A stretch of DNA of 64,000 nt from positions 4,637,058 through 4,701,057 of the forward strand of contig JAUPFP010000007.1 of assembly GCA_036925085.1 (NCBI GenBank). The letters run 5' to 3'. The translations under genes were made by a program, and so were the position numbers. Position 1 is the stretch's first letter, and every line of letters starts with the position of its first letter. The notes under the pieces are model-generated. The model did not search any database, was not told where the DNA came from, and saw only the letters and a list, made by a program, of their open reading frames with translations. Below, piece after piece: positions 1 through 64,000 of the stretch. The DNA is from Brachycybe producta. Taxonomy: Eukaryota > Arthropoda > Diplopoda > Playtdesmida > Andrognathidae.

Positions 1-3000
1 TCACTGATGACAAAAAACAACAGTGAGTTAAATACATTAACCAATCACATAAACTTTTAAATTTACTTGGCGTGTTGTTTGTAGATATCTTCGGGAACAT
101 TATACTCGTACAAGTTAAAGACCGGATGCGACCGTGGCAGGAATCGATTAGCTTTCTTCCAAACTTAAAAAAATGGTTTGTGATTTAAGTGTAAAAATCG
201 AGTCTGTAAAAATAACTTTTACATACTTTCTCCCTCCCCTTCTTTGACAGTTCTCTGATTTACATAAAACGTCCGTGGAATGGAGAGTTTAATGCAATGC
301 AAGTCGCTGCCAACCAACACCCAAAGTCGAAACAAACCAGGATGAGAAGTTTCGACCAGCTGAAACATAAAAACTATATTTAAGAGGGCCATTTTGATCT
401 CTTAAAACAGTTATTCTGAACACTACTCTAAACTTAAATTCGGCAACAACAAACATTTTTTTATTGTCATTTAAGTAATTGACCTACCCTTCTAGTTTCT
501 AAGACACATTCAACTTTCTCTTAAAAACCGCCTTAAAAGGTTCATTTTTAAGTTTACCACAGAACCACTTGACTGCTTACAAAGAAATTTTTCAAATTTA
601 AAAATATCAAAGTAAATTCCACAATTTTCAAGAACTTTTTAATGAACTTTGAATTTCTTTTAAGAGATGCTTATAAAAAGCTAAGAAAGTAAACACAAAC
701 CATTTCGTTCTATGAGCCTCTCTCAAAAGGGATGCGTATAAGACCAATGTTCAGAATTAGCTATTATACATTGCATTTCATCTTATCACCTGAATAATTT
801 CCCAGGGTGTATTGATTAGAGTTCGTTGTGTCTTCCGTAAGAAGCCTCCAAGTCCTGCCGAAGGCCCACCACGAATCGCAGTTCTGGCTAAAGCCAATTT
901 ACCTTTGTTCTTTCGTTGCCTAATCTGAAAATTCCATTTCTTTTTCTGATAGTTAAGCCATGCCTCGAATTCATCCTAAACAAAATGATGATAATATTTA
1001 TAGAGAGACTGTGAAAATGGCAACATTTAACAATTTTTAAACCTTTGACTTTCCATTTGAAGGTGGTGGCCCCAAAGCTTCCCTCCAAGAAAGTGTATTC
1101 TCCTCCTCGTCTTTATCACCTGTTTGCGACCCACACATCAGTCGTTTTCGTTTATGCGAAACTGGACGTGAAAATGAATGTCCAGCGTTTTGCTGGGTAC
1201 CGATATCCTCGATATCACCAACCGTATTTGAACTGTCTGTCATAGACTGGTCATTTTCTTCTGAAACAAGAGGTTTCTCTTGCCTCATAAAAATTTCATT
1301 AATCCTTCTCTGTTTCAAAACGTCGTTCTTTTCTAGAAGACGTTTGTGAAGCCAATCAGGATGCAAAATGCGAGGAACTGGATTAGAAATCTTGAAAATA
1401 AAAAGGCCATTTGTTAATCTCAAATGTTAATCACACAGCAGTAACAAACAAATGAATTTTAAAGAAACTCACTCCCTGTAATGCGGCAGGGATCGTTATA
1501 ATTTTCTGAATCGTTGAACCGAGTCTCTCGATATAATAACTCCAATCTAAAATATTTCGAATATCGAAATTGTCGATTGATGGCATTTTCAACCATTTCT
1601 TTAAGTAATGACGGCAAACCGATGGCTCTGTTTGAAATATTGCTAACGGAATTGCTCTAGAATGAAACAGCTTTTTTTAATCAATAACCTGTTCCTCTTA
1701 GTTTTTTTTTTTTTTTTGCTAAAATGCTCAATCATTACCGCTCTGTGACTGGAGCTCCATCCGGCTTGTGAGCAATAATAAAACGACAACTGAGACCAGC
1801 ATCTTTCACCATCTGATCACCAAGAAACTCTGCTAATCTTTGAGCAGTTTTGATCGATGTCGATTTTTGTGCTCCGTATTCTTCCAATTTACGACTCATG
1901 CTACGATTTTCGGAGATCAGTTCGAAAAGTTCAGAATCAGGCATATTAGCACCCTGACAAGACAACAAAAACAAACACAAATTAAGTTCGGAACTAGAAA
2001 AAAAGTAAATCTCATAAACTGACTTTTGTAAAAAGGACATCCAACCAATAGTCGGCAATTTTCGCAACAGAAGCATAGCATTCTTCAAGAGTTTCTCCAT
2101 TGAGAAACGCATCGAATACGGAAGACTGAAATATTTTGATCAACTGCAATTCGCCTCGACGTTTTATCTCAAATCCTTTGAGTTCGGCAACCGTGCGATC
2201 GAAATTGAAAACTGCATATCTGAAAACCGAAATTCAATTCGCATTTAAAACAAATTTGGAACCTATTTAAACTAAAATTATTTCCACCGTTTCTTTAGTT
2301 TCTTTCCCTCTTCTTTAGATGCGGGCAATACCATGGCTAAGTATGGACCATCTACTTCAAAGAAAATAGAGTTCTCGCTCCGTTGTGTGTAACTTAAATT
2401 CTTGGAATCGACCAATTCCTGATATTGGTCGTTTGTGTAATGATCCTGAAATGGAATCAAACATGACATATCTGAATAAAAATCAATGTTAAATAAGATA
2501 AAACTTTCGTTTTCACATACTTTAACCATCATGTTCAACATTGCTCCAGGATAAGAAATTTTCAATTTCTGCTTTTTTGGATTCGATGTTTGAAACACAA
2601 AGTTTTCAGGAAAAGACGACGGAAGAATACACCAAATTCCATCAGTATCCAACTCGAGAGGTCTCCTAACGATCACATGAACACAAAAAATGCAACTCTT
2701 AAGTGTCTAGGCACTCAAATAAATATTATTTATAATCTAACCCAATCTGTTCAATGATTTCCCTCGCTCGTGTGATGATACTAGCTCCAGTTTGACACAC
2801 GATTCCAGCCATCTCCATACTGTACCAACGAGCCCTTGGGAACAAAACGCAACAATGTATAAAAGAAGCAATTCCAAGGTGACCCTTTCTACGATGACAA
2901 TCTGCCTCTCACCCTCTTCTCATGACATAGCCGTAAAAAGAGTTCAAGATACACTTATGAGCAAGTTGCAGTGAATCGTAAAGAACAACTTTACTCTTTG

Positions 3001-6000
3001 CAGACTTGATTTCAATTGCATCTTTCTTTGCATTTGCTTCAGACAACGCATCCTTTGCAACTTTATGCAATCCTTTAAACTGATAACGTCGATCACGAAA
3101 AGCACGAACAGTGTCGACATAAAACGAATTTTCACGCTGACAAATAGTTTGATTTTTCTCTTCGATACGAGTGACATGCTTCTTCTTATACGCTTTCTGA
3201 CAGTACTCTTAATTAAACGAGACCAAAAAACACAGACAGTTAAGAATTGATAAATTAGGTAAGTTTGTAAAACGAATACCTCCAAGACGTTTCTTTTCAA
3301 TTTCCGCTTGTTCATAGTACTTCAGTTCATGATAAGCTCGTTGTGGACCATCGGGATACAAAGGCGGAAACCTTTCAGTTTCAAGTTGTTGTTGAATACG
3401 ATGGAACTCTCCACGCGTTGCCGGCACTTCAAACAGAAGTTAATTAAAGAAAATAACACATCTTCAATCATGAATAAAGCCAAAACTTATAAAATTCACA
3501 TAATTTCAGTCAATTCTTTAAAAAAAGACACAATTTTGGTCAGAAATAAATTACAAAATGATGATTTTGGATTTTGCTTTTGATGAGTGCAGTTATTGAT
3601 TAATACAATTTCAGCTTTTTGTGCTTTTACTATATAAAATACATTTTTCATCTGCATAAAATAAATAATTTTCATGCACATTTTGCATTTTTGAAGATAA
3701 TTTTCTATATACATAAAACGCACAATTTCTAAAAACAATTTTCACATTTTCACTAGTTTTTATTTGCTTAAAAGTTTTGGCCGTAATCATTATGTTTAGA
3801 TTAAACCATACTGAATTCTCCTCTCCACGTCCATGGCATAACTCTTTGACAAGTAGCTCCTGGTTTATAGAAGTCGCAAGCAGCACAATCTACTTCATTA
3901 ACCATTGCCGAAGGCTAAAATCATAACGTTAAGTCAGAAACCACGATGACTAAAATAGAGCAACAGCATCACCTGTAATCGGTTCGTTAGAATGATATTC
4001 GGATACATGGCAGCCACATCTAAATGGTAAATAATCGGTTTCTCAAGTCTTGATGGACAATCGCGCAGATTAGAGAGCTGTGTCTCAATGTCGTTACAAA
4101 CTTCGTCGAAGTTTAGAATCTCGGACATTGAAAGTTTTTCTTCTTCGACAATAGAATACTCCATCGAATGTCTAACTCCATCGATTAGCTTTTGAAACGC
4201 TTCAGGAACCTTAGCAATAAAACACAAAATCATTAAGATTGCTTCAAACTCTGATTATTTAGTGTTTCAGGAGCTTGAGCTTTCGAAATAAACTTTTTAT
4301 ATAATAAAATTAAAAAATGTAACCTAACCATTCTAAATCTACACGGAATGTCTGCCCTAAACACTCCGGATTCTAATGCTTCTACATGTCCACCAACATA
4401 CGTCTCCTGATCAAGAACGTGGCCATCGTCCGTCATCTTATTTAAAACCGTTTCTTGTTTATTTGGAAAAATGATGTTAGCGTGGAAGGCTTCGACCATG
4501 AGAAGAGCTTCACAAAGCGTTCCCGAACCCTTCCGTAAAACTTCATCCGGTTCCATAGGTAAAATTGTGCACAGTGCAAAGATAAACGGATGAACGTATT
4601 TCATATAAAGATAATATGTGGCAACAGCATCGGAAACGGAATAATTCGAGAGAACTTGTGGCTGTTCACTCGCGAGACGACACATATCTTCGGGATCTAA
4701 TTCTACTGGATCATACTGAAGCTTGGCCTTTAATCAGAAAAAAAGTAAAACTTTGTTACTTCGTAATTAGAAAAATCTGAACGCTTTCATAAAAACAAAC
4801 TTACTTTTGCAACAGCTTTGAGGTTCTGACTTCCAACTGGCAAATAAGAATCTCGTTTCACCCACCTAAGAAAAAAGAATTTCAAGTATTAACAGTGATG
4901 AAATAGGATTCTTACTTTAGGCCGAACAATTTTCATACTTTAAGCAATCCATGTGGATACAAGGGCGACAAAGATAATCTCCTTCCTTGTTAACGGAGAA
5001 ACCAATCTCTTTTACCATGTCAATGTTATGAAATTTTGCCCTTGCTTCAACAAATGGCCTTTGAAAATAAATTACACGCTATAAAATAATGTAGACGAAT
5101 GACAAAGAGTATAAATGTAAACAAACGACACGCGAATTGAACAACACTTATTCACGAATTCAAACATGTAATACAATAAACTTATTATTAAATTTGCATC
5201 TAAAAAGCTAAGATAAAAATTTCATTTTCTTCATATAGGAATAAATGAAAATCGTCAAATGTAACAAATCCCGAATTCTTTTAAATGCAGTTCTAAACGT
5301 GAAAAACGAATCTGACAACTCTGGATAAAGAAAAAAAAAAGAATCGTTCGTCTCGTACCAATCGAACATATCACCGTTGTAAGTCACAAACACATGCGGC
5401 TTCACGTCCAAAATATGCTGAAAAAATCTTTGTAGAAGAGCAAATTCATTTGGTTCATTAAAAATGACAAAAGGTCCTTCTAATTCAGGCTTCGGTGTGT
5501 ATTCAAAGTCCTCGATGTCAGACAAGACAATCTCTCTGTTTGTGATCAAGAAACCCTGCAACACAATTAGAAACTTTCAACACATTGATTTCAATGCTGA
5601 TGGGAAAACATAAAAGAAACCCGCTCTCGACCTGGCCGTCGATCATGTAAGAAATCATCATAATTTGATCCGTAGCCGAATCTGGAAATTTCAGTGGCAG
5701 TTTAGTCGTTTCGATATCGTAAGCAAGAACGCAGACGTCCGGCCAATCGATCAAATCTTCACGTTTCACAATCTCTGGTCGATCTAAACCTCTCACTTTA
5801 ACTGTATACCAATGGCCAACAAAGATCTTTAGATCGATGGCAATTCTGACGTGATATGGAACGTCGTGTTCTCTGATGTCAATGATACTATCCATGTGAT
5901 CGGTCATTTTCTTGGATGTCGACGGCTCGTTCGAATCAGCCAGATTGCTGCAAAAAAATGGCGACATGAATCAATTAAATTCATTGAAAATAATTTATTT

Positions 6001-6823
6001 GAGAACTAAGTAATTCATACTTAGCTAACATGTCCGTATACAGACTTGAAGACGATTGTTTGCCTCTGTTTTTAAAAATCGCCGGCATCACTTCTTTGCG
6101 GACTTTGTTCATATCATGAATACTCAAAAACGAAAGCTTCAAACACGTCCTTTTTAGTCCGACAAGATGATTAGGCTGAAATCAACAACGAAAAAAAAAT
6201 GAAACCTAGTCTCAAACGAAATTCATAGAAAAACCAACTCCTCACAAGATCCAGATCCTCCTTTTGAATGATTTCAACTGAACAGATTCCACTCGTGAAG
6301 CGTCTCGTTAAGAAGGTCGCTACTTCTGTTTCCGAATTACGTTTCGTGACCAAATAGAAGTACGGTTTGAACGGCAGCGAAACCTTGAAGTGTCCCCCAT
6401 CCTCCTGAAGGAAATAATAATCGACGGCGCTGATCAGCCGCTTGTCTTCGTCCAAGATCTCGGTCTAAAACAGAAATAAATAAACATGTTGTCGTTCGTC
6501 TAGATTTGAATTTCTGTGCCAAATGCAAACTGGATGCATGTTGAGAAGCCATCCGACTTTTTCTGAACTCTCTTTGTAACGATCGAAACCAAACTTCGCA
6601 TCGATTTCGTCATTGCTGATCGACAACTGAAGACGTTTATCTAAAGATAATTCACTTCTAAAAAAACAAAAATAATAGAATATATAATGAAACAACCGAA
6701 TGTGAGACGAAAAGACAAGACTTGAAAACTTTTCTTTTTGTTTCACCTGGGCGTAAATGAACTCGAATTTGCGCCTTTTTCATCGTTTTTAGGTTTAAAA
6801 CGACCAGTGTTTTGCAAAACCAT
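1..6823 (-). CDS. POLE: DNA polymerase epsilon catalytic subunit, N-terminal ~1,400 residues (partial; continues past left edge)
   Basis: Leading-strand replicative polymerase with 3'-5' proofreading, acting in the nucleus. Exons, 5' to 3' on the minus strand: 6823-6747, 6657-6531, 6464-6246, 6175-6021, 5947-5632, 5555-5359, 5058-4939, 4865-4805, 4727-4329, 4209-3973, 3914-3812, 3426-3280, 3207-2913, 2834-2742, 2665-2521, 2445-2288, 2219-2024, 1953-1739, 1656-1473, 1390-1043, 975-790, 359-227, 163-67, and 3-1 onward. Every junction is GT-AG and phases add up. The protein starts [12 protein letters not shown]. Visible motifs: exonuclease [12 protein letters not shown] and [10 protein letters not shown]; polymerase motif [11 protein letters not shown]; a CAACDF...C cysteine set (Fe-S cluster in the family); motif [13 protein letters not shown]; motif [10 protein letters not shown], the epsilon hallmark. 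The C-terminal half and zinc fingers lie outside. No breaks seen. Family identity is essentially certain; a few exon ends are by-eye calls (the GTGGAA donor at 2287 is weak). Confidence 0.96.
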
Positions 6824-7078
6824 TTTTTAAACTACAGGACTTCATATGTTTCAAAATAAAAAGAAAAATTCGATTTAAAAAGAAACAACTAGATGTAGAT
6901 TGAAATAAAGACAGCTACTAACCAAAGATAAGAAAAGTTATTTCCCGCCAAAATCTAGGAGTGTCAATTTCAGATCGATCTCTTAAAAGATCGATCTATT
7001 ATCAGCCTAAACCTTAGACATAGCTTCTTTATAGCCCCCCCCCCCGGGCCCCTCCCCTCCCATCCCAACTAACCCAGA
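6824..7078. other. POLE 5' flank
   Basis: AT-rich sequence upstream of the POLE start codon, with a C-rich run near 7036-7060. It should hold the POLE promoter on the minus strand, but no TATA box or other element can be singled out. Confidence 0.3.
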
Positions 7079-7279
7079 CAGGCAGTTAGAAATCGGGAAG
7101 AACTTCAGTTGGCTCCGTCCTTCTTATGACGACCGGCAACTTCTAATTGGTTTGTTGTGTGGAGTGACGTTGAAAAGGGCAGAGCATTAACGGCAGACTA
7201 CAAAACCAACCAATTAGAAGTTGCCAGTCGTCATAAGAAGGGCGGAGCCAACTGAAGTTCTCCCCGATTTCTAACTGCT
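7079..7279. mobile_element. Palindromic MITE, family B, copy 1
   Basis: About 200 bp, nearly self-complementary. It begins CAGGCAGTTAGAAATCGGG and ends with the reverse complement. The arms contain GGCTCCG(C)CCTT and CAACTTCTAATTGG, and the centre is near a degenerate ACGTCA. Seven further copies occur in the window (8131, 8471, 21733, 31519, 35841, 43346, 47061). It has no coding capacity, so it is non-autonomous. Confidence 0.85.
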
Positions 7280-7377
7280 GTAGAGCTATATCGAATCCGC
7301 GCGGCAAACTTAAATATTATTTTATTTATCGTTCAAAAAAAAACTTGCAATCACATTTACAACCCAAACGATGGCAA

Positions 7378-7462
7378 GTAGCCGAAGCAGGATTCGAACT
7401 CCCAATAACACAGATTTAGAGACAGTTGCTTTAACCATATAGGCTAACCTACCAACTGCTGC
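7378..7462 (-). repeat. tRNA-like sequence (SINE-type remnant)
   Basis: On the minus strand there is a good internal B box (GGGAGTTCGAATCCTGC) and a degenerate A-box-like stretch (TTAGCCTATATGG) at about the right distance. It does not fold into a clean cloverleaf and sits in repeat DNA, so I read it as a tRNA-derived repeat and not a working tRNA gene. Confidence 0.45.
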
Positions 7463-7529
7463 AGGATGAATTTTAACAATAAATAAATTCATGTTAACAA
7501 TTTAATATAATAAAAGTAAAAAAACAGTA

Positions 7530-7920
7530 ACTACCACAAGATTCGAACCTATGACTCTGATTCAGAAAGCAAAGGTGTTACCACTCAGCCATACGGACAA
7601 CAGCAATTAAAAAAATTAATAATTTATACTTAGGATTTTTTTAACAATGTATCAAACAAATCTACATCAAAAATAAAAAAAATTCAGCCAAAATAGATGG
7701 AGCCACCGTTTCCATTAAAAAAAATTTGCCAAAAAGCAAAAACTTTTTTTTGAGGTATAGGATTTTTAACATAGAACTTTTTTAATTAATGTTTGAAATG
7801 TTTGAAGACAGGCGGCGCTATAATCAATTATTACATAGAGTCCATGTATAAAGGGTTAGGTTAGGTTAGTGGGTTAGTGTTGGGTTAGGTTAGGTGAGTG
7901 GGTTAGGTTAGGTTAGATTC
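7530..7920 (-). repeat. Composite repeat family H, copy 1: TTAGG-like tract + AT-rich body + tRNA-like end
   Basis: Read on the minus strand it has CCTAA-type repeats (7858-7916), then a body with CATGGACTCTATGTAATA, GCGCCGCCTGTCTTCAAAC and GGTGGCTCCATCTA, then a tRNA-like end with an A box TGGCTGAGTGG and B box GGTTCGAATC (about 7612-7530). The same order of parts recurs at 9092-9790 and 22655-23560. Confidence 0.65.
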
Positions 7921-8130
7921 TTCTCCCTACCAACCTTGACTTAAGACCTAAAACAATTTGAAAAGGCCTCAAGAGGGTCTAAAAAGCCCATATAATTAGG
8001 AAAATGTAAAATTAAAAAAAAAATCTGAGAAACTGTTACCACTTATATAGTAGTCTATATCCATAGCTATCAGCCTATCACTATTCATAGGTCTGAAAAA
8101 AATAATAATGGGACCCAGGCCTCTGTAGAC

Positions 8131-8334
8131 ACAAGCAATTAGAAATCAGTACAAACTTCAGTTGGCTCCGCCCTTTTTATGACAAATGCAACTTCTAATT
8201 GGTTGGTTATGTAGTCTGACATCACATGTTCTGCCCTTTTCAATGTTGAACCACAGAACAAACCAATTAGAAGTTGCTGGTCGTCATAAAAATGGCGGAG
8301 CCAATTGAAGTTCGTCCCGATTTCTAAATGCCTG
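8131..8334. mobile_element. Palindromic MITE, family B, copy 2
   Basis: Same palindrome as the 7079 copy (AGCAATTAGAAATCAGTAC at the left, matching right arm ending near 8334), with both GCTCCGCCC and CTAATTGGTTGG motifs in each arm. Confidence 0.8.
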
Positions 8335-8470
8335 TGTGGGACACCTTATACCAAAACAGAAAATTTCATATAGCACTGGTCGTATAGCAACTTTTTAAAA
8401 CATAACCAATAGATGGCGCCTGCATCTCCATTAAAATTTTTTTTGCTAGAATGGCAGGCATCTGTAGACA

Positions 8471-8652
8471 CAGGATGTTACAATCAGATGAAAACTTCAA
8501 TTGGCTCCGCCCTTGTAATGACGACTGGCAACTTCTAATTGGCTGGTTATGTAGTCTGTGACGTCAGACTTCATAACCAGCCAATTAGAAGTTGCCAGTC
8601 GTCATTACAAGGGCGGAGCCAATTGAAGTTTTCACCTGATTGTAACATCCTG
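8471..8652. mobile_element. Near-perfect palindromic MITE, family B variant, copy 3
   Basis: Arms of about 85 bp match almost base for base around a centre at GTGACGTCAGAC (about 8560). The ends are CAGGATGTTACAATCAG and its complement. The inner sequence is family B, but the outermost ~25 bp differ from the other copies. The high arm identity suggests it is the youngest of the family here or has been homogenised. Confidence 0.85.
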
Positions 8653-9091
8653 TTCTGTGGACAGCGGCAGCATTTCTTTGGCGCCATTTTTTTATGTGTG
8701 TCAGACCAATTAGAAATAAAAGAAGGCGGGGCTTGTGACGTTAGACATAGTAACAAACAAAAGAAAAGAATTTTAACAATAATTATATTTAAGTTTGTTT
8801 TACAAATTACAATTACTATTACAAATGTACAATTTTTACAATTTGATGCAATTGTTACAACTAATTTACTAATTTGTTTTTAATTTTATTGTCACAATTC
8901 TAAAAGATATTTACATAAATTTATGTATAAAATCACGTGGTGTTTTTATTATTTCTTTTATTTTGTTTGTGTTTGTCTTCTTGGATTGGGAAAGGGGGTG
9001 GGCCAGTGGGGGTTTCCAGGCTTTTAAGATCATATTATTTGTAAATTATTATTCATATAATCTGTATGTAAACAAATGGTTTGTAGAACAT
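8653..9091. other. No gene seen
   Basis: AT-rich spacer between repeats. The 114-codon plus-strand reading frame at 8539-8883 overlaps the MITE palindrome and then a low-complexity ACAATTAC stretch; it looks non-coding. Confidence 0.5.
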
Positions 9092-9790
9092 AATCTACCC
9101 TAACCCAACACTAACATAGCCTAACCCAACACTAACCCACTAACGTAGTAACGTAACACCTTATGCCCCCTATAACTGAAAAATAATTAAAAGTTCTATG
9201 TTAAAAATCCTATATCTCCAAAAAAGGTTTTTCTTTTTGGTAAATTTTTTTAATGGAGACGGTGGCTTCATCTACTGTACGTTGGCTGCATTTTTTTAAT
9301 TTTGTGTAATTTTGTTTTTAATGGAGATGCTAGCGCTATCTATTGTTATTCTCTTAAACATGAGTTATGTGTGTATATTTTTTCGAATTTTAAATTTTCC
9401 CTCTTAAACTCTAACCCCACTAACATAGCCTAACCCAATACTAACCCACTAACCTAACACTTTATACATGGACTCTATGTAATAGGTGATTGTAGCGCCG
9501 CCTGTCTTCAAACATTTCAAACATTAATTAAAAAAGTTCTATGTTAAAAATCCTATGCCTCAAAAAAAAGTTTTTGCTTTTTGGCAAAATTTTTTAATGG
9601 AGACGGTGGCTCCATCTACTTTGGCTGAATTTTTTTAATTTTGTTTTAAGATACATTCAAGGTTGGGAAGGTTCCTAAGGATAATTTATTAGCCGTACTG
9701 TTGCGGTTGTCTGTTTGGCTGTTTAGCTAACGTCACTGCCTTCTGAACTAGTGTTCATGGGTTCGAACCGCAGTAGTGTCTGCTAATTTA
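9092..9790 (+). repeat. Composite repeat family H, tandem copies 2a/2b with tRNA-like end
   Basis: Two head-to-tail bodies (about 9092-9310 and 9310-9655), each with CCTAAC-rich tracts, the AAAAATCCTAT motif and TGGAGACGGTGGCT. They are followed by a tRNA-like end at 9690-9780 with B box GGGTTCGAACC. The order of parts matches the copies at 7530 (opposite strand) and 22655. Confidence 0.65.
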
Positions 9791-10154
9791 TTTTAAATTG
9801 TTTTCGTCCTGGAATTACATATTTTATTAGCAATCACAATTGTTTCTAAAATGTACTAGTGTATTTTAACATTTATTTTAAAATAAATTGAACAAACTCG
9901 GTAAGAAATGGGGACACAATATGGCGTCGTGATACTATTAGTAGATGCCATTATCCACAGTTACACCTGTTGTAATCTGACCAATCAGAGTGATGTTTAA
10001 TTTAATTACTGTTGTTGTGATTCATTTTGAGGTGCATTTTTAAGAACTTCGTTTTAGTATGAAGTTTATATTATTGGTTTTTATAATCTTTTCGTGATTT
10101 TTTTTAACAACTTTACATTTGCTTATTTCTCTTTTATAAGTTTTCAAGAAAGAT
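9791..10154. other. 5' flank of the Na/K-ATPase-like gene
   Basis: About 360 bp of unique AT-rich sequence between the family H repeat and the proposed start codon; the promoter and 5' UTR are expected here. No core promoter motif is convincing. Confidence 0.3.
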
Positions 10155-15570
<5,416 letters not shown>

Positions 15571-18351
15571 GAACAAAAACAAAGGTCATAATCTCAACTA
15601 TTTTTTGTTGTTTAATGAATCTCTTTATTTTCGAAAAAAGAAAATAATAACTGGCGTTATTTTTTGAGTTTTTACATTCCAACAACTGACAAGTCAATTT
15701 TTTTTTGGTGTAAAATTCAGCATATTTTTTTATATTTTTTTCATTTCGTTTTATAATGATTTTTTTTTAGATTTATTTTGTTTTTATGCAATTTTTTTAT
15801 AGAACTTTTACATTTATATACAAGACATTAATAATTAATCCGTCCCAATAACTTATCGATATGAAATATTTTTTCACACATTTACTGTGCCTTACATGTT
15901 GTATATTTATCAGAGGTTTCACGTTTAATACCACAATCAATGAAATTAAATTTTTAAGTGGAAAATTGCACAAACCAAAAAAATGTGTTTTTCAGTCAAC
16001 GAAACTGGTTTGAGGCTAGAATTCTGAGGCCAGGCATCTAAAACTACTACTCTTGCGCCGAGTACCTCTAGTCTCTCAATAGGTTCTTTGACTGAAAAAC
16101 TCATATTTTGAAATCACGATATAAGGATTTCTTTTTATTCTATGTATCATGGTTAAATGTAATTTAGTTGTTACTACATTGGAAACCATTCGAAACAGAA
16201 GGGACCAGAAAGAATTATCTTTTTCTGTTAAGAGTTATGCTATTGTAAAGGAGACTGGACTGAAATTCTAATTCGTGTTACCTAATTTTTAGTGTGAGGA
16301 ACGGTTTTCACTAGTTTATTTGAAACAGTAATAAGTTGCAAGAGATATTGTTTCAAATCAATGAAATGACGAGAGTTTGACAAATTTGAATCAAGTTACT
16401 TTAAAGAGACCAAATGAAGAAATAAACTTGGCACTTTAAAGTTCAAATTAAACCTTCCGAGTTTGGGTTACGTCATATGAAAACCCTCTTAGGTTGTTAA
16501 AGGGTTGAAACTCTGTTCAGAGGATTCAAAGTTGAAGTTAACGTGCATATTTGCCTTTTTGAATTTGGGCTAAATTAAGGACTATAATCTGAAAATGACA
16601 GGAAGTTTTGTTACTTAAAAATGTACAAACGTAAGAATATATTAATATTACTCTCGTAAGTAGTATAATAAATTAAAAATGACGTTACGTACTGAAAATT
16701 ACTTCGACGTACGACTTTACAAATATAACAATTTTATAACTCGTATATGTAATTAATTAAGCAATATTCATTTATTGTACTTTGTTCACGAAACACACTT
16801 TTTGTTTATTTCAAGAATCTCGAATGAAATTTTTTTTACTTGAGTCTGATATATTATGTAAAAAAAAATTATGTGGTTATGGTATTCCATTATATGATTT
16901 TGCACTATTTTAGTATTTGTACATTATTTGTCGATCGAGTATTAAAATTTTCCATCAATTTTTATATAAAATATAGGTTTGATATTTTGTTTTACTAATA
17001 ATAAGGTGGCTTTAAATTGTAAACGCTCCTCTCAATTTCTGTTTAATTCTGTCTTTAAAGAGCAAAATTAAGATAAACTTGAATGTGTTTTCGAAACTGG
17101 ACGAGGGTAGTAACTAAATTTCACTTTGATATCTTTTAAAATAAGCTTTTATGACAGTTTCAAAATAAGTTATGATCTTACTTTTAAAACAAGACGATAT
17201 TTTTTTTTTAATTTTTATCTAAAAAGTCAGCATTAAAATACTATTATAAGTGATTCAGATACCCGTTCTAGTTTCTAACACACATTCAATTTCTCCTTTA
17301 GATCGTTAGTCTTCTGAAACGCAGTTCGTAAAAAATGAACTGTTCATAAAATATCTTAACAAAAAATATTTTACATTTGTTTTCATTTCCACTAAATTAG
17401 TGCCTTAATATAATAAGTGGCTTTTTATCACGTTTGTTATTTGTGTAGACGAACAGATGGCGTTTTTTTTTTTGGTATTTTATAAATGATACTTCTAAAA
17501 AAATGTGTTTGTAGCAAAACTGCTAGTCTTTTTTTAAGTGTTCCATTGTGTTCACAATATCACACCATTGCCCTAATGACCATATTAATATTTTATTAAG
17601 GTTATTTTATTGCTTATTTGCAATAAAAAAAATTTATTTACAAGACAAACACCTTGTAATTTCTGACAAGGGTCATCGGTGACAATTACGATAACATTCG
17701 TAATTCTTCTAAAGTCGTACTTTAATGCCCCATAAGATTATGGCGTGTCACTATTCTAACCCCCCAACCCCGGCACATTAAGTAAATACCGAACAGATCA
17801 TTTATACATTCTCTACAATTTGTTTAACGATAATTAATTTAACAAAAGTTACTGACGAATTAAAGTGCAAATATAACCTAAAACACTCAACTTTGCGTGG
17901 AATTTTCCTTATTTTTTATAATAGGTTTCTGTAATTTTACTGTATTGAATTTGAAAATCCATCTTTATTCGATGAATTAACAATTTGAAGCTACTATTAC
18001 AACGAGCATAGAAGAATAAAAAGTACTGACGACAAATTTTGACTGAAGTTTTTCTATTAAATGTAAAATGATGAATGAGCATAAAATACTGTAAAGTCTA
18101 ATATACGTAACAGAACTTCTAAGTTGTAACAGGTGTCAGTAATGTTGCTACGTTACAACTTACTGAGTGGGTACTTCTTTAATATACAATTTTATTGGTT
18201 ATAATTTGCTTCGGAAGTTGTTTTTTTTTTTTAGAAAAAAAAGGAAACTTTGAATTAACGAAGTCGTTACGTGTTTCCCGTGGTCACGTTTTCATATTCG
18301 CGAAAATGACAGTTTTATATCGTAGTGAATGTTTTAGGCTTTAAGTGAACC
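15571..18351. other. Intergenic, AT-rich, with small inverted-repeat elements
   Basis: No coding exon seen. Contents: a family G hairpin at 15983-16103 (ends TTTTTCAGTCAACGAAAC and GGTTCTTTGACTGAAAAA); a MITE family A copy at 17030-17312; a small hairpin at 18118-18165 around AAGTTGTAAC / GTTACAACTT. The last ~150 bp should include the promoter and 5' UTR of the downstream glycosyltransferase gene. Confidence 0.6.
17030..17312. mobile_element. MITE family A, intergenic copy
   Basis: Left arm has TTCGAAACTGGACGAGGGTAG and GATATCTTTTAAAATAAGC; the right arm has ACCCGTTCTAGTTTCTAACA and ends in CAATTTCTCCTTTAG. The ends are inverted relative to each other with about 280 bp in all. Confidence 0.7.
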
Positions 18352-20469
18352 ATGTGCTCAGAAACCAGTGATTTTCTACCTACGACAACAATTCAACGAG
18401 ATACTGGTCGTAGAAATGATTATATCATTGGATATTTTTTTCTGTGGTCAATTCTGGCATGTTTTGCATTTTTTCTAAATGTCGTAAACGTGGACTGGAA
18501 GACAAATCCATTTTGGTTAGGTGTTGCTCTTGTGGTCATCACTGGACTTCTTCAAGGAAGTGTCTTGGAATTAGTTGCGATGGCCACAACGACAGCAATC
18601 TTGGGTGGTCATCGAAGACATCCTCGTAGTGCACCGTTTGCTCACTTGACACTCATTCTCAATTATAATCTGTTGGCCGTTGCGGAAGATGACGTCGACG
18701 AGACGTTCAGAACGATGTACGAAGCCTTCGTCGGCAACATGTCGACCAAGATCTCGGCCGTTCTCGTCAGTGCCACAAACGATCCACGGTTGAAGCAGTA
18801 CGAACTTCAATGTCGAGACACTTATCGTCAAAAGATCTACGATCTTCTTTTAGACGAAGGAATGGCTTTTGCAAACGGACGTTACGATCTTGTCGACGGT
18901 TTCCGTTTGAGATATGTCTGGTTTAAATACGCTAAAATGTCTCGTAATGATTTTATGGATGGACACTTGGATGCCGTCGCACGAAGGCATGCAAACAATT
19001 TTATGTGTATTCACAGGGTAAGTAGAGTCCTCAAGAAGTGTGGTCAGTACCAGGACCTCATGTTGTTGTCAGAAGGAGACAACAGTGCATTCAGTTACAC
19101 AGATGTTAGATATTATGGAAAATTGGCTCGACAATACGGTCAACCTCTGTTCTACGATTCGGAAGACGTTCGTAACATTATAGGACGACGCTTCGACTAT
19201 ACACTCGTCTTAGATGGAGACACTGCCGTGGCACCAGGAACAGCCTTTGAGTTACTTTCCATTGCTGCTGCGTATCCGGACCGTGGTATCGTCCAACCTG
19301 CAATACGAATGGACGTCAAAGAAGACTCCACTATCTTTATGCACATCGAGAATGTTAGACAGCTAGTTAACGATCCAATTACGAACGCTTTTACGGAAAT
19401 GCTTGGACAGAGTGGTTTCTATGGTAAGGGACTGGTACGAAACCGTGTTTATATCGATAACGTCATCGGTACAAGACAAAATCCGATCGAGAGGGTCCCG
19501 ATCGATGTTCTCAGCCACGATACGTTCGAGGCAGCTTGCTTACGTCCAATCTATGCAAGCAACGTATTTCTTCTAGAAGCTCCGTGCCTGAATTACGTTA
19601 CGTGGGACATGAGAGAGACCCGTTGGAACAAAGGAGAGATTATCTTAGCTATGTATTTTTGGCCGAATACGGTTGGACGCTTATTACGTTATCTACAACG
19701 TCGAACACACGGATCGGATTTTGTACCAACTAAAATGCGAACGGAGTCGCATTTTGATTTTGTGAGTGCCTACGTTGCTCATTCCGCACTTCGAAACATG
19801 TTCATGAAACCGTTGCTATTACTCTTCTTGTTAGTTCACATGTTTGTTCGTCTTCATTATCCGTTTGCTCCGATCTGCATAATCATGATGTTGATCTTAG
19901 TCTATCCAAAGTTTGCCGTGTTTAACGGCAAAAACTTCAAATTCATTTTGATTGAAGTTATGTGTTCCGTGTTCCAGTTTACTCCGGAGGCTTTCGTTGG
20001 ATCGGCTCGAGTCTTTAGTGCAGTTCGTGGAAACCTGGATAAAAATGCAAAATGGGTGCCACAACGGGCCGTCGAAGAAGAGTTCAAGAAATGCAACCCT
20101 TTCGTGTCCAGTTACCATCACTTGTGGATCTTCTGTGTTTCTGCCACAGTCATCACAGCAGGTATCGTGTTACTGGATCAACTGGCTGTCAATCGGAACT
20201 ACCTCATGTTCACAATGATTGGAACGTTATTCCTACTGCCTTTCTTTACTGCCATTACGACCATGACTCCGGCAACACTAAGGTCTAGGAGTGTTCGGCA
20301 TGTTTATGTTTTAATGAACACCGCAACTCAATGGATCAAGTTCTTATCTCGAAGAAACATCGAGCTAAAAATCAAACTTTTACGACAAATGCTCATAGCG
20401 TCAACTCCACACATACCTGGGAGTCAAAACTGTAAAGCAAAATCCTTCTATTTGGATGCTCTTGTATGA
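18352..20469 (+). CDS. Intronless membrane glycosyltransferase, NdvB/OpgH-like (GT84/GT2-type processive synthase core)
   Basis: 705 aa in one exon, stop at 20467-20469. Two N-terminal membrane segments (about residues 25-75), a cytosolic GT-A domain (about 90-440), then four or five membrane segments at the C-terminal end. The catalytic signature of processive GT2-like synthases is complete: VSATND (D144), LVLDGDTAVAPGTA (DGD 288-290), VLSHDTFEA (D390) and RETRW (421-425). The surrounding wording (GIVQPAI, GKGLVRNRVY, LSHD, Y..W...ETRWNKGE) recalls the GT core of bacterial cyclic beta-1,2-glucan synthase NdvB and, more distantly, OpgH, which use UDP-glucose at the inner membrane. The product here is unknown. 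It is not chitin synthase (no QRRRW, no EDR). Lack of introns beside intron-rich genes suggests gene transfer or retroposition; codon use looks like the neighbours'. The first ATG of the open frame was chosen. Confidence 0.8.
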   Translation: MCSETSDFLPTTTIQRDTGRRNDYIIGYFFLWSILACFAFFLNVVNVDWKTNPFWLGVALVVITGLLQGSVLELVAMATTTAILGGHRRHPRSAPFAHLTLILNYNLLAVAEDDVDETFRTMYEAFVGNMSTKISAVLVSATNDPRLKQYELQCRDTYRQKIYDLLLDEGMAFANGRYDLVDGFRLRYVWFKYAKMSRNDFMDGHLDAVARRHANNFMCIHRVSRVLKKCGQYQDLMLLSEGDNSAFSYTDVRYYGKLARQYGQPLFYDSEDVRNIIGRRFDYTLVLDGDTAVAPGTAFELLSIAAAYPDRGIVQPAIRMDVKEDSTIFMHIENVRQLVNDPITNAFTEMLGQSGFYGKGLVRNRVYIDNVIGTRQNPIERVPIDVLSHDTFEAACLRPIYASNVFLLEAPCLNYVTWDMRETRWNKGEIILAMYFWPNTVGRLLRYLQRRTHGSDFVPTKMRTESHFDFVSAYVAHSALRNMFMKPLLLLFLLVHMFVRLHYPFAPICIIMMLILVYPKFAVFNGKNFKFILIEVMCSVFQFTPEAFVGSARVFSAVRGNLDKNAKWVPQRAVEEEFKKCNPFVSSYHHLWIFCVSATVITAGIVLLDQLAVNRNYLMFTMIGTLFLLPFFTAITTMTPATLRSRSVRHVYVLMNTATQWIKFLSRRNIELKIKLLRQMLIASTPHIPGSQNCKAKSFYLDALV

Positions 20470-21159
20470 CAGTTCTAGTTGTGGACAGACTGGTCATTAA
20501 ATTTCGGGGGACGTATGTTTGTGGGATTATAGGTCCTCACAGTGGCCAGCAGGTCCACATACTCTTCAAAGATGGTTGTTCGGGCGATTCTACGCCTCAT
20601 ACGAGATCTGTATTTATTTAGATAACTAATAAATTATATGAATAATGCTGAAAGTATGTATGACGGAGGAAAATTAGTATTTTTTTTTTTTGCTTTTTGT
20701 TCTCATATTAGAAATTAATAATAAAATCAAAAGGAAATAAAGAGTATTCTTTCAATTAGATCGAACAAATTTGTTGCCTTATTTAGCAACTTTAGCACAA
20801 TCTATATAACTCTGCAGACTTACCTTGAAGGTTAGCAGCTGTTAATCACAAGAATGCACCACTTTACGATATTATTATTTTTATTAATTATTATTATTAT
20901 TGCTGATGCGTGGTGGCATAAGCACACATGACCCAAAGTATAGTAAAACCTAAGGTAAAACGACAATTTCGAGACGTAGAATATTAAGCACGTATTTTTA
21001 AACGTTGCTTAAAATAAACTTAAACTGTATTGTTTCAATCACAAGTTTTTCTTTACTATCGACACAATGAGATTTATATTTTGTTTAAATTGATAATATA
21101 TGTTTAAATACAGGGTGAGGTTCAAATAGCTAAAGATGTACCTGTTGTATGTACCTTAA
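20470..21159. other. Convergent 3' spacer between glycosyltransferase and ANAPC13
   Basis: 3' UTRs of the two convergent genes are expected here. Contains an ATT-rich stretch near 20872-20905. No further gene seen. Confidence 0.5.
20720..20741 (+). terminator. Polyadenylation signals of the glycosyltransferase gene
   Basis: Two AATAAA hexamers (20720-20725 and 20736-20741) about 250-270 bp past the stop codon, on the right strand. They are common by chance in AT-rich DNA. Confidence 0.4.
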
Positions 21160-21387
21160 TTAGTTCATTGACGATTGTGGAGGTGGATCATACAGATGAG
21201 TGAGCGCCAAATCGGTCCACTTCTGTTCCTGTTCTCGTAATGTCTCGTGCGAGTTACCATTGTCCGGTTCTGGATCTGGTAATTCTCTTATCGGTACGTC
21301 AATGTCGTCAGTCGGCAACTTCTCTTCTCGCCATTTCATATCCACAATATCCATCAGTCGACCCTCGATCATAACTTCACTGTCCAT
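21160..21387 (-). CDS. ANAPC13: Anaphase-promoting complex subunit 13
   Basis: 75 aa, single coding exon, start MDSEV. It follows the known vertebrate protein nearly along its whole length: MDSEV...GR..D..D..WRE.KLP.DD, then ELPDPEPDNG, then REQEQKWTDLALTHL. The human protein is 74 aa. It is a small structural subunit of the APC/C ubiquitin ligase that helps hold the TPR subunits together during mitosis. A polypyrimidine-like TTTTATTTTACAATTACAG lies about 25 bp before the ATG, so a 5' UTR intron probably ends there. It converges with the glycosyltransferase gene. No break or odd residue. Confidence 0.93.
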   Translation of the reverse strand: MDSEVMIEGRLMDIVDMKWREEKLPTDDIDVPIRELPDPEPDNGNSHETLREQEQKWTDLALTHLYDPPPQSSMN

Positions 21388-21532
21388 TGTCTTATAAATC
21401 GCACTCTCGTCTGTAATTGTAAAATAAAAAAAACAACTAATGTAACCATTGATACGGTGCTGTTAATTTTCATTATTTACCCCCTTTTTTGTTACAAATA
21501 AAACGGCTCACTTCGAAATAAACTTCAAATTA

Positions 21533-21625
21533 GTGATGGACGATTTCGATTCGATATTTTGATATATCGATATTTTTCCAACTGTCGAGTATCGTTGATA
21601 TTTTTGAAAATATCGAATATCTTAA
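21533..21625. repeat. hAT-type terminal fragment
   Basis: TTAGTGATGGACGATTTCG followed by short ATATCGAT-type repeats resembles the end of the hAT-type element at 38101-38686 (TAGTGTTGGGCGATCC then ATCGAT-rich). No matching right end nearby, so a truncated relic. Confidence 0.4.
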
Positions 21626-21732
21626 TTTTTAACTCAAATTACTCAACTTTCTATGGAAACCTGTTTGGGACATTTCGTACAATAATTTACGTTCAATAAT
21701 ATTGTACACAAACATTGATTAAAATGACTAGC

Positions 21733-21935
21733 AAGGCAATTAGAAATCGGGACAAACAGAAGTGGGCTCCGCCCTTTTTATGACGACCAGCAACTTCTAA
21801 TTGGTTTGTTGTGTGGTTCGACCTTGAAAAGGGCGGAGAATGTGACGTCAGACTACATAACCAACCAATTAGAAGTTGCGTTCGGCATAAAAAGGGCGGA
21901 GCCAATTTCTGTTTGTCCCGATTTCTAAGTGCCTG
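21733..21935. mobile_element. Palindromic MITE, family B, copy 4
   Basis: AAGGCAATTAGAAATCGGGA at the left and the complement ending GTGCCTG at the right; arms about 85 bp; inner ACGTCAGACTACATAACC. It abuts the palindrome at 21943. Confidence 0.85.
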
Positions 21936-21942
21936 TTTAGCA

Positions 21943-22297
21943 CAGTGGTATTTTCAGTGAGCAAGCCCATTGCCCTCTTTTCGTTTTATATAGAAATGTG
22001 ATTGCAGATTTGCGTTAGCGGCGCCATCTATTGATGACCAATGGAAACTTCCGATGAGACGTTAACTATAGGAGCCCTATGAAGTCGCCGAAAATAAATA
22101 AAATTAAATTAAAAGTAATGAACCTAAATAAAAGCCCCCTCCCCCAATACAAAGAGAAAAAAAATATTGAAAATGTATTAGGCACAAACACCTAACAAGA
22201 TGATAAATACGATAGAGGGATGATTGTTTCCAGTTGCCATCACTCTTCTATGTAAAACGATAAACGGCAATGCGCATGCTCACTGAAAATACCACTG
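21943..22297. mobile_element. Inverted-repeat element P1
   Basis: Terminal inverted repeats of 21 bp without mismatch: it starts CAGTGGTATTTTCAGTGAGC and ends with the exact complement. The inside carries GCGCCATCTATTGATGACC, shared with P2 next to it, so P1 and P2 are related. No coding capacity. Confidence 0.75.
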
Positions 22298-22317
22298 GAT
22301 AATGTTACTATAATAAA

Positions 22318-22594
22318 CTAGCGTTTGGAGGCTTGTGTTTTTTCATAGCGCATGCGCATTCATTGCCATCTCGGTTGGTTTGTATAGGAAAGTGATGGCA
22401 GATTTGCGTTAGCAGCGCCATCTATTGATGACCAATGGAAACTGCCCACGTCTTATAAGGGGCACCGTAGTTTCCATTGGTCATCAATAGATGGCGCTAC
22501 TAACGCAAATCTGCCATATCTTTCCTATACAAACCAACCGAGATGGCAATGAATGCGCATGCGCTATGAAAAAACACAAGCCTCCAGACGCTAG
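22318..22594. mobile_element. Long near-perfect palindrome P2
   Basis: Arms of about 130 bp, from CTAGCGTTTGGAGGCTTGTG at the left to the complement ending CGCTAG at the right, around a loop CTTATAAGGGGCAC near 22456. Only a few mismatches separate the arms. Flanks share TATAATAA (left 22309-22317 region, right from 22596), a likely 8-9 bp target duplication. Confidence 0.8.
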
Positions 22595-22654
22595 TCTATA
22601 ATAACAGCGACTACTTGTTACAGCGACAACTAGCCTCTCCCTCCAACCCACCAA

Positions 22655-23560
22655 AATTTAAGAATTTTTTTTAATGGAGATGCTAGCGCTATCTATTGTT
22701 ATTCTCTTAAACATGAGATATGTGTATATATTTTTTCGAATTTTAAATTTTCCCTCTTAAACTCAACCCCCCCCCCACTAACATAGCCTAACCCAACATT
22801 AAACCACTAACCTAACCCAACATTAAACCACTAACCTAACCCAACACTAACCCACTAACCTAACCTAACCTAACCTAACACTTTATACATCGACTCTATG
22901 TAATAGTTGATTGTAGTACCACCTATAACTGAAAAATAATTAAAAGTTCTATGTTAAAAAGCCTATACATCAAAAAAAAGTTTTTGCTTTTTGGCAAAAA
23001 TTTTTTTAATGGAGATGGTGGCTCCATCTACTTTGGCTGAATTTTTTTTAATTTTGTTTAATTTTGTTTTTAATGAAGATGCTAGCGCCATCTATTGTTA
23101 TTCTCTTAAACATGAGTTATGTGCGTATATTTTTTCAAATTTTAAATTTTCCCTCTTAAACTCTAACCCCCCCCACTAACATAGCCTAACCCAACACTAA
23201 CCCACTAACCTAACCTAACCTAACACTTTATACATGGACTCTATGCAATAGTTGATTGTAGCGCCGCCTGTCTTCAAACATTTCAAACATTAATTAAAAA
23301 AGTTCTATGTTAAAAATCCTATACCTCAAAAAAAAGTTTTTGTTTTTTGGCAAAATTTTTTTAATGGAGATGGTGGCTCCATCTACTTTGGCTGAATTTT
23401 TTTAATTTTGTTTTAGGATACATTCAAGGTTGGGAAGGTTCCTAAGGATAATTTATTAGCTCTGCTGTTGAAGTTGTCAGTTTGGCTGTGGGGTTAACAT
23501 CAGTGCCTTCTGAACTGGTGTTCATGGGTTCCAGCCTCTGTGGTGTCTGTTGAATTTTAA
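22655..23560 (+). repeat. Composite repeat family H, tandem copies 3a/3b with tRNA-like end
   Basis: First body about 22655-23045, second about 23040-23425, each with TGCTAGCGC(T/C)ATCTATTG, a CCTAACCCAACA/CCTAACC tract, TACATGGACTCTATG and TTTGGCAAAA. It ends in a tRNA-like segment (about 23455-23560) whose B box is degenerate (GGGTTCCAGCC). Very close to 9310-9790. Confidence 0.65.
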
Positions 23561-24351
23561 AGTTTTTAAATTGTTAAAATAATCTTAAAATACATTTATT
23601 GTTAAAGTTCTTGTTCTTAAAAAGTTTATCTTTTAAAGATATTAACAAGAAACAATTCTTATTTTCTTCTATGACCCTTCTACTTTCTATTAAATTTTAA
23701 ACTTTTTTAAGTTTAAGAAGAAAAAAAAAACACAAAAATCACAAACATGTTTATGAGTCCCAAACATGTTCGTGATTTTTGCCTGCAATATACATATACA
23801 TGGATTGTTTTTGAATTACTATGTAGTTGTTACGCTTACATAAATAAATAAATTTAAATACGTATTATTTCGAGTTTGTTTTTTTCCTGTGTGTATGTGT
23901 GATAAATTGGTTCGTGTTGCAGTTGTCAGATTAGCTGAAGTGCTAAGACCACACTGCTTTCTGAGTTGGAGTTCTTGGGTTCAAGCCTCAATGGTGTCTA
24001 AAGATTTCCTTGATGTATTTAAATTTTTAAAATTATGTGAAAAGCGATATATCAATTTTTTTCATCAAAACTGTCATCTCTGAATTTCAGACTACAAAAA
24101 TGTTTGATTTAAAATTGTTTGATTTATTGCAAATACAGTTTTCTTCAAGAAATAAAGAAACTAACAAACATCTTAGTTCTATCATGAAAGTTGATATATC
24201 AACATTATTCTGGGTCTGAGTAAGATGGCGGATAAGCCACACCCCTTCATGTAGTAAATGTTGTCTCAGCCTTCCTCCTCCCTGCTTCGTTTCTAATTTT
24301 ATAAATTTTCATGAAAGGTCTTTTAAGATCTTTAATTTTTATAGCTTTATG
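23561..24351. other. Spacer upstream of GPR89 with hairpin and solo tRNA-like sequence
   Basis: A hairpin at 23733-23782 (AAAAATCACAAACATGTT pairing with AACATGTTCGTGATTTTT). A solo copy of the tRNA-like end of family H at about 23905-24010 (B box-like GGGTTCAAGCC). The GPR89 promoter should lie between about 24010 and 24351; no motif is clear. Confidence 0.5.
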
Positions 24352-27300
24352 ATGGGTTTCATGGAGGATACATGCGTTATGTTTTTTTCTCAGGTAATTT
24401 ATAAAAAATATGTTAAAAAATTATTAAAATGTACGAGTTTTAAGTGCTGAAATATTTGAAACGGTAGATTTTTCTCCGTGTTTCACTTCATTGTAGTAGA
24501 AAACTGTTATGCAAATGAGGCATTTTGTGATGGAAACAGTAGAGTCTTTATGCCAATATTGACATGACACGTTATATTAACCCGAACGTTTCTTATTTTA
24601 GATCGTTTTCTTTGCCGGAGGATGGGTTTTCTTTATGAAACAACTTTTTAGAGACTACGAAGTGATTGAAAACTTGAAATATTTATTTGTAACTTGTATT
24701 TCAGCGTGTTAATCGTTTTTTTTTTATTTCTTTTGAGGTTCATCACACTTTGGTCCAGTTAATGTTCTCAATTAACTTCGCGTTGAGCTGTACAATGTTT
24801 GAATTGATCATATTTGAAATTCTTGGGATCTTAGAATCGAGGTGAGGTTCGATTTTTGCCGCAAAACTATCTAATTTTGTAGTTTTCTTTCTTTCTCTCT
24901 TTTTGCAGTTCGCGTTATTTTCATTGGAAACTTGGAATTCATTCTATGCTTTGCATGTTGATCATTGTTCTTCCTTTTTACATGGCGTATTTTGCGCTCT
25001 GCAACACGATTACGGTGAAACGGAGACTTATAGCTCCTCTGACTTTCATTCTTTGGATCGTCTTCATGTATTTTTTCTGGAAGATTGGAGATCCTTTTCC
25101 GATTCTCAGTCCAAAACATGGTTAAGATTTTGAAACTCAATCATTTTCATCAAAGCGAGGTTTTAATACATCCGTTCTCTATACTTTTAGGTATCTTATC
25201 AATTGAACAGGGAATCAGTCGCGTTGGTGTCATCGGTGTCACCGTAATGGCATTTTTATCCGGATTCGGAGCCGTTAACTATCCATATACGTGTATGACG
25301 TATTTTATGAGGTGTCATTCGCAACAATTTTGTCTTTCATTGTCTTTTTCTTCAATTTCTTTTTCTGTTACTTGTAGGCCAGTGACTGCGTCGGACATTC
25401 AGCTATCTGAGAAACGTCTTCTGCAGAACATCGACATGATTTTGGCAAAGAAGAAAAGGTTGCAAGTCATTTATTTTATGCTTTCTTATGGTTTTGTCCG
25501 ATTGTTATCTTGTCGTAGGATCGCGTTGGCAGAAAGAGAAATGCTTCAACGGAGAGTTGGAGATGGACAGAGATCATCTGGTATCTGGAGTATTCTTCGA
25601 AGTGTCGCTTCGTCTGCAACAGGATCAGGAGAAAGTAAGGCTCTGTTAACGACATACAAGAAGCATAAATTTGTTGAATAAATTTGGTAAGTTTTTTGCT
25701 TCTAGACGTTGGACAATTGAAGAAAGAGATTCTTAGTCTTGAGGAACTCGGGCGTCAGCTTTTTCTCGAGTCGGTCGACATTCATAACATGCAGGTTAGA
25801 GTTTGTCAGTGTTGTACATATTGAACTGGACATTACTTTTTATTAGTATCTACATATGAGGGTTGAGAATCATAGTGGTGTATGTCAACAAAAATAAAAA
25901 ATTTGAGTTCAAAATGATTTTGCTCTCAGCCGTTCATATTACAGTTTCATTCGATGAGAAACAATGGTTACTTTCAGATAAAATTTACAAGTCACTTTTT
26001 ACACTAAATGTTTTAAGTTACATTACAGTACCTTTAACCAGTTGCAACTATTGTTTGACCAAATTAGCTGTCAAATTATCAGTTAAGTTATTTTTTTTTG
26101 GCAAAAGTTAGTCATATTAAAGGGATAATCAGTTGCAAGTTATTTTTGACAGTTATAAATTACTTTGTAGTTACTTTTTGTGACAATTACAGTTACTTTG
26201 CTCATTACAAGTCATTTTCTATACTTGCTAATTAGTAACTCCATGAATTATGTAACTAATAGAAAAGTATCTGATTACTTTTTACTTAGTCACACCTTAA
26301 AATCAATTGGAATTAAGGAGATCTAATTTTTAGTTAGTTTTCTTATTTAGGAGCGGATAGAATATTCAAAGACGTTAAAAGGAAAGTATTTTAACTTTCT
26401 TGGATATTTCTTCTCGTTGTATTGCATCTGGAAGATATTCATAGTAAGCATTTTCATACACGTGGTTAAATTTCTAGTTTTCGTTACATTTCGTCAATTT
26501 TTTTTTCTCAAGTGTACAGTAAATATCATATTTGATCGTGTTGGAAAAGTGGATCCCGTCACAAGAGGAATCGAAATCGCTGTTAACTACATGGGATTCA
26601 CTTTCTTTGATGTAACTCTTTTAAACGTTTTCCACCTTCATAATATAACTTAATTAATGGTTCTTTGTTCTTAAAAGGTTAAATTCTGGTCACAACACAT
26701 TTCATTCATTCTAGTCGGAATCATAGTCGTAACCTCGATTCGTGGTTTACTTATTACATTAACAAAGGTAACGAATCAAAAATTAGATTATAATGGTTGT
26801 TATTTTGATACTGAGGGACATTTTAATTGTTTCTGTGACAGTTTTTCTACGCAATTTCAAGTAGCAAATCTTCAAATATCATCGTGTTAGTTCTTGCTCA
26901 GATTATGGTAAGAAACTTTTTTTTTTTTTATATAATTATGTTTAATCGAGGCAGTTTTAAAGTGTCGACGCTTCTCAAACTTTTATTATTCTGTCTTTCA
27001 GGTGCAAAATGAAGAGAAGCGTGAATTGTTTTAGAAACTAAAAGGGCGGGTCAGTAACTTAAGGGTATTTTCATGTATCTTTCAAAATAAGCTTTTTATG
27101 CGAGTTTGAAAATGACCCAATTACAAGCAGACGACATTTAGCAGACAATATTTTTTATTTTTTTGTCTGTAAAAAGTTTATTTTGAAATATATCAACATG
27201 AAAAATACCCTAAAGTTATTGAGCTACCCGTCTAGTTTCTGAAACAATTTATAGTTCCTTTTAATTTTGCTCGTGTAAGACAAAATACTGAAACTTTGCA

Positions 27301-27625
27301 AATCAGCTGTTTTATAAACCATCTTTAAATAGAAGAGAATCTTCCTTAGGGGATGTATTTTATTTCTTCCGTCGTCTTAATGCGAATGAATATGCCACCT
27401 GAATACAGGTAAATTTGAGTTTTATCTAAATTATTGTTTTTACAAAAGAAATCTGAATTTTATTTTTTAAATTGTAGGCTAATTGTTACGGAGGTTTTAG
27501 GTGAATTGCAATTTAGTTTTTATCATAGATGGTTTGATGTGATTTTTCTTGTGAGCGCCCTTTCAAGTATAGGATTTTTGTATCTTGCTCATAAACAGGC
27601 GCCAGAATCGGACATAAGTTGGTAA
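24352..27625 (+). CDS. GPR89: Golgi pH regulator (GPHR / GPR89), complete
   Basis: Multi-pass Golgi anion-channel protein needed to acidify the Golgi and for glycosylation and transport. Exons: 24352-24393, 24602-24661, 24738-24841, 24909-25120, 25191-25311, 25378-25458, 25519-25634, 25706-25794, 26351-26443, 26513-26611, 26678-26767, 26842-26907, 27350-27408, 27478-27625; all GT-AG, phases consistent, 459 aa against about 455 in human. Conserved stretches include SCTMFELIIFEILG, SSRYFHWK, WKIGDPFPILSPKHGILSIE, SRVGVIGVTVMAFLSGFGAV, KGKYFNFLGYFFS, DRVGKVDPVTRGIEI, FWSQHISFILVGI and FYHRWFDVIFLVSALSS. The tiny first exon encodes MGFMEDTCVMFFSQ, matching the human start MSFLIDSSIMITSQ position by position, which fixes the start. 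Intron 12 holds a MITE. No break. Confidence 0.96.
27003..27275. mobile_element. MITE family A in GPR89 intron 12
   Basis: Left end GTTTTAGAAACTAAAAGGGC, right end ACCCGTCTAGTTTCTGAAAC, with inner arms AAAATAAGCTTTTTATG and GTTTATTTTGAAATATATC. It explains why this intron (26908-27349) is among the longest of the gene. Confidence 0.75.
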
Positions 27626-29244
27626 AAAAAAGTTCATTAAAGAGATTTTTTATTAATTAAAAATGTGTTGATTGTATCGGTGTATTCTAACGATGCGCTT
27701 GCGTAACAACATTAAATATAAATTTTATAAACTTATTTTCTAAACTGAGAGGTGTACGAATATGGCGTTTTTCCATTGATTTTCATGTTAGCAAAATAGG
27801 CTTGTTGTAACCCATCCGTCAAGTAACGAAGAAATGACTCCTTGCATCAAAAGTGCTCTGTGGATGACTATTCATGTCTTTTCTCACTTATAAAAATGGA
27901 GACATTCATGCGGTTTTTGTGAACCATTAAAGCGCTTTGAGTAACCGCAAATCGGCTTTTTATTCATTTCGCGCCCAGGAGAATGTTGCCAAGTTCCTAC
28001 AAAATATATTCCCTATTAATTTGTTTATATTATAATTTGTCATTTTTAAGCTAAAATTATAATTTTAGAAAACAAATTTAAATACATGAGTATGATTATT
28101 TTTATGTTTTTGAATATTTAATTAACATATCAATAGAAACATTGTGTCAGTCTTACGTTTACTGTTGTCGTTGATAGTTGTAACGAATTTTGAAGATTTG
28201 ATAGCTGACACAACTGTCATAGAGCGGATGGAAAGAAAGTTGGTCTGTTGTTGACGGTTCCAGTGTTTTCTCCGTAAAACATCAATTTTATGCGGTTTTC
28301 TTTAGTTTTTCAGTGTTGATTCGCGTCTGAAATGATTAATTTGTGTTTAAATTGAACTGTACGTGGAAAAAACCACGTTTTAGTGAGTAAATTGGTCTTT
28401 GAAATGATGAAAGAGCAGACGATAAAGTAAGTCATTCAGAATGGATGAAGTTTTTTCTTTTTCACTCTTCATTTTTTTTTTATTAGTTTCTTTAAAAAAA
28501 AAGTTTTAAGATTTTCATCGTCGAATTTAGTTTTATTTTACGTTTATTTTCCCATTTTTCATTGATTTTTGCATTAAGATATGTAGAAAAATACAGTTTT
28601 AAGTTAATAGAAATTTATGTTTTAAATGGTCAAAAGAAAGTTTTCAGAAACTTTTTTTTTCTCTTTGAGTTTTGTAAGAAAATATTTTGGCGCCAATTTT
28701 AGTAGTAGGTTTTTTTTTTCGCGCTGAAGTGCGGCCATTTGCGAACATTTTATTAGTGAAGTTCATTTGATTCATCAGTTCAATAGTTCACTTTTTTTAA
28801 AGTTTAACTATAAAGATTTACTATTAATCATGAAAGTAAACTAAATATGACACTTGCTAGTTAAATTTTCAAAGATTGTTTACTGTCTACAGACGCTGAC
28901 AGTCGTAGAATCTACTCTCAGATATATAACTATATCTGAGAGTATTAAAGACTAATGTAGCTTCGTTTAGCTGATTTTAAAATACCGATGTTACATATTT
29001 TGCGTAAGAGGTTATTTAAAACACTCGAGACGTAGTGCGAGGCTACGAACATCTCATTATAAGGTAAGCGACTCTTAAGATAAACCTTAGGTTGCTAATT
29101 AGTTAACTCTCGAGAGTGAATATTTTCGGTTTCTCGAAGATGGTACCAGGTATGCTGCAAAGATTGTATGAATTTCTGTAGACTCGCGATTGCTCGCGTA
29201 AATCTACTAACTCTGTCGAAAACTTTATGAGTAAAACAACAACA
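27626..29244. other. Intergenic, no gene seen
   Basis: AT-rich unique sequence. A hairpin at 28916-28945 (CTCTCAGATATA / TATATCTGAGAG). ATGATGAAAGAGCAGACGAT followed by a GTAAGTC donor near 28405-28430 could be a first coding exon of a rightward gene, but no second exon was found. Confidence 0.4.
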
Positions 29245-29890
29245 ACAACAAAAAATCTGTTTTTCAGTCAAAAAACCTAGTTAGAGGCTAAATATTAAAA
29301 TATTATATAAAAGTATTCTTGATCAGACTAGAAAAATGCATTTTTCTGTCAGAGAGCCTAGTTTGAGGCTAAATATCAATATAGCACTTAAAATTCTTGA
29401 TCAAACTAGGAAAATACATTTTTCAGTCAGACAGCCTAGTTTGAGGCTAAATATTAAAATATTATATAAAACTATTTTTGATCAAACTAAAAATCTGTTT
29501 TTTCAGTCAAAGAACCTAGTTAGAGGCTAAATATTAAAATATTATATAAAAGTATTCTTGATCAGACTAGAAAAATGCATTTTTCTGTCAGAGAGCCTAG
29601 TTTGAGGCTAAATATCAATATAGCACTTAAAATTCTTGATCAAACTATGAAAATACATTTTTCAGTCAGAGAACCTAGTTTGAGGCTAGAGTTCTAACCT
29701 AAGCAAGAATAGTTTTTAGAGAATTGATTGAATAAGCACCAAATTTTTTGGCATTTATTCAGTTTGACGTTTGTTCAATTTGGGCGCTTAATCAGCGCCA
29801 CCCTTTTTAGATACTAGTTTGAACTTTAGCCTCTGACCAGTTTTTTTTTCCGACTGAAAAAAAAACGCATTTTGCTAGTTACCTTACTTA
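29245..29890. repeat. Family G element: ~80-bp tandem units in a 3-unit higher-order repeat
   Basis: Units of about 77-84 bp begin near 29264, 29348, 29425, 29505, 29588 and 29661, each with (T/C)AGTCA(A/G)A...CCTAGTT(T/A)GAGGCTA and ending in TTGATCA(G/A)ACTA. Units 1-2 recur as units 4-5 with almost no change, so the higher-order period is about 240 bp. The right end (29829-29875) has the inverse TTAGCCTCTGACCAG...CGACTGAAAAA, so the array sits inside an inverted-repeat element. Related short hairpins lie at 15983 and 31160. Confidence 0.7.
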
Positions 29891-31518
29891 TATGGGTAAG
29901 TAATTTTGAAGATGGCAACTTGCAAAACACTTGTTAGCTTAGATTTTTTTTAAAACTTCTTAATTGTTACACAGTTTAAACCAATTGCGAATAAACCCTT
30001 GAAAAACGAAAGATGAACTCATGAACTTCCAATGGAGCCATTGGTTGCTCCCCATTCTCTTCTACTGTACATCTAGTGAGTGGAACAGTTTTTTTTTTTT
30101 GGAGAAAAAGCCATTCAAGGTTATGTCTACACTTTTTACTCATATAGTCTGATCTTATAAGTCATTGACACCTTTAATTATTATGACTAAAAATAAGAAA
30201 GTACTATAAGGGTAAGTAAGGATGACATTTAGAAGGAGGAGTTTTAAGATTGACGGGACTTATAACAATGGTAGGTAAGGTAAGATATATGGATGATGAT
30301 GATGGTGGTGGTGGTTGGATAGAAAAGATTGTAAGGAGTGGAGAGAAGATGTAAAAAAATCATCTATAGAAGAAAAAAAAGGTGATTCTGTAACTTCGTA
30401 TAACTATTTGTCATCTCTCTTCGAATCTTCAAATTGATATTGGCCAACGGTCCGAAACAAACGGACATAATAGTATGTATGAGGGGGGGAATGGGGTAGG
30501 TTGGTGGTAAGGGGGAAGGCTGGGGGGGGGGGGGGTGTGAAAAAGAATGCACCTTCTTCATAACATAATATGAGAAGAGAAAATCCTAAATGATAAATTA
30601 TGTGCTCGTTTTTTTGGTGATGGACTCTAGTTTTCAAATGCACACACTCAATGCTCTCTCTCTCTCTCATAAAGAATCACACAATTGACGAAGAATAGTG
30701 TTAATGTGGTACAATGTTACTGTGTTTGAGTGAAGAGAGAGAGAGAGAGAACCTCTTTGTGTTGACCATTGGCTATTCAGGATAAAAAGACTATTCGTTA
30801 CTTAAGGAGGGATTATTACACTAACAAAAAAAATCGCCACTCAATATATTTGCAAGTCATTTTTAACTAAATTTTATTCAAAGCATTCTACAAAATATCA
30901 AGAAAACACAGCACTTTTGGGTCGTAGGGCCCTCCTCAGCTAGCCGCCAAGGTTTGCAATGATAGTGGTTCTACTGTAAAAAAAAGGAAAAATAGTCTGG
31001 GCTCCTACTCGAGTGTTAAGCTCCACTTTGTTCAATTTAGATCAATGGTTATAGTAAGGCGCGGATATTTATGCCAAATATCTAAGCAAATGTTTCTCAG
31101 TCTGTATCCCAAAAACCAATTGTGAGGTAACGATCTCGTTTTAGATCAACCAACAATTAATTATGTTTTATTTGTCAATCAAAAACACTGGTTAGAGGCT
31201 AGAACTCTAGTTGATAACTGATATTAAACAGACATCTAGCCTCTTACGTTCTAACCACTCTTTTTGATTAGAAAAAAAAAGCAGAATTACAGTTGCTCTA
31301 ATGTTGATGATTACTTCATAAATTGTCACTTAGGGCCACAAATTGAGAAACATTTGCTTTGATATTTTGCATAAAAATTCGAGCCCTACTGATTAGATCT
31401 TTCTTTATTAGTTTTTTTTTTGACTCAGTGGGTCTCTGGCCCGTATAGAAAACCATTTGCGGGGCAGCATCCACACTTCTTAATATATGACAAGACAAAT
31501 GTTAGTCTGAAGAAGACA
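29891..31518. other. No gene seen; microsatellites and a family G relative
   Basis: GATGATGATGATGGTGGTGG at 30293-30313, a G-rich run near 30520-30536, CT and GA microsatellites near 30656-30670 and 30735-30750. A family G-like inverted pair at 31160-31275 (CAATCAAAAACACTGG / TCTAACCACTCTTTTTGATT). Confidence 0.5.
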
Positions 31519-31721
31519 CAGGCAATTAGAAATCGGGACGAACAGAAGTTGGCTCCGCCCATTTTATGACGAACCCAACTTCTAATTGGTTGGTTATGTA
31601 GTCTGACGTCACATGTTCCGCTCTTTTCAACGTCGAACCACACAACAAACCAATTAGAAGTTGCCGGTCGTCATAAAAAGGGCGGGGCCAACTTGTGTTC
31701 TTCCCGATTTCTAATTGCCTG
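31519..31721. mobile_element. Palindromic MITE, family B, copy 5
   Basis: CAGGCAATTAGAAATCGGGA at the left, complement ending CTAATTGCCTG at the right; centre near GTCACATGTTCCGC. Flanks TGAAGAAGA and TGAAAGAATA look like a decayed 9-10 bp duplication. Confidence 0.85.
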
Positions 31722-32808
31722 TGAAAGAATACACTATCTGATATTTTTAAACTCTCAAGAAAAACATGAGATTCCAATGACCTCATAAGATTTAATTTTG
31801 TGAAGAAGAAGAAAAAAAAACAGCAAATCGCATAACAATTAAAGTTTAAAATAGTTCTAAAAACAGGAATTTATTTTTATTACAAAAAATAAAAAAGGGG
31901 TTTTTTACAAAAATAAAAAATATAGTGCTGATGTTAAAATAGTGAAGGTATTTTTGTATTTTTATTTATGTCTGGTATAAGTCTCTCTCTCTTTTCTCGT
32001 CTATAATAATGTATAAGTAATTTGTTGGTCATAAAAAATGACCATCAAAACAAAAACCGGATGTTTGAGAGGGATGGGTTATAGAAGAGGGGGTGGTAAT
32101 GTGGGTTATTATGAGGCTACACCCATCCCGTTTATTTATTATGAACATGAACAACAACAAAATCACAGTCTATTTTTTCGTACATTTACACAAAAAATAT
32201 TATTCTAGGATTCAATTTCCTTTTATTCTGATGAATGATGATGATTATAATCACATTATAAAATACTGAAATCGATATTGTTCGATATTTATTATAGGTT
32301 ATAGCTCTGAATGTTTTTTTTCTATTGTTGGTTGTCTGTAATTAAAAACGAAAAAGGGTCAATTACAAAATAAAGGAAGTCCAAAAAAAAAAAAAAGAAG
32401 TACCGTCTACTATTGTTTTTAAAGCGGTGTCGTAACAATTAAAAAGTCGCAAAAAAACAAAACAAAACGTTTTATGTCTTTTGAAAAAGAACGGCAAAAT
32501 ATCCATTTTGTAGCCTATTAAAAGTTTACTATTTCTGGGGGAAAAGCAGAGATTCGCTTGTTTTTTTTCGATTTAGTTCTTTGTTTATTATGTCTACGAA
32601 CGACCGACCCCTTCTATATAGAAAGTTAGCATTTTTGTGCCATTCTAAAAACTAAAATGCCGTTTTCGTTTATATACATATTGTTAAAAATAGTGCTAAA
32701 GGCGTTTTACTATTTGGAGAACAAGAGGGCCAGCCGGCTGTTTCAAAAGGCACGCGAGCCAAATAATTTTCATTTTGTTAACTCCGTGCAAAAATGTTTG
32801 CAACGTCT
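31722..32808. other. No gene seen
   Basis: AT-rich sequence with scattered poly-A/T runs. No open frame of interest and no inverted-repeat element recognised. Confidence 0.5.
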
Positions 32809-33119
32809 AATGCCTAGTACACACCTGATAATTTAAATGCATTTAAATAATAAACGTGTTCTACAGAGCCCTGTGTGAAGGGCAGACAAAGAATATGTCG
32901 AATTCAATTTATTCAGTTAATAATCTGAAAATATTGAGTTAATACTTAAATATAATTTGTATAAACTATTGACAAAATATTGATTTAGTATTTCAATTTA
33001 AAATATTAATAATGAAGTCAATTTTTATTTGGGTTCATGTCCTTAACTGGATTCCGTATAATTCACCTAAACACATTTAATTTGAATTCATTTAACTCAT
33101 GTGTGTACACAAGGTATTA
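32809..33119. mobile_element. Inverted-repeat element family E, copy 1
   Basis: About 310 bp with ends TGCCTAGTACACAC... and ...GTGTGTACACAAGGTA, inner arms TTAAATGCATTTAAAT and ATTTAATTTGAATTCATTTAA. Shares long identical tracts (GTCCTTAACTGGATTCCGTA) with copies at 41741 and, inverted, 61515; a split copy lies at 60661-61519. Confidence 0.75.
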
Positions 33120-33212
33120 GGTGACGCTGATCTTCTAGCGCCATATGGAACAAAAAACTAAACTGAATAAACGCCAATTGGAAAAAAAAACGACAAACTG
33201 AATAACAACCAG

Positions 33213-33410
33213 GAGACTGTTCCTCAAAAGTTACAATTCTTGTAATAAAAGTGAATTCTACGGAGCCCTCTAAAGAATTTGTATTGCAAATTCACAATTT
33301 GTTATTAATTATTATGAATTGACAAATTGTGAATTTCCGATGCATGTCCTGATCAGGCCTCCGTAGAATTCACTTGTATTACAAGACTTGTATTTTTGAG
33401 AAACAGCCCC
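33213..33410. mobile_element. Palindromic MITE, family L
   Basis: Arms of roughly 60 bp: GTTCCTCAAAAGTTACAATTC ... AGTGAATTCTACGGAG at the left, CTCCGTAGAATTCACT ... TTTGAGAAACAGCC at the right, with an inner GAATTGACAAATTGTGAATT. It interrupts a sequence with AATAAACGCCAA-type motifs on both sides (33160, 33424), hence a younger insertion in an older repeat. Confidence 0.7.
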
Positions 33411-33698
33411 CCCCTCCCCCGTTGGAATAAACGCCAAACTGAATACCTGCCACATTTTTGGCGCTTATTACGCTTGGCACATGTCTAATTTCTAACCTAA
33501 TGTCTCATTTTTTGGAGTGTTTTTTAACTTATGAAAATTAAGTTCAATTTTCAATTTGATAAAGTCTAGTTATAAAAATCGCCTGAAAATGAACGTTTTC
33601 ATTATGAATGCAACCTTTTTATGGTGTTTACAATTTTTTTTTAATAAAATTTTCATTTAATTATTTCACTGAAGTGATATTTGATGATTATTTCACTA

Positions 33699-34103
33699 CT
33701 AGTGGGGTAACCCGTCATAAATGACGGGAGCAAAATTCACAGGCAATTGTGCGCATGCGCGTCGTTTTTTCCTTTTTTTACTCCTTTCATTTCAATTTCA
33801 GTCACCCCCTCCCACTTTTCTTTCTCTCTCCCCCTTCGACACTTTCCAACCTTTTCCCCTCACCCCCTCCCACTTTTCTCTCTCTCCCCCTTCCACACTT
33901 TCCAAACTTTTCCCCTCACCCCCTCCCACTTTTCTCTCTCTCTCTCCCCCCTTCTACACTTTCCAAAGGAAGAGTTCAACATATAGTTGACCTTGAGAAA
34001 AAAACGGTTCATTTATTCAAATTTATATGTGCTTCAATGGTTTTTGTTACTCCACACACACACACACACATACATACACAGACCTGGGATATTATATATA
34101 TGA
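33699..34103 (-). mobile_element. Helitron-like non-autonomous element D1
   Basis: On the minus strand the 3' end is a hairpin CCCGTCATTTATGACGGG, eight bases, then CTAG followed by host T, as expected of a Helitron 3' terminus (hairpin plus CTRR, T on the host side). The inside carries a CT-rich minisatellite: about three 55-58 bp units at 33803-33965 (CCCCTCCCACTTTTCTCTCT ... CACTTTCCAA). The passenger palindrome seen in sister copies is almost wholly deleted, leaving CACAGGCAATTGTG. The 5' end, near 34103 by the run TATATATGA, is not firm. Confidence 0.6.
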
Positions 34104-35371
34104 AATTATTAAATTGTGATTTAAATTTAAACCTTTAAACTACTACTGAGGCCTGGGCTACATCCTTGCTAGCCCGTGCCTTAAGATGTCACTGACAACT
34201 TGTACTCTGTTCGAATCTGAGTAGGATTTCAACATAAGAAAGTCCTGTTCAAGAATACTCATTCTAACAGGTGTTTTTCCTGTGTTAGAACCCCTCCTGA
34301 GAGGCGTCAATTTCAAGTTTTAGTACCAAGTTTTCTTCTTGAATTTGGGCCTTATTAGTAAAAAAAAAATTCAAGCAAACTGTTGAAGCAATAAAAAGAG
34401 ATTGGAGAATCAGTAGACTATATTAGGAAAGGGATCATTTGAAAAATCATTCCCCTATTAAGAATTGAATTTATGGTTTCGTTTAATAAATTTTAAACCG
34501 CAAATATTTGCATATTCACGAGAGAAAACCCCATGATTTTTATTTATTTGGCTCTGATTTCGAACCTTTAATGTATGTATAAACATATAATAATAAACCT
34601 CACCAACACCCATAACATGGTATATATATACATGGCAGCCATTTTTCTTTTCTCCTTTTTTATTTCTTGTTGTTTAGTGTTTCTTCTCACGCAAATAACA
34701 CATTACACATGCATGCATATACAGTATATATACAGACAGGTAATTTTGTACAGACTCATATCAACCGTATAATGACTTCCTCCTCTCCTATATTATACAT
34801 ATATATACATTGTGTATATACTTTTTCTGCAAGTATCAGATTTTGCTTTCTAGACATCCAAATTGCATACACCATTAATAAGCCTAAAATGTACCCTTTC
34901 TAGTTAGTTAGTCAGTCAGTATTATGGTCAATGGCCGTCTTAAATTATACAGTTTAAATTATAAAACATTCTTCTCCTCCCCCACTCATCCTGCTTTTCT
35001 GTATTTATAAATTTACTAAACTTGACATAAGCGTAACAAATTCTGCCAATTTTTTTTAAAAACTAGATTTGGCACGCGAGCCATTGGTTGGTCACCATTT
35101 TTTTTTTATAAACAAGAAATGAATATTATGAAATTAGTAGTAGGCTTACTTGGTAATTGTTTCATGGTATGTGATTTTTGAAAATGGTCTGTGTTCAAAT
35201 AAAAGAGCATTTTGTGTGTAATTTACATAATACAAATATTATTTGATATTTTTTTTTTTGCTTCTTCTAACTAAACTGTTGCATTATAATGATTATATAT
35301 ACAACATGTACTACCAGCCATATCATATATTTATTGGCTTGTGAAAATCTGGCTGGTAAAAGTGGAGATTT
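34104..35371. other. No gene seen; possible SINE-like stretch
   Basis: 34140-34350 has CTGGGCTACATCC and, about 60 bp on, a B-box-like TGTTCGAATCTG, which could be a tRNA-derived SINE; only one copy here. The rest is AT-rich with TATATA microsatellites (34620-34820). Confidence 0.35.
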
Positions 35372-35790
35372 ATGGCGCATTCACACTAGGCTGGTTGTAG
35401 CCCTCTAGCAGCATAGTGTGATCTTCTACCAGCAGCTGCTTTCTCCAGCAGGCTAGTGATTTTAACAGCGGCTAGTGAAGTTGAACATGTCCAACTTTAG
35501 CAGCTACCAGCTAGTCATGTGACTGTTTTCCTGCTGCTACCATGTTGCTACCAGCCAGTGTGAACCAATTGTCGTTAGTAGTGGCATTAGTGGGTTGTTG
35601 AAACTCCACTGCTTGGTTTGGTTGTTGTTAGATTTTGTGTTTTTGCAAGACGGTGATTGGATGACTTGCGCTGCTAATACCAGCAGTGACTGGACAAGTG
35701 TGAACCCAAAGCAGCCGATGCTTGCTGTTGCTGTTAATAGCCAGCATCAACCAGCAGCTTGTAAACAAGCCTAGTGTGAATGCGCCTTTA
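35372..35790. mobile_element. Inverted-repeat element I with subterminal CCAGCA/GCTGGT repeats
   Basis: Terminal inverted repeats GGCGCATTCACACTAGGCT and AGCCTAGTGTGAATGCGCC, 19 bp without mismatch. The inside is unusually GC-rich for this window and packed with CCAGCA, GCTAGT and TGCTGG words in both orientations. No coding capacity. Confidence 0.8.
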
Positions 35791-35840
35791 AGGTAACCAG
35801 TTGGTTGATTAAGGCCTTGTTTCCACTGGGGTGAAAATTA

Positions 35841-36020
35841 CAGGCAGCTAATAATCGGTGAGTGATGACGAACGCAACTTCTAATTGGTTGGTTATGTAG
35901 TCTGACGTCACATGCTCCGCCCTTTTCAACGTCGAACCACACAACAAACCAATTAGAAGTTGCCGGTTGTCATAAGAAGGGCGGAGCCAACTGAAGTTCT
36001 CCTCGATTTCTAACTGCCTG
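35841..36020. mobile_element. Palindromic MITE, family B, copy 6 (left arm partly deleted)
   Basis: Begins CAGGCAGCTAATAATCGG, then jumps to ATGACGAACGCAACTTCTAA, missing the ~25 bp that hold GGCTCCGCCC in other copies; the right arm is complete, ending CTAACTGCCTG. Confidence 0.8.
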
Positions 36021-36163
36021 TGTGAAAAGTTGAACTTTTTGAAAATTTCAACTGGTGAAAAAACAAACGTGGCTCCCGTCTATGACAGTGAATAGCTACA
36101 ATTGATTTATTCTTCGTTTACGCAGAAGCAACAGGAGACGAAATTTAAAATTTGTTAATCTTT

Positions 36164-36335
36164 GGTTACGAACTTATGTCTTAAGTTGAGCACAAATGGC
36201 AATACAGAATATTGACGTCACACTATCACAGTAAACAATGCATTGAGATACATAACGTTGGCTGTGACGTTATTTTGATTTTACTATGCCATATTGCCAT
36301 TCGTAGGCGCCTAACTTAAACCTAAGTTCGTAACC
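36164..36335. mobile_element. Inverted-repeat element, family M
   Basis: Ends GGTTACGAACTTA and TAAGTTCGTAACC, exact complements for 13 bp, followed by inner pairing AAATGGCAATA / TATTGCCATT and TGACGTCA / TGACGTTA. About 170 bp. Confidence 0.75.
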
Positions 36336-36340
36336 AGGTC

Positions 36341-36800
36341 ATAAGAAACTAGGACGGTAGTTAAAATCCTACATGTTTTTATTTTAATATCTTTCGAAAT
36401 AAACTTTTTATAGACAAAAATTAAAAAATATCGTCTGATAACTCTTGATTAAAGCTTGGTCATTTTCTAGCCGACATAAAAAGCTTATTTTAAAAGGGTT
36501 CTTATGAAGAAAAAAAAACGCACATGAAAAAAGCTTACGGCTCCACACGAAAATTACACAGGGAAAAAAAACCCGACTGTCATAAATGCGCACACGGAAA
36601 ATTGCTCACACCGACCGTGAAAATTATTCTTATGTGCGTATTTTTCTGTGTGGGCATTTTTCCGTGTGGGCATTTTTTCCATAATTATGAGCAATTTTCC
36701 ATGTGTTTTTTCTTTTCTGATCGCCTTTTAAAAGATATCAAGTATGAAATTACTGAGCTATCATTCTAGTTATTAAAACACTTCTCAAGTTTCTCTTTAT
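36341..36800. mobile_element. MITE family A interrupted by a second inverted-repeat element
   Basis: Outer family A arms: AAGAAACTAGGACGGTAG at 36343 and CATTCTAGTTATTAAAAC near 36761. Inserted at about 36496-36722 is an AT-rich sequence with repeated ACACGGAAAA / TTTTCCGTGTGGGCAT words and AAAACGCACATG / CATGTGTTTTTT ends. Confidence 0.6.
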
Positions 36801-38100
36801 TTGGCTTCTGAAAGACAAAATAACAATATTTTGAAGGTTGTTTACACATTTAAACCACCTTAAAGGTTTTCTTCAAAGTTATTTATTTTTTTTCGTGTAT
36901 TTTCTAAAAGTATATTTCATGTCTAGACAAATAATATTGATTTTAGCTGAATATTTTTACATTTTTTTTTTCAAATTGCAACGATTTCTTTGACAATAAG
37001 AATAAAAATGATGGAAAGATAAAATTAAAAATAAAGGTAGACCTAAATTATTAAGATATAAACCAAAAAAAAAATCATCAACAAAAAAAAAGTCATTTTA
37101 ATCCAACTAACGTATAAACAATAAATTTGTTTATCACCATTATTGTCTATCGTTGATCTAATATTTAGTGGTTAAGGGGGGGGGAGTGGGAGGTCAGATG
37201 AATTCCTCCTCCTCCTCCTTCTCGTCATATTCATTGTATGAGATCTAATTATTATAATAAGGGTTGATGTTACTTATTATAAATGCATAATATAGAGAAG
37301 ATGGTGGTGCGGAGGGTCGAAATTTTCATTACAGTCTATATACACAGTTATAATATACCTCCTGTCCACTGTCAGTCCATTCTATGGGTGGAAACGGTGG
37401 TGTTTTTTTTGGTTAGGAGACGAGACGAGGTGAGGATGTGGATGTTGGGTTGGGTTGGGTGGTGAAGGGTTCATTATACCGCACGCCATGTAGTAATATA
37501 TTAATATAATCATTTCAACGTTGGGTTTGTGCTTACACACACACAAAAAAAATGTAACAAGACAAAAAAGAATAATATATCTACATAAAATGATAAAATA
37601 CATGAGTTTGGTTGGTTACAATCTAATAACTTAGATGGGTCTAATCATTATATGTTTTCTATATTCTCTTTTTGTTCAGTCAAAAAGTGATTTAAGGAGA
37701 TTGGTTGTGGTGGTGGTAGAGTGATCAACCTTTCATTTGCTCTACCATTGGGATCTATTGAGTTTCAAAAACTATCTGTGGTAAATTGCTCATATACAGT
37801 GGTGCAACAACGAGGAGGATGGGGAAAAGTTAATCTGCGGGCGCCAACAAACAGGGGCGCCAAACGTTTAGAAATTAAAATTTAAAAAAATACAAATTTA
37901 AAAAACGACTTTTTTTTGCGACTATTTTTCTAATTGCACATTTATTTAATTTAGTAGTCTTCTTGTATTGTACAAATTACTCACACTAGTAAACCCGTCG
38001 TGCAATTTGCAAAATGTAAATGTAAGCTGTTCTGTAAAGCAATACCTACTAAAGCGAATACTGTATAGTAGTTTTTCATTTTAAGCTAATACTTGCAAGC
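36801..38100. other. No gene seen
   Basis: AT-rich, poly-A tracts, a CCTCCTCCTCCTT run near 37206 and GT/GG-rich patches at 37380-37460. No feature beyond low complexity. Confidence 0.5.
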
Positions 38101-38686
38101 TAGTGTTGGGCGATCCGTATCGATTTTTCGGAGTATCGATGTTTTCCTTCCGATTTTTTCGATTTTCGTTTTCCCGATTTTCCTATGGATCGATTTATTT
38201 TGGTCAAAATCGATTCTTTCGATCCAATGAAAAAATGAATGAATGAATGAATAGGCCAATAGGTGAATAGGGCCGATAGATCATATCGCTATGAAGTATT
38301 TGCCAACTGTAGCTACCTCTGTGCAATCAGAAGCAATATAATGAATGTGAAACGAAACCGGCTTACGGGTAAACGACTTTCCAAACTATTATTTTTAAGC
38401 TCGTTGGGAAAAAAAATTTGGTTCTAATATTGAGATCGCACGGATTAAAATGAAATGAAATTCAATGTTAAATTATATGCATTTTCAATACTTTTTCACT
38501 GTTTTCAGTACATGTGCTAAAATGTTAGCAAAGATTTAGGTTTTTTGGTAAGTATAGTTAGTATACTTAAATATAAAAATCGATCCAAAAAATCCATTTT
38601 TAGTACCGATTTTTGGATCGGATCGGATCGGTGCTTTGTGGATCGGATCGAAGAATCGATTTTTTGCTGTGGATCGCCCATCACTA
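38101..38686. mobile_element. Non-autonomous hAT-type element with 8-bp target duplication
   Basis: 586 bp. Ends TAGTGTTGGGCGATCC and GGATCGCCCATCACTA (one mismatch in 16). Flanked on both sides by TTGCAAGC (38093-38100 and 38687-38694), the 8-bp duplication typical of hAT. Subterminal regions are dense in ATCGAT/GGATCG words. No coding capacity. Confidence 0.88.
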
Positions 38687-38694
38687 TTGCAAGC

Positions 38695-39150
38695 CTAGAA
38701 ATTCACATTTATTTGAACACACTATACAAGCTACTCAAATGTGTGTGAGTAGCCTGCAGGGAGGTAAGGGACGTTCACAGTAATGTAGTCAGTCTCCTGG
38801 CTCAAAATTCCTAGTTGCGGCACTGCTCATATATACAGTGGGTCTTGCATGTGTCGTAGTTAGTTGTGATAATAGTTGATTAGTATAACATAAAAACAAA
38901 AGACGCTTTAGAAGTTTAGAGCAGTGATCTGCAAAGTTGGTTGTGCGAGATTGCCAATTGGGATGGTGCACAATAGCTGAAATTAATTGATATTTATTTA
39001 ATTTTATTGATAATTGTGTGAGAAATTTACGAGAAAACAGTAAAAGACAGCGAATTTTTCATAGACTTTTATGTTAAAATCTTGTTAGTACCTGACAGTA
39101 TGCTGAATAAAAAAATGGCGGCTGTCAAGTAACCGGTTATTTATTCCAGG
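38695..39150. other. No gene seen
   Basis: Spacer between two hAT-type elements; nothing recognisable. Confidence 0.5.
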
Positions 39151-39158
39151 GTGTGCAT

Positions 39159-41397
39159 TAGGGTGGTCCTTATTTTTTAAGTTTTTAAAAGTCTTTGTCT
39201 GACCCTCCCAGGTTGTTCTATTATGTATAAAATTATGTTGTGCAAAGTTATATTACAGTCAAGCAATATTTAGGGGTAGCTCAATGAATATGAAATTCTT
39301 CATTTTTTATGATTTTTCTCTATTATTGCAGGTAAAGTTAAAAATTAATAGTTATGGCTACTGCAACCAGAAAAACCAATACTTTATGGCTTATTGGGCC
39401 AGAAGAGACCTCTATCAAGGGATCAAAGTTACCCTCTAATAAACAAGTGCTCAGTGTATTTTTTATCACCACCGAACCTTAAAAAAGACAATCCGTGAAA
39501 GTTCCCGTAGTGCTGTAAAAGAAGCTGCAGTATTTTTGGAAAAAGCCTGGATTCCCATAAGACATGAACAGGATTGTGTTAAGAAGACAGAACAGCTTCA
39601 TGAGAAGTGGGTCAAACTGAAAAAAAATTGTAATAGGAAAAGTGCTGTTCAGCAAAGTCATGAGAGTCAGTTTAAAGATGACCTCGATAATTTATTTGAC
39701 ATTGCTCATAAGGATGCCCTCACAATGATTACTATTCTAGAAGACAAGTATTTTCTACTTGCACAGAGAGAAAAAGGTCGGCTTCCTGTGATTGTTTCAG
39801 GTTTTAGGTGTTAACCAGCTTCTAGGTGTGCCTAAGTTGCAGGCAGGCACTGGGGGTGTCAGGCAACTGCTGTTGCAGATTTCCTTAAAGAATGGGATGT
39901 TGTCGATCAAGTGAAAGCTATGTGCTTCGATACCACATTTAGCAACACAGGTCACAGAAATGGAACTTGTATTCTGTTAGAGCAGAAATTGCAGAAGGAT
40001 CTTCTGTACTTTTCATGTCGTCACCATATCTTAGAACTTGTTCTTGCTAGTGCATTTAATGAAGCCATGGGTTGTACCTTTTCTGGCCCTGATGTAACCA
40101 TATTCAAGCGATTCACGCAATTCTGGGTTAAAATAGATCAGTCATCTTACATGTCTTTAGACAGCAGTGAAACTGTACAGCTTGTGATGAAAAATGAAAA
40201 AGACAATGTCATTGAATTCTGTACTAACCAGCTTCAACAAACTGACACTAAAATCAGAGATAATTACAGAGAATGTTTAGAATTAGCTATTATCTTTCTG
40301 GGAGGTACACCACCACGAGGTGTGCGATTTTTAGCCCCTGGGGCTGTACATCATGCAAGATGAATGTCCAAAGCAATATACTCACTAAAAATGTGGCTGT
40401 TTCGTAACCAGTTTACTCTCACTGCAAGAGAAAAAAAAGGACTATGCAACATATGTGTCTTTCTTGTTTATGTCTACATCAAGGCTTGGTTCACTGCCCC
40501 ACTTCTCATTACTGCAGCTTTCAATGATCAACAGCTTCTGCAAAAGCTTAGAGATTATAAAAAAATCAATCCTTCAATATCCAATGTTACTTGCAAGAAA
40601 TTTGAGGGACATTTTTGGTACTTAAGTGAGGAACTAGTTGGATTGGCATTTTTTGATGACAGTGTGCCAATCAAATCAAAACAGGCAATGCTAAAATATC
40701 TTTATGAAAAGGAAGGTGCAGATCAGCCTCTGAAGAGAATCCAAAAATGCCAGTGGCTCCGTTAATATGAGAATAGAAGACTTTGTATCGAAGAACTCAA
40801 TGCACTTATTTGACCATCTTGGCATTTCCAAAAGGTTCTTAGAACATGATCCAAAGATATGGCATCTGCGAGAAGACTACAAGCAAGCTAAGGATATCAT
40901 AAAACATTTACAAGTTGTGAATGACAATGCTGAAAGAGGTGTGGCATTGATGAAAGAGTACAATCCAATATTAACAAAAAATGAAGATCAGAAACAGTAT
41001 TTGCTTCAAGTTGTGAAAGAACATTCTAGTCGTTATCCAGATTGCAAAAAGACTACATTAGCTACTTTGTAGTCATTACATGTTTGGTCCAATGTTAATA
41101 AAATGTGCATAAATTACATTGTTGTGTTTTAATTGTAACTTATGTATACAAAATAGTTCATTCTAATTATTTCAATATTAGTGACACTAGATAAACAATG
41201 GTATATACATTTTAGGAGAATACATAATGATTACGCTATTACGAAAACTTTGAATTCATTGAGCTACCTCTAAATATCAATTAAAATTTATAAACTTTTA
41301 TGTAGACTATTTTTTTGGTTGGGAGAACAATTCTGGGGGGTCAGAACATGAAATATTTGCATTTAAAAATTACCATATATATCAAGGGACCACCCTA
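39159..41397 (+). mobile_element. Degenerate hAT-like DNA transposon, full length, with 8-bp target duplication
   Basis: 2,239 bp. Ends TAGGGTGGTCC and GGACCACCCTA (11 bp exact), flanked by GTGTGCAT at 39151-39158 and 41398-41405. Subterminal TAGGGGTAGCTCAATGAAT (39269) is mirrored by ATTCATTGAGCTACCTCTAA (41256). The 8-bp duplication, N-terminal DNA-binding-like part, an acidic CFDTT.SNTG motif, CRHH and a C-terminal VNDNAERGV region favour the hAT superfamily or a close relative. One gene inside, on the plus strand, no longer open (see next entry). Confidence 0.85.
39354..41072 (+). pseudogene. Transposase-like gene of the hAT-like element (inactive)
   Basis: Conserved pieces in order: KTNTLWLIGPEE; ESSRSAVKEAAVFLEKAWIP and HEQDCVKKTEQLHEKWVKLK; DLDNLFDIAHKDAL; KAMCFDTTFSNTGHRNGTC; FSCRHHILELVL; PDVTIFKRFTQFW; VRFLAPGAVHHAR; KAIYSLKMWLFRNQFTLTA; KFEGHFWYLSEELVGLAFFD; VNDNAERGVALMKEYN. 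I recall this protein family as a repeated, unnamed one in arthropods and cnidarians. The frame shifts near 39470, twice between 39800 and 39880, and near 40750; a TGA at 40361 stands where the family has Trp. Hence not a working transposase, but recent enough that most of it is readable. Confidence 0.75.
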
Positions 41398-41740
41398 GTG
41401 TGCATGTCTTATTGAAGACCTACACTGTGTTCAAATTTGGATCGCAACCCTGCCCAGCCCATGAAACTTTATACTTGGTCTAGCCCACGAAACCCACCAG
41501 GCCTATGATGTCCACAACATCATCAGGTTCATAACCCCCATAAAATCTGTTAAAGCTGCTGTTTGAAACTCATGAAAACTAAATATTAAATTAAATCGAA
41601 TTGCACTGAAAGTTTCTTGTTTCAACTTGACAAAAACAAAATCGAAATAACACTTTTTTTAAAAAAAAAGGATAAAAAATAAACTTTAAAATTAAAGTTA
41701 GCTTAATCAAAATTATCCTTCAAAATACCCATAGATCCTA

Positions 41741-42051
41741 ATACCTAGTACACACGTGATAATTTAAATGCATATAAATAAATAAATGTGTTCTACAGAG
41801 CCCTGTGAAGGACAAACAAACAATATGTCGTCGAATTCAATTTATTCAGTTAATAATCTGAAAATATTGAGTTAATACTTAAATATAATTATTATAAACT
41901 ATTGACAAAATATTGATGTAGTATTTCAATTTTAAAATATTAATAATAAAAGTCAATTTTTTATTTGGTTCTTGTCCTTAACTGGATTCCGTATAATTCA
42001 CCTAAACATATTTAATTTGAATTCATTTAACTCATGTGTGTACAGGGTATA
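41741..42051. mobile_element. Inverted-repeat element family E, copy 2
   Basis: ATACCTAGTACACACGTGAT at the left, CATGTGTGTACAGGGTAT at the right; over 85% like the 32809 copy by eye throughout. Confidence 0.75.
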
Positions 42052-43220
42052 AGTCCCACAAAGTCAATGAGTTTCATCATGATCTCATGGTCCTCTAATC
42101 TTAAAATTGCCAACCCAAGCCCACTGGTCCATGGACTTCGTTTAGGTATCTAAATTGTGTTAGTTACAAAAAAAAAAAAGCAAGCATGTTTATGCTGTTT
42201 TTATCAGACAAACCATTGCAGTATATAGTAGATCCAAATGATATCTATCATATACAGTATGAACATCCAACATTTTAATGTCCTGATGTCTGGAAGAGAA
42301 GTTAGTTCATTATGAGTTCATTTTTTTAAAAAAAAACAACAAGTATAGACACAGACAGACAGACAGAAACACAGACGTTTTTTTGGGGTTACATTTTTAG
42401 GAATTTTATTTACATTAATATCTCCGGGGAACTCATTATAATTTAATGTACATGTATAAGGTATCATTTAGATCTCGTCTAAATTGTCGCGTATAAAAAA
42501 CACCTGTTAATATGAAACAATACGAATGAGAGAAGAAAGAAAAAAAAACCAAACTGAAAAGGGGTTGTTTATTTTTTTCGTTGTTGTAGGTTTTCCTATT
42601 TGTCTCTCACATTTTTATCGATTTTTTTTTTCTAACTCAATTTGCATTTTAAGTCGTACAATTATATATTGACAGAATTAGACGAAAATCATCATCATCA
42701 ATGAAATTTATGTTTCAAATAGAATTTCTATTTCTGTTTTAAGTATATGATGATGCTGATGATGCTTATGTATATTATGTACACAGTAAACTATATTTCG
42801 CCATTTAATGGATCATAAATCGACTATAATTACCGCATTTAGACTTGTGTTTAAGTCAACTGAGTGCTAATACTTGGTTTATGGAAGGAAATTAAAGGAG
42901 TGAGTGAATAGTGTGGGGGGAGGGCTGTATACATATATATTATATAGAACTCTGAAAAGGGGGGAGGATTAGATTGAATTATTATTATCATTGCCAGGAA
43001 ATATGATACAATTGTAATGTCCTCATAAAAGAGAAAAGGAGTTGTTAGTTCCTCTTAATTTTTTTTTTGTTAGTCAATGACCCATTTAAAACTGCTTTAA
43101 AAATGCAAATCAACCTGAAAAAATAATCTCAAAATTCTTGTCTGGGTTCTCAAAAGTGTAAAAACACCATATTGTAAAGATTCATTTTTTAGCAGAAGTG
43201 ACAATTTTCTGACAAATAAT
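42052..43220. other. No gene seen
   Basis: AT-rich; an ACAGACAGACAGACAG run at about 42352-42375; poly-T tracts. No inverted-repeat element recognised. Confidence 0.5.
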
Positions 43221-43610
43221 ATATATGTCGCATCCATTTGGTGTAATTGTTCATTTCGTGAAATGAACATAATTTGCCCTGATGAAAAACGCGAAATGGA
43301 CTTACATTTCAGGACTGGCTCACTACAGCTACCAGGGTCATTACTCAGGCAATTAGAAATCGGGACGAACAGAAATTGGCTCCGCCCTTTTTATGACGAC
43401 CGGCAACTTCTAATTGGTTTGTTGTGTGGTTCGACGTTGAAAAGGCGGAGCATGTGACGTCAGACTACATAACCAACCAATTAGAAGTTGCCCGTCGTCA
43501 TAAAAAGGGCGGAGCCAACTTATGTTCGTCCCGATTTCTAATTTCCTGTGGTCATTACAGCTACCGTATTTTGTGTAATGGACAATTACATCAAATGGTT
43601 GCGACATATA
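43221..43610. mobile_element. Inverted-repeat element family F, copy 1, split by a family B MITE
   Basis: Outer ends ATATGTCGCATCCATTTGGT and ATCAAATGGTTGCGACATAT; inner TGTAATTGTTCATTTCGTG / TTGTGTAATGGACAATTACA. The family B copy at 43346-43548 sits in its middle. A second copy of F is at 60774-60912. Confidence 0.75.
43346..43548. mobile_element. Palindromic MITE, family B, copy 7, with 9-bp target duplication
   Basis: Left TCAGGCAATTAGAAATCGGG, right complement ending TTTCCTGT. GGTCATTAC stands on both sides (43336-43344 and 43550-43558), a clean 9-bp duplication, as seen for Mutator-like (8-11 bp) or Merlin (8-9 bp) elements. Confidence 0.85.
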
Positions 43611-43746
43611 CAGTACGTACAGTATATGGTATGAATATACCACACCACAAAATATGAAGTGTTTCCATAAGTGAAATTTGTTGATGCAATCCCAATTTGA
43701 ACATCATTTGGTTCTAAACAAAAGTTGAAGAAAAAAAAACAGGAAC

Positions 43747-44224
43747 AGACTAATTGTAGGTCAGTTACTAGGTGACCTACACTTTAGAACTGTAGGTCAC
43801 TCAGTTACCTTCACTTTAGAACTTTTTTTTTATATCGGTGATTAGGTTGTGTTAAATTAAGCTTGTTGTCAGGGCCGTCTTAGGGCATGTCGGGGCCCTT
43901 GGGCACACAAGAATTGGGGGCCCCGTTGGATAGTAAAAATTAGAAAAAATTTAAAAATCTGATCTGGTCTCCTATTAACATTTCAATTTAGAAATGTTGA
44001 CGGTAATCTACCAAAAAATAGAAAAAAATTTGAGCTCCTTTTTTTCGTGTAAGCGAATATATCGGCCTTTCGGGGCCCCCGTGAGGTCGGGGGCCCTGGG
44101 CACGGGCCCCGTGTGCCTTTATAGTAAAGACGGTACTGCTTGTTGTAGAGGGTCTTTGGGGGGATGGCGCAGCCCGCCCAGAATGTAAAAAAGTGTAGGT
44201 CACTAAGTGACCTACGATTAGTCC
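43747..44224. mobile_element. Inverted-repeat element family O, split by a hAT-type element
   Basis: GACTAATTGTAGGTCAGTTA ... GGTGACCTACACTTTAGAAC at the left and GTGTAGGTCACTAAGTGACC TACGATTAGTC at the right. The right arm comes after the 43870-44138 insertion. Confidence 0.7.
43870..44138. mobile_element. Short GC-rich hAT-type element with 8-bp target duplication
   Basis: 269 bp. Ends CAGGGCCGTCTT and AAGACGGTACTG (two mismatches in 12), flanked by CTTGTTGT at 43862-43869 and 44139-44146. Inside, paired GGGGCCC-rich arms (GGGGCCCTTGGGCACAC / GTGTGCC...CGGGCCCC). Confidence 0.85.
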
Positions 44225-44344
44225 ATCCCAAAAAAAAAAAAAACACGTGATATTTAATTATAAAAAGTTCATTTTCAAAAATACATGTATGCCTACTATA
44301 ATTTATATTCATGATAAAAAAAACCTTTAAGGTTGTGTTAAAGT

Positions 44345-44660
44345 GTGAACACCTCTCAAACTCTGGTTATTATGTCTTTTAGGAGAAGAAACTCTGAAAG
44401 TGTTTTAGAGACTAGAAGAGTAGCTCAATCATTTAAGTGTATTTTCATGTTGATATCTTTTAAAATAAGGTTTTTGTCAGTTTGAAAATTACCAAATTTT
44501 AAGTTTTTTTAATTTTTTTTTCTCTCTATAAATTGTTTAAATTTGAAAGATATCAACATGACAGTAATAACTAAGTCATTCAGTTCCCGTTCTAGTTTCT
44601 TAACAAACTTTCAGTTTCTCTTTATTATTATTGCTCCTGAAACACAGAAGAGTTCGATAC
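44345..44660. mobile_element. MITE family A
   Basis: AGAGACTAGAAGAGTAGCTC at about 44408 and CCCGTTCTAGTTTCTTAAC at about 44587, with inner GATATCTTTTAAAATAAGG / TGAAAGATATCAACATGAC. Outermost parts (GTCTTTTAGGAGAAGAAAC / GTTTCTC..ATTGCTCCTGAA) also pair. Confidence 0.75.
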
Positions 44661-47060
44661 ATGTTAACTATAGGCTGGTTTTCAATATAAAAAAACACAT
44701 TTTTAATTATGGTAATACAATTGGATATAGAAACCTTATCTTTTCAATGTCGAGTTCTGATATTAATTTATTAATTTAACTATATGAGGATATAGATGAA
44801 CGCTTGATTGTTTTTGTGATGGGGGGGGGGGGGGGGGTCGTGGCCCACGTTATGCATGGCAGTCAATGGCATGAAAAAGTTGTTCAGGTTCTATAGATGT
44901 GTGTATATAATATATATATATATATACATGTTTATGGTATAGCCAAGAATACAAATGGCCAGTGGACGTAGCACTACTAAGTTCCAATAATGCAGGTTTC
45001 ATATAATAGTATAAAGGGGAATGAAGAAGGTAGCACCTGATTGATTGTGTGATGGAATCCAATAAGCTGGGTAATTGCCTATGGGAGGTTCCATTCGTTT
45101 GCTTGAATTCGACTAAAGAAAAGACAAGAACAAAAAAAAGGGCAAGAAAAACCCTCATAGGATTGGTGTTAAGAGTACACTATGGAGTCGTCTATATGTT
45201 TCAGCTTAGGCGACATCCACAAATAAATGAAAACTTTTTTTTTCTCCAGTTCTTTTTTTTTTTACTTTCACTTTGTTGTTTACCATTCAGGAAAGAGAAG
45301 ACGAAGACAAAAAACCTCACACTGTAATACCGGAAGATGATGGGGGTTTTTTTTTTCTTCTCCTTCTTCCATTTTCTTCTATCTGGACAAATATGGAATG
45401 GGACAGAGGGTTTTGTGTGTGGTATGCTGTGTGTGTATTTGGTTGACTAGAAAGAAAAGAAAATCATCCCAAGTGGGAGAAAATGTCTCAATAAAAACTA
45501 TGGGAGACAAATAATAGATGGACATTACATTGGACAACAGAATGAATTGTGTTTCTCTAATGTTTTATGTGTTCGCTGACATGCGAACTTGGATTTGACC
45601 AAATGCATATAAAGAACAAGAAGAAGAAGAAATAACTTGACCAAAAAAGTATACATATTATTCAACAGAAAACAATAGATATTATTAGTATAGGCTACAA
45701 GAACAACTGATTTGTTGTTGTAATTGTTGTACTTGAAATGAAATTGATCTAAAATGACATCCAATTTGATAGATAACATTATCAGTAATATTAGTAAATT
45801 GACACTGTTGACATAAATTACTTGATAAGATTAAATTCAATTCATAAAAGATGGTAACGTTACAATTTGATATTTTTTAAACATAAAATAACAGTAATAT
45901 ATCTTCATTATTACTGATATTTTGATATTAAATGTCTTGATACGTAAATTCAATTCAATAAAATGATGTTAAAAGTTACAATTCGACGACAAAATATTAG
46001 AAAAATGAACTCAGAAAGAATAAGAGTGATTGAGGGGAGGGAGGGGTCGCAAATGAATAACTTGTTATTGGTTGGGACATCCCGCTGAGTTTTGCTTTTG
46101 CCTCGCTTTTCATCATGAGAATCATGGTTTGGGGGTGGTGATGGTGGTGGTTATAGAGGTGAAGGTGGCTCAACTTGTGGGGGTGTGTCTCTATCTATGA
46201 AAACCTGTTGCTAAGCAACGAGGTTATGTTTTTCTTCTCACTTTTACGGATCCTATATGTTGTGTATGTCTTGCTTGCTGACAGTGATTTTTTTTTTTCA
46301 AGTGTAGTTTTGTTGTATTTTTATTCAAAGAGAAATATATAGTGCAACATCAATACAAAAAAAAACCACCACTTATTGATTCATAAACAATAAATACAAA
46401 AAAAAAATTGTGTATAAATTCGAGATACAGGTGTACTGTATTTGTGATTTAGGTTTTTTTTTTTTTTTTGGTTAAGGGGGAGGTGTTGATGTTGTTGCAA
46501 ACATTTTCTGATATTATATTCAATGCGAATAACGAAAATGTTAGAGACAAAAAAAAGTGTCACTTTGTTAAGAAAAAAAAATCGCCAAGACATAAAAAAA
46601 ACCCGGCGAATTCTTTCTTTGTTTTTCATTCTCTCAATATAACAACTATTTCGAGCATGAAGTTGTTTGATAGTCTGAGCATATAGACACCTATATATAT
46701 GAGGCTAGTGTCTAGGACTCTTAGGTGCAAGTAAAGTTGTAAAAAATGCATTGGGTTTGTGTGTACAACCCTTTTCTCTAGTGTGCTTAGCATCATCATC
46801 CATTTCAACAGTCATTCCTTTATAAATACAACAAGAAGCCTCGATTTTTTAAAACATTATTTCAGGGTTTCTTTTATTTAAAAATTAATTCAACCAGTTT
46901 GAATATATGGGTGACGTCACATCCAACTTTTTTTTTTTTCAAAAGAAAATTTTCTGCATTTGTGGTCGATTCATTCATGACTGCAGCGTTTTGTCTGCTG
47001 GAGTTGAACTCCAACTCGACCGTGGTCATGATTTCAATGACAATAACAACAAAAAAAGAA
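44661..47060. other. No gene seen; low-complexity DNA
   Basis: A 17-base G run at 44821-44837, TATATATATATATA at 44908-44925, poly-T and poly-A runs (45238, 45349, 46455), GGTGGTGATGGTGG at 46134-46150. Short open frames here are low complexity or antisense of poly-A tracts. Confidence 0.5.
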
Positions 47061-47263
47061 CAGGCAATTAGAAATCGGGACAAACAGAAGTTGGCGCCGC
47101 TCTTTTTATGACAAACGCAACTTTTAATTTGTTATTTATGTAGTCTTACGTCACATGCTCCGCCCTTTTCAACGTCGAACCACACAACAAACCAATTAGA
47201 AGTTGCCGGTAGTCATAAAAAGGGTGGAGCCAACTTCTGTTTGTCCCGATTTCTAATTTCCTG
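47061..47263. mobile_element. Palindromic MITE, family B, copy 8
   Basis: CAGGCAATTAGAAATCGGGA at the left, complement ending ATTTCCTGT at the right; flanks AAAAAAGA on both sides could be the target duplication but are low complexity. Confidence 0.85.
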
Positions 47264-47895
47264 TAAAAAAGATGGTTGTGATCGTATTTTTCAAAATGGC
47301 GACGGCCAGTGATAAACATGCATAATTATACAGACTGAAGGTAGCCAAGTCAACATAATATCTGCCATGTTGCTTGTTTATAAGATGGCGCCATAATAAA
47401 ATATGACGAGCTCAACCTTAAACCTAACCATGCACACTTTTTTCTGCAGGCTTAACATAGGTCAATGGTTCAACCTGATGGACCGAACTGAAAGTGAAGA
47501 TAAAAAAAAAAACACGCCTTATGTTTTTTTTGCTAATGATGTTGCATATGCAAAATTAGTGTCTTGTTTTGACACAAATTTATGACAAACGGTATCACAG
47601 ACAGTTATTGCCTTTTGTCAGATTTTTTCAATAAATTAAATAAATCGAATCCAATGCCACGTTGTATATAGTCTAGAAATAATAACTAAAGTACTGTCTG
47701 TCTTAGTTGGCAGCACCTGCAAAATTATCATTGAGTTTCTCTTATAATAATGTAACTTAAGGTTTTTAGTAACTGAGTTACTTTAAAGGACCACAAAATG
47801 GTCAATAATTAACAGGATTGACTTCTATACTGAACAGCTTTTTGAGATTGTCTGAGATTGTCAACTTGGCTTAAGTTCACATTTCAGCATTGTTG
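47264..47895. other. No gene seen
   Basis: Unique AT-rich spacer between two inverted-repeat elements; nothing recognised. Confidence 0.5.
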
Positions 47896-48266
47896 TAAGG
47901 GTTGGTTTATACTCCCTTGCAGCCTGCGAAGCTTCAAGAATGACGTCAGAGCTTCAGGTTTTTGCCTTCGCCAGAGCATGAAGCTAGCTTTGAAATTGTT
48001 CAACTTTTCAAAGCTTAGCAACTCAAAGCACCAATCATGAAACGGATACAAAAATGGGGTGAACAAGTCACACCTTTTTTCTTCCAGAAGGGAAAGGGTT
48101 CTATTATTTCGTATATCTGTTTTATAGGGTATAAAGGTTAGAAAATGCAGTGAAGCGTGCAAAGACCATGTGTTTGTATGAACAAGCTAAGCTTTGGGGA
48201 ACTAATTTTTACAAGCTTCAAAGCTTGCAAATCTTAGCAAACTTTGGAGTATAAACCTACCCTTAT
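47896..48266. mobile_element. Inverted-repeat element J with subterminal GAAGCTT/AAGCTT repeats
   Basis: AAGGGTTGGTTTATACTCC at the left and GGAGTATAAACCTACCCTT at the right (one mismatch in 19). Many GAAGCTTC, AAGCTT and GCTTTG words in both orientations next to the ends. Same design as elements I (35372) and K (53238). Confidence 0.8.
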
Positions 48267-50185
48267 GCAGCAAATGTGTATCCTGTGTAAACGAGGCTTT
48301 ATGAAAGTTTGCGACTCGCGTGTTTTCGATTGCTTATCCCTGTCATTTGGTGTAATTCAGCTATGTTGGTGCGAATAAATTCTTAGTGGTGGAGCAGCTT
48401 GTTGCTAACTTCACTTGCTCTTTTTCTCTTTCATTTTCCTTTTTCATTTGGAAACTTCTCTCTCTCTCTCTCTCTCACTCATTCTCCATCCACTTCCCAT
48501 TCATCCTCATCTGTGTCCAGTTTCCTCAGACTCCATCCATTCCCTTTTTCTACCAAATTTCCCTCCTCCTTATCCTCCTCCTTCATCTTTTCTCCTCTCT
48601 TTCTTCCTTCTCCTTTTCTTAGCTCTCTTAACATTTCGCCCTTTTTTTTTTTTCGTTTCATTGCCGTAATGGATATTTACGAATGGTAATTACTTGGTAA
48701 CCACAAATTGGCGGTTTTTAGCTGCATAGAAAAGAAGAGAATCCATTTATATCCAATGTTAGATTAAAGAAGATCTTAGTAAGATGAAATGTCTGTTTAT
48801 GTTTTTGTTTTTTTTCTTTTGGAAGTTTTAAAAGGTTTTCTCAACAGATGGCGGTATTTTAATAATTAATATCGAGACAAGTTTTTTGTTTTTATATTAT
48901 AAATCTATATAACATTAATAATAATAATCATAAAAAAGTGATTTTCTTGGATATTTGGTATTTATTTGCATCAATTGGTTTCTGAGAAAATTCTCTCAAC
49001 AAAAAACAAAACAAAAACAAAGTAGTTTTCGAATTGCTGCTTTGAAGTATTTTTTTTTGTGTATGTTTGTTGTTGGTGATATCCTGTTTTGTTCTTAAGA
49101 AATTGGTCATTATGTGGTCCTACAATGTATATATAACTTTTCTCGGACATTGGTCAGAATTTAGTATATGGCGTTAATGGAGGAAAAGTGGTGGTGGGTC
49201 TCCTCTTAAGGCTCTAAGCAACAACAACAACAACGACGACGACTATGAAGAAGACGACTGTCTTGTTAGTTGGACCAAGACGAAAAAGAAGAGAAGAAAA
49301 AAAAAACAGAAAATAGGGAATTGAACATAGAAAGGCAAAAGGGATTGGAGGGAGGGTGGGTTAAAAGAGAAGAGAGGAGGTCCGTTTGTATATGGTATTG
49401 AAGGGAGGGGGGAGGAGTGAGAGGATTGAGGGAGAAAATGAAAGAATAGAAATCACAGAGAAAGAAAAGAGAGAGAGAAAAAGACATAAGAGAAAATGAT
49501 GGAAAAAAAAAATAGCAGGAAGAAAGAATGGCGCGTCTGTAGTTTGCTTTCTCTCTCTCTTTTTCTGCAATGAGACAATATTCATTGGAAGTTTTTTTTT
49601 TGTTGGAAGGGGCAGTTTAGTTGGATTTCTGTGGAGGACACATACAAGTCTGTGACCATAGCTTGGAATGTAATGGTTATGTCAAAGGTGATCAACCACT
49701 GGCACGCGTGTCAAACCAAAAGGAATCCTTTTCTTATATAAACAAATGACAAGAATAAAAATGAGATTACGTTTTTAGTTTTTTTTTGTTGTTAAATATT
49801 TTGACAGTTTTCAAGTTTCAACTTTTGATAAGTTGATAACTTGGACATATGGAGGTAACTCATATAAATTGATAACTCACTTGTTATTATGAGTTGAACA
49901 CTACTATATTCAATATGCTTAATGTTTCTTAGCAACCGACTTCTATTGCTGGGTGTGTTTTTTTTTTTCTTCTACTTATTGTCGGTGGTGATAGTTGTTG
50001 TGGCTGCTAAGAACCATTCTAGACATTGACTATTATTTGTATGTGTGTGTGTATATATACATTATGTATGCTAGTATATGTATAGATATATATATTTACG
50101 TGAGTTTCTGTGTGACTAGACGAATATTTCTATTTATTTTTAGGATTGCAAGAGAGTCGATTCTCTTCAAACTGTTGAACATTCA
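48267..50185. other. No gene seen; strand-biased CT/GA tracts
   Basis: Pyrimidine-rich plus strand at 48415-48660 (with a TC run at 48460-48478), purine-rich at 49275-49520, CAACAACAACAACGACGACG at 49229. Open frames in these tracts are Ser/Leu/Phe- or Lys/Glu-rich low complexity and are not supported. Confidence 0.55.
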
Positions 50186-50300
50186 GAGAAAGAGAGAGAG
50201 ACAGGGGGAGAGAGAGTTAGAGAGAGAGAGAGAGAGAGGGAGGGAGCGAAAGAGAGAGAGAGAGAGAGAGAGAGGGAGGGAGCGAAAGAGAGAGAGAGGT
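50186..50300. repeat. (AG)n microsatellite with a GGGAGGGAGCGAA variant unit
   Basis: Runs of AG broken twice by GGGAGGGAGCGAA (about 50239 and 50275), showing a local 36-bp duplication. Confidence 0.85.
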
Positions 50301-50821
50301 TTTTTTTTTTTGCTTTCTTCCTTGTGTTCTTTTGTATTTTTTATATTTCCAATAAAAAAGTTTCGAGACCGCCCGCCCCCTGTAGAACGGTAATCACTAC
50401 AAACTGAATTATGACGTCATAAGTACATGTTCTGAAAAAAAAAAAATAAATGTAACCCGGAAGTCGAGGTGGACGATGGGTCTTTTATTATTATTTTTTT
50501 CCGTCCTTATTTCTGACTATTGTATAAGAAAACTTTGTAGGCGCCGCCGATCTCTCTTTCTTTCTCTCTCTCTCTCAATGTTCATTCAACTTCTCGGTTT
50601 CAACAACTTCTTATATCCGTAGAAGAAAAACTAAAGTCTTTTTTTTTTGGAGTCGCAGTTACGCCAGGATATTGGCATTTAGCAGCTAATTACACAAACG
50701 TCTCAATTTCGACCAAAAAAGAGAGAAAAGAGAGATAGATAGATGGATAGAGAGAGAGAGAGAAAAGAAAACAGAAACATACACACATATATACTGACAC
50801 TGTAGTATTTTTCTATATGTA

Positions 50822-50824
<3 letters not shown>
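50301..50824. other. No gene seen
   Basis: Poly-T, CT and GATA-type low complexity (50540-50575, 50727-50765); nothing else. Confidence 0.5.

Positions 50825-50900
<76 letters not shown>
50825..50900. repeat. (TA)n microsatellite, about 38 repeats
   Basis: Uninterrupted TA dinucleotides. Confidence 0.95.
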
Positions 50901-50902
<2 letters not shown>

Positions 50903-51949
50903 GCTTGATATCTGTCTGTATATTAAGAAACAAGCAATGAATGACCTTGTGGAATTGTGGGATTTGTTGGACAATGTCCAGAGCGAAAATAAACACCAAA
51001 GAGATTCTTTCTTTCTCGTTCATTTTCTTTTATAAATATAACAGATACGCCAATTGTGTTGCCATTTTTATTTGTTCACACAATCTTTTTAGTCAACTAT
51101 GTTTAGAAATCTAGGCTTATGTTGAAGCCCGGGTGTAAAAAATATAGGAGGTTTTATAAAAACAATAAGAAAATAATTTAAAAAAGTAAAAAATTAGTTA
51201 AACAAAGCAACACCAATTTTTTTTTTTTTTTTACAAAAGCGATTTTTTTTATTTTAGGTGAATTATTTTGTTAAAAAGTAGAATGGATGTTTTGTATAAT
51301 AATAATAAATCACATCCAACTGAATTATTCTATTTAATTTCTAACAAATGAAATAAAGAAATCATTATAAAAATTAGTAAGAAAAATAATTAAAGTTTTT
51401 TTTCCTTTGAAATTTCAACTTGGTGAAAGTTTTGAAGCAGATGCTTGCAGTGATTGCGTGCAATCAAGGGGTAGCCATCCTAACTGGTAAATTTTTTTTT
51501 TAGTTCGGTCATTGGTTTTCTGAAAGTTTTAGGTTTAGTGGTTGGTGATTGTGACATATAGACAAATGAAAAATACAAGTGTCTGTGGCATTGTTCTTTT
51601 CTACATGTTCTAGATGTTGTCTGTAGATGTGGTTGTTTTTATTTTCTGTGTGGTTTCAGTCACTCTGTGAACATGAATGTACATATGCTGCTCGCACCAA
51701 TTGAAGGAATACTCCAAGTAATCATGTATGGCAACCCTACGATTAACCCCTTGTTTATTGACTCTTATAACCTCCAGTTTTTCAACTATTCCACTCACTT
51801 GCTCAATCTATATTTATATAATGTATATATATATGGTGTCTATGTAAGTATATTGTGTATGGAAGTTTGTGCTTGGATTTCTTTCTATTGAGTTCATATT
51901 ATGAGCACTTTAATGTTTTCATAGCATTACAATGATATGGTATTATTAG
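50901..51949. other. No gene seen
   Basis: AT-rich unique sequence with small poly-A/T runs. No element recognised. Confidence 0.5.
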
Positions 51950-52108
51950 CATTTTAGGTGCAATTTTTAAATGAAATTGAAAGTATACTAGAAACTAAAG
52001 AGTAAATAATAAACTTAAAAAAGAAAGTTTGGTTACTCCACAGTGTTCTTGGTAAAAAAATGTTAGAAATGGGATTAATTTCATAATGACATCTTTAAAA
52101 ATAATAAT

Positions 52109-52138
<30 letters not shown>

Positions 52139-52142
<4 letters not shown>

Positions 52143-52296
52143 AAGCCAAGTCTGTCTGTCTATAAGTAGAGAAGGAGAGAAACGTCCTTCATTGAGTGAC
52201 CTTCAGAATTTGAATAAAATAGTTAAACTAGAATGTCCCGTCATACATCACGGGACACGGGTTACCCACGTCATGTATGATGGGTTACCCCACTAG
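52139..52296 (+). mobile_element. Helitron-like element D2a (short)
   Basis: Starts TCTCAAGCCAAGTCTGTCTG after an AT run, ends ACCCCACTAG before host T. Two hairpins precede the end (GTCCCGTCATAC..CGGGAC and CCACGTCATGTATGATGGG), so the terminal stem is diverged or duplicated. Confidence 0.55.
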
Positions 52297-52560
52297 TTAT
52301 ATATTAAGCCCTGTCTATCCTTCGTTCCTTCCTTCCTTGAGTAACGCTGTACAAAGAAGGACAAACACCTTGAAGCACGGGCAATTCTGCCCAGCATTAG
52401 AATTTCTTTTGCTCCGCCCTTTTATGAACGTCATCAATTTCTAATTGGATTTGTTACATGATCTGACGGCATAAAAGGGCGGAGGAAAAGAAATTCTAAT
52501 GCTGGGCACAATTGCCTGTGAATTTTGCTCCCGTCATTTGTGACGGGGTTACCCAACTAG
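52297..52560 (+). mobile_element. Helitron-like element D2b with palindromic passenger
   Basis: Follows D2a with no gap, ends CCCGTCATTTGTGACGGGG TTACCCAACTAG then T. It contains AACGCTGTACAAAG near the left and a ~130 bp palindrome (CCCAGCATTAGAATTTC ... complement) related to MITE family B. Tandem head-to-tail placement is a known Helitron habit. Confidence 0.6.
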
Positions 52561-52745
52561 TTTTTTAATTTTTTTTTAAAAAAGTCCTTCCATTTTTTTG
52601 ACGTAAAAATTAAGAAATTTACATTTTGAATTTTCAGTAAAAAGTTTATTTTAAAGTTGTCATCATGGAATTAATCCCATTTCTAACATTTTTTTTCTTT
52701 ACTAAAACACAGTGGAGTAACCAAACTTTCTTTTTGCAAAATTGC

Positions 52746-53237
52746 ACACTGCTTTAAGTACAATGTGAAACCGTTTAACACGAATAGGATGGGACCGGAA
52801 TATTCTTTTTTCTTGTTAAAATTAAGAATTTGCATGCAATTTCTAAGGAACGCTATCGAAAATATATTTCGTGTTATCCGTTTTCGTATTAAACAACTTC
52901 TGCTGTATAGTTTCAATAACTATTACTAGAGACACTGATTATTGTATTGAGAGCAACAGTTACTTGTTATTACAGTTACATAGTTATTTGTTATACTCGG
53001 CATTCGGTAACACATTTCATAAACGAATGAACTCGTTTGTCGTTTCGTAACGATAACGTGCTGCATTTCTAGTGTTGCTATAATGTGTTCGTGGAACATC
53101 CTGTAGTGAACTATGAATTCTTCATTTATTTATTCTTATCGAAGTTATCACCTCCCTTAGCCTCCAAATTCTACTCGCACAACTTCACAAGTTGGTTTTA
53201 CCAAATACAAACAATGATATACGATGTTTATATTTGT
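52746..53237. other. No gene seen
   Basis: AT-rich spacer; nothing recognised. Confidence 0.5.
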
Positions 53238-53690
53238 AAAGGCCGATCCACATTAAGCTGACAAAAGTGCAACACGAGTTCGAGAGACAAAAACACAACA
53301 AAATCGGTAGAAAGAGTCGACTTTGAAAACAAAGAGAACAACCCACAAGAAATTTGTGACTTAACACAAACAAATTGGTTTTTGTTTTTGATTCTGTAGC
53401 TGTCCTAAGTAAATTACGCAACTGTTTTGTTGTTGTTGTTGTTTTAATACTGCATATAGACAAGAGTTGGCAAAATGTTGCTTAACACCGAGACAAAACA
53501 CGAACATATTGATGTTTACGGACTTGCGACGAGACATGGAATAGTTTTTTTTTGTAAAATTGCAAACAACACAAGAACAAAATACAAAAGTCGCAAAAAT
53601 ATTTTAGAATTGTCGCCAATTTGTCTTTAAACATTTGAGTTTCTGCTATTTGTTTTTGTTTTGTCATCTTAGTGTGGATCTAGCCTAATA
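53238..53690. mobile_element. Inverted-repeat element K with subterminal ACAAA/TTTGT repeats
   Basis: GGCCGATCCACATTAAGCTG at the left, complement CATCTTAGTGTGGATCTAGCC at the right; pairing continues into TGACAAAA / TTTTGTCA. The inside is full of CAACAAAA/ACACAA words, with a GTTGTTGTTGTTGTT run at 53429. Confidence 0.8.
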
Positions 53691-53734
53691 AGAACACTTG
53701 TTTCTATTACAAATTATTTTCGATTCGTTATTAT

Positions 53735-54267
53735 TATATATATAATATCCCAGGTCTGTGTGCGTGTGTGTGTCTTTCCTCTAACGCTGGACAAACACCT
53801 TTGTCAGAATTTATATAAATTTGAATAAATGAACTGCTTTTTTTTATCAAGGTCAACTATATGTTGCACCCTTCCCATCCAAGAACCCCATGATATTAAA
53901 TTGGAAAGGGGGAAAAAGTTGGAAAGTGTAGAGGGGGGAAAGTGGGAGGGAGTGACTAAAATTATAATGAAAGGAGTAAAAAATGGAACAAATGACGCGC
54001 ATGCGCACACCAGAGAAAATGAAACACTCATTTTCTCTTTCAAATATAAAAAATAATAGTAGCAAAATTAAACTAGAATTTATCACAGGCAATTGTGCCC
54101 AGCATTAGAATTTCTTTTGCTCCGCCCTTTTATGAATGTCATCAATTTCTAATTGGGTTTGTTACTTGGTCTGACGGCATACAAGGGCGGATGAAAAGAA
54201 ATTCTAATGCTGGGCACAATAGCCTGTGAATTTTGCTCCCGTCATTTATGACGGGTTACTCCACTAG
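53735..54267 (+). mobile_element. Helitron-like element D3 with palindromic passenger
   Basis: Left part CCCAGGTCTGTGTGCGTGTG and AACGCTGGACAAACACC; then AGGTCAACTATATGTTGCACC and CATGATATTAAATTGGAAAG; ends CCCGTCATTTATGACGGG TTACTCCACTAG then T. Passenger palindrome at 54086-54226. The 5' end is not firm. Confidence 0.65.
54086..54226. mobile_element. Palindromic passenger (family C) inside a Helitron-like element
   Basis: CAGGCAATTGTGCCCAGCAT at the left, complement ending GCCTG at the right, with GCTCCGCCCTTTTATGA and TTTCTAATTGGGTTTG shared with MITE family B. Flanks GAATTTATC (54076-54084) and GAATTTTGC (54228-54236) suggest a 9-bp duplication. The neighbouring copy at 54268-54636 lacks it and shows the near-empty site. 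Confidence 0.75.
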
Positions 54268-54636
54268 TTATTATATATATACTAACCCTAAGTCTGTCTG
54301 TCTATAACGCTGTACAAACAAGAACAAACCGTTTAAGCACGTCGGAATTTACTTAAATTTAAATGAACCGCTTTTTTTTCTCAAGGTCAACGTTATGTTG
54401 CTCTCCCGATCCAAGAACCCAAACAATATTAAGGTGCTTATAAATAAAAAAAATAGTTAAATTAAACTCATTCCCCATGATATTAAATTGGAGAGGGCAA
54501 TGGTTCGAAAGGGTGTGTGGGGGGGGGGGGGGGGGTGAGAGAGAAATGTGGAGGGTCAAAAAGAGGGTGGGGGTAATAGTAGCAAAATTAAACTAGAATT
54601 TGGCTTCCGTCATTTATGACGGATTTAACCCACTAG
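54268..54636 (+). mobile_element. Helitron-like element D4 without passenger
   Basis: ACTAACCCTAAGTCTGTCTG and AACGCTGTACAAACAAG at the left, a 17-G run at about 54519-54535, and TCCGTCATTTATGACGGA...CACTAG then T at the end. Directly downstream of D3. Confidence 0.6.
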
Positions 54637-56585
54637 TTTAAAAATAAAACTTTAAGATGATTTTTTCTTAAAACATGAAATTTTACCATGATGTGTCATG
54701 ATAAATAAAAGATAATATTTCATCTATTCAATTTTGTGATGATGGTTCACAAAATGGATTGCTGTCCTGTCGTGTGTACATTATAGGAAAATGCTACACA
54801 CAAAAATCTTTTCTTTTCCTGAGGTTTTTTTTTACGTTTCTTGTTTTTTGTTGTTGTTTTCTAAGATGATGTCAGACTTTCTGGATGTCAGTATTATGTA
54901 CTCACTGCTGTTAATCACTAGACTAGGCATAGGAAAAAAAAAGAGAGAGGGGAAACAAGGGAATTCCCAACTTGGCCATGTTGTTACCCTCCTCTTTTTA
55001 CCCATACTTTTCTCTCTCTTGCGTTCATTCTTCTCTTCCCCAACTACAGTATGTATAGTATGTATACACACATAGTATATAGTAATAGTAGCCTATACTT
55101 TTAGTCTCGCTTCTTTTTGCCAAGTCAGATAATGATATCCGCAAATTACCTCGCTGGGAACTGTCGACGAAATGGGGCATTATATACATATAGGCCTCGT
55201 ACTATGTAGTTAGTTTGTCTATGTAGAAAAAAAAAGACTGACTGACTATGTATATACAATATGCAACCAGCTAAATAAATGACCGGGTCTAAATAGCAGC
55301 AGGGAACAGACGATGAAGAAAAAGAGGGTTGGAGAGAGTTGTGAGGAGAAAAAATACCCTCGAATGAAATCTTCTTTTCCAGAGAAGTTGCATTTCTATG
55401 TATGTCTTTGTGTATTATTGGTATATACCAATGCTTACACATGTGTCATGGACAACATGTTGTGCACTTTCTTGCCTGTTTTTCTTATATGTGTGTTTGT
55501 GTGCAATTGCACTATGATAGTCAAAAGAAACTCGTCTGGAATATACAGTATGTATCAAAAGCTTATTGCCATATAGGGATTTATCGACTCTTATGTTTTG
55601 AAAATATCTATCAAAAAAAAAGTCGATGAATCCCTAGTATTTAAGCTATTAGTTTGTGTTACACTCTGTATATGCCTATATAGAATGTGGTAATGTCTAT
55701 GAATTGCATCAAACTGGTCAAGCTGGTCAGAGGAGGTTTTTTTTTTCTCCTTCTTCTTCTTCATCTTGTTTCTCTCTTTTCTTGAACGTCTTACAACACC
55801 ATTTCATTAGTCTTGATTAAGTATGTGGAAGTTGGCATACTTATATACATTATATTATGAGAATGAAATGTGTTAGCCATCTTGAATGCTTATTTAGAAA
55901 ACCACTTTGAAAAATAACAACATAAAACATGCCTTATATAATGTTTTTAAACCAAGATATCCATACAGTATATATCTTGGCGTATAAAACGCTTTAAGCA
56001 ATTTAATTATGCAAATGTGAATCATATTTACATAGTTTATAATTCAATTAACTTTAAAAGGGCGTTTATATTTAAATAGAGGGCGTAGTAATCGTTCCTT
56101 TGATACTATATACTGATAATGAAATATTTGTTGCTCTTTTTTCGCCTTTTTTCTTCTTCTTCTGATTCATTTTTCTTTTCCTACAAGAAAAGAGATGATG
56201 TCTAATAGAAAGCTTATGAGTTTGGTGTTACAAAGTATATAATATATATATTATATTGTATATTATGGTGTTGAAACCGTGTTGTTCACCACGGTCTAGC
56301 CCTGAAACGACCCATGTTACTATAGAAAAGTAATGGCATCTTAAAGGGTCCATTACGTTTTTTATGGTCTCTCAAGACTTCGTTAGTCTCTCGTATTATT
56401 ACACTTTAATTTAAGCGATGATATTTTCAGTTTGCCACTTTTTTTTTCTCGGTAGTAAGCTTCATTGCATTATATAATATATATTATAGGCCTATATATC
56501 CATGTAAACAAACACGTTTTAAAACTCATCGGTTGCCATCCCTGCTCGATGACATCAACGCATCAAGGTCAACCATTATTTCTAA
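54637..56585. other. No gene seen
   Basis: AT-rich with TATA microsatellites (56237-56270, 56472-56490), CT and GAA tracts. Short open frames lack any recognisable domain. Confidence 0.5.
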
Positions 56586-57058
56586 CTAGTGGGGTAACCC
56601 GTCATAAATGACGGGAGCAAAATTCACAGGCAATTGTGCCCAGCATTCAAATTTCTTTTCATCCGCCCTTTTATGACGTCAGACCAAGTAACAAACCCAA
56701 CAATTCTAGTTTAATTTTGCTACTATTATCCCCTCTCCTTTTTATATTTGAAAGAGAAAATGAGCGTTTCATTTTCTCTGGTGTGCGCATGCGTGTCGTT
56801 TTTTACATTTTTTACTCCTATCATTTCAATTTCCATCACACCCTCTTATCTCTCCCCCCTCTACACTTTCCAACCTTTTCCCCTTTCCAATTTAATATCA
56901 TGGGGTTCTTGGATGGGAAGGGTGCAACATATAGTTGACCTTGAGAAAAAAAAAAACCGGTTCATTTATTTAAATTTATATAAATCCGACGTGGTTCAAG
57001 GGTTAAAACGTTACTCACATGAAAAGGACAGACCTGGCTTAATATATATATAATAATT
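56586..57058 (-). mobile_element. Helitron-like element D5, passenger partly deleted
   Basis: Minus strand ends CCCGTCATTTATGACGGG TTACCCCACTAG then T (56586 on plus). Has the passenger's left half only (CAGGCAATTGTGCCCAGCAT ... GACGTCAGACC), then the body with CATGGGGTTCTTGGATGGG and AGTTGACCTTGAGAAAAA. Confidence 0.65.
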
Positions 57059-57469
57059 AGTGTGGAGACTACAAATTATTAATAATAATTTTATTTATCG
57101 ATTAAAGTCTGTACAAAAGTTTAGGTAATTTTTATTCAAGTAATAAAATACCGGTGTAAATGGCGCCTGCTGCAACCGCCATAGGTGGCAAACTACACTT
57201 GCTTGCAATTAGTTGAAATAGAATGCACCTTTTAGTTTTAGAAAAGCGTCCACCAAACAACCTAAATTATCAGCACGTGACAAACTTAACCCAGAACTGA
57301 TATAAGTGAAGAGAGCACGTGTAGAAATAGCGATGACGCAATTAAAAGTTTGCCACGTGAAAAAAGGAAGGTGAGTCAGAGCTGTAGTGTCAGTACATTT
57401 CTATGGGAGGAGGGCTAGTGGCGCCATCTAACGCTGCATGGACAAAATAAATGATCTATTCGCATTCTT
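57059..57469. other. No gene seen
   Basis: Includes GTGGCGCCATCTAACGCTGC near 57418, reminiscent of the GGCGCCATCTATTG words of element P, but no ends were found. Confidence 0.45.
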
Positions 57470-57745
57470 AAGTATACCTGGAAAATATATTTGCGTGAAG
57501 TTTAGATGAAGTTTGTGACGTCAGAGGGGTTAACGAAAAGTTTAGGATTGTGTTATGGATAAGAAAGGGGTAATAGCAAATATTTTCAACAATTTAAACA
57601 AAAGTGTTCTGGTATTCTTTTGTTATTACCACGTTTTATCAGACACAAATGACCCAATCTGTAAACTTTTTGTTAATCCCTCTGACGTCATAAGCTTCAT
57701 CTAATGGCGACGCAAGTATAATTAATAATCTGTATACCAAAGTAA
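57470..57745. mobile_element. Inverted-repeat element R
   Basis: Arms AGATGAAGTTTGTGACGTCA GAGGGGTTAAC / GTTAATCCCTCTGACGTCAT AAGCTTCATCT, with outer GTATACC / GGTATAC-type pairing. About 275 bp. Confidence 0.7.
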
Positions 57746-57861
57746 CTATTACCTAGTTATTTCAAATCAATCCAAACATCTATGAAACACAGTACAAAAT
57801 GGTGAATTAACCATATTTTCCGGTAAAATGTTTCAAATTGTTGAAATTAGTTAGGCCTATA

Positions 57862-58077
57862 CAGTAGAATCTCGTTTATCCGGACTTCATGGTAATCCGG
57901 ACCGGATTTTATCATAATATAAATGTTTTTTTAGTTTATCAGTATTTGTGACTTTTAACTTCCTAGTGATGAAGGAGATAATTATAATAAAAAACGGTGA
58001 TTTTAGGGATTATCCGGACTTTCGGTAATCCGAACCAGGTCCGTTCCCATTTAGTATGAATAATCAAGATTTGACTG
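57862..58077. mobile_element. Pogo/Tigger-type miniature element with TA duplication
   Basis: 216 bp between TA dinucleotides. Starts CAGTAGAATCTCGTTTATCC, ends ATAATCAAGATTTGACTG; inner TATCCGGACTT..TAATCCGGACC repeats. The CAGT-AATCTCG-TATCCG wording is that of pogo-group Tc1/mariner ends. Confidence 0.8.
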
Positions 58078-59329
58078 TAGTTCTATTTTTAAGTTTTAGC
58101 CCACTAGGTCTTCATGATATATAATTCGTGGTTTACAGTTAGCATTTCACAATCACTTCCTTCCGGATTTTATATTCAAATTCTACACAGATCAGAGATG
58201 AGATTGTAAATTATCGACTGTAAACGCGGTATAAAGAGGAGGAGGAGTAGGAAGGATGATAAAAAGTAAAAGATGGATATAGATGATTTAGAAATGGGGG
58301 TTCAAATGCATTTTAATTTAACTTAACAGTGTACACATAACTACACTGAAGTTAAAAAAGGGCCAATACAAGTTTACTTATATATATACAGAGGCCCCAC
58401 TTGTACACAAACTACAAAGTGCAACCTGTTCCAGTTTTTTTTCTTCTCGCTCTTTCATTTTGTAGCGTCTAGACGCTGAAAAAAAGAATTCCTTCTTCTC
58501 TAGCAAACAACATTGTATTTTTTTTACATATATGCAAGAAGACTGAAGTCTTTCTTAGTGTTGTTTCATTATAGAATTTTCTTTCTTTCTGTAGTTTTAG
58601 GTTCAAGCTATAAGAAGAGTGAGTTTAGGTTGGTTGTTTTTTTTTTCTAGGTCTTTTTCTCGTCATTTTCCTTTCTTTTTTTGTGATCTGTCTCTCTCCC
58701 CCCCTCCCCCCCCCCCCCTATTCTTTTCTATTTCACTTCTAATAGGCCTTTCGCACAATTGAACCTTGTATATTTGTGTGTTTGTTGTGTGTGTCCACAC
58801 TTTTTGCGTGGCCATTTCAGCCATTGAATTTCAAATTGCGTGACTATAAGCCGGTGTGATATAGGTCTATACTCAAGGTATACCTCTCCCCCCCACCCTC
58901 CTCCTCCTACCTTTTCAGCCTGATGTACACCTCAAAAGCACACATATTCTCTCCCTCTGTCCTCAATGGAGAACTTTTAGAATTATTTTGTTTTAATCAG
59001 AGACATCAATGTTGTTGACCACTTGTAAGTTTGACATGCAATAATCTATAAGGCGAATTTGGTTGTTTTAAATATATGGTAAGACCTATAGTGGTCATCA
59101 TAATGGGCACTCACTGTTTTATTCATCATAATTAGGATGTCATATGAGTGACCAGCTCTATCTTAAAACTGACCACACCACATATATATACATCAGTCTC
59201 TCTCTCTCTATGCATTTGTGAAATTAAACCTCGGTTACTTGTTAAAAAGAATTGAAGTTTGAATTATTTAATATTTCGTCTGTGAGCATTCAAGTAAAAA
59301 CTAAAAGGTGTGCACGTATGCAGTCTATA
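58078..59329. other. No gene seen
   Basis: Unique AT-rich sequence; C-rich run near 58699-58718, TATATA at 58380, CTCTCTCTCTCTCT near 59199. Confidence 0.5.
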
Positions 59330-59523
59330 TGTTACTGTCAATCTGCGAAATCAGTCAATCTGCAGATTGCCTAGACAGTCTGCGAAACCACCAACCTGCT
59401 AGTGAATCTGTAAAATTCAACACCTAAAATGTATTGAATTTTGCAGATTCACTAGCAGGGTGTTTGTTTTGCAGATTGCCTGGGCCATATTCAGATAGAC
59501 TGATTTCGCAGATTGGCAGTAAC
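59330..59523. mobile_element. Palindromic MITE, family Q
   Basis: TGTTACTGTCAATCTGCGAA at the left and TTCGCAGATTGGCAGTAACA at the right; inner CTAGTGAATCTGTAAAATTC / GAATTTTGCAGATTCACTAG. Each arm contains several TCTGC(A/G)(A/G)A words. Confidence 0.8.
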
Positions 59524-60660
59524 ATACATACTCGAATGATGAGGTGGGTTTTATATAGAAAACTGAGAATATTTTTTTTTGTATTTGGAAATGATAATAC
59601 TGAAGTGGGTAACTTTGAAGGTAGAAATGACGTCATATAGAGTGAATAATATGAAATATTAATTTAATATTAATACAAGGTTGTATGAGTTACTTTTTTT
59701 CGTTGTTGTTGTTGTGATGTGCGTGGGTGTGACGCTTTAACTAATAGTATTTCTGTACTTTTAATATGACGCTGTTTACAAATGCAAAATCTTCCACCCA
59801 TTCCATTCTACCTTACTATGTAGTAGTAGTAGTAGTAGCCTACCTCATTTCTAAACATTAGATTTAACAGTCCATCTACGTAGACGCGAGTGGACACTCT
59901 GTGGTCTCACTCACAAAAACACCAACTGAATTCCTGAGGGTGTGCTTTGCTATGTGATCAATTATAGCTTACTCTCTCTCTCTTTTATTCTAACTATCAG
60001 AAAGCTCTCTCTCAGTGTTTTCTTTCAGTACAACCTTAACATAGGGGAGGAGTGAAGTTCAAATATAGTTACTACTCCAAGTTAGTGTGGTTTTTGGGTT
60101 TGTATAGTTGGTAGCATTATCCGAATAATGACATAAAAAACTGGGGACTTTCTAATGTTTATTAGTAAGTTGAAGCTGTGTAATACATTCTTTATTCCCA
60201 CGTTTGCCTCATTAGTCATTACTTGTGTTTTCTGAGTTTCTCATCGGAAATAGAAATGGACACAAAGCTGTTGCTGCTGCTACTGCTACTACATACATTA
60301 TGTGTGTCCGTGCGTACAATTGAAACACATTATCTTTTATTTTTTAGATGACCACAGTTGTTGCTTGTTAGTTAACAACTTGGAGAGAAAAAAAAAAGCT
60401 TTTTTTTTTAGATTTTTGGAAGTTTAACTTTGTAGTTCTCCAACTCATGAAGTGCAATATATATAGGTCTTGCAAGAAAAGAAAATAATATGACGTGTAT
60501 TTTGTATATCACTTATTTGCTTCTGTATTTTTGGTTTCTCTCGAAAACAGAGAGGCTTTTTATGATTGGTGAATTTGAATTTTGACGTCACTTATTTTCT
60601 TTTCTTGTAAAACCTATAGAAAGTGGCGTGAAGAAGATATTGATATGAAAGAGTTCCTAA
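59524..60660. other. No gene seen
   Basis: TAGTAGTAGTAGTAG near 59820, CTCTCTCTCTC near 59970, GCTGCTGCTGCTACTGC near 60267. No recognised element or exon. Confidence 0.5.
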
Positions 60661-60773
60661 TAAATACCTTATCAAAAAGTGAAATGAATTTAAATTTTAA
60701 ACATGTTCTACAGTGCCCCGTTAAGGACAAACAAAATATATATCTAATTCAATTTATGTGTTTAATTTCTACA

Positions 60774-60912
60774 GGTATATGATACATCCATATGGTGTAA
60801 TTATCCATTACACGGAATATAATATGTCCATTTTGCGTTTTTCATCAGCACAAAGTTATGAACACACATTTCGTGTAATGGACAATTCCATCAAATGGAT
60901 GCGATATAGACC
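60774..60912. mobile_element. Inverted-repeat element family F, copy 2
   Basis: GATACATCCATATGGTGTAA TTATCCATTACACG at the left and CGTGTAATGGACAATTCCAT CAAATGGATGCGATATA at the right; loop TTTGCGTTTTTCATCAGCAC. Unlike the 43221 copy it is not interrupted. Confidence 0.75.
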
Positions 60913-60939
60913 TATATATTTAGTTAATGTTTAAATACT

Positions 60940-61412
60940 AATAGGGTAACCCGCGTCATAAATGACGAGAGCAAAATTCACAGGCAATTGTGCCCAGCAT
61001 TAGAATTTCTTTTACTCCGCCCTTTTATGACGTCAGACCAAGTAACAAACCAATTAGAAATTGATGACGTTCATAAAAGGGCTGAGAAAAAGAAATTCTA
61101 ATGCTGGGCACAATTGCCTGTGATAAACTGTAGTTTAATTTTGCTACTATTATCCCCGCCCCTTTTTATATTTGAAAGAGAAAATGAGTTTTTCATTTTC
61201 TCTGGTGTGCGCATGCGCGTCGTTTGTTCTTTTTTTTACTCCTTTCATTTCAATTTCAGTCGCCCCCTCCCACTTTTTTTCCCTCCACGTTTCTCTCTCC
61301 CCCTCTACACTTTCCAACCTTTTCCCCTCCAATTTAATATCATGGGGTTCTTAGATGGGGAGTGTGCAACATATAGTTGATCTAGAGAAAAAAAGCGGTT
61401 CATTTATTCAGA
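60940..61412 (-). mobile_element. Helitron-like element D6 with complete palindromic passenger
   Basis: Minus strand 3' end diverged (CTCGTCATTTATGACGCGGG TTACCCTATTAG). Complete family C passenger about 60981-61122. The body shares TTTGAAAGAGAAAATGAG, GTGCGCATGCGCGTCG and CATGGGGTTCTT with D3 and D5. Confidence 0.6.
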
Positions 61413-61514
61413 TAATATTGAGTATTAACTTTAATTTTACCTTGTTTATGTCCTTAACCTCCATATAATTCAACTAAACACATTTAACTTGAATGCATTA
61501 CTAAGCTCAAGTGT

Positions 61515-61819
61515 TATACCTTGTACACAGTCATGAGTTAAATGAATTCAAATTAAATGTGTTTAGGTGAATTATACGGAATCCAGTTAAGGACATCAAC
61601 CAAATAAAAATTAACTTTATTATTAATATTTTAAATTGAAATACTAAATCAATATTTTGTCAATAGTTTCTATATTCTATCTAAGTATTACCTCAATATT
61701 TTGAGATTATAAACTGAATAAATTGAATTCGACATATTGTTTGTTTGCCCTTCACAGGGTTCTGCAGAACACATTTATTATTTAAATGCATTTAAATTAT
61801 CAGGTGTGTACTAGGTATA
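61515..61819. mobile_element. Inverted-repeat element family E, inverted copy
   Basis: ATACCTTGTACACAGTCATG at the left, CAGGTGTGTACTAGGTAT at the right; ACGGAATCCAGTTAAGGAC matches the complement of the 32809 and 41741 copies. Confidence 0.75.
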
Positions 61820-61867
61820 AAGGTTCTATTATTTCTCTAAATTTCGATATAACTACATGTATAAACA

Positions 61868-61965
61868 AAAATATATATATACATATATATATGTATATAT
61901 ATGTATATATATGTATATACATATATATATATATATATATACATATATATGTATATATATATTTT
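61868..61965. repeat. TATATACATA-type microsatellite
   Basis: TA-rich array with ACATATATATATGTATATAT units; a second (TA)n run at 62066-62098. Confidence 0.9.
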
Positions 61966-62060
61966 TCTACAACACAGAAGCTTAAAATGAGTGTTCTTAC
62001 AACTTGTTGCTTTTACATATAACAATATATACAAACACAGGCCCCATTAACCAATGATCA

Positions 62061-62100
<40 letters not shown>

Positions 62101-62735
62101 CTTATCTTTTATTTCTCTCTTCTGTGCACCAATATATTTATTGGATATAATATTATTGTTATTATTATTATTACATGGTACTCAGTTTGTTGTTGTTCTT
62201 TTGCCAAAATCTTGTTGTAAATGGAATAATACGTGTTCTCAACAGTTGCAGTCTTTTTTCTCCATCTATATAGATTAGATACTGTAGATATATAGATAGA
62301 TGTTGGAGAGATATTACTATGTTATTATTGGATCACTTATTGACTATCGTTCACATCAACACTGTGTGATAGAAATTTTTTTTGTTTATGTTCCCATGCA
62401 ATAGTATATATATAAAGGTTTGATCATTATATAAGCTGCTTGTGCTGTTTTTTTTTTGTGATGTTTTTTGAACCAGATGTGTTTTGTTAGCATCTTCTAG
62501 ATTTAGGGTTGTTGTAACATAACGTTTGAATAAGTTTACAAAGGGGTTAATTGAGGGGTCTTCTTTCCTATTCCTCACTATATACAGTATATACATAAGA
62601 TTGTATAGTAAGAGCGAGAATAGAGGTCATGACATCAAATAGAGGTTGCAAAAGTAATTACACATGGAGTCGTATAATACATACACTTAATAAATTAATG
62701 ATAAATAGTAATTGAGAAAGATCTGAGTTGTCTGT

Positions 62736-62779
<44 letters not shown>

Positions 62780-63159
62780 AACCCTTGATAGATATTGCTC
62801 TTACAAATAACACTGCCACCACCACCATAATAAGGTCATTATATGAGATAGAAGTCGTTCAGATTCCTATTTGAAAGACTTAACTTCCTTATTGATGTTA
62901 CAATAACTTGTTAATTTGTCAACCATAATTTTGTGGTTGCGACAAGGGTTCCCATTTAATGTACGGGTTATATAATAAGTTCTTGTGTCTGATTTTGTAA
63001 TTTAACATTCAGATTTCAGTTTTGTTTTCAATTGTTCAGTTCGTTTGTGTATTTTTTTAAGTACTATCTACCAAGTTAACAACAACGAATAATGGAAGTG
63101 CAGGTGCATAAGGAAAATAGGAATCCAGTACTATTTCTCAGCAATAATTTCAGTATTGA
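61966..63159. other. No gene seen
   Basis: AT-rich, TTATTATTATTATTA at 62155-62172. Open frames are low complexity. Confidence 0.5.
62737..62776. repeat. (CT)n microsatellite, about 20 repeats
   Basis: Uninterrupted CT dinucleotides. Confidence 0.95.
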
Positions 63160-63915
63160 TTGATGAATTTGGAGTATTGGTGAATTTTGGAATTTTGGTG
63201 AATTTTGGAATATTGGTGAATTTGAGAATATTGGTGAAGTTGGAATATTGATGAATTTTAGATATTTATGAATTTGGAATATTGGTGAATTTTGGAATAT
63301 TCGTGAATTTGGGAATATTGGTTGAATTTGGGAATATTGGTGATTTTGGGAATATTGGTGAATTTGGGAATATTGGTGATTTTGGGAATATTGGTGAATT
63401 TGGGAATATTGGTGATTTTGGGAATATTGGTGAATTTGGGAATATTGGTGAATTTGGGAATATTGGTGAATTTGGGAATATTGGTGAATTTGGGAATATT
63501 GGTAAATTTGGGAATATTGGTGAATTTGGGAATATTGGTAAATTTGGGAATATTGGTGAATTTGGGAATATTGGTGAATTTGGGAATATTGGTAAATTTG
63601 GGAATATTGGTGAATTTGGGAATATTGGTGAATTTGGGAATATTGGTAAATTTGGGAATATTGGTGAATTTGGGAATATTGGTAAATTTGGGAATATTGG
63701 TGAATTTGGGAATATTGGTAAATTTGGGAATATTGGTGAATTTGGGAATATTGGTGAATTTGGGAATATTGGTAAATTTGGGAATATTGGTGAATTTGGG
63801 AATATTGGTGATTTTGGGAATATTGATGAATTTTGGAATATTCGTGAATTTGGAATGTTGGTGAATTTTGGAATATTCTTGAATTTGGAATGTTAGTGAA
63901 TTTTGGAATATTCGT
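63160..63915. repeat. 18-bp minisatellite, about 30 regular plus degenerate units
   Basis: Unit GGTGAATTTGGGAATATT, with common variants GGTAAATTTGGGAATATT and GGTGATTTTGGGAATATT in the centre (63305-63830), and shorter, decayed units at both edges. Because 18 is a multiple of three and the unit has no stop in several frames, long Gly/Asn/Ile/Phe-rich (plus) and Gln/Ile/His/Tyr/Ser-rich (minus) frames stay open; they are side effects. Confidence 0.95.
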
Positions 63916-64000
63916 AATGTTATTTTTCACCTGCCTCTGGGTAGGGACAGGAAAAAGACTTAATTTAGCTTTTAAGAGAAAAGCTTAAGATTGTTTTAAC

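What the first reader, a model, noticed from the sequence alone, without database searches (positions are those of the whole stretch)
18352..20469. NdvB/OpgH-like glucan synthase core in an animal genome, without introns
Seen: a 705-aa open frame with the full D, DxD, (SH)D, RxxRW set and multiple membrane segments, unlike chitin synthase. Known: this arrangement and the flanking wording belong to bacterial GT84/GT2 glucan synthases such as NdvB and OpgH. Inferred: horizontal acquisition, then adaptation to host codon use. A free-standing GT core without NdvB's large phosphorylase-like parts may make a short glucan or another polymer, for instance in cuticle or egg shell.
Basis: partly seen in the sequence, partly recalled or inferred. 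Interest (0 to 1): 0.85.

Follow-up and report, generated by a model that had tools for sequence, protein, structure and literature searches.

The report
NdvB-like sugar-polymer synthase in arthropod
An animal (probably arthropod) chromosome carries an unbroken, apparently single-copy gene for a membrane enzyme whose core resembles the bacterial machine that makes cyclic glucans, but cut down to the polymerase part and lacking two features that machine relies on, so it may build a sugar polymer in a different way; whether it came from bacteria is still open.

The parts
18352..20469 (+). single-exon ORF, 705 aa, GT84-like membrane glycosyltransferase
18403..18603 (+). two N-terminal membrane helices (residues 18-46 and 54-84)
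   Evidence: hydropathy; model
18772..18774 (+). Ala141, at the place of the first UDP-binding Asp (Cgs D527)
   Evidence: Cgs residue from PMC10901819 passages
18781..18783 (+). Asp144, kept; D in 38 of 38 NdvB rows
19213..19221 (+). DxD (D288-G-D290), Cgs D624/D626
19333..19404 (+). IF1-homology region (model helix 328-351); four alignment columns including the Cgs priming Tyr694 are empty between P342 and I343
   Evidence: Y694
19513..19521 (+). SHD with catalytic-base Asp390 (Cgs D739)
19612..19626 (+). RxxRW (R421, R424, W425; Cgs R773 = R424)
19759..20292 (+). C-terminal membrane and interface helices (residues 470-647), with W568 invariant across the NdvB and OpgH rows
20628..20633 (+). 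AATAAA, possible polyadenylation signal
   Evidence: sequence
5208..5564 (-). host neighbour: DNA polymerase B exonuclease exon (consistent with POLE)
   Evidence: Pfam PF03104
11967..13522 (+). host neighbour: two P-type ATPase exons
   Evidence: Pfam PF00122 and PF13246
21181..21417 (-). host neighbour: Apc13 (ANAPC13) exon
   Evidence: Pfam PF05839

Best explanation
[quoted passage not shown] Shown by computation: homology, fold match, DxD/base/RW residues, missing first UDP Asp, missing priming-Tyr loop, no N-terminal scaffold, cyclase or phosphorylase part on the chain. Inferred: the cytosolic GT domain uses a nucleotide sugar, most likely UDP-glucose, with D390 as base and R424/W425 at the acceptor end; D144 may take over part of the role lost at A141; chain growth starts on a free or lipid-bound acceptor rather than on the enzyme's own tyrosine; the product is a linear beta-glucan, perhaps 1,2-linked. 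Its ultimate source is probably a bacterial NdvB-like gene acquired long ago, with the donor no longer recognisable.
Against: A141 could mean weak or no activity. Only 23 of 45 residues invariant in the 38 NdvB rows are kept, and 7 of 11 columns that separate NdvB from OpgH match neither. The tree placement is not firm: grouping with OpgH is not rejected, p-AU 0.143. The AlphaFold alignment was window plus NdvB sequences, so the fold match is not independent of it; mean pLDDT is only 70.8 and 101 residues are under 50. No expression data and no eukaryotic homologues were available.
Confidence: 0.55

Rival explanations
1. An old eukaryotic or animal GT2 family inherited vertically, sharing deep ancestry with NdvB/OpgH, with no recent transfer.
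For: In the best tree it lies outside the sampled bacterial NdvB on a very long branch, with at most 20% identity to any row; host-like codon use.
Against: No Pfam model matches it at E<=1, and a broad animal family would probably have one (inference). The relatives found are bacterial, but the collections searched hold only prokaryotes, viruses and plasmids, so this says little.
Confidence: 0.3
2. A divergent pseudo-enzyme or regulatory protein: fold kept, catalysis lost or changed.
For: The first UDP Asp is Ala where all 44 NdvB/OpgH rows and BcsA have Asp.
Against: DxD, SHD, RxxRW, Q315 and E393 are all intact, which loss of catalysis would not be expected to maintain.
Confidence: 0.2
3. 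It derives from the OpgH (MdoH) lineage rather than NdvB.
For: Stand-alone length of about 700 aa like one MdoH model (E 0.0016); hhalign 95.1% to OpgH; AU test does not reject it, p 0.143.
Against: Profile score 23.7 against 45.3 bits; of 11 columns that separate the two families it matches NdvB at 4, OpgH at 0, neither at 7.
Confidence: 0.12
4. Bacterial contamination or assembly artefact.
For: Bacterial-type protein without introns.
Against: Sits at 4.66 Mb in a 7.8 Mb contig between host genes; host-like GC3; overall identity to the bacterial rows aligned is only 16-25%.
Confidence: 0.02

Closest known systems
[quoted passage not shown]
   Same: GT-A core, membrane helices on either side, DxD, SHD base, RxxRW, GKG, QP, conserved W after the membrane helices; best fold match among the chains compared
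   Different: No N-terminal scaffold, cyclase or GH94 phosphorylase; first UDP Asp is Ala; priming-Tyr694 loop deleted; R776 is Lys; RGDW reads KGEI
OpgH/MdoH glucosyltransferase
   Same: Stand-alone size, SHD..E, RxxRW, DxD
   Different: Weaker profile match; OpgH rows have GHN in place of GKG; NCBIfam MdoH cut-offs missed by hundreds of bits
Processive GT2 synthases BcsA and hyaluronan synthase
   Different: About 10% identity in the structural alignment; BcsA has TED and QxxRW in place of SHD and RxxRW and a PilZ domain
Animal GT2 enzymes in the same genome: egghead-like (L099) and two chitin-synthase-like loci (L002, L003); names by recall
   Same: GT2-type superfamily
   Different: Egghead-like scores below zero with the NdvB profile; the window protein has no PF03142 match

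Membership tests
NdvB/Cgs (GT84) | sequence match of the GT84 core | tested here: met
   45.3 bits and hhalign 98.2% over 55-607; shuffled and egghead-like controls below zero
NdvB/Cgs (GT84) | DxD, catalytic base D739, RW motif | tested here: met
   D288/D290, D390, R424/W425
NdvB/Cgs (GT84) | first UDP-coordinating Asp (D527) | tested here: not met
   A141; D in 38 of 38 NdvB rows
NdvB/Cgs (GT84) | self-glucosylated priming Tyr (Y694) | tested here: not met
   four-column gap between P342 and I343; Y in 38 of 38 NdvB rows
NdvB/Cgs (GT84) | cyclase and GH94 phosphorylase on the same chain | tested here: not met
   protein ends at residue 705; whether such domains exist elsewhere in the genome was not tested, as the PF10091 search did not complete
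NdvB/Cgs (GT84) | makes beta-1,2-glucan from UDP-glucose | not testable with these tools
   needs biochemistry
NdvB/Cgs (GT84) | fold of the GT84 domain with its membrane helices | tested here: met
OpgH/MdoH | NCBIfam equivalog score | tested here: not met
   16.7, 16.1 and 12.9 bits against cut-offs 419, 1037 and 829
OpgH/MdoH | family-specific residues against NdvB | tested here: not met
   0 of 11 separating columns, from only 6 OpgH rows
Chitin synthase | PF03142 match | tested here: not met
   no Pfam family at E<=1; PF03142 finds two other loci in the genome and not this one
Gene acquired from bacteria (HGT) | nesting within a bacterial clade in a tree that includes eukaryotes | tested here: inconclusive
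   outside NdvB in the best tree; three nested alternatives not rejected; no eukaryotes sampled

The most novel reading that the evidence does not exclude
An arthropod lineage captured a bacterial cyclic-glucan synthase, kept only the polymerase core, dropped the self-priming tyrosine and altered the nucleotide pocket, and now makes its own non-chitin, non-cellulose structural or signalling glucan.
Probability: 0.3. Interest if true: 0.85.

Novelty: new variant of a known kind. Interest (0 to 1): 0.6.

Why it matters
If the enzyme is active, an animal would make a polysaccharide with a GT84-type synthase, comparable to the tunicate cellulose synthase case (recalled; a larvacean cellulose synthase paper is cited in PMC13342648). 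It would also show that the GT84 core can work without the covalent tyrosine primer and without the length-control and ring-closing parts that belong to the bacterial enzyme.

Tried and rejected
Viral origin: three scans of viral contigs (2, 22 and 59 pattern matches, none a relative by tblastn) and tblastn of phages at E<=1 (no match) found nothing; the scans only see sequences that share the query's conserved peptides. Retrocopy: one match only in the genome and no poly-A tract just after the ORF (sequence). Organism: the mitochondrial contig looks arthropod-like (gene names other than COX1 by my own reading, GC 18.8%; CCTAA repeats near 22.8 kb). Literature: seven searches listed no report that I could recognise of an NdvB/OpgH-type gene in an animal genome; of these 14 and 16 returned nothing, and 33, 58 and 102 showed only 20 of 61, 15 of 549 and 12 of 1,029 papers. 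An eighth (62) was on Strigamia. I saw titles and abstract starts, plus passages of PMC9601646, PMC4368715, PMC10901819 (outline 78), PMC11842490, PMC13342648 and PMC13389597. The main text of the HGT compendium PMC13342648 has no 'glucan' or 'NdvB'; its tables were not read. A first check of whether bacterial relatives continue into the rest of NdvB used a wrong reading frame and was redone. An earlier count said that I339 stands at Y694; the alignment shows a gap between P342 and I343 instead. The genome search for PF10091 (part of the NdvB remainder) did not complete. The fold comparison is VIA-align's second look at Foldseek's matches; plain Foldseek searches of PDB and viral models were not accepted. 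No change of odds was needed when the draft was checked against the calls.

Full report
What is there. The ORF at 18352-20469 (+) encodes 705 aa without a break. A stop codon is the second codon before the ATG, and an AATAAA lies about 160 bases after the stop. The longest stop-free run in 300 Markov copies of the same DNA is 213 codons. The window is at 4.64-4.70 Mb of contig C7 (7.8 Mb) of a 295.3 Mb, 442-contig assembly; the protein has one match in that genome at E<=0.001, itself. Of ten neighbouring stretches scanned, four have Pfam matches: a DNA polymerase B exonuclease exon, two P-type ATPase exons and Apc13. GC3 is 0.44 against 0.39 for eight neighbouring open frames (those frames were taken from the ORF list and may include some intron sequence). 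The genome carries an animal mitochondrial contig of 15,359 bases with COX1; I read it as arthropod, which is inference.

What it is. Pfam gives nothing at E<=1 and NCBIfam only sub-threshold MdoH. tblastn against plasmids gives 95 records at E<=1, of which 20 were listed: 15 are annotated as glucoamylase-family or GH94 proteins (NdvB type), best Hoeflea, E 3e-7; three Cupriavidus records at 9e-3 are OpgH. These come from many phyla at 21-29% identity of the best segment, so no donor stands out. Of 85 loci examined (those 80 plus three plasmid NdvB and two OpgH), the matched ORF itself continues into the rest of NdvB in 77; the other eight are the two OpgH, four cut by the end of the locus, one where the rest follows in another frame (L060) and one apparently free-standing (L080). 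So a free-standing core is rare among the bacteria seen, but the patterns came from full NdvB proteins and favour them.

Active site. In Cgs, D527 and D624 coordinate UDP, D739 is the base, R773 is the RW arginine, substitution of R586 and R776 strongly affects activity, and Y694 carries the glucan primer (PMC10901819, passages). Numbers were carried over through the 8rf9 alignment (paper number = 8rf9 number + 19). D624, D739 and R773 correspond to D288, D390 and R424. R776 is K427. D527 corresponds to A141: the window reads LVSATND where NdvB reads LLSDxxD; the model's strand 134-141 ends at A141, and D144 sits just before the next helix (145-174). Y694 falls in a four-column gap between P342 and I343. 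The place of R586 is uncertain, as the alignments differ. The N-terminal scaffold that holds the primer in Cgs is also absent, which fits loss of the primer tyrosine.

Origin. In a 46-row LG+C20 tree the window joins NdvB against OpgH and BcsA (100/98) but stays outside the 38 NdvB rows (99/99), on a branch of 4.08. The program warns of long branches. Holding the window with OpgH, with Rubrivirga (L010), with an alphaproteobacterial group or with Bacteroidota costs 21.5, 14.8, 18.7 and 11.4 log units, p-AU 0.143, 0.092, 0.081 and 0.104: none is rejected at 0.05 (I chose the groups after seeing the tree). Transfer from bacteria, its age and its donor are therefore open. That the gene has no introns is weak evidence, because the genome's egghead-like gene (name by recall; PF13632 E 1.2e-39) also lies in one 533-aa open frame.

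Verdict. A real, host-borne, GT84-like polymerase core, not a full Cgs and not OpgH; most likely an active membrane glycosyltransferase that starts its chain differently from Cgs. Product and role are inference.

Noticed in passing
L080 (Micromonospora contig) 2-1693: GT84-like core (377 bits to the NdvB profile) with no match to the NdvB remainder in the next 3.4 kb; the DADT motif reads DVSS and the priming Tyr is not there in the alignment. Possibly a free-standing, degenerate bacterial GT84.
   Followed up: partly
L041, L050, L072, L074, L082, L084: Acidobacteria loci whose ORFs of 1,489-1,626 codons, closed at the 3' end, carry the GT84 core but match only about the first fifth of the NdvB remainder, so they seem to lack the GH94 part (L082 has a Pfam Glycoamylase domain).
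   Followed up: partly
G000:C1:12697416-12698753 and G000:C17:4027703-4029047: Nuclear contigs hold COX1 copies, one full length against the model with one TAA inside: probable mitochondrial insertions, or mitochondrial sequence joined in assembly.
   Followed up: no
L092/L093 (mitochondrial contig C442): ND4L-ND4-ND5 on the same strand as COX1, ND2 after CYTB, and a stretch near 4800-5099 that recurs inverted near 10761-10943 (gene names by my reading): an unusual gene order.
   Followed up: partly
21734-21934 and 22309-22603: Inverted repeats (53-nt arms at 92%, 135-nt arms at 96%) that look like MITE-type elements.
   Followed up: no
22770-23230: CCTAA-rich stretches resembling the arthropod telomere repeat TTAGG, inside the contig.
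   Followed up: no
39911-41072: Three back-to-back ORFs of 150, 133 and 101 aa; the two tested had no Pfam match at E<=0.01. They look like a broken transposon-type gene (impression only).
   Followed up: no
63076-63930: Long tandem repeat that reads as repeated short peptides in three listed frames.
   Followed up: no
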